A stretch of DNA of 36,889 nucleotides from Mycobacteriales bacterium (lineage in GTDB: Bacteria; Actinomycetota; Actinomycetes; Mycobacteriales; CADCTP01). Numbering within the stretch: position 1 is the stretch's first letter; the number at the start of each line of letters is the position of its first letter. The position numbers and the translations under genes are program-made. Below the pieces are notes generated by a model, which searched no databases, was not told where the DNA came from, and was given only the letters and a program-made list of their open reading frames with translations. Shown one piece after another: positions 1-36,889 of the stretch. The stretch covers positions 1 through 36,889 of the forward strand of contig DASYKU010000131.1 in NCBI GenBank assembly GCA_035995165.1, written 5' to 3'.

Positions 1-993
1 GACGCCGGGCAGGTGCAGCCCCGTCGTCTCGTCGCCGTCGTCCATGCCGTTCTTGGGGTCGTAGATCGGGTAGATCCCGACCATGCCCTTGTAGACGTTC
101 GAGCCGGTGTGGTCCATCCGGTGGTCGTGGAACCAGAAGAAGCTCTGCTTCTCCCGGTCGTCGTTGCCGGCCGGCCAGTTCAGGTACAGGTTGTCGACGA
201 AGTCGCCGACCCGGTAGCCCTCGTGCTGGGGGCCGAACAGCATCGAGTAGTGCGGGTTGCCGTCGGACTCCGGCGCGGTGTGGCCGTTGTGCAGGTGGGT
301 CAGGAACGAGAAGTCCGGCGAGCCGAAGTCCTGCCGGTCCAGGTTCAGCGGGTTCTCGTCCAGGTGGTTCTCGAACCGGACGATGACCGGCTTGCCGTAC
401 TCCGCGTTGATCCGCGGACCCGGGAACGTGCCGTTGAACCCGTAGATCGTCGACGGCGGCAGCGTCCGGACCGTGCCGGCCGGGTAGTGGTTGCCGGTCG
501 CGTCGTAGGAGACGACCCCGTCGCCGTGGTCGTCGATCGGCAGCACCTGCGAGGTGGTGAACGAGTGCGTCCGCACCAGCACGTCGAACTTGTAGACGAT
601 CGGGTCCGGGAACCCGATCGCCGACGGCCAGATCTGGTGCGTCTCGTTCCGCAGCGAGTTCTGCTGGCCCACGCCCGGCCCCGGCGGCAGCGGTAGCGCC
701 GCCACCTCCGTGGGCGTCAGCGGGGTCGCCGCCGGCGGGATCAGCAGCGGGTCGGTGAACGGGTTCAGGATCAGCGGGGTGATCGGAAAGTCTTCGATGT
801 AGAGCGAATCGGCCAATGCGATCGACGTGGCCCCGAAGATGCCGTCGCCCGACATCAGGCCACGCATCTTGAGATTCGGTTCCATCAGCACTTTACCGGC
901 GCCCACACCGACCGCGGCGGCGCCCACAGCGCCGGCGCGCAGGACGTTGCGCCGCGAAATTCCGGGGCGTTCGTCCGTGGTGGCTTCGGACAT
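1..993 (-). CDS. Multicopper oxidase (CotA/bilirubin-oxidase-like), N-terminal 331 residues, truncated by window edge
   Basis: The reading frame starts at ATG 993 and runs off the left edge. The N-terminus has a twin-arginine motif (SRRNVL) and an Ala/Gly-rich hydrophobic stretch, so Tat export is likely. Copper-ligand motifs of the first cupredoxin domain are visible: HLHNGH (His233, His235) and FHDH (His289, His291), followed by NVYKGMVG. These match the HLHGG and YHDHAM...NVYAGLVG patterns of CotA-type oxidases. The C-terminal T1 copper domain lies outside the window. The family oxidises phenols, bilirubin or Cu(I)/Mn(II) with reduction of O2 to water; the substrate cannot be told here. 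A GGAGG ribosome site precedes the ATG inside a small inverted repeat. The gene is divergent from the LysR gene across an unusually long gap. The family is clear; the function is open. Confidence 0.85.
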   Translation of the reverse strand, partial: MSEATTDERPGISRRNVLRAGAVGAAAVGVGAGKVLMEPNLKMRGLMSGDGIFGATSIALADSLYIEDFPITPLILNPFTDPLLIPPAATPLTPTEVAALPLPPGPGVGQQNSLRNETHQIWPSAIGFPDPIVYKFDVLVRTHSFTTSQVLPIDDHGDGVVSYDATGNHYPAGTVRTLPPSTIYGFNGTFPGPRINAEYGKPVIVRFENHLDENPLNLDRQDFGSPDFSFLTHLHNGHTAPESDGNPHYSMLFGPQHEGYRVGDFVDNLYLNWPAGNDDREKQSFFWFHDHRMDHTGSNVYKGMVGIYPIYDPKNGMDDGDETTGLHLPGV

Positions 994-996
994 CAG

Positions 997-1013
997 ACCA
1001 ACCTCCAGTTGGT
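997..1013 (-). promoter_or_regulatory. Inverted repeat enclosing the ribosome binding site of the multicopper oxidase gene
   Basis: On the minus strand this reads ACCAAC-TGGAG-GTTGGT, ending 3 nt before the ATG at 993. The GGAGG ribosome site falls in the loop and the first base of the 3' arm. It could be an operator or an mRNA hairpin that modulates translation; the 6-bp arms alone do not decide. Confidence 0.4.
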
Positions 1014-1241
1014 TTGATAGTCGAGCCGCGCACGGCGCCGTGACGCGCGCGTGCTCTATCGCCGCAACGCCGCGACCACGGGCTCTCCCTGCCCTTTGGT
1101 GTGGAAGCGACGTACGACTCGGGGCGAATGGCGACGCACTCATCTCCGCAGGGAATCGGGCGTCCAGCGGAACACGGCGAGGCATCTGGCACTGCTCTGC
1201 CGCCACTGGCTGGGACGGGCCGGGCGAGCCACCACTGGCTG

Positions 1242-1258
1242 CGGTGACCGGGTCACCG
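1242..1258. repeat. 17-bp perfect inverted repeat
   Basis: CGGTGACC-G-GGTCACCG is a perfect palindrome around one central base in the multicopper oxidase/LysR gap. It is operator-like in size, but no binding protein can be assigned. Confidence 0.4.
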
Positions 1259-1402
1259 GCGCTGGCTGCGCCGATGCAACGTGCCGGCACGGGCGCATCC
1301 GGGACGGTCGGGCGCGACGGCGCCGAACCCAAGTACCTGCCAGAACTGTCGGAACACCGTCAGCTGGTCGTACGGACCGATGGGATGCACTCGTGAGGCA
1401 GG

Positions 1403-1415
1403 GACAAGTCTTGTC
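1403..1415. repeat. 13-bp perfect inverted repeat
   Basis: GACAAG-T-CTTGTC is a perfect palindrome about 410 bp upstream of the multicopper oxidase start. The left half-site with its flank (GGGACAAG) recurs at 1633-1640. Confidence 0.35.
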
Positions 1416-1437
1416 GGACGCGTTTGGACGCGCCTAT

Positions 1438-1473
1438 CCCCAATTCGGTATTCCGAACCCCCAAAAATTGGGG
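1438..1473 (-). promoter_or_regulatory. Palindrome plus half-site, candidate operator shared with ycnI
   Basis: Read toward the multicopper oxidase (minus strand), there is a palindrome CCCCAA-TTT-TTGGGG (1473-1459), then TTGGGG (1443-1438). The right arm and the half-site start 21 bp apart. Between them is the hairpin TTCGG-AATA-CCGAA. The 15-bp core differs by one base from the core at 14310-14324, and TTGGGGGTTCGG is found at both loci. Function is inferred only from recurrence, symmetry and position. Confidence 0.5.
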
Positions 1474-1667
1474 TCATCCCCGAGGGGGGCCGCCACTCGG
1501 CCCTGATCCCGATCGGCCTGTCGGCGTATCCATCAGAGTTTTCCGCGACGGGCGGGCGATACTTGAGACATCACAGACTGCGCGTACACCGATTGCCGGT
1601 GCTACTGCTGGCCCGATTTAGCGGCGGCCGGTGGGACAAGCGTATCTCTCTGTCCGCCATCGGTGAC

Positions 1668-1685
1668 TTCCTGTCCGGACAGGAA
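1668..1685. promoter_or_regulatory. 18-bp perfect palindrome upstream of the LysR gene
   Basis: TTCCTGTCCGGACAGGAA is uninterrupted two-fold symmetric sequence, 130-147 bp upstream of the LysR start. It has the size and symmetry of a dimeric repressor/activator site. I did not find another copy in the window. The binding factor is unknown; it could be the LysR protein itself or a separate regulator. Confidence 0.5.
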
Positions 1686-1749
1686 ATCCGCCACCCGGTG
1701 CGGGCGGGTGCTCCGGACGGCCCAGCGGAGCCGGTGCCGGGCCGGCCGG

Positions 1750-1776
1750 CGCCTCCACCGAGGTAGGTTGGAGGCG
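1750..1776 (+). promoter_or_regulatory. Hairpin in the LysR gene leader
   Basis: CGCCTCCA and TGGAGGCG form 8-bp perfect arms separated by 11 nt, ending about 38 nt before the LysR start. It could be an operator or an mRNA stem-loop. Confidence 0.3.
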
Positions 1777-1794
1777 GCACAGGGGCCCTCGACG

Positions 1795-1818
1795 ATGGTG
1801 AGGATGAACATCCGGTGA
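1795..1818 (+). CDS. Possible 7-codon leader ORF (MVRMNIR) overlapping the LysR start
   Basis: ATG at 1795 opens a seven-codon frame whose TGA (1816-1818) overlaps the LysR GTG start (1815) in a GTGA junction. A GAGG lies inside it at a long spacing from the GTG. Translational coupling of the regulator to a mini-ORF is possible, but chance occurrence cannot be excluded for so short a frame. Confidence 0.2.
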   Translation: MVRMNIR

Positions 1819-2774
1819 CGCCGACCCAGCTGCGGGCTTTCGCCGCAGTGGTGCGGCTCGGCTCGGTCAAGAAGGCCGCGTCCGACCTGTCGGTGTCCGA
1901 GGCCGCGGTCTCCCTGCACGTCGGCCAGCTGCGCAAGGAGCTCGGGGACAAGCTCTTCGTCCGCACCGCGTCCGGCATCGCGTTCACCCCGGGCGGGCTG
2001 CGGCTGGCCAGCCGGGCCGCGGAGATGCTGGGCCTGCAGGACCGGACGATCCTGGAGGTGAGCCAGGCCGGTGCCGGGCGGCGGCTGCTGCGGGTGGCGG
2101 CCTCGAGCCTGTTCGCCGAGCACGCCGCGCCCGGGCTGATCGACCTGTTCGCCAGCCGCGCCGACGACCTCGACGTCGAGCTGAGCGTGCACAACTCCAG
2201 CCAGTTCCCGGCGCTGCTGCGGACCCGGGCGGTCGACGTCGCCATCGGCCCGCGCCCGGACGAGCCCGACGAGGCGATCACCTGCACGCCGTTCCTGAAC
2301 TACGAGCTGCTCCTGGTCGCCGGGCCGGAGGACCCGATCACCCGCGGCGCCGCGGTCGGCATCGGCGAGCTGCGGTCCCAGACCTGGCTGCTCGGCCCGT
2401 CCGGGGCCTCGGACTCCGGGCTGGTGCCAGCCCTGCTGCGGCGGGTGTCCGTCCCGGAGGAGCGGCAGCGGATCTTCCAGAGCGACTCCGCCGCGCTGGA
2501 GGAGGCCAAGCGGAACAAGGGCATCGCGCTGGCGATGAAGTTCGTGGTCGGCCAGGACCTGGCCCAGGACCACCTCAAGCGGGTGCCGGGCCCGGCGCTG
2601 CCGGCCAAGGGGGTCTGGCACGTGCTCACGCTGGCCGACCGCTCCGCTCCCCCGGTGGCCTCGGAGCTGGCCCGCTTCGTCACCACGCCGCGGGCCATGC
2701 AGGCGATGCTGCGCGGCTCGGGCGTGACCGTCGGCCGGTTCCGCCCGTCCATCCACGTCACCCTGTGGAGCTGA
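1815..2774 (+). CDS. LysR-type transcriptional regulator
   Basis: This 319-residue protein has normal LysR-family length. The N-terminus (about 1-60) is a winged helix-turn-helix: MTPTQLRAFAAVVRLGS, then AASDLSVSEAAVSLHVGQLRKELG, with the usual TPGG after it. Residues from about 90 on form the effector-binding domain. The start is GTG 1815. The gene converges on the cox operon and its end overlaps the coxE end by 17 bp. LysR-type regulators (for example CutR in mycobacteria) control CO dehydrogenase genes, so it is a reasonable candidate for the cox regulator. It could instead control the divergent multicopper oxidase. The effector is unknown. Confidence 0.9.
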   Translation: MTPTQLRAFAAVVRLGSVKKAASDLSVSEAAVSLHVGQLRKELGDKLFVRTASGIAFTPGGLRLASRAAEMLGLQDRTILEVSQAGAGRRLLRVAASSLFAEHAAPGLIDLFASRADDLDVELSVHNSSQFPALLRTRAVDVAIGPRPDEPDEAITCTPFLNYELLLVAGPEDPITRGAAVGIGELRSQTWLLGPSGASDSGLVPALLRRVSVPEERQRIFQSDSAALEEAKRNKGIALAMKFVVGQDLAQDHLKRVPGPALPAKGVWHVLTLADRSAPPVASELARFVTTPRAMQAMLRGSGVTVGRFRPSIHVTLWS

Positions 2775-3936
2775 CCGCCCGGACCACCGCGGCCAGCGAC
2801 GCGAACGTGTCGGCCGGCAGCAGCTGATCGCAGTACGGCAGGGCCGCCGCCATCGTCGACACCGTCGGCGCGAAGCCCGGCGCACCGGCCCGCGGGTTCA
2901 TCCAGATCACCCGGTGCGCCCGCCGCCGCAACCGGGCCATCGCGTCGGCCACCGCCTCCGGCGGGTCGCTGTCCCAGCCGTCCGACCCGATGATCACGAT
3001 CGCGCCGCGGACGGCGTTGCCGTGCCGCGAGGCCAGCAGCGCCCGCAGGTTCGTGGCGATCCGGGTGCCGCCGAACCGGTCGGCCACGGCCGCGGTCGCC
3101 TGCTCCACCGCGACCTCGGCCGAACGGTGCAGCAGCACCGGCGTCAGCCGGGTCAGGCTGGTCGCGAACGCGAACACCTCCGCGTCCGCCCGCAGCGCGA
3201 ACGCCCGCATCAGGTGCAGGTACGCCGTCGCCTGCGCCTGCATCGACAGGCTCACGTCGCAGAGCAGCACGACCCGCCGCGGCCGGTCCCGCGGCCGGTC
3301 GCGGACCAGCACGACCGGCTCCCAGCCGGTCCGGCGGGCCCGGGCGATCGTGGGCCGGATCGCGATCCTCGTCCCGGACGGGTGCACCTTGCGGCGCCGG
3401 GACCGCCGGGTCGGCCAGTCCCGCAGCACGTTCTCCAGCCAGCGCCCGAGCTCGGCGAGCTGCTGCGGGGTGAGCGTCTCGAAGCCGGCGTCGCTCAGCG
3501 CGGCCAGCTCGCTGGGCAGCCGCTGCGGGAAGCCGAGCGGGCTGTCGGAGTCCCCGGCCCCGTCCACCGCGGGCGGCAGCGTCGCCCACGGGAGCCCGGA
3601 CCCGGCCTCCTCCGCCGCCTGCTGCTGCGGCACGGACGACAGCGTGCCGCGCCCGGCCGAGCGCCGGCTGTACGGGTCCAGCTCGAACTCGGCGTCGCTG
3701 AAGACCGCCTCGAACACCGCGTCGAACATGGCCAGGTCGGTCTGCCGGCGGATCAGCGTGATCCGGGCCGCCCAGTAGAGCTCCCCCTTGTCGTACGGCG
3801 GCAGCGCGCCGAGCGCCCGGACGAAGTCCTCGGCCATCGTGAACCCGACCTGGACGCCGCGGCGCCGCAGCTGGGTCGCCAGCGCCGTCGCGAACGCGGC
3901 CCGGTCCACGCCCGGCAGCACGGTCGGGCGGTTCAC
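2758..3936 (-). CDS. coxE: CoxE-like von Willebrand factor A domain protein
   Basis: The 392-residue protein has a C-terminal VWA domain. The MIDAS metal-binding motif DVSLS (Asp227, Ser229, Ser231) follows the strand RRVVLLC, and later IIGSDGWDSDPPE fits the second metal loop. The N-terminal half has a basic linker (RRSRRRK). In cox clusters CoxE works with the AAA+ ATPase CoxD in maturing the Mo/Cu centre of CO dehydrogenase. MoxR/VWA pairs elsewhere have a similar chaperone role. The start is GTG 3936, only 4 bp after the coxD stop, so it is the last gene of the operon. Its 3' end overlaps the convergent LysR gene by 17 bp. Confidence 0.85.
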   Translation of the reverse strand: MNRPTVLPGVDRAAFATALATQLRRRGVQVGFTMAEDFVRALGALPPYDKGELYWAARITLIRRQTDLAMFDAVFEAVFSDAEFELDPYSRRSAGRGTLSSVPQQQAAEEAGSGLPWATLPPAVDGAGDSDSPLGFPQRLPSELAALSDAGFETLTPQQLAELGRWLENVLRDWPTRRSRRRKVHPSGTRIAIRPTIARARRTGWEPVVLVRDRPRDRPRRVVLLCDVSLSMQAQATAYLHLMRAFALRADAEVFAFATSLTRLTPVLLHRSAEVAVEQATAAVADRFGGTRIATNLRALLASRHGNAVRGAIVIIGSDGWDSDPPEAVADAMARLRRRAHRVIWMNPRAGAPGFAPTVSTMAAALPYCDQLLPADTFASLAAVVRAVSSTG

Positions 3937-3940
3937 GGGC

Positions 3941-4831
3941 TCAGGACCGGACGGCCGCGGGGTAGCCGAGCCCGGCCAGGGAGCCGGCGATCGTCTCCCG
4001 GTCGTCCGGGGTCTTGGCGATCGTGCTGATCGTGCGCAGCACGTCCTCGCGAACCAGGTCGGCCGCGCCGAGCACGGCCAGCGCGGCCAGCCAGTCGATC
4101 GCCTCGGCCATCCCCGGCGGCTTGTCCAGGTCCAGCTCCCGGACCCGGCCGAGGAGCTGGGTGGTCGAGACGATCAGCGGCTCGTTCGCGGCCGGCACCG
4201 AGCGGCGCAGGATCTGCGCCGCCCGCGGCGGGTCCGGGAACTCGATCCAGTGGTAGAGGCAGCGCCGGCGCAGCGCGTCGTGCAGCTCCCGGCTCCGGTT
4301 GGAGGTGAGCACGACCACCGGCGGCCGGGCCGCCGCGAACGTGCCGATCTCCGGGATCGTGATCGCCGACTCGCCCAGGAACTCGAACAGCAGCGCCTCG
4401 AACTCGTCGTCGGCCCGGTCGATCTCGTCGATGAGCAGCACCGGCGGCCGCGGCCCGGCGTACCGGATCGCCTGCAGGATCGGCCGTTCCTGCAGGAACT
4501 CGGCCGTGAACAGGTCGGCGTCGTGCAGCGACTCGTGCCGGGACTCGGCCAGCCGGATCGCCAGCAGCTGGCGCTGGTAGTTCCACTCGTACAGGGACTC
4601 GCCGACGGTGAGCCCCTCGTAGCACTGCAGCCGGATCAGCCTCGTGCCCAGCGCGGTCGCGATCGCCTTGGCCGCGGTGGTCTTGCCGACCCCGGGCTCG
4701 CCCTCCAGCAGCAGCGGCCGGCCCAGCGACAGCGCGAGGAAGACGGCCGTGGCCGTCCCGTCGTCGACGAGGTAGCCGGCGTCGTCCAGGTGGCGGCGGA
4801 CCCCGGCGACGTCGTCCAGGCCGTAGCTCAC
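3941..4831 (-). CDS. coxD: CoxD-like MoxR-family AAA+ ATPase
   Basis: This 296-residue protein is of typical MoxR size. Walker A is GEPGVGKT (Lys50) and Walker B is LLIDEID (Asp135, Glu136). A sensor-1-like VVVLTSNRSRELHDALRRR follows. The start chosen is GTG 4831, because the frame remains open upstream but GTGA overlaps the TGA of the preceding xdhC gene, and MSYGLDDVAGVRRHLD is a standard beginning. CoxD is thought to unfold or remodel apo-CO dehydrogenase so that the [CuSMoO2] site can be assembled, together with CoxE, which lies 4 bp downstream. Cytoplasmic. Confidence 0.88.
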   Translation of the reverse strand: MSYGLDDVAGVRRHLDDAGYLVDDGTATAVFLALSLGRPLLLEGEPGVGKTTAAKAIATALGTRLIRLQCYEGLTVGESLYEWNYQRQLLAIRLAESRHESLHDADLFTAEFLQERPILQAIRYAGPRPPVLLIDEIDRADDEFEALLFEFLGESAITIPEIGTFAAARPPVVVLTSNRSRELHDALRRRCLYHWIEFPDPPRAAQILRRSVPAANEPLIVSTTQLLGRVRELDLDKPPGMAEAIDWLAALAVLGAADLVREDVLRTISTIAKTPDDRETIAGSLAGLGYPAAVRS

Positions 4832-5718
4832 GCGCCGCCGCGCAGCTGGGCCGCGTACTGGTCCCGGCAGCCGGGGTTGCAGAACCAGTGGTCCGTGCCG
4901 TCGATCGCGAGGCGCGGCGTGTCCGGCATGACCGTCACGGTCATGCCGCAGACCGGGTCGATCGCCGTCCGCGGCCGCAGCGGGGTCACCGGCAGCACCG
5001 GGCGGTCGGCCGAGCGCAGCGTCTGCACCACCTCGGCCACGATCGACAACGCCACCTCGGCCGCGGTCCGGGAGCCGAGATCCAGCCCGGCCGGCGTCCG
5101 GACCCGGGCCCGCTGCTCGCCGGTGAGGCCGAGCTCGTCCAGCACGGCCGTGCCCCGCTTCCGGCTCGCCACCAGGGCGATGTACGGCACCCCGGCCGCC
5201 AGCGCGGCCGTGATCGCGTCCTGCTCGTCCCGGCCGTGGCTGGCCACGACGACCGCGGTCGCGTTCTCCGGGATCGCGCCCGGGACGGACCGCGCCGTCG
5301 CATAGTCCAGGATGCCGGCGATCGCGAGCACGGCCTCGGCCACCGGCGTCCGCCCGACCACCTCGATCAGCGGCGCCGGCAGCATCGGCTGCAGGAAGAT
5401 CTCCAGCGCCCCGCCGGACAGGCACTCGTTGACCACGACCGTCGCTCCGGGCGAGTCCGGGAACGGCGCGGTGTCGTCCGGCAGCACCCGCAGCAGCACC
5501 GTGCGGCCGTCCTGCAACGCCCCCAGCGCGGCCGTCCGGACCGACGTCTCGGCGCACTGGCCGCCGACGAAGCCCTCGATCGTGCCGTCCTGCAGCACGA
5601 CCGCGTCGTCGCCGGCCCGGGCGGAGGACGGCACCTGGGCCCGTACGACCGTCGCGTGCACGAACGGCACGCGTTCGGCGGACAGCTCCAGCACGCGAGC
5701 TGCCATCCGCTGGCTCAT
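4828..5718 (-). CDS. CoxI/XdhC-family maturation factor fused to a C-terminal YHS domain
   Basis: Residues about 1-90 match the XdhC/CoxI domain (HATVVRAQVPSSARAGDDAVV, GFVGGQCAE). The middle is the XdhC Rossmann domain (AVVVASHGRDEQDAITAAL, YIALVASRKRG). From about residue 252 there is a Cys-rich YHS-type metal-binding domain: DPVCGMTV, then HWFCNPGC. XdhC-family proteins handle the molybdenum cofactor and its terminal ligand for xanthine and CO dehydrogenases. YHS domains are associated with metal sensing or delivery, mainly copper and heavy metals. CO dehydrogenase needs both Mo and Cu, so the fusion suggests a combined insertion factor; that is inference. ATG 5718 follows a strong GGGAGGGAGGGG ribosome site. 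The gap to coxL is 35 nt. Confidence 0.85.
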   Translation of the reverse strand: MSQRMAARVLELSAERVPFVHATVVRAQVPSSARAGDDAVVLQDGTIEGFVGGQCAETSVRTAALGALQDGRTVLLRVLPDDTAPFPDSPGATVVVNECLSGGALEIFLQPMLPAPLIEVVGRTPVAEAVLAIAGILDYATARSVPGAIPENATAVVVASHGRDEQDAITAALAAGVPYIALVASRKRGTAVLDELGLTGEQRARVRTPAGLDLGSRTAAEVALSIVAEVVQTLRSADRPVLPVTPLRPRTAIDPVCGMTVTVMPDTPRLAIDGTDHWFCNPGCRDQYAAQLRGGA

Positions 5719-5753
5719 CGTCCCCTCCCTCCCTGTCTACAGTGGACTGCGGC

Positions 5754-8140
<2,387 letters not shown>

Positions 8141-8144
<4 letters not shown>

Positions 8145-8632
8145 TTCGACTCCTCCAGGACCGTACGGTTGCCGGACTCCTCGGCCGCGGCCCACTGGAC
8201 GGAGCGGACGATCGTGGCGTAGCCGGTGCAGCGGCAGATCTGCCCGGAGATCGCCTCGCGGATCTCCTGCTGGCTCGGGTCCGGGTTGCGGTCCAGCAGG
8301 GCCCGGGTCGTCATCAGCATGCCGGGGGTGCAGAAGCCGCACTGCAGGCCGTGGCACTCCATGAAGCCGCGCTGGATCGGGTCCAGCTCGGCCCCCTTGG
8401 CCAGCCCCTCGACCGTACGGACCTCGTGGCCGCCGGCCATCGCGGCCAGCACCGTGCAGGACTTCACCGGCTCGTTGTCCAGCCAGACGACGCAGGTGCC
8501 GCAGTTGCTGGTGTCGCAGCCCCAGTGGGTGCCGGTGAGCGCGAGGTGGTCGCGCAGGAAGTGCACCAGCAGCAGGCGACCCTCGATCTCCCGGGTCACC
8601 TCCTCGCCGTTGACCGTCATCGTGACGAGCAT
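8141..8632 (-). CDS. coxS: CO dehydrogenase small [2Fe-2S] subunit
   Basis: The 163-residue protein has two iron-sulfur domains. The plant-type ferredoxin cluster is bound by CDTSNCGTC plus a later Cys in EPVKSC. The C-terminal four-helix cluster is bound by CGFC (QCGFCTPGM) and CRCTGY. It relays electrons between the molybdenum site in CoxL and FAD in CoxM. ATG 8632 lies 2 bp after the coxM stop; ATG 8620 is an alternative start, 4 codons inside. The 3' end overlaps coxL by 4 nt. Confidence 0.95.
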
Positions 8633-8634
8633 GC

Positions 8635-9510
8635 TCAGGCCTCCCGGGTGATGCGGGCCACGGCCCGGCGCAAGGTCCGGCGAGTGAGCTCGCCGGCCAG
8701 GTGTCGCTTGTACTCGGCGCTGCCGCGCATGTCGGTGGCCGGCTCGCAGGCCTCCGCGGCCAGCGTGCCCGCCTGCCGGTAGAGCTCCTCGGAGGGTTCG
8801 TGGCCGCGCAGCGCGGCCGAGATGGCCGGCAGCCCGGTGGTGTTCGGGCCGACCGCGGCCAGCCCGACCCGGGCGTCGGCGATCGTCCGGCCGTCCATCC
8901 AGACCGCGGCGCCCGCCGACACGACCGCCCAGTCCCCCGCCCGCCGCTCCACCTTCTCGTACGCGCTGGAGCCGTTGGGGCGCAGCGGGAAGCGGACCTC
9001 GACCAGCATCTCGGCGTCGCCGACGGCCGTCTCGTACGGGCCGCGGTGGAAGTCCTCCATGCTCACGACCCGCTCGCCGCCGCTGCCCCGGATCACACAG
9101 CTGGCGTTGAGGGTCGTGCAGACCGCGGACAGGTCCTCGCTGGGGTCGGCCTGGCACAGCGACCCGCCCAGCGTGCCGCGGTTGCGGACGACCGGGTCAG
9201 CGATGACGCGCTCGGCGTCCCGGAATATAGGAAACGATTCAGAAAGCGCGGTGGACTCGAACAACTCTCGGTGACGAGTCAGCGCGCCGATACGAATCTG
9301 GTCCGTCTCAACAGTGACGTACCCGAGCTCTTCGTGCAGGTCGTTGATATCGATGAGGTATTCGAAGTTCGCCAGCCGGAGTTTCATCATCGGCAGCAGG
9401 CTGTGACCGCCGGCGACCAGCCGCGCCGTGTCGCCGAGCCGGTCCAGCAGGCCGATCGCGTGATCGATGCTGGTGGCGCGCTCGTACTCGAAGGGTGCGG
9501 GAACCTGCAT
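8635..9510 (-). CDS. coxM: CO dehydrogenase medium FAD-binding subunit
   Basis: With ATG 9510 the protein is 291 residues; the frame is open to 9525. ATG 9510 is preferred because a GGGGG ribosome site lies 6-11 nt upstream and MQVPAPFEYERATS is a typical CoxM beginning. FAD-binding signatures are AGGHSLLPMMKLR near the N-terminus and TLGGSLCQADPSEDL in the middle (the TIGG motif varied to TLGG). The C-terminal CO-dehydrogenase flavoprotein domain follows. It is the first gene of the operon, and the M-S-L order is that of form I clusters. FAD here is the exit point for electrons to the membrane. Confidence 0.94.
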   Translation of the reverse strand: MQVPAPFEYERATSIDHAIGLLDRLGDTARLVAGGHSLLPMMKLRLANFEYLIDINDLHEELGYVTVETDQIRIGALTRHRELFESTALSESFPIFRDAERVIADPVVRNRGTLGGSLCQADPSEDLSAVCTTLNASCVIRGSGGERVVSMEDFHRGPYETAVGDAEMLVEVRFPLRPNGSSAYEKVERRAGDWAVVSAGAAVWMDGRTIADARVGLAAVGPNTTGLPAISAALRGHEPSEELYRQAGTLAAEACEPATDMRGSAEYKRHLAGELTRRTLRRAVARITREA

Positions 9511-9540
9511 GCGTACCCCCTGCAATAGTCCGTCGAGCTC

Positions 9541-9569
9541 ATTCGGCGCCTCGGTCGTTGCGTTGTCAA
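9541..9569 (-). promoter_or_regulatory. Candidate coxM promoter
   Basis: On the minus strand there is a perfect -35 TTGACA (9569-9564) and, 17 bp on, CCGAAT (9546-9541), a poor -10. The predicted start of transcription would give a leader of about 25 nt before ATG 9510. The -35 sits in a small inverted repeat CGTTG-T-CAACG (9561-9571), which may allow regulation. Confidence 0.3.
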
Positions 9570-9621
9570 CGGTGACCTAAGCACTCCCTTAAGACGGTGT
9601 GCGGCGCGCGCTCTCGGATTT

Positions 9622-9648
9622 GACGTCGGAGCGTGATCGTCCGACGTC
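9622..9648. promoter_or_regulatory. 27-bp inverted repeat upstream of coxM
   Basis: GACGTCGGA and TCCGACGTC are perfect 9-bp arms around a 9-bp spacer, about 110-140 bp upstream of the coxM start. That distance fits an activator site, for example of a LysR-type protein, but the protein is not identified. Confidence 0.45.
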
Positions 9649-9654
9649 CCAGCC

Positions 9655-9669
9655 GTTCAGGTTCTGAAC
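9655..9669. promoter_or_regulatory. 15-bp inverted repeat upstream of coxM
   Basis: GTTCAG-GTT-CTGAAC has perfect 6-bp arms and lies next to the larger palindrome at 9622-9648, in the 307-bp gap between coxM and the exporter gene. It is a candidate operator of unknown partner. Confidence 0.35.
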
Positions 9670-9731
9670 TTACCGCAGTCGGTCGCACGCGGAGGGTCAC
9701 CGATGGGGCGGGTCCGCTCTCAGCGGAATTC

Positions 9732-9749
9732 GATACGAGACTGCCTCGT
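9732..9749. promoter_or_regulatory. Possible second TetR half-operator
   Basis: GATACGAG recurs here as in the main operator 47 bp downstream (GATACGAG at 9779). It is part of a small palindrome ACGAG-ACTGC-CTCGT (9735-9749). It may be an auxiliary site of the same TetR regulator. Confidence 0.35.
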
Positions 9750-9770
9750 TCCGGATCTGGTGAAGGTGGG

Positions 9771-9807
9771 CTAGTTTAGATACGAGTCAGTTCCGTATCA
9801 GAACTAG
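9771..9807 (+). promoter_or_regulatory. TetR-type operator upstream of the exporter gene
   Basis: The 37-bp palindrome has outer arms CTAGTT/AACTAG and inner arms GATACG/CGTATC around a 9-bp spacer; 12 of 14 positions per arm match. It ends 10 bp before the exporter ATG and overlaps the expected transcription start region. The likely ligand is the TetR protein encoded just downstream of the exporter, which would give autoregulation. Confidence 0.65.
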
Positions 9808-9817
9808 AGGGAGCACG

Positions 9818-11407
9818 ATGGATCAGCCTCGATCCGTACCGGCCGCGCCTGCCGGACACCCGCGCCGCTGGACGATCCTCGCGGTGATGGTGGTGAGCCT
9901 GCTCGTCGTGGTGCTCGACAACACCATCCTCAACGTCGCGCTGAAGACGATCGCCGATCCCCGCGCCGGCCTCGGCGCGAGCCAGAGCGACCTGGAGTGG
10001 TCGATCAACTCGTACACGCTCGTGTTCGCCGGCCTGCTGTTCACCGCCGGGCTGCTGGGCGACCGGCTCGGCCGTCGCCGGATGCTGGTGACCGGGCTCG
10101 GGATCTTCGGGATCGCGTCGCTGGCCTCGGCGTACGCGCAGTCGCCCGGTCAGCTGATCGGCGCCCGCGCGCTGATGGGCCTGGGCGCGGCCGCGATCAT
10201 GCCGGCCACGCTGGCGATCATCTCCACCGTCTTCGAGCCGCGCGAGCGCGGCCGCGCGATCGGCGTCTGGGCCGGCGCGGTCGGGCTCGCGGTGGCGATC
10301 GGCCCGGTCGTCGGCGGCGCCCTGCTGGAGCACTTCTGGTGGGGCTCGGTCTTCCTGGTCAACGTGCCGATCGTGATCGCCGGCATCGCCGCGGTCGCCG
10401 TGCTGGTGCCCGAGTCGCGCAACCCGGCACCGGGACGAATCGACCTGGTCGGCGTGCTGCTGTCGGTCGTCGGCCTGGCGACCTTCGTCTACGGGATCAT
10501 CACCGGTGGCGACTCCGGCGACTGGTTCTCGCCCGGGGTGCTGGGCACGATCGCCGCCGGCGCGCTGATCCTGGGCGCGTTCGTGCTCTACGAGCGGCGG
10601 GTCGCGTACCCGGCGCTGGACGTGCGGCTGTTCCAGGACCCGCGGTTCGCGTCCGCGGTCGGCTCCGTCGGCCTGGTCTTCTTCGCCGCGATGGGCTCGC
10701 TGTTCTTCGGCACGTTCTACCTGCAGATCGTGCGCGGCTACTCGCCCCTGGAGACCGGCCTGCTGTTCCTGCCCTTCGCGGCGGCGCAGCTGATCTTCGC
10801 CCCGCGCAGCGCCGGCCTCGTCGCCACGTACGGGCCGAAGCGGGTCACCGCGGCCGGCATGGGCCTGGTGACCGTGGGGCTGGCGGCGTTCCTGCTGATC
10901 GGGACGGGCACGCCGATCTGGGTGCTGGCCGCCGTCTACTTCGTGATGGGCGCCGGCATGGCGAACGTCGTCGCGCCGACCACCGAGGCGGTCATGTCCT
11001 CGCTGCCCCGGGAGCGGGCCGGCGTCGGGTCGGCGGTGAGCAACACCGTGCGGCAGGTCGGCGGCGCCCTGGGCGTCGCGGTGCTCGGCTCGGTGCTCTC
11101 CCAGGTCTATCGCGGCGGCATCGAAGGGCACCTGTCCGTGCTGCCGGCCGGCGTCCGGGACGCGGCGGGCGAGTCGCTCGCGGCGACGTACGCGGCCGCG
11201 GCGAACGCGGGACCGGCCGGAGCCGGGCTGCTCGGCCCGGCCGACGGGGCCTTCGTGCACGCGATGCACTGGGCCGCGGGCGGGTCCGCGGTGGCGGCGC
11301 TGCTCGGCATGATCGCGGTGCTGCGCTGGCTGCCCGGTCACGTCGCGCGACACCCCGAGCCGGTGTCGGTGGACGAGCTCGACGCACGCCTCGTCGAGAC
11401 GACGTAA
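9818..11407 (+). CDS. MFS multidrug/metabolite exporter, DHA2 (EmrB/QacA) family
   Basis: The 529-residue membrane protein is of the size and character of a 14-helix DHA2 transporter. The hydrophobic N-terminal helix contains VVLDNTILNVALKTI, matching motif D1 of the family (LDxTIVNVALP). The loop between helices 2 and 3 is GDRLGRRRML (motif A). Motif C is about AVAIGPVVGGALLEHFWWGSVFLVNVPI. It would use the proton gradient to expel drugs or secondary metabolites; the substrate cannot be predicted. ATG 9818 follows GAGGGAG. A palindromic operator overlaps the promoter region and a tetR gene follows after 13 bp, a typical exporter/repressor pair. Confidence 0.92.
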   Translation: MDQPRSVPAAPAGHPRRWTILAVMVVSLLVVVLDNTILNVALKTIADPRAGLGASQSDLEWSINSYTLVFAGLLFTAGLLGDRLGRRRMLVTGLGIFGIASLASAYAQSPGQLIGARALMGLGAAAIMPATLAIISTVFEPRERGRAIGVWAGAVGLAVAIGPVVGGALLEHFWWGSVFLVNVPIVIAGIAAVAVLVPESRNPAPGRIDLVGVLLSVVGLATFVYGIITGGDSGDWFSPGVLGTIAAGALILGAFVLYERRVAYPALDVRLFQDPRFASAVGSVGLVFFAAMGSLFFGTFYLQIVRGYSPLETGLLFLPFAAAQLIFAPRSAGLVATYGPKRVTAAGMGLVTVGLAAFLLIGTGTPIWVLAAVYFVMGAGMANVVAPTTEAVMSSLPRERAGVGSAVSNTVRQVGGALGVAVLGSVLSQVYRGGIEGHLSVLPAGVRDAAGESLAATYAAAANAGPAGAGLLGPADGAFVHAMHWAAGGSAVAALLGMIAVLRWLPGHVARHPEPVSVDELDARLVETT

Positions 11408-11420
11408 CCTGGATGTCACC

Positions 11421-12023
11421 ATGACGGACATGTCCACGGCGCCTGCTCCGCGGCCGGCCGGCCGGCCGCGGAGCAGTCATGCCGACGCGGCCATCATCGA
11501 CGCGGTCCTCGGCCTGCTGGCCGAGGGCACGTCGATCGAGGCGCTGACCATGGAGGCCGTGGCGGCGCGGGCCGGCGTCGGCAAGGCGACGATCTACCGC
11601 CGCTTCGCCGACAAGGACGAGCTGGTCCTGGCCGCGGTCAAGGCGGTCAAGCCGCCGCCGCCGGAGCCGGCCGGGGTGTCCGTCCGCGACGACCTGATCG
11701 GGCTGGCCCGGCACGCGCGCAAGGTCCGCGAGGGGATGTCCGGCCAGATCCTGCCCTGCATGATCCCCGAGCTGCAGCGCCCGGGCCGGCTGCGCGACCT
11801 GTACTCCGGGCTCATGGAGGAGCGCCGCGAGTTCACCCGGTCCGTGCTGCGGCGCGGGATCGCGACCGGGGAGCTGCGGTCTGACCTCGACGTCGAGCTG
11901 GTGGCCGTGCTGCTGTCGGCGCCGAACATGATGTCCTCGCTCGGCATGGCGCGCCGGCTGGACGGCGACGGCCTGGCCGAGCGGACCGTGGACACGGTGC
12001 TGCGCGGCATTTCCACTTCCTGA
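11421..12023 (+). CDS. TetR-family transcriptional regulator of the exporter
   Basis: The 200-residue protein has an N-terminal helix-turn-helix (about residues 25-70; MEAVAARAGVGKATIYRRFADKDELV), which is diagnostic for TetR. The C-terminal part is the ligand/dimerisation domain. It is probably co-transcribed with the exporter (13-bp gap) and should bind the palindrome at 9771-9807. ATG 11421 is used; ATG 11430 is a possible alternative. Unusually, codons 8-19 encode a proline/arginine linker within a 34-bp perfect DNA palindrome. Confidence 0.92.
   Translation: MTDMSTAPAPRPAGRPRSSHADAAIIDAVLGLLAEGTSIEALTMEAVAARAGVGKATIYRRFADKDELVLAAVKAVKPPPPEPAGVSVRDDLIGLARHARKVREGMSGQILPCMIPELQRPGRLRDLYSGLMEERREFTRSVLRRGIATGELRSDLDVELVAVLLSAPNMMSSLGMARRLDGDGLAERTVDTVLRGISTS
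11443..11476. repeat. 34-bp perfect palindrome inside the tetR 5' coding region
   Basis: The sequence is perfectly two-fold symmetric over 34 bp: the left 17 bases start CTGCTCCGCGG and the right 17 end CCGCGGAGCAG, with a GGCC-rich centre. In mRNA it could fold into a very stable GC hairpin about 20 nt after the tetR start codon. Confidence 0.6.
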
Positions 12024-12053
12024 CCCATCCGGAGTATTTGCCTGGAGCTGGTT

Positions 12054-12067
12054 GGGCGTTCGCGCCC
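12054..12067 (+). terminator. Small UUCG-loop hairpin after tetR
   Basis: GGGCG-TTCG-CGCCC lies 30 bp after the tetR stop. UUCG loops are very stable, but no T-tract follows. It could end the exporter-tetR transcript or belong to the leader of the next gene. Confidence 0.35.
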
Positions 12068-12114
12068 CCGGCCGTACGATTTCGGCATCCCCCACCTCGT
12101 CTGGGAGGTCCGCC

Positions 12115-13527
12115 GTGCTTCGTCCGGTTCGCTTGCTCCTTGCCGCCGTCGGTACCACCGCGATCGGCCTAGCGTTGCTCACCCCGGCGGCACCGGCCCA
12201 GGCCGCCCTCCCGCATCGGGTGCTCTTCGACGACAGCAAGGCCGAGACGGCCGGCAACGCGGACTGGATCATCAGCACCGCGATGCCGGACCCGACCGCG
12301 CAGAACCCGTCCCCGACCACCGAGACCTCCTGGACCGGCGCGTTGTCGGCCTGGGGCGTGGCGCTGCAGCGCACCGGTCAGTACAGCCTGAAGACGCTGC
12401 CGCCGGGCAACACGATCAGCTTCGGCGGCGGCGGCGCGCTGGACCTGGCGAACTTCGACGAGTTCGTCATGCCGGAGCCGAACTCGCCGCTGAGTGCGGC
12501 CGAGAAGACCGCGATCCTGCGTTTCGTACAGGCGGGCGGCGGGTTCTTCCTCATCGTCGACCACACCGGCAGCGACCGGAACAGCGACGGCTGGGACTCG
12601 GTCCGGATCGCGAACGACCTGTTCGCCAGCAACGGCGTCGACAACACCGACCCGTTCGGGGTCAGCGAGGACGTCGTCGACGTCGCCAACGAGAACGACG
12701 TGGCGATCCGGGACACCACCAACCCGGTGATCGGCGGCCCGTTCGGCACGGTCACCGGCGCGATCGTGCGCGACGGCAGCACCCAGACCCTGCACCCGGC
12801 CGACAACCCGGCCGTACGGGGGCTGGTCTGGCGGCCGACCGCGAACCAGACCGGGACGACCGGGGCCTTCCTCAGCACCAGCACGTTCGGGGCCGGGCGA
12901 TTCGCGATCTGGGGCGACAGCTCGCCGATCGACGACGGCACCGGACAGGCCGGCAACACGCTGTTCAACGGCTGGAACGACCCGGCCGGCACGGACGCGG
13001 CGCTCGCCCTGAACGCCACCGCCTGGCTGGCCGGCGCCGGCACCACCACTCCTCCCCCGCCCCCGCCGGGCAACTGCGCCGGCCCCGGGCAGAAGCTCGG
13101 CAACACCGGCTTCGAGACCGGCACCGCGGCGCCCTGGACCGCGACCGCCTCGGTGGTCTCGAACTCGGCCTCCGAGGCCGCCCACGCCGGGACCTGGAAG
13201 GCCTGGCTGGACGGCTACGGCCTGGCCCACACCGACACGCTGCGGCAGACCGCGACCGTCCCGGCCGGCTGCTCGGCCACGCTCTCGTTCTGGCTGCACG
13301 TCGACACCGCCGAGACGTCGACGACGACCGCGTTCGACACGCTGACGGTCTCGACCGCGGCCGGCACGCTGGCGACGTTCTCCAACCTCAACCACAACAC
13401 CGGGTTCGCCCAGCACACCGTCGCCGTCCCCGGCACCGGCTCGGTCACGCTCACCTTCACCGGGGTCGAGGGGACGAAGCTGCAGACCTCGTTCGTCGTC
13501 GACGACGTGACGCTGACGGCGGCCTGA
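12115..13527 (+). CDS. Secreted two-domain protein (GATase-like/DUF4350-type domain plus C-terminal beta-sandwich)
   Basis: GTG 12115 is chosen because GGGAGG lies 6 nt upstream and the signal peptide begins there (LRPVRLLLAAVG...TPAAPAQA, cleaved near residue 30). The 470-residue product has an N-terminal domain with VLFDDSKAETAGNADW and ILRFVQAGGGFFLIVDHTGSD. These resemble the GATase-like fold used in ThuA/IFT52-type domains. A proline linker (PPPPPPG, near residue 320) leads to a C-terminal domain (NTGFETGT..PWTAT..., then FVVDDVTLTAA). That domain is widespread as an accessory, probably sugar-binding, module in actinobacterial secreted hydrolases. The enzymatic activity is not recognised. 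The gene has no obvious partner nearby. Confidence 0.7.
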   Translation: MLRPVRLLLAAVGTTAIGLALLTPAAPAQAALPHRVLFDDSKAETAGNADWIISTAMPDPTAQNPSPTTETSWTGALSAWGVALQRTGQYSLKTLPPGNTISFGGGGALDLANFDEFVMPEPNSPLSAAEKTAILRFVQAGGGFFLIVDHTGSDRNSDGWDSVRIANDLFASNGVDNTDPFGVSEDVVDVANENDVAIRDTTNPVIGGPFGTVTGAIVRDGSTQTLHPADNPAVRGLVWRPTANQTGTTGAFLSTSTFGAGRFAIWGDSSPIDDGTGQAGNTLFNGWNDPAGTDAALALNATAWLAGAGTTTPPPPPPGNCAGPGQKLGNTGFETGTAAPWTATASVVSNSASEAAHAGTWKAWLDGYGLAHTDTLRQTATVPAGCSATLSFWLHVDTAETSTTTAFDTLTVSTAAGTLATFSNLNHNTGFAQHTVAVPGTGSVTLTFTGVEGTKLQTSFVVDDVTLTAA

Positions 13528-13587
13528 CCGGCCTACCGAACCGGGAAGGCCCCGCGATCGCCTCCGGGTCGCCGCGTCCGACCGGGG

Positions 13588-13593
13588 TACAAT
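13588..13593 (+). promoter_or_regulatory. Candidate -10 element of ohr
   Basis: TACAAT matches the -10 consensus in 5 of 6 positions and lies 32 bp before the ohr start. No good -35 (TTGACA-like) sits 17 bp upstream, so the promoter may depend on an activator or another sigma factor. Confidence 0.3.
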
Positions 13594-13624
13594 CTTACGA
13601 CATAGCCCGGCGTACGGTGGATTC

Positions 13625-14059
13625 GTGGCTACTGCGATCGAACCTGTGTACACCGCCGAGGCACTGTCCACCGGGCACGGCCGGGACGGGCACGTCCGGA
13701 CCTCCGACGGCGCCGTCGACACCGACGTCGCCATCCCCAAGGAGATGGGCGGGCCGGGTGGCGCGCCGAACCCGGAGGAGCTGTTCGCGGCCGGCTACGC
13801 GGCCTGTTTCCACAGCGCGCTGCGCGGCGTGGCCGGCGCGGCCAAGGTCCGCCTCGGCGAGGGCACCAGCGTCGCCTCGACCGTCGGCATCGGGCCGAAC
13901 GGTGCCGGCGGCTTCGGTCTCGTGGTCGGCCTGACCGCGCACCTGCCCGGGCTGGAGCAGGCCGAGGCGGAGAAGCTGGTCGAGCAGGCCCACCAGGTCT
14001 GTCCGTACTCGAACGCGACCCGCGGCAACGTCGAGGTCACCCTGACCACGACGGTCTGA
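13625..14059 (+). CDS. ohr: Organic hydroperoxide resistance protein, Ohr/OsmC family
   Basis: The 144-residue protein has normal Ohr length. The two redox cysteines are present: AACFHSAL (peroxidatic) and VCPYSNATRGN (resolving, with the Ohr-specific VCPYSxATRGN pattern). NPEELFAAGYAACF is also typical. Ohr reduces organic and fatty-acid peroxides in the cytoplasm, using lipoylated protein thiols. The start is GTG 13625 (VATAIEPVYTAEA). No OhrR/MarR repressor gene adjoins it. A strong hairpin follows it, so it is probably a single-gene transcript. Confidence 0.93.
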   Translation: MATAIEPVYTAEALSTGHGRDGHVRTSDGAVDTDVAIPKEMGGPGGAPNPEELFAAGYAACFHSALRGVAGAAKVRLGEGTSVASTVGIGPNGAGGFGLVVGLTAHLPGLEQAEAEKLVEQAHQVCPYSNATRGNVEVTLTTTV

Positions 14060-14105
14060 CCGGGTCCGGCGGCGGTCCGGGGCCGCAGCCGTCCTCGGAG
14101 CGGAC

Positions 14106-14146
14106 GAGCGGGCGGCCGCCGTCCGGGAACCGGCGGCCGCCCGCTC
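14106..14146 (+). terminator. Strong hairpin after ohr
   Basis: Two 16-bp perfect arms (GAGCGGGCGGCCGCCG and its complement) surround a 9-nt loop, starting 46 bp after the ohr stop. There is no T-tract, as is usual for high-GC actinobacterial terminators. Confidence 0.65.
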
Positions 14147-14230
14147 ACGTGATCAGGAGTCCGGCCACTGGGTCGACTTCACGGGCTCGACCGTGCGAAC
14201 GACGATCTTCGTGCGGCACCTCCTCGCACT

Positions 14231-14248
14231 GGGTCGGGGACCCGACCC
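14231..14248. promoter_or_regulatory. 18-bp GC-rich inverted repeat upstream of ycnI
   Basis: GGGTCGGG-GA-CCCGACCC has perfect 8-bp arms and lies about 210 bp upstream of the ycnI start. It is a candidate operator. Runs of G/C facing each other are also a feature of CsoR-type copper sites, but this is not the usual CsoR sequence. Confidence 0.35.
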
Positions 14249-14309
14249 TGCCGATCTCCGCTACGAAATCGCCGCGATTCCGCTGCGGTGCCGGTTCAGC
14301 CCGTCGGGG

Positions 14310-14358
14310 CCCCAATGTTTGGGGTTTTCGGGGACCAGTCTTGGGGGTTCGGGGAACC
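14310..14358 (+). promoter_or_regulatory. Palindrome plus direct repeats upstream of ycnI, shared with the multicopper oxidase
   Basis: CCCCAA-TGT-TTGGGG (14310-14324) is followed by TTGGGG at 14341-14346. The two copies start 22 bp apart and extend into a longer direct repeat, TTGGGGTTTTCGGGGACC and TTGGGGGTTCGGGGAACC. The element ends about 100 bp before the ycnI start. The same core and half-site occur upstream of the multicopper oxidase (1438-1473) in the same orientation to the gene. A regulatory role is inferred from recurrence. Confidence 0.55.
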
Positions 14359-14456
14359 GGGCCCGCTACGGAGGCGACCGGTGGGGCGTGGGACGTGATC
14401 CGCGGGCGCGGTTCGGGTCTCGCGTACCGGCCGAGAACCGTGAGAAAGGACCGTCC

Positions 14457-15200
14457 GTGTCCCGTTCCGTCATTCGCCTCCTCACCGTCGCGGGAGTTGC
14501 CGTGGCTGCCATCGCCACGACCGCGCTGCCCGCGCTCGCGCACGTGACCGTGAACTCGCCCGGCGCCACCCAGGGCGGGTTCGGGGTCCTGACGTTCCGG
14601 ATGCCCAACGAGGTCGACAACGCCAACGCCACCGAGCTGAAGGTCCAGCTCCCGGCCGAGACGCCGCTGGCGTCGGTGTCGGTCAAGCCCCAGCCGGGGT
14701 GGACCTACACCGTCACCCGGGCGAAGCTGGCGACGCCGCTGACCGACGACGACGGGAACCAGGTCACCGACTACCCCTCGGTCGTGGACTGGAAGGCCAC
14801 CGCCGGCGGGATCAAGCCCGGTGAGTACACCGAGTTCCAGCTGTCGGTCGGCCCGCTGCCCGAGGCCGACTCGATGACGTTCAAGGCGATCCAGACGTAC
14901 TCCGACGGCACCGTCGTGTCCTGGATCGAGCAGGCCGCCGCCGGCAGCAGCGACGAGCCCGAGCACCCCGCCCCGACGCTGAAGCTGGCCGCCGCCGGCG
15001 GCACCGCCACCGCCCCCGTCGCCACCACCCCGACCGTCACCGCGGGCGCCGACAACGACGGCAGCTCCGTCACCGGCGCGTACGTCGTCGGCGGCATCGG
15101 GCTCGTGGCCGGGCTGGCCGCGCTCGGGCTGGCGCTGACCGGACGGCGGCGCAAGGACGCCGCCGACGCCACCCCGGACCGCGTCAGCACCAGCGTCTGA
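14457..15200 (+). CDS. ycnI: YcnI-like copper-binding membrane-anchored protein (DUF1775)
   Basis: GTG 14457 is chosen because GAAAGGA lies 6 nt upstream and the signal peptide starts there. The frame is open further upstream but has no export signal. The 247-residue precursor is probably cleaved after ALPALA, giving a mature N-terminal His29 (HVTVNSPGATQGGF). In characterised YcnI the N-terminal His of the mature protein binds Cu(II) in a brace-type site with a conserved Trp, and GWTYTV and VVDWKA are present here. A C-terminal helix (YVVGGIGLVAGLAALGLAL) followed by RRRK anchors it outside the membrane. YcnI is linked to copper homeostasis. The usual CopC/CopD neighbours are absent. The 3' end converges on cydB over a shared hairpin. 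Confidence 0.88.
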   Translation: MSRSVIRLLTVAGVAVAAIATTALPALAHVTVNSPGATQGGFGVLTFRMPNEVDNANATELKVQLPAETPLASVSVKPQPGWTYTVTRAKLATPLTDDDGNQVTDYPSVVDWKATAGGIKPGEYTEFQLSVGPLPEADSMTFKAIQTYSDGTVVSWIEQAAAGSSDEPEHPAPTLKLAAAGGTATAPVATTPTVTAGADNDGSSVTGAYVVGGIGLVAGLAALGLALTGRRRKDAADATPDRVSTSV

Positions 15201-15208
15201 CCCGCGGT

Positions 15209-15236
15209 CCCGGCGCGGCTCACCCCCCGCGCCGGG
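15209..15236. terminator. Bidirectional hairpin between ycnI and cydB
   Basis: CCCGGCGCGG and CCGCGCCGGG are perfect 10-bp arms with an 8-nt loop. The cydB stop codon lies in the loop. Placed between convergent genes, it probably terminates both transcripts. Confidence 0.6.
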
Positions 15237-16458
15237 GCCCGGCTCCACCCAGGCCGGCACCCTCCGGTTCGGGCTCGCCCGACGGCGCGGCGGCGGTGAA
15301 GCCGAGGAGGGCGGCGGCGAGCAGGAGCACGACGCCGACCCCGAGCACCGCCGGGTTCGGCCCGAACACCATCAGGCCGGCCCCGACCACGAACAGCGCC
15401 ACGGCCGCGGCCCCGGTCACCCCGGCCCGGCTCCGGACCGGCCGCACGTCCGGGACGAGCGCCGGCCGCGGCCGGTCCATCCGCCCCCGCAGCACGAGCA
15501 GGAACAGCAGCAGCAGCGACGGCCCCACGATCGCGGCCCCGGCCAGCACCGAGATCACGACGGCCACCAGCGTGGTCCGGGGCGCGGCCGCCGCGGCCAC
15601 GGTCAGCCCGGGCAGCACGTCCGGCCGCTGCGCCACCGCCCAGCCCGCGATGAGCGCCGCGATCGCGACGCCGGCGACGTACCGGGCCGGCTCGATCCGG
15701 TTCCGTACGACGAGCCCGAACGCGACGATGCCGGCCACCACGGAGACGACCACGGCGGCCAGCCCGGCCCCGTGCGTGAGCCCACGGTAGAGCCCGGGCG
15801 CGTCCGACCGCACCACCAGCAGACCCGCGATCGACAGCACCCCGGCGGCGGCCCCGGCCCCGAGCGCGCGCCGCCGGAACGCCACCGCGCTGCCGGCATC
15901 GCCGATGCGGGCCGAGTCGGCCGCCAGCTGCACCGCGGCCAGGTACGCCCCGACCGCGACGGCCAGCACCCCGGCCAGGATCGAGGTCGGGTTGAGCCAG
16001 CTGGAGACCGCGCTCCCCGACCCGTCGGCCGGCACCCGCCCGGACGCGAGCCCGCCGACGACCGCCCCCAGCGAGAACGGCGTGAGCACCGAGGACAGCC
16101 CGAAGACCAGGTCGATCTCCCGGTGGTCGGCCGGCCCCCGCGACGCCCCGTGCAGCGCGTACGCCGTCCCGCGCAGCACGATCCCGATCGCGGCCAGGAA
16201 CAGCGGCACGACCAGCGTCGTGCTCACCACCGCGAACACCCGCGGGTACGCCGTCCACAGCACGGTGAGCACGAAGATCAGCCAGACGTGGTTGGCCTCC
16301 CAGACCGGCCCGATCGAGGAGTAGATCCGGGCCCGCAGGGTCTCCGAGCGCACCGCGGACAGCTGCCAGACGCCCGTACCGAGATCGGCCCCGGCCAGCA
16401 CCGTGTAGAGGATCAGGCCGACCAGGACGAAGACCAGCGGCAGCAGCTGCAGCGTCAC
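15220..16458 (-). CDS. cydB: Cytochrome bd ubiquinol/menaquinol oxidase subunit II
   Basis: The 412-residue integral membrane protein starts at GTG 16458, overlapping the cydA stop (GTGA). It begins LQLLPLVFVLVGLILYTVLAGADLGTGVW, with the family's AGADLGTG near the end of helix 1, and has PVWEANHVWLIF, typical of CydB. It pairs with CydA and is needed for oxidase assembly. The C-terminus carries a charged Pro/Gly/Glu-rich tail. No cydDC exporter genes follow. Confidence 0.92.
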   Translation of the reverse strand: MTLQLLPLVFVLVGLILYTVLAGADLGTGVWQLSAVRSETLRARIYSSIGPVWEANHVWLIFVLTVLWTAYPRVFAVVSTTLVVPLFLAAIGIVLRGTAYALHGASRGPADHREIDLVFGLSSVLTPFSLGAVVGGLASGRVPADGSGSAVSSWLNPTSILAGVLAVAVGAYLAAVQLAADSARIGDAGSAVAFRRRALGAGAAAGVLSIAGLLVVRSDAPGLYRGLTHGAGLAAVVVSVVAGIVAFGLVVRNRIEPARYVAGVAIAALIAGWAVAQRPDVLPGLTVAAAAAPRTTLVAVVISVLAGAAIVGPSLLLLFLLVLRGRMDRPRPALVPDVRPVRSRAGVTGAAAVALFVVGAGLMVFGPNPAVLGVGVVLLLAAALLGFTAAAPSGEPEPEGAGLGGAGPRRGG

Positions 16459-17816
16459 GGCACGCCCACCTCGTCCACCACGTCGGCCGGGTTCTCCGGG
16501 AGCGGCCGGGTCGCCAGCCGGCGCAGGATCCAGACCACCGCGACGGCGGTGCCGGCGTACACCGCGGCGAGCACGCCGTAGCCGACCGGGATGCCGGTGG
16601 CGCCGGTGACCGCGTCGTCGGTGCGCATCACCCCGTACACGACCCAGGGTTGGCGGCCGACCTCGGTGGTGACCCAGCCGGCGACGAGCGCGACGACCGC
16701 GGCCGGGCCGGACAGCACGACCGCCCGGTAGAACCAGGCCGAGCGGGGCGGGCGCCCGGTCCGGAACCGGACCAGCAGGAACCAGACCGCGAGCAGCGCC
16801 AGCAGCGTGCCGCAGCCGACCATGGTCTGGAACGCGATCCGGACCACGTTCACCGGCGGCAGCTGGTCGGCCGGGAACGACTGCAGCCCGCGGATGGTCG
16901 CGTTCGGGTCGTGCTCGGCCAGCAGCGAGAGCAGCCGGGGAACCTCGACGCCCCAGCGGACCTCGCCGTCGACGTACCAGCCGCCGACGTGGATGGGGGC
17001 CCCGGTGGTGGTCCGGCCGAGGCCTTCCAGCGCGGCCAGCTTGACCGGCTGGTCCGCCGAGACCGTCCGGGCGGCCCAGTCGCCGACGATCACCTGGATC
17101 GGCGAGGCGACCGCGGCGGCGGTGAGCGGGATCGCCAGCGCGAGCCGGACGTACCGATCCCGGTTGCCGCGCAGCAGCGCGACCGAGTAGCAGGCGGCCA
17201 GCACGAAGCCGGTCACCATGAACGCGGCCAGGTACATGTGCACGAACTCGTGCCAGGTGAACCCGTTGCGGAACAGGGCCTTGACCGGGTCGACGTCCAC
17301 GACCCGGCCATCCACGACCCGGAAGCCGGACGGGTTGTTCATCCAGCCGTTCACCGCGATCACCATGAAGGAGCCGGTCACCCCGGTGATCGCGATCGGG
17401 ATGCCGGACAGCAGGTGCAGGCGGGGCGAGATGCGGTCCCAGCCGTAGGCGTAGATGCCGATGAAGATGGCCTCGACGAAGAACGAGAACCCCTCGATCG
17501 CGAAGCCGAGCCCGAACACCGAGCCCCAGGTGCCGGTGAAGTTCGGCCAGAGCAGGCCCATCTCGAAGGACAGGATCGTGCCGGTGACCACGCCGACCGC
17601 GAACAGAGCGACCAGGATCCGGCTCCAGCGCCGGGCCAGCGTGCGGTAGAGCTCGCTGCCGGTCCGCATCGCCCGCCACTCGCAGAACAGGATCAGCGCC
17701 GGGAACGCCATCCCGAAGCAGACCAGCGGGATGTGCACGGTGAACGACAGCGCCTGCATCTGCCGTGCCTGGTCCAGGTAGCGCTGGTCGACCAGCGCCT
17801 GCGCGATGCCGTTCAC
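16455..17816 (-). CDS. cydA: Cytochrome bd oxidase subunit I
   Basis: The 453-residue membrane protein carries the CydA signature GRQPWVVYGVMRT (387-391 for GRQPW). It also has FTVHIPLVCFGMAFP, which places a heme-ligand His in helix 1, and GFTWHEFVHMYLAAFM around another heme-ligand His. At 453 residues it has the short Q-loop common in actinobacteria. The enzyme oxidises quinol and reduces O2 with high affinity without pumping protons, and it supports growth at low oxygen or under nitrosative or cyanide stress. The start is GTG 17816 (VNGIAQALVDQRYLDQARQMQ). The gene probably has its own promoter in the 255-bp gap upstream, after the terminator of the response-regulator gene. Confidence 0.95.
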   Translation of the reverse strand: MNGIAQALVDQRYLDQARQMQALSFTVHIPLVCFGMAFPALILFCEWRAMRTGSELYRTLARRWSRILVALFAVGVVTGTILSFEMGLLWPNFTGTWGSVFGLGFAIEGFSFFVEAIFIGIYAYGWDRISPRLHLLSGIPIAITGVTGSFMVIAVNGWMNNPSGFRVVDGRVVDVDPVKALFRNGFTWHEFVHMYLAAFMVTGFVLAACYSVALLRGNRDRYVRLALAIPLTAAAVASPIQVIVGDWAARTVSADQPVKLAALEGLGRTTTGAPIHVGGWYVDGEVRWGVEVPRLLSLLAEHDPNATIRGLQSFPADQLPPVNVVRIAFQTMVGCGTLLALLAVWFLLVRFRTGRPPRSAWFYRAVVLSGPAAVVALVAGWVTTEVGRQPWVVYGVMRTDDAVTGATGIPVGYGVLAAVYAGTAVAVVWILRRLATRPLPENPADVVDEVGVP

Positions 17817-17885
17817 GCTCGCCTCCCGTCGGAGCCCGGGTTCATCGTGCTCCCCGCGCGTTCCCGCCCGACGGCGGCCCTGTTA

Positions 17886-17923
17886 CCCCCAAAATGTCGG
17901 TGCACATACAACCAATCTTGGTT
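17886..17923 (-). promoter_or_regulatory. Candidate cydA operator, weakly related to the ycnI/multicopper oxidase element
   Basis: Read toward cydA, AACCAA-GA-TTGGTT (17923-17910) is a perfect palindrome, and TTGGGGG (17892-17886) begins 23 bp after the right arm. The element ends 70 bp before the cydA start. The arrangement resembles the elements at 1438-1473 and 14310-14346 (spacing 21 and 22 bp), but the palindrome sequence differs. ATGTCGG also occurs twice, at 17894 and 17924. Confidence 0.35.
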
Positions 17924-17959
17924 ATGTCGGAGACACCCAGGGTCGACCTACGCTTCTGG

Positions 17960-18002
17960 TACGGCGGCCGAGGGCAAACCCCCGTGGCCTTCGGCCGCCG
18001 TA
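17960..18002 (-). terminator. Second hairpin between the response regulator and cydA
   Basis: There are 12-bp perfect arms (TACGGCGGCCGA and its complement) with a 19-nt loop. It follows another terminator by a few bases. It could be a tandem terminator of the regulator gene or a structure at the start of the cydAB leader. Confidence 0.45.
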
Positions 18003-18013
18003 ACCAAGACCTC

Positions 18014-18051
18014 CCGGACACCGCCGGCATCCCCCCGCCGGCGGTGTCCGG
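18014..18051 (-). terminator. Strong terminator after the response-regulator gene
   Basis: There are 15-bp perfect arms (CCGGACACCGCCGGC and its complement) with an 8-nt loop, starting 20 bp past the regulator's stop codon on the minus strand. Confidence 0.65.
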
Positions 18052-18071
18052 CTGTCCGGGCCCCGGCCGGT

Positions 18072-18737
18072 TCAGCACTCCAGCCGGAAGCCGTGCCCTC
18101 GTACGGTGGTGATCCGGACCGGCGGGACCGACGCCCGGCCCGCCGCCTCCCGCAGCCGCCGCCGGATCCAGCCCACGTGCACGTCCAGCGTCCGGGTCGA
18201 GCCGAACCAGTTCTCCTGCCAGACGTCCGCCATCAGCGTCTCCCGGCGGACCGCGGTCCCGGGCTCGGCCGCGAGCCGGGCCAGCAGGTCGAACTCCTTG
18301 GGCCGCAGCCGGACCTCCTGCCCGCCGAGCAGGCAGCGGTGCGCGGTCACGTCGACGGTCAGCGGGCCCACCGACCCGACCGCGGGCGTCGACGGGGCCC
18401 GGCCGCGACGCAGGTGGGCGTCGATCCGGGCGGCCAGCTCGGCCGCCCGCAGCGGGGCGGTGAGGTAGTCATCGGCGCCGGCCGCCAGCGCGGCGATGAC
18501 GTCACCGCCGGCGGACAGCACCACCAGCACGGCACCGGGCTGGGACATTCGCAACCGGGAGCACACCTGAGGGCCGGGCGCGCCCAGCAGGATCAGGTCG
18601 TACGGCGTCCGCGCGGCCGCCCGCAGCGCGGCCGCGGCGGTCGGGACCAGCAGCACGTCGCGGTCCGGAGCGACCAGGGCGGACTCCAGCAGCACCCCGG
18701 CGTTCGGGTCCGCCTCAACCACCATAAGTCGCTCCAT
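18072..18737 (-). CDS. OmpR-family DNA-binding regulator with a degenerate receiver domain
   Basis: With ATG 18737 the protein has 221 residues (MERLMVVEADPN). The frame is open to 18806, but the extension looks non-coding. The N-terminal half has the receiver fold, yet the phospho-acceptor Asp is replaced by Gly52 (YDLILLGAPGP) and the conserved Lys by Ala94 (YLTAPLRAAEL), so normal phosphorylation is not expected. The C-terminal half is a clear OmpR winged helix (LRPKEFDLLARLAAEPG, RTLDVHVGWIRRRLR, ITTVRGHGFRLE). Some actinobacterial OmpR-type regulators, such as GlnR, also act without phosphorylation. No histidine kinase gene adjoins it. It lies upstream of cydAB but is separated from it by two hairpins, and it is divergent from the GH1 gene. 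The targets are unknown. Confidence 0.88.
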   Translation of the reverse strand: MERLMVVEADPNAGVLLESALVAPDRDVLLVPTAAAALRAAARTPYDLILLGAPGPQVCSRLRMSQPGAVLVVLSAGGDVIAALAAGADDYLTAPLRAAELAARIDAHLRRGRAPSTPAVGSVGPLTVDVTAHRCLLGGQEVRLRPKEFDLLARLAAEPGTAVRRETLMADVWQENWFGSTRTLDVHVGWIRRRLREAAGRASVPPVRITTVRGHGFRLEC

Positions 18738-18797
18738 ATCGGACAGCGTAGGTCGAGATCCATCGGGATGCAGGCCTGCGGCGCGCCGACGACCGGA

Positions 18798-18827
18798 ACC
18801 GGCCACGCCGGACCGTACGTGGCCGGT
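18798..18827. promoter_or_regulatory. 30-bp inverted repeat between the regulator and the GH1 gene
   Basis: ACCGGCCACG and CGTGGCCGGT are perfect 10-bp arms around a 10-bp spacer, in the short gap between the divergent response-regulator and beta-glucosidase genes. It could be an operator for either gene. Confidence 0.4.
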
Positions 18828-18862
18828 GGGTGGCGTTAGGCTCGGCGCGGCGAAGGAGGACG

Positions 18863-20272
18863 GTGAGCGCTGAAGGAGTGGTGGCCGGGCAGGCCACCGA
18901 AGCCGGGCTCGGCTTCCCGCCGGGGTTCGTCTGGGGCACCGCGACCGCGAGCTACCAGATCGAGGGGGCGGCGGCCGAGGACGGCCGGAGCCCGTCGATC
19001 TGGGACACGTTCTCGCGGCGGCCGGGCGCCGTCCTCGGCGGCGACACCGGCGACGTGGCCGACGACCACTACCACCGGTACCGCGACGACGTGGCTCTGC
19101 TGGCCGACCTCGGCGTCACCCACTACCGGTTCTCGCTGGCCTGGCCGCGGCTGCAGCCGGCCGGGCGCGGCGCGCTCAACCCGGCCGGGCTGGACTTCTA
19201 CCAGCGGCTGGTCGACGAGCTGCTCGAGCGCCGCATCCAGCCCTGGGTCACGCTCTACCACTGGGACCTGCCCCAGGTCCTGGAGGACGCCGGCGGCTGG
19301 CCCGAGCGGGACACCGCCGACCGCTTCGCCGAGTACGCGACGCTCGTGCACGACCGGCTGCGGGACCGGATCCGGGCCTGGACGACGCTGAACGAGCCCT
19401 GGTGCTCGGCCTTCCTCGGGTACGCCGCCGGTCACCACGCCCCCGGCCGGACCGAGCCCGCGGCCGCGCTGGCCGCCGCCCACCACCTCATGCTCGGGCA
19501 CGGCCTCGCCGTCCGGGCGCTGCGGGCCGCCGACCCGGACGCGACCTTCGGCATCACGCTGAACCTGCACCCGGTCGAGCCCGAGGGCGCGGACCCGGCC
19601 GACGCGGACGCGGCCCGCCGGGTCGACGCGATCAGCAACCGGGTCTTCCTCGACCCGCTGCTGCGCGGCGGCTACCCGGCCGACCTCCGCCGGGACGTCG
19701 CGGCCGTGACCGACCTGGGTTTCGTCCACGACGGCGACGAGGCGATCATCGCCGCCCCGCTGGACTTCCTCGGCGTCAACTACTACCGGCGGACCGTCGT
19801 CCGGGTCGCCGAGACGCCCGAGACGGTCTCGGCCTGGGTCGGCAGCCTCGACGTCGAAGAGGTCCCGCGCGGGCTGCCGGTGACCGAGATGGGCTGGGAG
19901 ATCGACCCCACCGGCCTGTACGACATGCTCGCCCGGCTGCACCGCGACTACGGCCCGATCCCGCTCTACGTCACCGAGAACGGCGCCGCGTTCGCCGACG
20001 CCCCCGGCCCGGACGGCTCGGTGCCGGACCCGGGCCGGGTCGACTACCTCGACCGGCACGTCCGCGCGGCCCGGCAGGCGATCGAGGACGGGGTGGACCT
20101 GCGGGGCTACTTCGTCTGGAGCCTGCTGGACAACTTCGAGTGGGCGTACGGGTACTCGAAGCGGTTCGGGCTGGTGTACGTGGACTACGCGACCCAGCAG
20201 CGGATCCCCAAGGACAGCGCCCGCTGGTTCGCCGGGGTCACCCGCCGCAACGGCCTGCTCGACGGGGGCTAG
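18863..20272 (+). CDS. Beta-glucosidase, glycoside hydrolase family 1
   Basis: The 469-residue protein has normal GH1 size. [19 protein letters not shown] is the family N-terminal signature. Catalytic residues are Glu178 (acid/base, TLNEPW) and Glu372 (nucleophile, YVTENGA), and [23 protein letters not shown] is the C-terminal aglycone/glycone region. It has no signal peptide, so it should hydrolyse imported cellobiose or aryl-beta-glucosides in the cytoplasm. GTG 18863 follows AAGGAGG at a short 3-nt spacing; GTG 18881, after another AAGGAG, is a possible alternative. It converges on the LacI gene (4-bp overlap) and probably shares control with the sugar importer to the right. Confidence 0.93.
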
Positions 20273-21321
20273 CGGGTCGCCGGCGGGGCGGTGGACTCCC
20301 GGACGACCAGCTCGGTCGCCAGCTCCACGTGGTAGGAGTCGACCTTCTCGCCCGCCGCCAGCTGCAGGGCCCGGCGCAGCGCGACCGCGCCGATCTCCCG
20401 CAGCGGCTGCCGCACGGTGGTCAGCGGCGGCGCCGAGAACTTGGCCACCGTGGTGTCGTCGAACCCGACGATGCTCAGGTCCTCCGGCACCCGCAGGCCG
20501 CGGGCCCGGGCCGCCTCGATGACGCCGACCGCGGTCTCGTCGCTGCCGGCGAAGATCGCCGTCGGCGGCTCGGGCAGGTCCAGCAGGGACGCGCCCTCGG
20601 TCACGCCGTCGCGGTGGTGGAAGCGGCCGTGCCGCACGTACCCGCCCGGGACGGGGACGCCCGCGGTCTCCATCGCGCCCCGGTAGCCCTGCATCCGGGC
20701 CTGGTTGCAGGCGGCCGCGACCGGCCCGCCGAGGTAGGCGATCCGGCGGTGGCCGAGCTCCAGCAGGTGCTGGGTCGCGGCCAGCCCGCCGAGGAAGTTG
20801 GTCGAGCCGACGCTCGTGACCTGGGCCTGCGGCAGGTAGAAGGGATCGATGACCACGATCGGGATCCGGGCCCGGGCCAGCGCCGCCAGGTCCGAGGGCG
20901 GCAGCTCGCTGGTCACCGTGATCACGGCCTGCCGGCCCACGGCCGCGAGGTCGCGGACCCAGGCCACCGACCGGGCCGCCGCCGCCCGGGCCTCGCCGCG
21001 CGGGCGCAGGCTGACCGCGACCGCCGCCCGCAGCTCGACCGCGGTGGTCAGGATCCCCTCGAAGACCTCCAGCGAGTACGCGTTGAGCTCGCTGTGGAAC
21101 AGCAGCTCCACCGTCGGGAACCGGCCCGGGTCGACCCGGCGGCCGACGTAGTCGTGCTCGTGCAGCAGCTCCTGCACCAGCGCCCGGGTCGCCGGGGCGA
21201 CGTCGCTGCGGCCGTTGAGGACCTTGGAGACGGTGGCGACGGAGACGCCGGCGGAGGCGGCGACGGTCGCCAGCGTGGCCCGGCCGTTGCCGGTCCGGCT
21301 CTCGTCCTCCTGGCGCACCAT
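20269..21321 (-). CDS. LacI-family transcriptional repressor of the glucoside locus
   Basis: The 350-residue protein has a LacI helix-turn-helix (about residues 14-60: [34 protein letters not shown]) followed by a periplasmic-binding-like ligand domain ([20 protein letters not shown] near the end). ATG 21321 overlaps the last base of the upstream GH3 stop (TGATG), so it is translated from the GH3 messenger and the repressor is co-expressed with the enzyme it probably controls. Candidate operators lie in front of that GH3 gene (23751-23762) and the ABC operon (23915-23941). The inducer is probably a beta-glucoside. Confidence 0.92.
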
Positions 21322-23717
21322 CAGGCGCTCCCCGCCGGTTCGATCGTGACCGGGGTGAGCAGCACCCGGTCGGACCCGACGGTCCGGACCGGCCCGGTGA
21401 GCCGGACCGTAGCGTGGCAAGGCAGGTCACCGGCGGAGGTTCCGACCAGAACGTCGATGTCGCCCGGCTCCACGATCCGGTCCAGCCGGCGGTTCGTGTA
21501 CGCGGTCCGGTCCGCGTGCACCCGGAAGCTCACGTCCTTCGCCTCCCCCGGCTCCAGCGGCACCCGGGTGAACCCGGTCAGCTGCCGCACCGGCCGGGCC
21601 ACCTCGGCCACCAGGTCGTGCAGGTAGAGCTGGACGACCTCGTCGCCGGCCCGGCTGCCGGTGTTGCGGACCCGGGCCGACACGGTCAGCTCCCCGTCCG
21701 TCGGCACCTCGGTCGCGCTCAGCCGCAGCCGGTCCACCACGAAGGACGTGTACGACCGCCCGTACCCGAACGGGAACAGCGGCGTCGGGTCCAGCGGGCT
21801 GATCCCGGCGCTGTCCGGGCTGCCCAGCGGCGGCTGCAGATACGTGCTGGGCTGGCCGCCCGGCCGCCGCGGCACCTGCACCGGCAGCTTCCCGCTGGGC
21901 TGCAGCCGCCCGGACAGCACGCCGGCGATCGCCGGCCCGCCCTCCTCACCGGGCATGAACGCCTGCACCAGCGCGGCCCGCCCATGCAGGTCGCCCAGCG
22001 CGTACGGCCGGCCGGAGACGACGACCACCACCAGCGGTGTGCCGGTCTCCAGCAGCTTCTCCAGCAGCTCGGCCTGCACGCCCGGCAGCCGCAGGTCCTC
22101 GGCGTCGCAGCCCTCGCCGGACGTACCGCGGCCGAACAGACCCGCGAGGTCGCCGACCAGCGCCACGCAGAGGTCGGCGCCGGCGGCGGCCCGGACCGCG
22201 GCGTCGAAGCCGGAGCGGTCCGGGTCCTGCACCGGACAGCCCTGCTCGTAGACGATCTCGGCGCCGGGCAGCTCGGTCCGCAGCGCGTCGACCGCGGTCG
22301 GCACCTCGACGCCGAGCCCGAAGCCCGGGTGCCGGGGCAGCACGTGGTTGGGGAAGGCGTAGCAGCCCATGAACGTCCGCGGGTCGGCCGCGCACGGCCC
22401 GACCACGGCGAGCTTCCGGGTCCCCTGCAGCGGCAGGGAGGTGCCGGGATCCAGCAGCACGATCGAACGCTCGGCCAGTTCCCGGGCCAGCACGCGGTTC
22501 CCGGCCGCGTCGAGGTCGGGGATCGCGGTCACCGACCCCTCCGGCGTCCAGCCCGGGTCGAGCAGGCCGAGCTCGGCCTTCTGGGTCAGCGCCCGCCGCG
22601 CGGCCCGGTCGACCAGCGCCTCCGGCACCTCGCCGGCGCGCACCTTCGCGACCAGCCCGGGGCCGAAGCCGATCGTGTCGGGCAGCTCGACGTCCAGCCC
22701 GGCGGCGAGCGCGAGCGCACCGGCCCCGGCCAGGTCCGGCGCGACCCGGTGCATGGTGGCCAGGAACGGCACGGCCCAGTAGTCGGAGACGACGGTCCCG
22801 GTGAAGCCCCACTGCTCCCGCAGCACCTCGGTCAGCAGCCAGGGGTCGGCCCCGGCCGGCACGCCGTCCACGTCCGAGTACGAGTTCATCACCGAGCCCG
22901 CGCCGGCCAGCGTCACCGCGGCCTCGAACGGCGGCAGCATCACGTCGACGAACTCGCGCCGCCCCATCGACACCGGCCCGTGGTTGCGGGCCGCCCGGGA
23001 GGCCGAGTAGCCGGCGAAGTGCTTGAGCGTGGCGATCACCCCGGCGCTCTGCAGCCCCCGCACGTACGCGGAGCCGAGCGTCGCGACCAGCAGCGGGTCC
23101 TCCCCGATCGTCTCCTCGACCCGGCCCCAGCGGTAGTCCCGGACGACGTCCATCAGCGGCGAGAGGCCCTGGTGCACACCGAGCGCGGCCATGTCCCGCC
23201 CGATTGCGGCGGCCATCCGCTCGATCAGCCCGGGGTCGAACGTCGCACCCCAGGCGATCGCGGCCGGGTAGATCGTCGCGCCGTACGTGGTGAACCCGGT
23301 CAGGCACTCCTCGTGCACCAGTGCCGGGATCCGCAGCCGGGACGCGTCCAGCACCGTGCGCTGCTGCCGGACCAGCTCGGCCGCGCCCTCGGCCGCGGTC
23401 ACCGGGGCGCTGCCATAGATCCGGGTCAGGTGGCCGAGCCCGTGCCGGGCGGCGTCGGCCAGCGGCACCGCACCGGCGGACTCGAACACGTCCTGCATCG
23501 GCGCGACGTTGAGGGTGCCGTCGGCACCGGACTCGTCGGCCTCGGCCGCGAGGACCCGGGCGTCGGCGCCGACCCAGCGGCTGCCGAGCTGGGCGACCTT
23601 CTCCTCGAGCGTCATCTCCGCGAGCAGGCGGTCCACCCGCTCGGGGATCGGCAGCGAGGTGTCCTGCCACGGCGGGGCCGTCTGCTGCGTGGTGCTGGCG
23701 GGGTCCGGTCTCGTCAC
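21321..23717 (-). CDS. Beta-glucosidase-type glycoside hydrolase family 3 (four-domain form)
   Basis: The 798-residue protein has the GH3 N-terminal barrel, with KHFAGYSASRAARNHGP and nucleophile Asp312 in GTVVSDYWAV. The (alpha/beta)6 domain and the C-terminal fibronectin-III-like domain (VRNTGSRAGDEVVQLYLHD) follow. No signal peptide is seen, so it acts on imported oligosaccharides or is released some other way. GTG 23717 is preferred, with GGGAG 6 nt upstream; the longer open frame runs through the promoter region. The substrate may be beta-glucosides or xylosides. LacI follows in the same transcript. The gene is divergent from the importer operon. Confidence 0.92.
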   Translation of the reverse strand: MTRPDPASTTQQTAPPWQDTSLPIPERVDRLLAEMTLEEKVAQLGSRWVGADARVLAAEADESGADGTLNVAPMQDVFESAGAVPLADAARHGLGHLTRIYGSAPVTAAEGAAELVRQQRTVLDASRLRIPALVHEECLTGFTTYGATIYPAAIAWGATFDPGLIERMAAAIGRDMAALGVHQGLSPLMDVVRDYRWGRVEETIGEDPLLVATLGSAYVRGLQSAGVIATLKHFAGYSASRAARNHGPVSMGRREFVDVMLPPFEAAVTLAGAGSVMNSYSDVDGVPAGADPWLLTEVLREQWGFTGTVVSDYWAVPFLATMHRVAPDLAGAGALALAAGLDVELPDTIGFGPGLVAKVRAGEVPEALVDRAARRALTQKAELGLLDPGWTPEGSVTAIPDLDAAGNRVLARELAERSIVLLDPGTSLPLQGTRKLAVVGPCAADPRTFMGCYAFPNHVLPRHPGFGLGVEVPTAVDALRTELPGAEIVYEQGCPVQDPDRSGFDAAVRAAAGADLCVALVGDLAGLFGRGTSGEGCDAEDLRLPGVQAELLEKLLETGTPLVVVVVSGRPYALGDLHGRAALVQAFMPGEEGGPAIAGVLSGRLQPSGKLPVQVPRRPGGQPSTYLQPPLGSPDSAGISPLDPTPLFPFGYGRSYTSFVVDRLRLSATEVPTDGELTVSARVRNTGSRAGDEVVQLYLHDLVAEVARPVRQLTGFTRVPLEPGEAKDVSFRVHADRTAYTNRRLDRIVEPGDIDVLVGTSAGDLPCHATVRLTGPVRTVGSDRVLLTPVTIEPAGSA

Positions 23718-23750
23718 GCGAGCTCCCTTCGAGCGAGGGACGTCGGGCTC

Positions 23751-23794
23751 CGAAAAGTTTCGTAACGATATCGGTGCCATCGGCATCATGACAC
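23751..23794 (-). promoter_or_regulatory. Candidate promoter and operator of the GH3-lacI operon
   Basis: On the minus strand, GTGTCA (23794-23789, 4 of 6 to the -35 consensus) and TATCGT (23770-23765, a -10 of form TANNNT) lie 18 bp apart. Just downstream is CGAAA-CT-TTTCG (23762-23751), an inverted repeat like LacI-family operators in actinobacteria, placed to block transcription. CGATATCG (23766-23773) overlaps the -10. Confidence 0.45.
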
Positions 23795-23884
23795 GACCGA
23801 GGCGGCCTCGTCCCCGATCGGAACCGGGCTGATGCGCCTGGGTGATTCTCTTCGTTCACGCCGTGGAAACCAGTACTGAGACCC

Positions 23885-23941
23885 TTGACACACCTAACCG
23901 GCGTTCCTACGTTAACTGTTGCGATCGCCGATCGAAACAGT
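23885..23941 (+). promoter_or_regulatory. Promoter and operator of the sugar ABC operon
   Basis: A perfect -35 TTGACA (23885-23890) is followed after 17 bp by TACGTT (23908-23913). Directly downstream, a 27-bp palindrome has 12-bp arms matching at 11 positions (left arm ACTGTTGCGATC, right arm GATCGAAACAGT, spacer GCC). This is the classic repressor position over the transcription start. The LacI protein of this locus is the likely binder. Confidence 0.6.
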
Positions 23942-24062
23942 CGGGCCCGTACGGAGGGCAGGGGAGTCACGAGCGGATCGGGTCCGGGGCTGATCGCCGC
24001 CACCACCCTCAGAAGATCGGCCGCCGCGGGAGGCCGCGGCTCACCAGTACGGAGATGAGCGC

Positions 24063-25403
24063 GTGGACCCCATGACGACTTCTCGCCGGACCTTCCTCAA
24101 GTTCGCGGTCGGTGTGCCCCTCACGGGCGCCGCACTCGCGGCCTGTGGCAGCTCCGGACCCAGCTCGGCCGGTAGCGGCGGCGGCAGCACCGGAAGCGGT
24201 GCCAGCTACTGGTACCTGTCCGGGCCGCCCGGCGAGAAGATCCGGACCGACACGGTCAACCGGTTCAACTCGGCCAACCCGAACACGAAGATCAAGGGCA
24301 CGACGTTCCAGAACGACGCGTACAAGACCAAGATCAAGACGGCCATCGGCGCCGGCCAGTCCCCCACGATCATCTGGGGCTGGGGCGGCGGCGGCCTGCG
24401 CAGCTACGTGCAGGCCAACCAGGTCGAGGACCTCACGTCCTGGTTCGGCCAGAACGCGGCGGTCAAGAACCGGCTGTTCCCGTCCTCGTTCGGCGCGGCC
24501 ACGGTCGACGGCAAGATCTACGCGATGCCGGCCGAGACGGTCCAGCCGATCGTCCTCTACTACAACAAGAAGCTCTTCGACCAGATCGGCGCCCAGCCCC
24601 CGCAGACGTACGGCGACATCCTGGACCTGGTGCCGAAGTTCAACGCCAAGGGCATCGCGCCGTTCTCGCTCGGCGGTCAGTCCCGGTGGACGAACATGAT
24701 GTGGCTGGAGTTCTTCTACCTGCGGCTCGGCGGCAGCGAACTGTTCCAGCGCGTCATGACGGAGAAGGGCGCCTGGTCCGACCCGGTGTCGCTCAAGGGC
24801 CTGCAGATGACCCAGGACCTGGTCAAGGCCAACGGCTTCGTCAAGGGCTTCTCGTCCATCACCGCGGACTCCAACGCCGACCAGGCGCTGCTCTACCGCG
24901 GCAAGGCCGCGATGATGCTGCACGGCTCCTGGTCGTACGGGATCCAGGTCAGCAACGGCGGCAAGTTCGTTCCCGACGGCGATCTGGGCTGGATGAACTT
25001 CCCGTCGGTCGACGGCGGCACCGGCGACCCCGCTGACACCGTCGGCAACCCCGGCCAGTACCTGTCGATCTCCTCCAAGGCCACGGCCGCCGAGAAGGAG
25101 ACCGCGAAGAACTTCTTCAAGACCGCGGTGCTCTCCCCCGAAGAGAACAAGGAGTGGATCGACACCGGCCAGGTGCCGATCTCGACCGGGACCGAGAGCC
25201 AGCTCAACGCGTCCAAGGACAAGGACTTCCTGAACTTCGTCTACGGCATCGCCAGCAAGGCGAAGAACTTCGGGCAGTCCTGGGACCAGGCGCTCGACCC
25301 GACCGCGGCCGAGACGCTGCTGGACAACATCTCCAAGCTCTTCCAGCTCTCGATCTCGCCGCAGCAGTTCGCCGACAACATGAACAAGGTCATCGGCCAG
25401 TGA
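24063..25403 (+). CDS. Sugar ABC transporter substrate-binding lipoprotein (CUT1 family)
   Basis: The 446-residue protein has a twin-arginine motif (SRRTFLK) and a lipobox LAAC, so it is an exported lipoprotein, possibly by the Tat route. A Ser/Gly linker follows the Cys. The rest is a bacterial extracellular solute-binding protein of the maltose/cellobiose type (DGKIYAMPAETVQPIVLYYNK is characteristic). GTG 24063 has GGAG 8 nt upstream; ATG 24072 is an alternative. It captures an oligosaccharide, probably a beta-glucoside given the GH1/GH3 neighbours, for the two permeases that follow. It is the first gene of an operon with a clear promoter and operator. Confidence 0.92.
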   Translation: MDPMTTSRRTFLKFAVGVPLTGAALAACGSSGPSSAGSGGGSTGSGASYWYLSGPPGEKIRTDTVNRFNSANPNTKIKGTTFQNDAYKTKIKTAIGAGQSPTIIWGWGGGGLRSYVQANQVEDLTSWFGQNAAVKNRLFPSSFGAATVDGKIYAMPAETVQPIVLYYNKKLFDQIGAQPPQTYGDILDLVPKFNAKGIAPFSLGGQSRWTNMMWLEFFYLRLGGSELFQRVMTEKGAWSDPVSLKGLQMTQDLVKANGFVKGFSSITADSNADQALLYRGKAAMMLHGSWSYGIQVSNGGKFVPDGDLGWMNFPSVDGGTGDPADTVGNPGQYLSISSKATAAEKETAKNFFKTAVLSPEENKEWIDTGQVPISTGTESQLNASKDKDFLNFVYGIASKAKNFGQSWDQALDPTAAETLLDNISKLFQLSISPQQFADNMNKVIGQ

Positions 25404-26341
25404 CGGCACTCGCTCCGGTCGCCGCGCAGGCAACGACAACTGTTCCCACGCGCGGCGACCGGAGCGGGTCGCGCGGTGCGAACGGGTCGGTCGCCTGGAT
25501 GGTGCTGCCGGCCCTGCTGATCTTCCTCGCGTTCGGGGTCATCCCGCTGCTCGGCGCGCTCGGCCTGAGCTTCACCACCTGGGACGGGATCGGCGCGATC
25601 CACCCGTCCGGCCTCACCAGCTGGAGGGCCACCCTCACCGACCCCGGCCTGCCGCACGCGCTCTATGTCACCTTCCTGATCATGGCGTTGTCCTGGGCGT
25701 TCCAGACGCCGATGAGCCTGCTGCTCGGGGTGTTCCTGGCCGGCCGGCAGCGCTACCGGGCCGTGCTGGCGGTGGTGTACTTCGTGCCGCTGCTGCTGAG
25801 CTCGGCCGCCATCGCGATCACGTACAAGGCCCTGCTGGACCCCAACTTCGGGCTCAGCGCCGGGCTCGGCGTCGGCTTCCTGGCCCAGGACTGGCTCGGC
25901 CGGGGCCGGCTCGCCGTCGGCGTCGTGATCTTCATCGTGTCCTGGCAGTACATCCCCTTCCACTCGCTGATCTACCAAGCGGGCGTCCGGCAGATCCCGG
26001 TCTCCATGTACGAGGCGGCCCAGCTGGACGGGGCCGGCCGGGTCCGGCAGTTCTTCAGCATCACCCTGCCGCAGCTGAAGTACACGATCATCACGTCCTC
26101 GACGCTGATGGTCGTGGGATCGCTGACCTTCTTCGACCTGATCTGGGTGCTGACCGCCGGCGGCCCGGCCGACGCGACCCGGGTGCTGGCGGTGCAGATG
26201 TACATCAAGGGCTTCCAGGGCAACCAGATGGGGCCGGCCAGCGCCATCGCGGTGATCCTGGTGTTCGTCGGGCTGGGCCTGGCGCTGCTGCTGCGCCGCC
26301 TCGGCGGCGACGCCCGCGAGAGCCAGACGGAAGGAGCCTGA
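25400..26341 (+). CDS. Sugar ABC transporter permease, MalF-type
   Basis: The 313-residue protein has a short hydrophilic N-terminus, then about six membrane segments. The EAA loop, contact point for the ATPase, reads YEAAQLDGAGRVRQFFSITLPQLK. GTG 25400 overlaps the stop of the binding-protein gene (GTGA). It forms a channel with the next permease. No ATPase gene is present in the operon. Confidence 0.92.
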   Translation: MTALAPVAAQATTTVPTRGDRSGSRGANGSVAWMVLPALLIFLAFGVIPLLGALGLSFTTWDGIGAIHPSGLTSWRATLTDPGLPHALYVTFLIMALSWAFQTPMSLLLGVFLAGRQRYRAVLAVVYFVPLLLSSAAIAITYKALLDPNFGLSAGLGVGFLAQDWLGRGRLAVGVVIFIVSWQYIPFHSLIYQAGVRQIPVSMYEAAQLDGAGRVRQFFSITLPQLKYTIITSSTLMVVGSLTFFDLIWVLTAGGPADATRVLAVQMYIKGFQGNQMGPASAIAVILVFVGLGLALLLRRLGGDARESQTEGA

Positions 26342-26342
26342 G

Positions 26343-27236
26343 GTGGCGACCACGCTCACGCCCGACACCGACCAGGCGGGCGAGGCGCCGGGCCGGTCCC
26401 ACTCCGGCCGGTCCCAGAGCCCGCGGCACTGGAACTGGCCGGGCGGACTGGCCGGCTGGATCTGGCTGGGGATCGTGATCATCCCGATCTACTGGATCAT
26501 CATCACCAGCTTCAAGACCTCGGCCAACTACTTCTCGGCCAACCCGCTGAAGCCGCCGACGGACCTGACCTTCGAGAACTACAAGCTGGTCATCCAGGAA
26601 CACTTCATCCGCTACTTCTTCAACAGCCTCGTCGTGACGCTCGGCGCGGTGGTGCCGGCGGTGCTGGTCTCCTTCATGGCGGCGTACGCGATCGTGCGGG
26701 GGCGCGGCCGGTTCCTGTGGTCGACCAACGCGCTGTTCCTGGCCGGGCTGGCGATCCCGCTGCAGGCGACGATCATCCCGATCTACCTGATCATCATCCG
26801 GCTGAAGCTGTACGACAGCCTGCTCGCGATCATCCTGCCGTCGATCGCGTTCGCGATCCCGCTGTCGGTGCTGGTGCTCACGAACTTCATCCGGGACGTG
26901 CCGAACGAGCTGTTCGAGTCGATGCGGGTGGACGGCGCCAGCGAGTGGGGAACGCTGTGGCACCTGGCCTTCCCGCTGTCGCGGCCGGCCCTGGTCACCG
27001 TCACCATCTACAACGGACTGATCATCTGGAACGGGTTCCTGCTGCCGCTGGTGCTGACCCAGAGCCCGGAGCGGCGGACCCTGCCGCTGGCGCTGTCCGC
27101 GTTCCAGGGGCAATACACGGTCAACGTGCCGGCCGTGCTGGCCTCGGTCGTGCTGACCACGCTGCCGATCCTGGTCCTGTACGTGGTCGGCCGCCGGCAG
27201 CTGCTGTCCGGGCTGACCGCGGGCTTCGGCAAGTAA
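26343..27236 (+). CDS. Sugar ABC transporter permease, MalG-type
   Basis: The 297-residue protein has about six membrane segments and the EAA loop FESMRVDGASEWGTLWHLAFPLSRPAL. GTG 26343 is directly after the previous stop (1-bp gap). It is the second channel subunit of the importer. CUT1 importers in actinobacteria often borrow a shared ATPase (MsiK) encoded elsewhere, which would explain the lack of one here. Confidence 0.92.
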   Translation: MATTLTPDTDQAGEAPGRSHSGRSQSPRHWNWPGGLAGWIWLGIVIIPIYWIIITSFKTSANYFSANPLKPPTDLTFENYKLVIQEHFIRYFFNSLVVTLGAVVPAVLVSFMAAYAIVRGRGRFLWSTNALFLAGLAIPLQATIIPIYLIIIRLKLYDSLLAIILPSIAFAIPLSVLVLTNFIRDVPNELFESMRVDGASEWGTLWHLAFPLSRPALVTVTIYNGLIIWNGFLLPLVLTQSPERRTLPLALSAFQGQYTVNVPAVLASVVLTTLPILVLYVVGRRQLLSGLTAGFGK

Positions 27237-27238
27237 GC

Positions 27239-29350
27239 GTGTCGTCTCCCGACAGCGCGGCGCCCGGCCCGGCCGCTTTCGACGACGCCGTCACCGCGGT
27301 CCGGGCCGGGGCCGATCCCGGTGTCGTCGCCGCGGCGCTGGTGGCGGAGCTGACGACGGCCGAGCGGCTCGGCCTGCTCGACGGGGACGAGCCGTTCTGG
27401 ACCGGGATGCCGGACATGATGGGCCGGGGCTACAACCTCGAGCCGATCGTGGCCGGCGCCGTACCCCGGCTCGGCATCCCCGGGATCCGGTTCAGCGACG
27501 GGCCCCGGGGCGCGGTGATCGGGCGGTCCACCGCGTTCCCGGTGCCGATGGCCCGCGGCGCGACGTGGGACCCCGCGCTCGAGGAGCGCGTCGGGGAGGC
27601 CATCGGGGCCGAGATCCGGGCCCAGGGCGGGAACCTGTTCGCCGGCGTCTGCATCAACCTGCTCCGCCACCCCGCCTGGGGCCGGGCCCAGGAGACGTAC
27701 GGCGAGGAGACGGTGCTGCTCGGCGCGATGGGCGCGGCGCTGGCCCGGGGCGCGCAGCAGCACGTGCTGGCCTGCGTGAAGCACTACGCCGCCAACAGCA
27801 TGGAGAACGCGCGCTTCCGCGTCGACGTGACGATGGACGAGCGCGCGCTGCACGAGGTCTACCTGCCGCACTTCCGGGCCGTGGTCGAGGCCGGCGTCGG
27901 TGCGGTGATGAGCGCGTACAACTCGGTGAACGGGCAGTGGTGCGGGCAGAACCCGGTGCTGCTGACGGAGATCCTGCGCGGCGAGTGGGGCTTCGACGGG
28001 TTCGTCATGTCCGACTTCATCTGGGGGCTGCGCGACCCGGTCGGCTCGGTCGCGGCCGGGCTGGACCTGGAGATGCCGTTCGCGCAGCAGCGGGCGCAGG
28101 CCCTGCCGGGGGCGCTGGCCGACGGGTCGCTCGATCCCCTCGACGTCGACCGGGCCGCGGTCCGGATCCTGCGGGCCCAGCTCGCGTTCTCAGCCGGACG
28201 GTCCACTGTGGACCCGTCGCCGTCCGTCGTGGCCGGGCCGTCGCACCGGGCGCTGGCCCGGGACGTCGCGGCGCGCTCGATGGTGCTGCTGCGCAACGAG
28301 TCCGGGCTGCTGCCGCTGTCCCCGGCGACGTTGACCCGGGTGGCCGTGGTCGGGCGGCTGGCCGACGTCGCGAACACCGGCGACCACGGCTCGTCCGACG
28401 TCCGGGCGCCGTCGGTGGTGACGCCGCTGGCCGGGCTGCGGGCCGCGCTTCCGGGCGTCGAACTGACCACCGACCCGGCCGGCGCGGACGCGGCGATCGT
28501 CGTCGTCGGCTACACCGCCGCCGACGAGGGCGAGTACGTCGGATCCTTCGACCCGGCGCTGGCCGCGCTCTACCCGCCCGCCGACGACCCGTCCGCGCTC
28601 GCCGAGCTGGCCAAGGTCTGGGACGACGGCCCGCAGTCGGTCGGCGGCGACCGGGGCTCGCTGCGGCTGCACCCGGCCGACGAGGAGCTCATCCGGGCGA
28701 CCGCGGCGGCCAACCCGCGCACGGTCGTCGTCATCATGGCCGGCGCCGCGGTGGTGACCTCGCCGTGGGAGTCGGCGGTGCCGGCGATCCTGCTGGCCTG
28801 GTATCCCGGCATGGAGGGCGGCGCGGCGCTGGCCGACGTGCTGCTCGGGGACCGCTCCCCCGGCGGCCGGCTGCCGTTCGCGGTGCCGGTGGACGAGGCC
28901 GACCTGGTGCCGTTCGACCCGGAGGCGACCGCGGTCACGTACGACCGGTGGCACGGGCAGCGGAAGCTGGACCGCGACAAGGTGGCGGCGGCGTACCCGC
29001 TCGGGTTCGGGCTGTCGTACACGACGTTCCGGCTCTCCGACGCGGTTCTGTCGGTGGGCACCGCGGGGATCGAGGTCCGCGCGGTGATCGAGAACACCGG
29101 CACCCGTCCGGGCGGGCAGGTCGTCCAGGTCTACGCGCGGACGCCCGAGGGCGACCGGTTCCTGGCCGGCTTCACCCGCGCCGACCTCGCCCCGGGCGAG
29201 CGCGTCCCCGTCCGCGTCGAGATCCCGCTCCGCGTCCTCGCCACCCGCCGCGACGGCGCCTGGACCCCACCCACCGGCCACTACGACCTCGACGTCGCCA
29301 CCCACGCGGCCGACCCAGCCGCCCTCCCCCTCCCCCTGGACCTCCCGTAA
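27239..29350 (+). CDS. Glycoside hydrolase family 3 beta-glucosidase, second copy
   Basis: The 703-residue protein starts at GTG 27239, 2 bp after the permease stop. The barrel domain contains KHYAANSMENARF and nucleophile Asp259 in GFVMSDFIWG. Then come the C-terminal (alpha/beta) domain (PAILLAWYPGMEGGAALADVLLGD, SPGGRLPF) and a fibronectin-III-like domain (IENTGTRPGGQVVQVYAR). It has no signal peptide. The sequence is clearly different from the GH3 on the other strand, so the two enzymes are not a recent duplication and may split different linkages. Co-transcription with the importer points to hydrolysis of the imported sugar. The stop is TAA in the GTAA junction with the kinase gene. Confidence 0.92.
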   Translation: MSSPDSAAPGPAAFDDAVTAVRAGADPGVVAAALVAELTTAERLGLLDGDEPFWTGMPDMMGRGYNLEPIVAGAVPRLGIPGIRFSDGPRGAVIGRSTAFPVPMARGATWDPALEERVGEAIGAEIRAQGGNLFAGVCINLLRHPAWGRAQETYGEETVLLGAMGAALARGAQQHVLACVKHYAANSMENARFRVDVTMDERALHEVYLPHFRAVVEAGVGAVMSAYNSVNGQWCGQNPVLLTEILRGEWGFDGFVMSDFIWGLRDPVGSVAAGLDLEMPFAQQRAQALPGALADGSLDPLDVDRAAVRILRAQLAFSAGRSTVDPSPSVVAGPSHRALARDVAARSMVLLRNESGLLPLSPATLTRVAVVGRLADVANTGDHGSSDVRAPSVVTPLAGLRAALPGVELTTDPAGADAAIVVVGYTAADEGEYVGSFDPALAALYPPADDPSALAELAKVWDDGPQSVGGDRGSLRLHPADEELIRATAAANPRTVVVIMAGAAVVTSPWESAVPAILLAWYPGMEGGAALADVLLGDRSPGGRLPFAVPVDEADLVPFDPEATAVTYDRWHGQRKLDRDKVAAAYPLGFGLSYTTFRLSDAVLSVGTAGIEVRAVIENTGTRPGGQVVQVYARTPEGDRFLAGFTRADLAPGERVPVRVEIPLRVLATRRDGAWTPPTGHYDLDVATHAADPAALPLPLDLP

Positions 29351-30312
29351 CTCAGCCCTGGCTCGACCATCTCGTCCGGGCCGGCTTTCCGGGCGCGGCC
29401 CCGCTCGGGGCCGGGATGGAGGGGGCGGTCTACCGGCTCGGGGACGGGACGGTGGCCAAGGTGTGGCGGCGGCGGACGCCGGCCGAACTGCTGCTCTGGC
29501 AGGCGTACTACACCGACGTGGCCGCGGCCGGCCTGCCGTTCGCGACCCCGGAGATCCTGCGGGTGGACGAGGTCGACGGGACCGCGGTGACGATCGAGCG
29601 CGAGCTGCCGGGGCGCCCGCTGGACGAGTGGACGGCTTGGCCGGGCGGTCCCGACGCGGGCGCCGGGTCGGAGGACTCGGCCCGGGACCGGGACCGGCCC
29701 GACGCGGACGACGGCGTGCTCGGGATCCTGCGGGCGCTCGCGGGCGTGCCCGGGACGGCGGCGATGCGGGCGTTGCCGGTGCTGGACGAGGACCGGCCGT
29801 TCCGGCGGGACGGCGAGGACTTCCCGGCGGCGCTGGCCGGACTGCTGGCCCGCCGGACGGCCCGGTCCGGCGCGCTGCTGCGGGCGCACGTCCCCGACTT
29901 CGACCGCCGGTACGCCGCCGTCGCCGACCGCCTGGCCGCGCTCGACCCCGGCCCGGACACGCTCGTGCACGGCGACCTGGTCGCGCCGAACATCCATGTC
30001 GACGACACCGGCCGGCCGGTCGCGGTGCTCGACTTCGGCTTCCTCAGCACGGCCGGGGACCCGCGATTCGAGGCCGGGGTCACCGCCGCGATCCTCGACA
30101 TGTACGGCCCGGACGCCGCCGCGGCCACCGAGACCCGCACCGACCGGTACGCCGCCCGGCTCGGCCACCCGGCGGAGGTCCTGCGGCTCTACCGGGCCGC
30201 GTACGGGATCGCCACCGCCGACGTGTTCAGCGCCGACGGCAGCGACGGCCACTTCGCCTGGTGCGTAAGGCGTCTCACGTGCCCCGAGGTCACCGCGGCG
30301 CTGGGTCTGTGA
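29347..30312 (+). CDS. Aminoglycoside-phosphotransferase-family kinase with an abnormal (GTA) start codon
   Basis: The product would be 321 residues if it begins at GTA 29347 (xTQPWLDHLVRAGFPGAAPLGAGMEGAVYRLG). Catalytic motifs are intact: Lys in TVAKVWRR, HGDLVAPN (Asp210) and LDFGF (Asp229). The APH family phosphorylates antibiotics but also sugars and other small molecules. As the last gene of a glucoside operon it may act on a released product; that is inference. The frame has no ATG, GTG, TTG or CTG near the expected start. The first normal start is ATG 29415, which would remove most of the first strand and glycine loop. The GH3 stop overlaps as GTAA where GTGA would be expected, suggesting a G-to-A change. 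The 3' end overlaps the next, convergent gene by 23 bp. Confidence 0.75.
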   Translation, partial: VTQPWLDHLVRAGFPGAAPLGAGMEGAVYRLGDGTVAKVWRRRTPAELLLWQAYYTDVAAAGLPFATPEILRVDEVDGTAVTIERELPGRPLDEWTAWPGGPDAGAGSEDSARDRDRPDADDGVLGILRALAGVPGTAAMRALPVLDEDRPFRRDGEDFPAALAGLLARRTARSGALLRAHVPDFDRRYAAVADRLAALDPGPDTLVHGDLVAPNIHVDDTGRPVAVLDFGFLSTAGDPRFEAGVTAAILDMYGPDAAAATETRTDRYAARLGHPAEVLRLYRAAYGIATADVFSADGSDGHFAWCVRRLTCPEVTAALGL

Positions 30313-31021
30313 CGCGGCCGGCCTGCCAGTCCTCCTGGTTGCCGACCTCGTCGACGTCGACGCCGAGCGCGCGCAGCTGCGGCTTCTCCCGCAGGCTGCG
30401 CTTGAGCTCGGCGAAACCCGCGAACCCGGCCAGCCCGACGACGTGGTCCCACAACCGCAGCGCGTCCTCGTCCGAGGGCAGCCGGCTGATCACCGGCCCG
30501 AAGAACGCCACCCCGTGCGGCGGCTCGACGTGGATGATCGGCGTCCCGACGTCCCGCCCGGTCAGCCCGAGCGCCTCCTCGCCCTCGGCCCGGATGACCG
30601 GGTCGAGCGAGGGGTCCTCCAGCGCGTCCGCCAGCGTGGCCGGCAGCCCCGCCGAATCCAGGATCGGCGCGACGAACTCCCGGGTCCCGCGGCGGGCCCG
30701 GGTGGGCATGTCGTCGGCCGAGCCGGCGGCGTCGAAGATCGCCGCCCCGAACGCCGCGTACAGGTCGCCGACGGCCGGACGGCCGAGCGTCTCCCGGGTC
30801 CGCGCGGCCACCCGCAGCAGCCGCAGCCCCGCGGTGTGCCCGCCCTCGTAGCCGGCCGGGAAGTGGGTGGCGTAGTCGAGATGCTCGTTGATCATCCGCA
30901 GCGAGATGAACCGCCAGTCGACGGTGTAGTCCCGCTGCGCCACGACCCGGCGGACCCACTTGCTGGTCATCCACGCGAACGGGCAGGTCGGGTCGAAGTA
31001 GAAGTGGAGGTCGGCGCTCAT
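30290..31021 (-). CDS. DsbA-family protein, mycothiol-dependent nitroreductase-like
   Basis: The 243-residue protein starts at ATG 31021, overlapping the preceding stop (ATGA). It is a thioredoxin-fold DsbA-like protein with HFYFDPTCPFAWMTSKW at the N-terminus, DVGTPIIHV, and VAFFGPVISRLP near the C-terminus. This pattern follows mycobacterial Rv2466c, a mycothiol-dependent reductase. The active site is CPFA (Cys13, Ala16) rather than CPWC, so only one redox cysteine remains. That suggests a monothiol mechanism with mycothiol, or a different role. It has no signal peptide. It is probably co-transcribed with the dienelactone hydrolase. Confidence 0.85.
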   Translation of the reverse strand: MSADLHFYFDPTCPFAWMTSKWVRRVVAQRDYTVDWRFISLRMINEHLDYATHFPAGYEGGHTAGLRLLRVAARTRETLGRPAVGDLYAAFGAAIFDAAGSADDMPTRARRGTREFVAPILDSAGLPATLADALEDPSLDPVIRAEGEEALGLTGRDVGTPIIHVEPPHGVAFFGPVISRLPSDEDALRLWDHVVGLAGFAGFAELKRSLREKPQLRALGVDVDEVGNQEDWQAGRVTDPAPR

Positions 31022-31716
31022 GCCACGTTCGCCGTGAGGAACGCGACCGCACGTTGCCAGGCCAGGTCCGCGCTGTCCTTGTCGTACGTGCCGAGCTTGT
31101 CCTTGTCGTTGAGGAACGCGTGCCCGGCCGGGTAGTAGAAGAACTCCACCGGCGCCTGCGACTCGGCCCGGATCGTGGCCTCCTGCTGCCGGGCCTGCTC
31201 GACCGGGTAGAACGCGTCGTCCTCGCCGTAGTGGCCCTGGACCGGCGCGGTGATCGCCGAGTACTGCGGGGGCTCGCCGCCGGAGACGCCGTAGAACGGG
31301 ACGGCGGCGGCGATCCGGTCGCCCTGCTGCGCGGCCATCTGCAGGACGAACCCGCCGCCCATGCAGAAGCCGATGATGCCGACCTTGGCCGAGGTCACCG
31401 CGTCGGAGGCGAGCAGGTGGTCGACGGCGCCACCGAGGTCGCGGGCGGCCCGGTCGGCCGGCAGCTCGGACATGAACTTGCCGGCGTCGTCGGCGTCGTG
31501 CGCGACCCGCCCGCCGTAGAGGTCCGGGACGAGGGTGACGAGGCCCTCCGCGGCCAGCCGGTCGGCCACCTCGGCCATGTGGTCGTCCAGACCCCACCAC
31601 TCCTGGATGAGGACGACACCGGGGCCGGACCCGGCGGCCGGCGTGGCGAGATAGCCGTGCGCCTGGTTGCCGTTGCTGGCGAAGGTGACGTTCTGGCGGG
31701 GGTTCTCTTCGGACAT
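31018..31716 (-). CDS. Dienelactone hydrolase family protein
   Basis: The 232-residue alpha/beta hydrolase has the DLH signature: GVVLIQEWWGL with the conserved Glu, nucleophile Cys in GFCMGGGF, Asp in GEDDAFYP and His in PAGHAFLND. Cytoplasmic. DLHs open lactones in chloroaromatic breakdown, but most actinobacterial homologues have unknown esters as substrates. ATG 31716 has GGAGA upstream. It is the first gene of a two-gene operon with the DsbA-like protein, divergent from the isochorismatase-like gene. Confidence 0.92.
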   Translation of the reverse strand: MSEENPRQNVTFASNGNQAHGYLATPAAGSGPGVVLIQEWWGLDDHMAEVADRLAAEGLVTLVPDLYGGRVAHDADDAGKFMSELPADRAARDLGGAVDHLLASDAVTSAKVGIIGFCMGGGFVLQMAAQQGDRIAAAVPFYGVSGGEPPQYSAITAPVQGHYGEDDAFYPVEQARQQEATIRAESQAPVEFFYYPAGHAFLNDKDKLGTYDKDSADLAWQRAVAFLTANVA

Positions 31717-31818
31717 CAGCGACGCTCTCCTCGGGACTCGATACGCATTCCACTCCCTGTACGGGACGGGCCCGGCCCGCGTTCACCGTCGTCCCGGCCC
31801 CGCAGCAGAATCGGACGC

Positions 31819-32364
31819 ATGACTCAGGCGCTGTTGCTCATGGATCTGCAGAACGCGGTCGTCGACCGGTTCGAGGCGACCGACGCGTACCTGGACCGGG
31901 TCGTCGCGACCCAGGAACGGGCCGAGCAGGCCGCGGTGCCGGTCATCCTGGTCCGGGTCGCGTTCGGGCCCGGCTACCCCGAGGTCTCGCCGCGCAACAA
32001 GATCTTCGCCGGACTCCGGGACCGGCCCGGCATGACCACCGACCATCCCGGGTCCGAGCCGCACGAGCGGCTGCTGCGGGGCAAGGGCGAGATCGTGGTG
32101 ACCAAGAAGCGGGTCAGCGCGTTCGCCGGCAGCGACCTGGAGCTGATCCTGCGCGCGCACGACGTGACCAGCCTGGTGCTGGGCGGGATCGCGACCAGCG
32201 GCGTGGTGCTCTCGACCGTCCGGGAGGCGGCCGACCGCGACTACGAGCTGACCGTGCTGGAGGACCTCTGCCTCGACGGCGACGACGAGGTTCACCGCGT
32301 GCTGGTGGGCAAGGTCTTCCCCCGCCAGGCGACGGTCGGGACCAGCGCGGACTGGCGCCCCTAG
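31819..32364 (+). CDS. Isochorismatase-fold protein lacking the catalytic cysteine
   Basis: The 181-residue protein matches the isochorismatase/cysteine hydrolase fold: Asp9 in LLLMDLQNAVVD and Lys96 in IVVTKKRVSAF are in place. Where family enzymes have Cys (GVATxxCVxxT), this one reads GIATSGVVLSTVREA, with Val129. Ordinary amidase/nicotinamidase chemistry is therefore unlikely. This TSGVV variant may be a recurrent subfamily with another role. ATG 31819 is used because the longer frame upstream runs across the divergent dienelactone hydrolase gene. The 3' end overlaps the convergent dehydratase gene by 4 bp. Confidence 0.85.
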   Translation: MTQALLLMDLQNAVVDRFEATDAYLDRVVATQERAEQAAVPVILVRVAFGPGYPEVSPRNKIFAGLRDRPGMTTDHPGSEPHERLLRGKGEIVVTKKRVSAFAGSDLELILRAHDVTSLVLGGIATSGVVLSTVREAADRDYELTVLEDLCLDGDDEVHRVLVGKVFPRQATVGTSADWRP

Positions 32365-34073
32365 TGTGAGTCGCGGGCGACCGCGTCCCCGCTCGACCCG
32401 ATCAGGAAGTCGAGGTCGGCCCCGGTGTCGGCGCCCTGGACGGTGTCGACGTAGAGCCGCTCCCAGCCGCGCCGGGGCGTGGCCAGCGCGGCCTGCAGCG
32501 CCGCGGACGGCTCCCGGGCCTCCAGCTCGCCGGCCGGGAGGTCGACCTCCAGCCGCCGCGCGGCCACGTCCAGCACGATCGGGTCGCCGGTCCGGACCCG
32601 GTCCAGCGGGCCGCCGGCGGCGGCCTCCGGCGCGACGTGCAGCACCACCGTGCCGTACGCGGTCCCGCTCATCCGGCCGTCGCAGACCCGCACCATGTCC
32701 CGGACGCCCGCCCGCAGCAGCTTCGACGGCAGCGGCAGGTTGGCCACCTCGGGCATCCCCGGGTAGCCGCGCGGACCGCAGCCGCGCAGCACCAGCACCG
32801 AGTCGGCGTCCACGTCGAGGTCCGGGTCGTCCAGGCGGGCGTGCACGTCCTCGACCGAGTCGAAGACGACGGCCCGGCCGCGGTGCCGGAGCAGGTGCGG
32901 CGAGGCCGCCGCCGGCTTGATGATCGCGCCGGCCGGGGCCAGGTTGCCGCGCAGCACGGCGATCCCGGCGTCCGGCTGCAGCGGCTCGGCCCGGGTCCGG
33001 ATCACCTCCGGGTCCCAGATCTCGCCCGGGCCGAGCTCGTCCACCAGCGGCCGCCCGGTCACGGTCAGCGCCTCCGGGTCGAGCAGGTCCCGGACCTGCC
33101 GGAGCACGGCATGCAGCCCGCCGGCCCGGTGGAAGTCCTCCATCAGGTGCCGCCCGGCCGGCTGCAGGTCGGTCAGCAGCGGCACGCCCGAGCCGATCCG
33201 GTCGAAGTCGTCCAGCGACAGCGGTACGCCGAGCCGGCCGGCGATCGCCAGCAGGTGCACGACCGCGTTGGTCGAGCCGCCCAGCGCGGCCAGCGCGACG
33301 ATCGCGTTCCGGAACGAGCCGGCGGTCAGCACCCGGCTCGGGCGCCGCTCGGCCTCGACCATCTCGACCGCGAGCCGGCCGGTCTCGTGCGCGGCCGCGA
33401 GCAGCCGGCTGTCCGGGGCCGGCAGACCGGCCGTCCCGGGCAGGGTCGCGCCCAGTGCCTCGGCCAGCAGTCCCATCGTGGACGCGGTGCCCATCGTGTT
33501 GCAGTGCCCGCGGCTGCGGATCATCGAGGACTCGGAGTCCAGGAACGCCGCTGCGGACAGGGTCCCGGCCCGGACCTCCTCCGACAGCCGCCAGACGTCG
33601 GTCCCGCAGCCCAGCGGCACGCCCCGGAACGTCCCGGTCAGCATCGGCCCGCCCGGCACGACCACGGCCGGCAGGTCGACCGAGGCCGCGGCCATGAGCA
33701 GCGACGGGATCGTCTTGTCGCAGCCGCCGAGCAGGACCACGCCGTCGATCGGGTTGGCCCGCAGCATCTCCTCGGTGGCCATCGCGGCCATGTTGCGCCA
33801 GAGCATCGCGGTCGGCCGGACCTGCGTCTCGCCCAGCGAGACCACCGGCAGCGTGAGCGGCACGCCCCCGGCCTCCCAGACGCCCTGCTTCACGTGCTCG
33901 CCGACCTCGGTCAGGTGGCTGTTGCACGGGGTGAGGTCCGAGGCGGTGTTCGCGATCGCGATCTGCGGCCGGCCGGCGAACGCGGCGGCCGGGGCGCCGC
34001 GGCGCATCCAGGCGCGGTGGATGTAGGAGTTGCGGTCCTGACCCGCGTACCAGGCGTCGCTGCGGAGAGCCAT
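32361..34073 (-). CDS. IlvD/EDD-family sugar-acid dehydratase (arabonate/xylonate type)
   Basis: The 570-residue protein begins at ATG 34073 (MALRSDAWYAGQDRNSYIHRAW). The three Fe-S ligand cysteines are Cys50 (DLTPCNSHL), Cys118 (LLGGCDKT) and Cys191 (GHCNTMGTASTM). Their spacing agrees with [2Fe-2S] L-arabinonate/D-xylonate dehydratases. RMSGTAYGTVVLHVAPEAA holds the catalytic Ser region. Branched-chain IlvD is less likely, because ML(W)RNMAAMATEEMLRANPIDGVV is characteristic of the sugar-acid group. It converts an aldonate to the 2-keto-3-deoxy acid in non-phosphorylative pentose or hexose breakdown. It is divergent from the dehydrogenase, with only 37 bp between the starts. Confidence 0.88.
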   Translation of the reverse strand: MALRSDAWYAGQDRNSYIHRAWMRRGAPAAAFAGRPQIAIANTASDLTPCNSHLTEVGEHVKQGVWEAGGVPLTLPVVSLGETQVRPTAMLWRNMAAMATEEMLRANPIDGVVLLGGCDKTIPSLLMAAASVDLPAVVVPGGPMLTGTFRGVPLGCGTDVWRLSEEVRAGTLSAAAFLDSESSMIRSRGHCNTMGTASTMGLLAEALGATLPGTAGLPAPDSRLLAAAHETGRLAVEMVEAERRPSRVLTAGSFRNAIVALAALGGSTNAVVHLLAIAGRLGVPLSLDDFDRIGSGVPLLTDLQPAGRHLMEDFHRAGGLHAVLRQVRDLLDPEALTVTGRPLVDELGPGEIWDPEVIRTRAEPLQPDAGIAVLRGNLAPAGAIIKPAAASPHLLRHRGRAVVFDSVEDVHARLDDPDLDVDADSVLVLRGCGPRGYPGMPEVANLPLPSKLLRAGVRDMVRVCDGRMSGTAYGTVVLHVAPEAAAGGPLDRVRTGDPIVLDVAARRLEVDLPAGELEAREPSAALQAALATPRRGWERLYVDTVQGADTGADLDFLIGSSGDAVARDSH

Positions 34074-34110
34074 GCCCCCGATTCTGCCGACAGCCGGGGA
34101 CCATGACGCG

Positions 34111-35124
34111 GTGAGCATGCGGGCGTTCGTCATCACCGGTCCCGGCGCGGCCGAGATCCGCGAGGTCGAGCGGCCGGTGCCGGGGCCGGGGCAGGTCGTC
34201 GTCGACGTCGAGCGGGCCGGCGTCTGCGGGACGGATGCGGAGTTCTTCTCCGGCGAGATGGCGTACCTGCACAGCGGGCAGGCCCACTACCCGATCCGGA
34301 TCGGGCACGAGTGGAGCGGCACGGTCGCCGCCCCCGGCCCGGGCGTGGATCCCGGCTGGGCCGGGCGCCGGGTCACCGGCGACACCATGCTCGGCTGCGG
34401 CCGCTGCCCGCGCTGCCGGTCCGGGCGTCAGCACCTGTGCGCCGACCGGTACGAGATCGGCATCCGCGGCGGCTGGCCCGGCGCGCTGGCCGAGCAGCTG
34501 CTGGTGCCGGCCCGGGCCCTGCACGCGCTGCCGGACACCGTCGACCCGGCGCTCGGCGCGCTGGTGGAGCCGGGCGGGACCGCGCTGCGGGCGGTCCGGG
34601 CCGCCGACCTCGCGCCCGGCGAGCGGCTGCTGGTGCTGGGTCCGGGCACGATCGGGCTGCTGGTCGCGCTGATCGCCGCCGCGAAGGGGGCCGAGGTGCA
34701 CCTGCTCGGGCTGCCCGGTCCGGGTCTCGGGTTCGCGGCCGGCCTCGCGCCGGCCTGGACGCTGGAGACGCTGCCGGCGCTGCCGTACGACGCGGTCGTG
34801 GACGCCTCGACCGCGGCCGCGCTGCCGGCCCTGGCGCTGGAGCGGGTCGAGCCCGGCCGCCGGGTCGTCTACATCGGACTGTCCGGCGAGCCGAGCCCGA
34901 TCGACACCCGGGCGCTGGTGCTCAAGGACGTCACCGCCGTCGGCGTGCTCGGCGCGTCCGGCGGCCTGGCCAGCACCATCGACCTGTACGCGACCGGCGC
35001 CGTCGACCCGCGCCCACTGGTCGCCGCGACCGTCGGGCTCGACGAGGCCGCGGCCGCGCTGGCCGGGCGGCGGGACCCCGGCTGGGGTCCCGGCCCGAAG
35101 GTCCACATCGACCCGCGCCGTTAG
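34111..35124 (+). CDS. Zinc-dependent medium-chain alcohol/polyol dehydrogenase
   Basis: The 337-residue protein is of the MDR superfamily. Catalytic zinc ligands are Cys in AGVCGTDAE and His-Glu in IGHEWSG. The structural zinc loop is CGRCPRCRSGRQHLC. The nucleotide-binding motif is GPGTIGLLVALIAA. It is closest in pattern to the threonine/sorbitol dehydrogenase group, so it probably oxidises a sugar alcohol or sugar. GTG 34111 has GGGGA 10 nt upstream; ATG 34117, two codons in, is a possible start. It is divergent from the sugar-acid dehydratase, so the two may act in one oxidative sugar pathway. Confidence 0.88.
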   Translation: MSMRAFVITGPGAAEIREVERPVPGPGQVVVDVERAGVCGTDAEFFSGEMAYLHSGQAHYPIRIGHEWSGTVAAPGPGVDPGWAGRRVTGDTMLGCGRCPRCRSGRQHLCADRYEIGIRGGWPGALAEQLLVPARALHALPDTVDPALGALVEPGGTALRAVRAADLAPGERLLVLGPGTIGLLVALIAAAKGAEVHLLGLPGPGLGFAAGLAPAWTLETLPALPYDAVVDASTAAALPALALERVEPGRRVVYIGLSGEPSPIDTRALVLKDVTAVGVLGASGGLASTIDLYATGAVDPRPLVAATVGLDEAAAALAGRRDPGWGPGPKVHIDPRR

Positions 35125-35670
35125 TCAGGCCCTCCCGAAACGGCGGGTCTGGCGGCCCGGCAGCCCCTTCGCGAAGTGGCTGCGGACCTCCGGCCGGGTC
35201 ACGAACCAGAGCAGCCCGGCCAGCACCAGCACCTGCAGCCCTTCCAGCGTCCGCATCCAGACCGGGTACGGCGTGAACTGCGCCAGCAGCAGCACGACGA
35301 TGCCGATCGACCCGAGCAGGATCACCCGCCGGTACGCCCACCGCCGGCCCCGCAGCAGCGCCCGGACCAGGAAGACGTACACGACGCTGACCACGACGTT
35401 GCTGATGATCCGGCTGTAGATGCTGACGGTGTAGCTGTGGCGCAGCGACTCGCGCTGGGCCGGGTCGGTGATGTGCCGGTGGTCCAGCTGGTACGCGACC
35501 ACGCTGTGCCGGGCGATCAGCACCACGATCGTGAGCAGGATCGACAGGCCGAGGTTGGTCAGCAGCAGGACCATCACCGGCCGCAGCGCCCGCGGCGGTG
35601 GCGGCCCCTGGGCGTACTCAGGCTCCGGCGGCGGCGGTGGCGCGGGCTCGAACTGGGACATGGTGGTCAT
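35125..35670 (-). CDS. Hypothetical membrane protein with four predicted helices
   Basis: The 181-residue protein has a proline-rich cytoplasmic N-terminus (PAPPPPPEPEYAQGPPPP) and four hydrophobic segments: MVLLLTNLGLSILLTIVVLI, IISNVVVSVVYVFLV, VILLGSIGIVVLLLA and LQVLVLAGLLWFV. It ends in an Arg-rich tail. No family is recognised. ATG 35670 is used; ATG 35661, three codons in, is equally possible. It ends directly at the stop of the convergent dehydrogenase. Confidence 0.75.
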   Translation of the reverse strand: MTTMSQFEPAPPPPPEPEYAQGPPPPRALRPVMVLLLTNLGLSILLTIVVLIARHSVVAYQLDHRHITDPAQRESLRHSYTVSIYSRIISNVVVSVVYVFLVRALLRGRRWAYRRVILLGSIGIVVLLLAQFTPYPVWMRTLEGLQVLVLAGLLWFVTRPEVRSHFAKGLPGRQTRRFGRA

Positions 35671-35709
35671 TCTGCGCCACCCCGGCGAACCGGGGCGGCG
35701 CAGTCCGCC

Positions 35710-36582
35710 TTACAACTCCGCGACCACCGGGATGACGCGCTCGCCGAGGAGCGTCAGCGGCGTGATCGAGGCGACGTCCGGGACCGAGCCGTGGACGTGG
35801 CTGAAGCCGAGGCCGGCCAGCCGGCGCAGCTCCGCGATCAGCTCGTCGACCTTGGCGCCGTCGGGGCCCGGGTCGAGCGTGGTGATCACGGTCTTCTCGA
35901 TCTCGTCGTAGTCGCGCCCGACGGCCTCGCAGTGCCCGCGCAGCACATCCAGCTTGTGCTCCAGGTCCGGGCCGGAGAACAGGTTGCAGGCGTCCGCGTA
36001 CTGCGCGACCAGGCGGAGGGTCTTCTTCTCACCGCTGCCGCCGATGAGGATCGGCGGGTGCGGCCGGGTCAGGGCCGCGGGCGAGTTCAGCGTGCGCCCG
36101 AGCGTGTAATGGGCTCCCGTGTACGGCTTGTCGTCGCCGCTCCACATCTGCAGGCAGATCTGCAACGCCTCCTCCAGCCGCTCGAACCGCTCGGCCCGGG
36201 GCGGGAACGACAGGCCGAGACCGTGCGACTCCTCGTCGTTCCAGGCCGCGCCGATGCCGAGCGCGGCCCGGCCCTCGGAGAGCACGTCGAGCGTGGTGAC
36301 CATCTTGGCCAGCAACCCCGGCTCCCGGTAGACGACCGCGGTCACCCAGGCCAGCAGCTGGATCTTCTCGGTCCGCGCGGCCAGGTAGCCCAGCGTCGTG
36401 TACGCCTCGAGCATGTCGTGCTCCGGCGGCCCGATCATGCCGATCTGCCAGAGGTGGTCCATGACGCTGACCCGGGCGAACCCGGCCTCCTCGGCCGTGA
36501 CCACGATCCGGGTCAGGTCGTCGGCCAACCCGGCCGGTCCGGCCGGGTAGGTGAAGTCCGCGATGTGCAGACCGATCTTCAC
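35710..36582 (-). CDS. LLM-class F420-dependent oxidoreductase
   Basis: The 290-residue luciferase-like (TIM-barrel) protein begins MKIGLHIADFTYP from GTG 36582 with GGGAGGAATC just upstream. Typical features are VSVMDHLWQIGMIGPPEHDMLEAYTTLGYLAARTEKIQLLAWVTAVVYREPGLLAK (split here by family helices) and GRAALGIGAAWNDEE. Later LIGGSGEKKTLRLVAQYADACNL is conserved in the F420 branch. It probably transfers hydride between F420 and an unknown substrate. No neighbour suggests the pathway. Confidence 0.9.
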   Translation of the reverse strand: MKIGLHIADFTYPAGPAGLADDLTRIVVTAEEAGFARVSVMDHLWQIGMIGPPEHDMLEAYTTLGYLAARTEKIQLLAWVTAVVYREPGLLAKMVTTLDVLSEGRAALGIGAAWNDEESHGLGLSFPPRAERFERLEEALQICLQMWSGDDKPYTGAHYTLGRTLNSPAALTRPHPPILIGGSGEKKTLRLVAQYADACNLFSGPDLEHKLDVLRGHCEAVGRDYDEIEKTVITTLDPGPDGAKVDELIAELRRLAGLGFSHVHGSVPDVASITPLTLLGERVIPVVAEL

Positions 36583-36702
36583 GATTCCTCCCGTGCGGCG
36601 CCCGTTCGGCGCGCCTCGCGGCCGACCCTACGCCGACCGGAGGTGGCTCCGCATAGCCTCGGCACTCCCTGGCGAGCGACCGCCGATCGTGGTACCGCAC
36701 GG

Positions 36703-36889
36703 TCAGGACGGGTACGGACCGAACCGCAGGATCGCCAGGACCAGCGACAACACGCCGAGGACCAGCGGCGGCACGAACTGCTCCTTGCGCCGCACGTGCA
36801 CCACCACCGCGGCCGCCATCACCAGGGCGAGCCCCACCGCGGCGATCGGGGTGAGGATGGGCGCGATCCCGGTCGCGGCCGGCACGACC
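36703..36889 (-). CDS. DoxX-like membrane protein, C-terminal fragment cut by window edge
   Basis: The visible C-terminal 61-62 residues hold two hydrophobic helices (TPIAAVGLALVMAAAVVVHV and VPPLVLGVLSLVLAILRFG) with HVRRKE between them. This is as in small four-helix DoxX-like proteins. The beginning lies beyond position 36889. The function of such proteins is mostly unknown. Confidence 0.6.
   Translation of the reverse strand, partial: VVPAATGIAPILTPIAAVGLALVMAAAVVVHVRRKEQFVPPLVLGVLSLVLAILRFGPYPS

Follow-up and report, generated by a model that had tools for sequence, protein, structure and literature searches.

A rare tandem palindromic element upstream of multicopper oxidase, exported-protein and ycnI genes in a Mycobacteriales bacterium is a candidate operator of NarL-type regulators

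Several described regulatory systems resemble the element analysed here. The type 2 operator of CsoR in Streptomyces lividans requires TAC-X9-GTA and a short CCCC-TNA-GGGG core (PMC3902906). It is likewise a G-tract/C-tract pseudopalindrome upstream of copper genes, but its TAC-X9-GTA arrangement and short central spacer do not fit the flanks and spacing seen here. In Corynebacterium glutamicum, the two-component system CopSR responds to copper and governs a multicopper oxidase along with other exported proteins, its OmpR-type regulator CopR binding the 9-bp direct repeat TGAAGATTTnnTGAAGATTT (PMC3353115). Our proposal resembles this in its kind of system and its kinds of target, but the candidate regulators here carry GerE rather than Trans_reg_C domains and the site is palindromic, on which grounds a CopR-type regulator was ruled out. 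Bacillus subtilis YcnI binds Cu(II) and is a suggested metallochaperone, and within ycnKJI its gene is thought to be controlled together with ycnJ by YcnK (PMC8424229, PMC9484137); the ycnI gene considered here encodes a protein of the same DUF1775 family, but is one of two paralogues and stands behind a module common to oxidases. Finally, NarL/FixJ regulators of the DesR, VraR, DevR and MadR families combine a receiver with a GerE helix-turn-helix domain, have HisKA_3 partners and bind tandem inverted-repeat sites, and in these respects they resemble our candidates. They differ in having a canonical T-V-K-[TS]-H helix in place of T-C-R-x-[YH]-[VI], the candidate site here is CCCCAAT...GGGG, and no curated equivalog is reached.

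The window, meaning the whole 36,889-nucleotide stretch of DNA that was analysed (contig DASYKU010000131.1, here C131), contains two copies of the module (Table 1). A sequence-only reading of this DNA had described a palindrome plus a lone TTGGGG half-site upstream of ycnI and of a multicopper oxidase. Both modules are positioned exactly as it reported, with TTGGGG start-to-start distances of 22 bp (ycnI) and 21 bp (oxidase), and each points towards its own gene, as had been claimed. The ycnI module lies 147 bp from the GTG start codon and the oxidase module 480 bp from the ATG. The flanks at the two palindromes read GGG-CCCC...GGGG-TTT and TGA-CCCC...GGGG-GTT. The stretch TTGGGGGTTCGG, said to be common to both loci, is indeed found at both, but it adjoins the half-site at one locus and the palindrome at the second, and the remaining modules of the genome do not keep it.

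Table 1 Positions of the two modules and their putative target genes in the window.
Feature	Position	Strand	Remarks
Tat-exported multicopper oxidase, putative target	1..993	-	Cu-oxidase_3, TAT signal; truncated at contig end
Oxidase module, degenerate second copy ACCGAATTGGGG	1438..1449	-	TTGGGG at 1443-1438; G-tract 21 bp past the first; spacing kept in other modules
Oxidase module, strong palindrome CCCCAATTTTTGGGG	1459..1473	-	One of two exact cores genome-wide; best model match
ycnI module, strong palindrome CCCCAATGTTTGGGG	14310..14324	+	Exact core; model match
ycnI module, degenerate second copy ACCAGTCTTGGGG	14334..14346	+	TTGGGG at 14341-14346; G-tract about 22 bp past the first
ycnI, putative target	14457..15200	+	DUF1775, E 1e-46

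Judged by a full-length paralogue on contig C151, the window oxidase is of the CotA/bilirubin-oxidase type. Contigs C131 and C155 both start inside an oxidase gene, with 294 of 300 bases identical and the first mismatch no earlier than base 142; the probable cause is a break of the assembly at a repeat common to both oxidase copies. A separate 17-nt stretch, CCAACTGGAGGTTGGTC, covers the oxidase ribosome-binding site (approximately 994-1012, minus strand) and is identical in all three paralogues (including L079 and L078). A hairpin could form from it over that site, but folding predictions did not give a consistently stable structure and the idea was dropped.

The element is both genuine and rare. 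The strict core CCCCAANNNTTGGGG (CCCCAAN3TTGGGG) has just two occurrences in the 5,368,498-base (5.37 Mb) genome, both on this contig, against 0.12, 0.03 and 0.007 expected under Markov models of order 1, 2 and 3 built from 185 kb of this genome, and 100 dinucleotide shuffles of the window gave no exact core match. The relaxed pattern CCCCNWWWWWNGGGG, with at most one mismatch, has 16 matches in the genome compared to one for its reversed control, about half of them at the oxidases and ycnI. With two mismatches allowed, the core shows no enrichment genome-wide (68 matches, and 95 for the reversed control), so the signal is confined to the strict core and the module. A simple module scan gave six modules in 167 kb of own sequence, every one of them at a single gene set, and two in 2 Mb of simulated sequence. 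A sequence model, R1, was then trained on these six modules plus one from the genome G462. Searched against the whole genome at E <= 10, it returned the six modules and one extra palindrome upstream of the C151 oxidase, and nothing else; as six of these seven matches are the training set and match by construction, the informative part is the absence of others. It could be argued that two G/C-tract palindromes merely look alike by chance, given that the two-mismatch core is not enriched and the pattern was picked after the fact. The excess of strict cores speaks against this, and the module scan, the R1 genome search and the recurrence of the element in other families beside the same gene system (see below) already largely refute it, making a chance likeness extremely improbable; the sequence-only reading had likewise judged chance unlikely.

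The six modules of this genome lie upstream of three oxidase paralogues, ycnI and two large exported proteins. The oxidases on C155 and C151 are 90% and 81% identical to the window gene, respectively, and their leaders have diverged, yet both keep the element: CCCCAATTTTGGG and CCCCAATTCGTGGGG are found upstream of the former, CCCTAATTTTGGGG and CCCCTAAATTTAGGGG upstream of the latter. The modules at C115:12124 and C137:24753 occupy the same slot of two paralogous operons, which run in the order NarL-type response regulator (RR), HisKA_3 kinase (HK), module, large exported PKD protein. On C151 the oxidase gene diverges from that of a kinase belonging to the family of these module-linked kinases, and on C27 an HK-RR pair is divergent from an exported protein-oxidase pair. 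We also see two weaker single palindromes upstream of exported-protein genes, at C48:100791 (L175; CCCCGAAATTTGGG, with CCCCCCAATCTAGG nearby) and at C27:60225 (L218; CCCCCCTGGATTGGGG), which are possibly low-affinity regulon members.

Alignment of the six modules refines the anatomy of the element. Each shows CCCC, six to eight mostly A/T bases and GGGG, and then a degenerate copy such as ACC-GAAT-TGGGG. The G-tracts are spaced by 20-22 bp in the six modules and by 20-24 bp in the refined element; in a set of 25 sites drawn from several species, GGG starts pile up at 21-24 bp from the first G-tract, with none at 15-19 bp. The TTGGGG of the sequence-only reading is therefore part of a second, degenerate palindrome, and the module is a tandem pair of candidate operators separated by about two helical turns, not a palindrome with an isolated half-site. 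Counted from the start of the palindrome, the start codon is 99-147 bp away at ycnI and at the three exported-protein genes for which this was measured, and 327-480 bp away at the large oxidases, for which a leader of 300-450 nt is predicted. The spacer of 6-8 bp varies more widely than many dimeric sites allow, which counts against the operator reading proposed below.

Both window genes encode predicted copper proteins, and the sequence-only reading had suggested a copper- or redox-responsive regulator. Searching the genome for the motif, which was expected to point to copper or respiratory genes, did concentrate the hits at one gene set, but many of the targets are not copper genes. Sensing of copper or redox state by this system is not supported: exported PKD/choice-of-anchor-D proteins and SARP-RR-HK operons make up many of the other targets, and the regulator encoded alongside is of NarL type, with a kinase ectodomain that lacks universally conserved Cys or His. 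The RicR consensus is TACCC-N5-GGGTA, and neither this pattern nor TAC...GTA-type (CsoR) patterns were found in the window and six own loci searched. That the element is not a CsoR consensus holds, as the TAC/GTA flanks are missing and the spacing is unlike that of CsoR. A second ycnI gene (G000:C2:13226-13966, L047), 79% identical to the window copy, sits in a canonical copper-type operon after a copC-like gene and before SCO-like genes, and has no module. An operator of a copper-sensing regulator, whether CsoR/RicR-like or of a new type, controlling oxidase and ycnI would fit the predicted copper proteins and the G-tract/C-tract palindromes typical of CsoR sites (PMC3902906), but given the structural nature of the other exported targets and the bare copC-type operon, we consider it unlikely.

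The regulators that accompany the element point elsewhere. Those on C115, C48 and C27 score above the Pfam cut-offs for both Response_reg and GerE, the NarL/FixJ architecture, and HisKA_3 is above cut-off in the kinases at C137, C45, C151 and C27 and in Terrabacter. Regulators adjoining sites carry the T-C-R-x-[YH]-[VI] recognition helix, unusual for the NarL family and hereafter called ‘TCR’, whereas the oxidase-adjoining regulators of Ilumatobacter and Chloroflexi show helices of canonical kinds, for example T-V-K. Among loci recovered by a search for C27-like regulators, a regular expression placed a site within 1.5 kb at three of 10 ‘TCR’ loci (own C27, G579 and G703) and at one of 20 others, the latter a weak match; the ‘TCR’ loci with sites in G462, G446 and Arthrobacter came by other routes and are outside these 10. 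Several ‘TCR’ loci lack a perfect site close by, and the association of sites with ‘TCR’ regulators, as judged from gene neighbourhoods, is moderate and falls short of proof. In NCBIfam no equivalog exists for the regulator, the best match being MadR at 115 bits against a cut-off of 300. The kinases share one ectodomain containing the motif VK[VLI]WxxDGxVxxSD. Across 14 aligned ectodomains no Cys or His is conserved, H60 being conserved only within the Intrasporangiaceae set. A low-confidence structural model (mean pLDDT 63) matches the ligand-sensing domains of CitA, DcuS and DctB at a TM of about 0.4, a weak resemblance to CitA/DcuS-type ligand sensors that can serve as a lead only.

Outside this genome, the exact module is found in none of 398 other genomes of the order, and one sibling species lacks both the exact core and any relative of this oxidase, its only ycnI match being fragmentary. 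The oxidase clade itself is found in Arthrobacter, Terrabacter, Intrasporangium, Kineosporia, Microlunatus, Chloroflexi and others. In other species the module is missing from the promoters of ycnI relatives and almost always from those of large oxidases; a generic CCC-(AT)-GGG scan of 68 upstream regions of oxidase relatives, run for conservation at the orthologous promoter, gave only scattered matches. Loss at orthologous promoters, which in the sequence-only reading would refute a shared regulator, was thus partly observed, at ycnI and at nearly all large-oxidase orthologues, but the link to the gene system is conserved. When R1 was run over whole genomes of oxidase-clade species, five of the eight best non-training, non-overlapping places were directly upstream of the same gene system, namely SARP-RR-HK operons in Arthrobacter crystallopoietes and A. 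hankyongi, an exported protein in a Propionibacteriaceae MAG, an RR-HK pair in G446, and a small multicopper oxidase in G019, from another family. In G462 a full module stands 99 bp before an exported protein that is divergent from an RR-HK pair, and at five Intrasporangiaceae loci CCCCCAA...GGG occupies RR-HK-[site]-exported-protein and oxidase-membrane-protein-[site]-SARP slots. In Intrasporangiaceae, Microlunatus, Ilumatobacteraceae and some Chloroflexi the oxidase has an RR and an HK within approximately 4 kb, and at other loci it has exported-protein genes as neighbours. This gene linkage supports a single system of oxidase, RR-HK and exported protein.

Some oxidase promoters elsewhere carry other sequences. 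Arthrobacter-type oxidase and exported-protein promoters (L083, L084, L092, L093, L102 and L216) have an element of roughly TTTTCCCAAGGT-N13-CACAGTGG, perhaps a further promoter or regulator site that they have in common. Four further oxidase promoters (L104, L107, L108 and L113) have 11-bp direct repeats of the kind TTTTCCGAAGG, which suggests a different regulator there.

Because the module is confined genome-wide to a functional gene set and recurs at the same gene system elsewhere, a shared trans-acting regulator is indicated, as the sequence-only reading had proposed. LysR-type regulators often act on divergent genes, and a LysR-type gene (1815-2774) adjoins the oxidase module in the window in just this divergent arrangement. 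However, such a gene is seen at only one of the six own modules; at the others inspected, the element is flanked by a transglutaminase-like gene (on C155), by kinases and by NarL-type regulators. The LysR-type gene also adjoins CO-dehydrogenase-type genes, its more likely targets; binding of the module by this protein is highly unlikely. The CO-dehydrogenase-type cluster (2758-9525, minus strand) lies between the two modules and comprises CoxE-like, AAA ATPase, molybdopterin, 2Fe-2S and flavin subunits.

The binder might instead be encoded elsewhere, for instance a SARP/BTAD protein or an orphan factor, with the NarL-type regulators merely fellow targets. SARP genes do follow the site in Arthrobacter and Intrasporangiaceae, and some modules have no regulator nearby, no member of the ‘TCR’ family adjoining the C131 oxidase, the C155 oxidase or ycnI. 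Against this, among the loci inspected neither the own sites nor the G462 site showed a recognisable SARP gene, while NarL-type regulators recur. SARPs typically bind direct repeats, and the palindromic site is unlike these. We regard a binder of this kind as improbable.

Overall, the original observation is confirmed and its interpretation was half right, in that a shared regulator is supported, but most likely one of NarL two-component type, belonging to a secreted-oxidase and exported-protein regulon, rather than a copper sensor. We consider it probable that the module is the tandem operator of the ‘TCR’ regulators. Their receiver and LuxR/GerE helix-turn-helix proteins would be paired with the HisKA_3 kinases that share one ectodomain; a phosphorylated regulator dimer would bind the strong CCCC-N7-GGGG palindrome, and a second dimer the degenerate copy about two helical turns downstream. 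Together, the tandem dimers would activate, rather than repress, transcription of the Tat-exported multicopper oxidases, the giant exported PKD/choice-of-anchor-D proteins and, in this genome, one ycnI copy, whose product may help to supply copper to the oxidases. More tentatively, these genes, often together with those for a signal peptidase, a membrane protein and a SARP, could form an undescribed extracellular system, run by T-C-R-helix NarL systems with a new DNA-recognition specificity that read CCCCAAT...GGGG, in which the Tat oxidases chemically modify or cross-link the giant choice-of-anchor-D/PKD proteins outside the cell; we hold this to be possible rather than probable.

Our search of the open-access literature (subscription papers being outside its scope) returned no description of the operator, of a choice-of-anchor and oxidase system, or of a NarL and oxidase system. 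The regulon and operator thus appear to be new, while their kind, a NarL regulator with a palindromic operator, is already known. A palindrome noticed in raw sequence has in this way yielded a testable candidate operator, candidate regulators and a target list. The proposed regulon would join orphan secreted oxidases, giant exported proteins of orphan function and an uncharacterised branch of NarL-type regulators in several actinobacterial families, and would offer a clean route to ask what these multicopper oxidases do and which signal switches them on.

Follow-up and report, generated by a model that had tools for sequence, protein, structure and literature searches.

The window (the whole 36,889-nucleotide stretch of Mycobacteriales bacterium contig DASYKU010000131.1 that was analysed) carries a putative plus-strand operon consisting of a solute-binding protein, two ABC permeases, a glycoside hydrolase family 3 (GH3) enzyme and an APH-family kinase (Table 1). 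The GH3 enzyme matched three profiles, PF00933 (E = 4.9e-38), PF01915 (E = 2.4e-47) and PF14310 (E = 5.3e-08). The solute-binding protein and the first permease overlap by GTGA at 25400-25403. The second permease and the GH3 gene (region 27233-27241) meet at a GTAA (27233-27236), as do the GH3 gene and the kinase. No start was lost at the first of these junctions, as the GTG of the GH3 gene lies two codons past it, and the pair of GTAA junctions within one operon may be a coincidence. On the minus strand, an Rv2466c-like mycothiol-dependent nitroreductase (PF22234, E = 6.3e-40; window 30290-31000) opposes the kinase tail to tail, with its stop end (30290) over the final kinase codons.

Table 1 Features of the putative operon and of the GH3-kinase junction (positions in the window)
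Feature	Position	Strand	Evidence
Sugar ABC transporter solute-binding protein, first in putative operon	24063..25403	+	PF01547 E = 2.3e-34
ABC permease	25400..26341	+	PF00528 E = 1.3e-14 on 25403-26338
Second ABC permease, TAA stop	26343..27236	+	PF00528 E = 4.5e-18
GH3 enzyme, GTG start 27239, TAA stop 29348-29350	27239..29350	+	
GTAA junction: GTA = kinase codon 1, TAA = GH3 stop	29347..29350	+	direct reading
APH-family kinase frame, 321 codons, without usual start	29347..30312	+	PF01636 E = 2.5e-15
ATG, first usual in-frame start downstream, Met of G-x-G-M-E-G nucleotide-loop motif	29416..29418	+	

When the junction was read directly, the GH3 frame ended in CTG GAC CTC CCG TAA and the kinase frame began with GTA ACT CAG CCC TGG CTC GAC. 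The four bases GTAA are common to the GH3 stop and the first kinase codon, so that the placing of the TAA stop within these same bases, made in an earlier note on this DNA, was confirmed. The geometry and the operon context are those of the four-base overlapping, translationally coupled pairs (ATGA/GTGA; PMC6728339). Unlike in such pairs, however, the first codon of the second gene is not a usual start (ATG, GTG or TTG) but GTA. In the kinase frame, the 300 bases upstream of the GTA contain no ATG, GTG or TTG and only one CTG (29260), and the closest upstream in-frame GTG is located approximately 133 codons away, within the GH3 gene. The earliest usual start downstream is the ATG at 29416, one base from the position 29415 given in the earlier note. 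The same note had described a kinase with GTA as its first codon and no usual start nearby, and this description holds: none occurs from more than 100 codons upstream until the ATG. GTA is thus the sole start candidate at the expected place. Because it stands in place of a usual start codon, the kinase is probably produced poorly or not at all, unless this one base is a sequencing error.

The kinase is a member of the APH phosphotransferase family (PF01636, 57.3 bits; curated cut-off 23.2), and its alignment contains HGDLVAPN and LDFGF, corresponding to the HGD...N and D-F/W-G motifs that we take to be catalytic in this family. It did not reach the cut-off of the NCBIfam model for APH(3') aminoglycoside phosphotransferases (NF033068; 11.8 bits vs 205). 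In 42 alignment columns, one residue is shared by at least 90 % of the other rows, and the window kinase keeps it in all 42. The mostly empty row of L035, truncated where an internal stop occurs (22 of 47), stayed in the alignment and is to be disregarded. No decay of the protein is visible at the level of its sequence, which suggests that any loss is recent or incomplete; an intact sequence could also reflect expression sufficient for selection. Neither a second kinase copy in the same genome (E ≤ 0.001) nor a PDB sequence match (E ≤ 0.01) was found, and no relatives were found among viral contigs. In the same-genus genome G001, neither the kinase (E ≤ 1e-20) nor the GH3 enzyme (E ≤ 1e-150) had a match.

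Gene junctions were surveyed in 981 kb of this genome, sampled as 56 stretches that include the window, using a caller based on a GC-by-codon-position heuristic, not a trained predictor. Among 737 gene ends, TAA was the rare stop (26, vs 558 TGA and 153 TAG). At 157 junctions, a coding-like frame continued through the base preceding the stop, and the four bases were GTGA (70), ATGA (40), CTGA (31), TTGA (7), GTAG (4), CTAG (3) or GTAA (2), both GTAA junctions being those of the kinase operon. A usual start was present right at the overlap in 117 of the 157. One CTGA junction (L079, offset 17335) appeared to have a CTG start; this candidate was rejected as a GTG is located one codon upstream, and the junction looks ordinary.

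In six of the 157 junctions, including that of the kinase, a usual start was missing within 20 codons on either side of the overlap. It should be mentioned that the absence of a start proves little by itself, because frames before stops are often open at this G+C. When the other five were inspected by eye, four resembled genes starting at a later ATG or GTG and one appeared non-coding. Among the six, homology before the first usual start was demonstrated for the kinase alone, the one for which it was searched; its relatives are alignable from residue 2. This homology sets it apart from the other start-less junctions, and we concluded that its start-less junction is more than chance.

A total of 47 kinase loci were compared: the window (L001), 24 genome-contig loci (L002-L025), 15 from the order search (L026-L040) and seven from the class search (L111-L117). 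The N-terminus was covered in 42 of the 47, window included; L111, L022, L023 and L024 fell short of it, and L025 was without a match at 1e-5. The remaining 41 relative loci represent 40 distinct records, as L008 and L113 are apparently one. A usual start was observed from q-12 to q+19 of the GTA position in all 41, vs none in the window. Some of the relatives (e.g. L008, L013, L014 and L031) start exactly at the GTA position (q+1). The closest relatives (L002, L003 and L026-L029) have their usual start seven codons before it, and at these seven codons the window carries GH3 sequence. In four of these loci (L026, L027, L028 and L029), a TGTACT/TGTAAT hexamer was seen by eye about 6 bases 5' of the kinase ATG, a position compatible with leaderless transcription from a promoter of the gene's own.

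The GH3 side of the junction was also compared. Nine GH3 homologues were found at E ≤ 1e-150 among 396 other genomes of the order, and the stop was readable in eight of them (all but L043; seven TGA and one TAG). The nearest homologue (G355, 63 % identical) ends in CTGGACCTGCCGTGA, vs CTGGACCTCCCGTAA in the window. The gene that follows it encodes a GFO/IDH/MocA oxidoreductase (PF01408, E = 6.9e-25) and starts at the GTG of the GTGA at the GH3 end. As this GTGA occupies the homologous stop, an ancestral GTGA at the GH3 end appears plausible.

None of the nine GH3 homologue loci contains the kinase. Likewise, no GH3-kinase pair was observed in the 39 relative loci L002-L040 when checked with the GH3 protein. 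Class-search matches were checked for GH3 only in G403, G597 and G653 through L118-L120, leaving out L111-L117 themselves, and no GH3 gene lay beside the kinase there. Several of the loci examined for the pair carry only about 1.5 kb of flank. By eye, the flanking frames of L003, L004, L007 and L067 showed no recognisable ABC-GH3 operon adjoining the kinase. One initially promising match, G403 (L111/L118), was rejected since its alignment begins only at query residue 78 and no GH3 adjoins it.

A comparison of relatives at the junction had been suggested in the earlier note, together with a change from GTGA to GTAA as the origin of the missing start. The comparison yielded a usual start in every relative reaching the N-terminus and a GTGA in the nearest GH3 homologue, but the same GH3-kinase pair was absent in those tested. 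The proposed base change is partly supported by the position of the GTA, where several relatives start, and by the GTGA of G355, while a kinase-bearing GTGA ancestor is not seen in any relative tested. Given this absence, and given that the nearest kin start seven codons earlier, a joining event is an alternative to the point mutation. The kinase start may therefore have gone by a point change or by the joining of the kinase to the GH3 end.

The signals around the junction were also examined. No SD-like 4-mer (GGAG, GAGG or AGGA) was present at -18 to -4 before the GTA. Such a 4-mer is found in 46 of the 117 NTGA junctions of the sample (vs 13 % background), and its absence is weak evidence as the other 71 also lack one. 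No sigma-70-like promoter or terminator-like site was found within 29000-30400, and the RNA structure at the junction was no stronger than in shuffles (z 0.21). Nothing thus replaces the start, and weak coupled re-initiation at GUA, or none, is the likeliest outcome of its loss.

Our preferred explanation, to which we assign a probability of roughly 0.58, is a natural loss of the start codon, after which coupled re-initiation at GUA would be weak at best. An otherwise intact APH-family kinase directly 3' of the GH3 gene has GTA in the position expected for the coupled GTG of a GTGA overlap. The start would have been lost naturally and recently, either through a change of GTG to GTA or when a joining event removed the original first kinase codons. 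Lacking a Shine-Dalgarno sequence, the GUA would then only seldom be used for re-initiation by ribosomes finishing the GH3 gene, and the little kinase made would correspond to a near-null allele in which decay is yet to come.

The loss of a start codon is a known kind of event and ordinary in kind. The nearest parallel concerns the GUA initiation-codon mutant of E. coli recJ (Haggerty and Lovett 1997, as cited in PMC6200909 and PMC2268962). In the portions of these papers used here, the mutated GUA start is of low efficiency and is called the only demonstrated GUA start (PMC6200909), and the mutant has no SD and is apparently coupled to an upstream ORF (PMC2268962). The kinase shares the GUA in the start position, the missing SD, the apparent coupling to an upstream ORF and, probably, the low efficiency. 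In contrast to recJ, an experimental mutant of a known gene, the putative GTA start of the kinase lies in a natural genome record. In vitro data excerpted from PMC10158994 describe poor codon-anticodon pairing as badly tolerated by IF3. A second parallel is the ATG-to-ATA start change of rpoS, for which an excerpt of PMC12864459 reports a fall of up to five-fold. This is likewise a third-position G-to-A start change and is described there as a knock-down rather than a knock-out; unlike the kinase GUA, it is an AUA and arose in laboratory cultivation.

The start loss is read from one genome record, and an assembly error would look identical. If one base were wrong through sequencing or assembly, the true junction would be an ordinary GTGA and the kinase would be normally coupled to GH3. 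We consider this unlikely, at about one chance in five, and it fares best among the alternatives: GTGA is the commonest such junction in the sample, the kinase is without decay and the assembly is a draft of 162 contigs, but single-base errors at any given site are rare in ordinary assemblies.

Less probable is that the GUA start is real and selected, holding the kinase deliberately low and responding to IF3. The model for this is sigR of Streptomyces, which has a GTC start repressed by IF3 according to the part of PMC5472188 consulted. The kinase resembles sigR as an actinobacterial gene with a GTN codon other than GTG at the start position, and its protein is intact. However, sigR in that account combines a strong, long SD (AGGAGGTG) with an unusual start that is conserved (GTC in 32/34 Streptomyces species; PMC5472188). 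Neither is seen at the kinase, where no SD-like 4-mer is present and all 41 relative loci have ordinary starts. In addition, at the only other GTAA junction of the sample a GTG follows two codons later. In its fuller form, with the kinase made by termination-reinitiation at the GH3 stop from a natural, selected, very weak and IF3-controlled GUA, at a level far below GH3, this explanation is slightly more doubtful still.

Translation from the ATG at 29416, giving a 298-residue kinase, is very improbable. This ATG is the first usual start, and the shorter form still matches PF01636 (E = 1.2e-13), but the score falls from 57.3 to 51.8 bits and no SD-like 4-mer precedes the ATG. The codon at this offset is ATG, GTG or TTG in 30 of the 41 relatives and encodes V (GTC), T, S or A in the others. 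As it lies inside the nucleotide-loop motif, varies to V, T, S or A, and is preceded by a start in all 41 relatives, its role is that of a coding residue, and initiation there is unlikely. Re-initiation at this ATG, as offered in the earlier note, would cost the protein its first 23 residues, among them part of the nucleotide loop. Finally, a -1 frameshift near the GH3 end that fuses the kinase to the GH3 enzyme can hardly be entertained: no stop interrupts the kinase frame as far back as 27217 and two five-C runs lie just 5' of the GH3 stop, but long open frames are common at this G+C, the GH3 C-terminus is alignable with homologue L042 up to the last residues and ends where it ends, the local RNA fold is ordinary, and inspection by eye revealed no known slippery heptamer.

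Gene callers limited to ATG, GTG and TTG would miss the kinase or shorten it to the nucleotide-loop ATG, and if the base is wrong, the junction is simply an annotation trap. If the base is right, the natural loss of the start codon would make this a clear case of a coupled-junction gene whose start codon is gone and whose protein sequence is still intact, and it would test how much product is made at a GUA by a ribosome that has just terminated.
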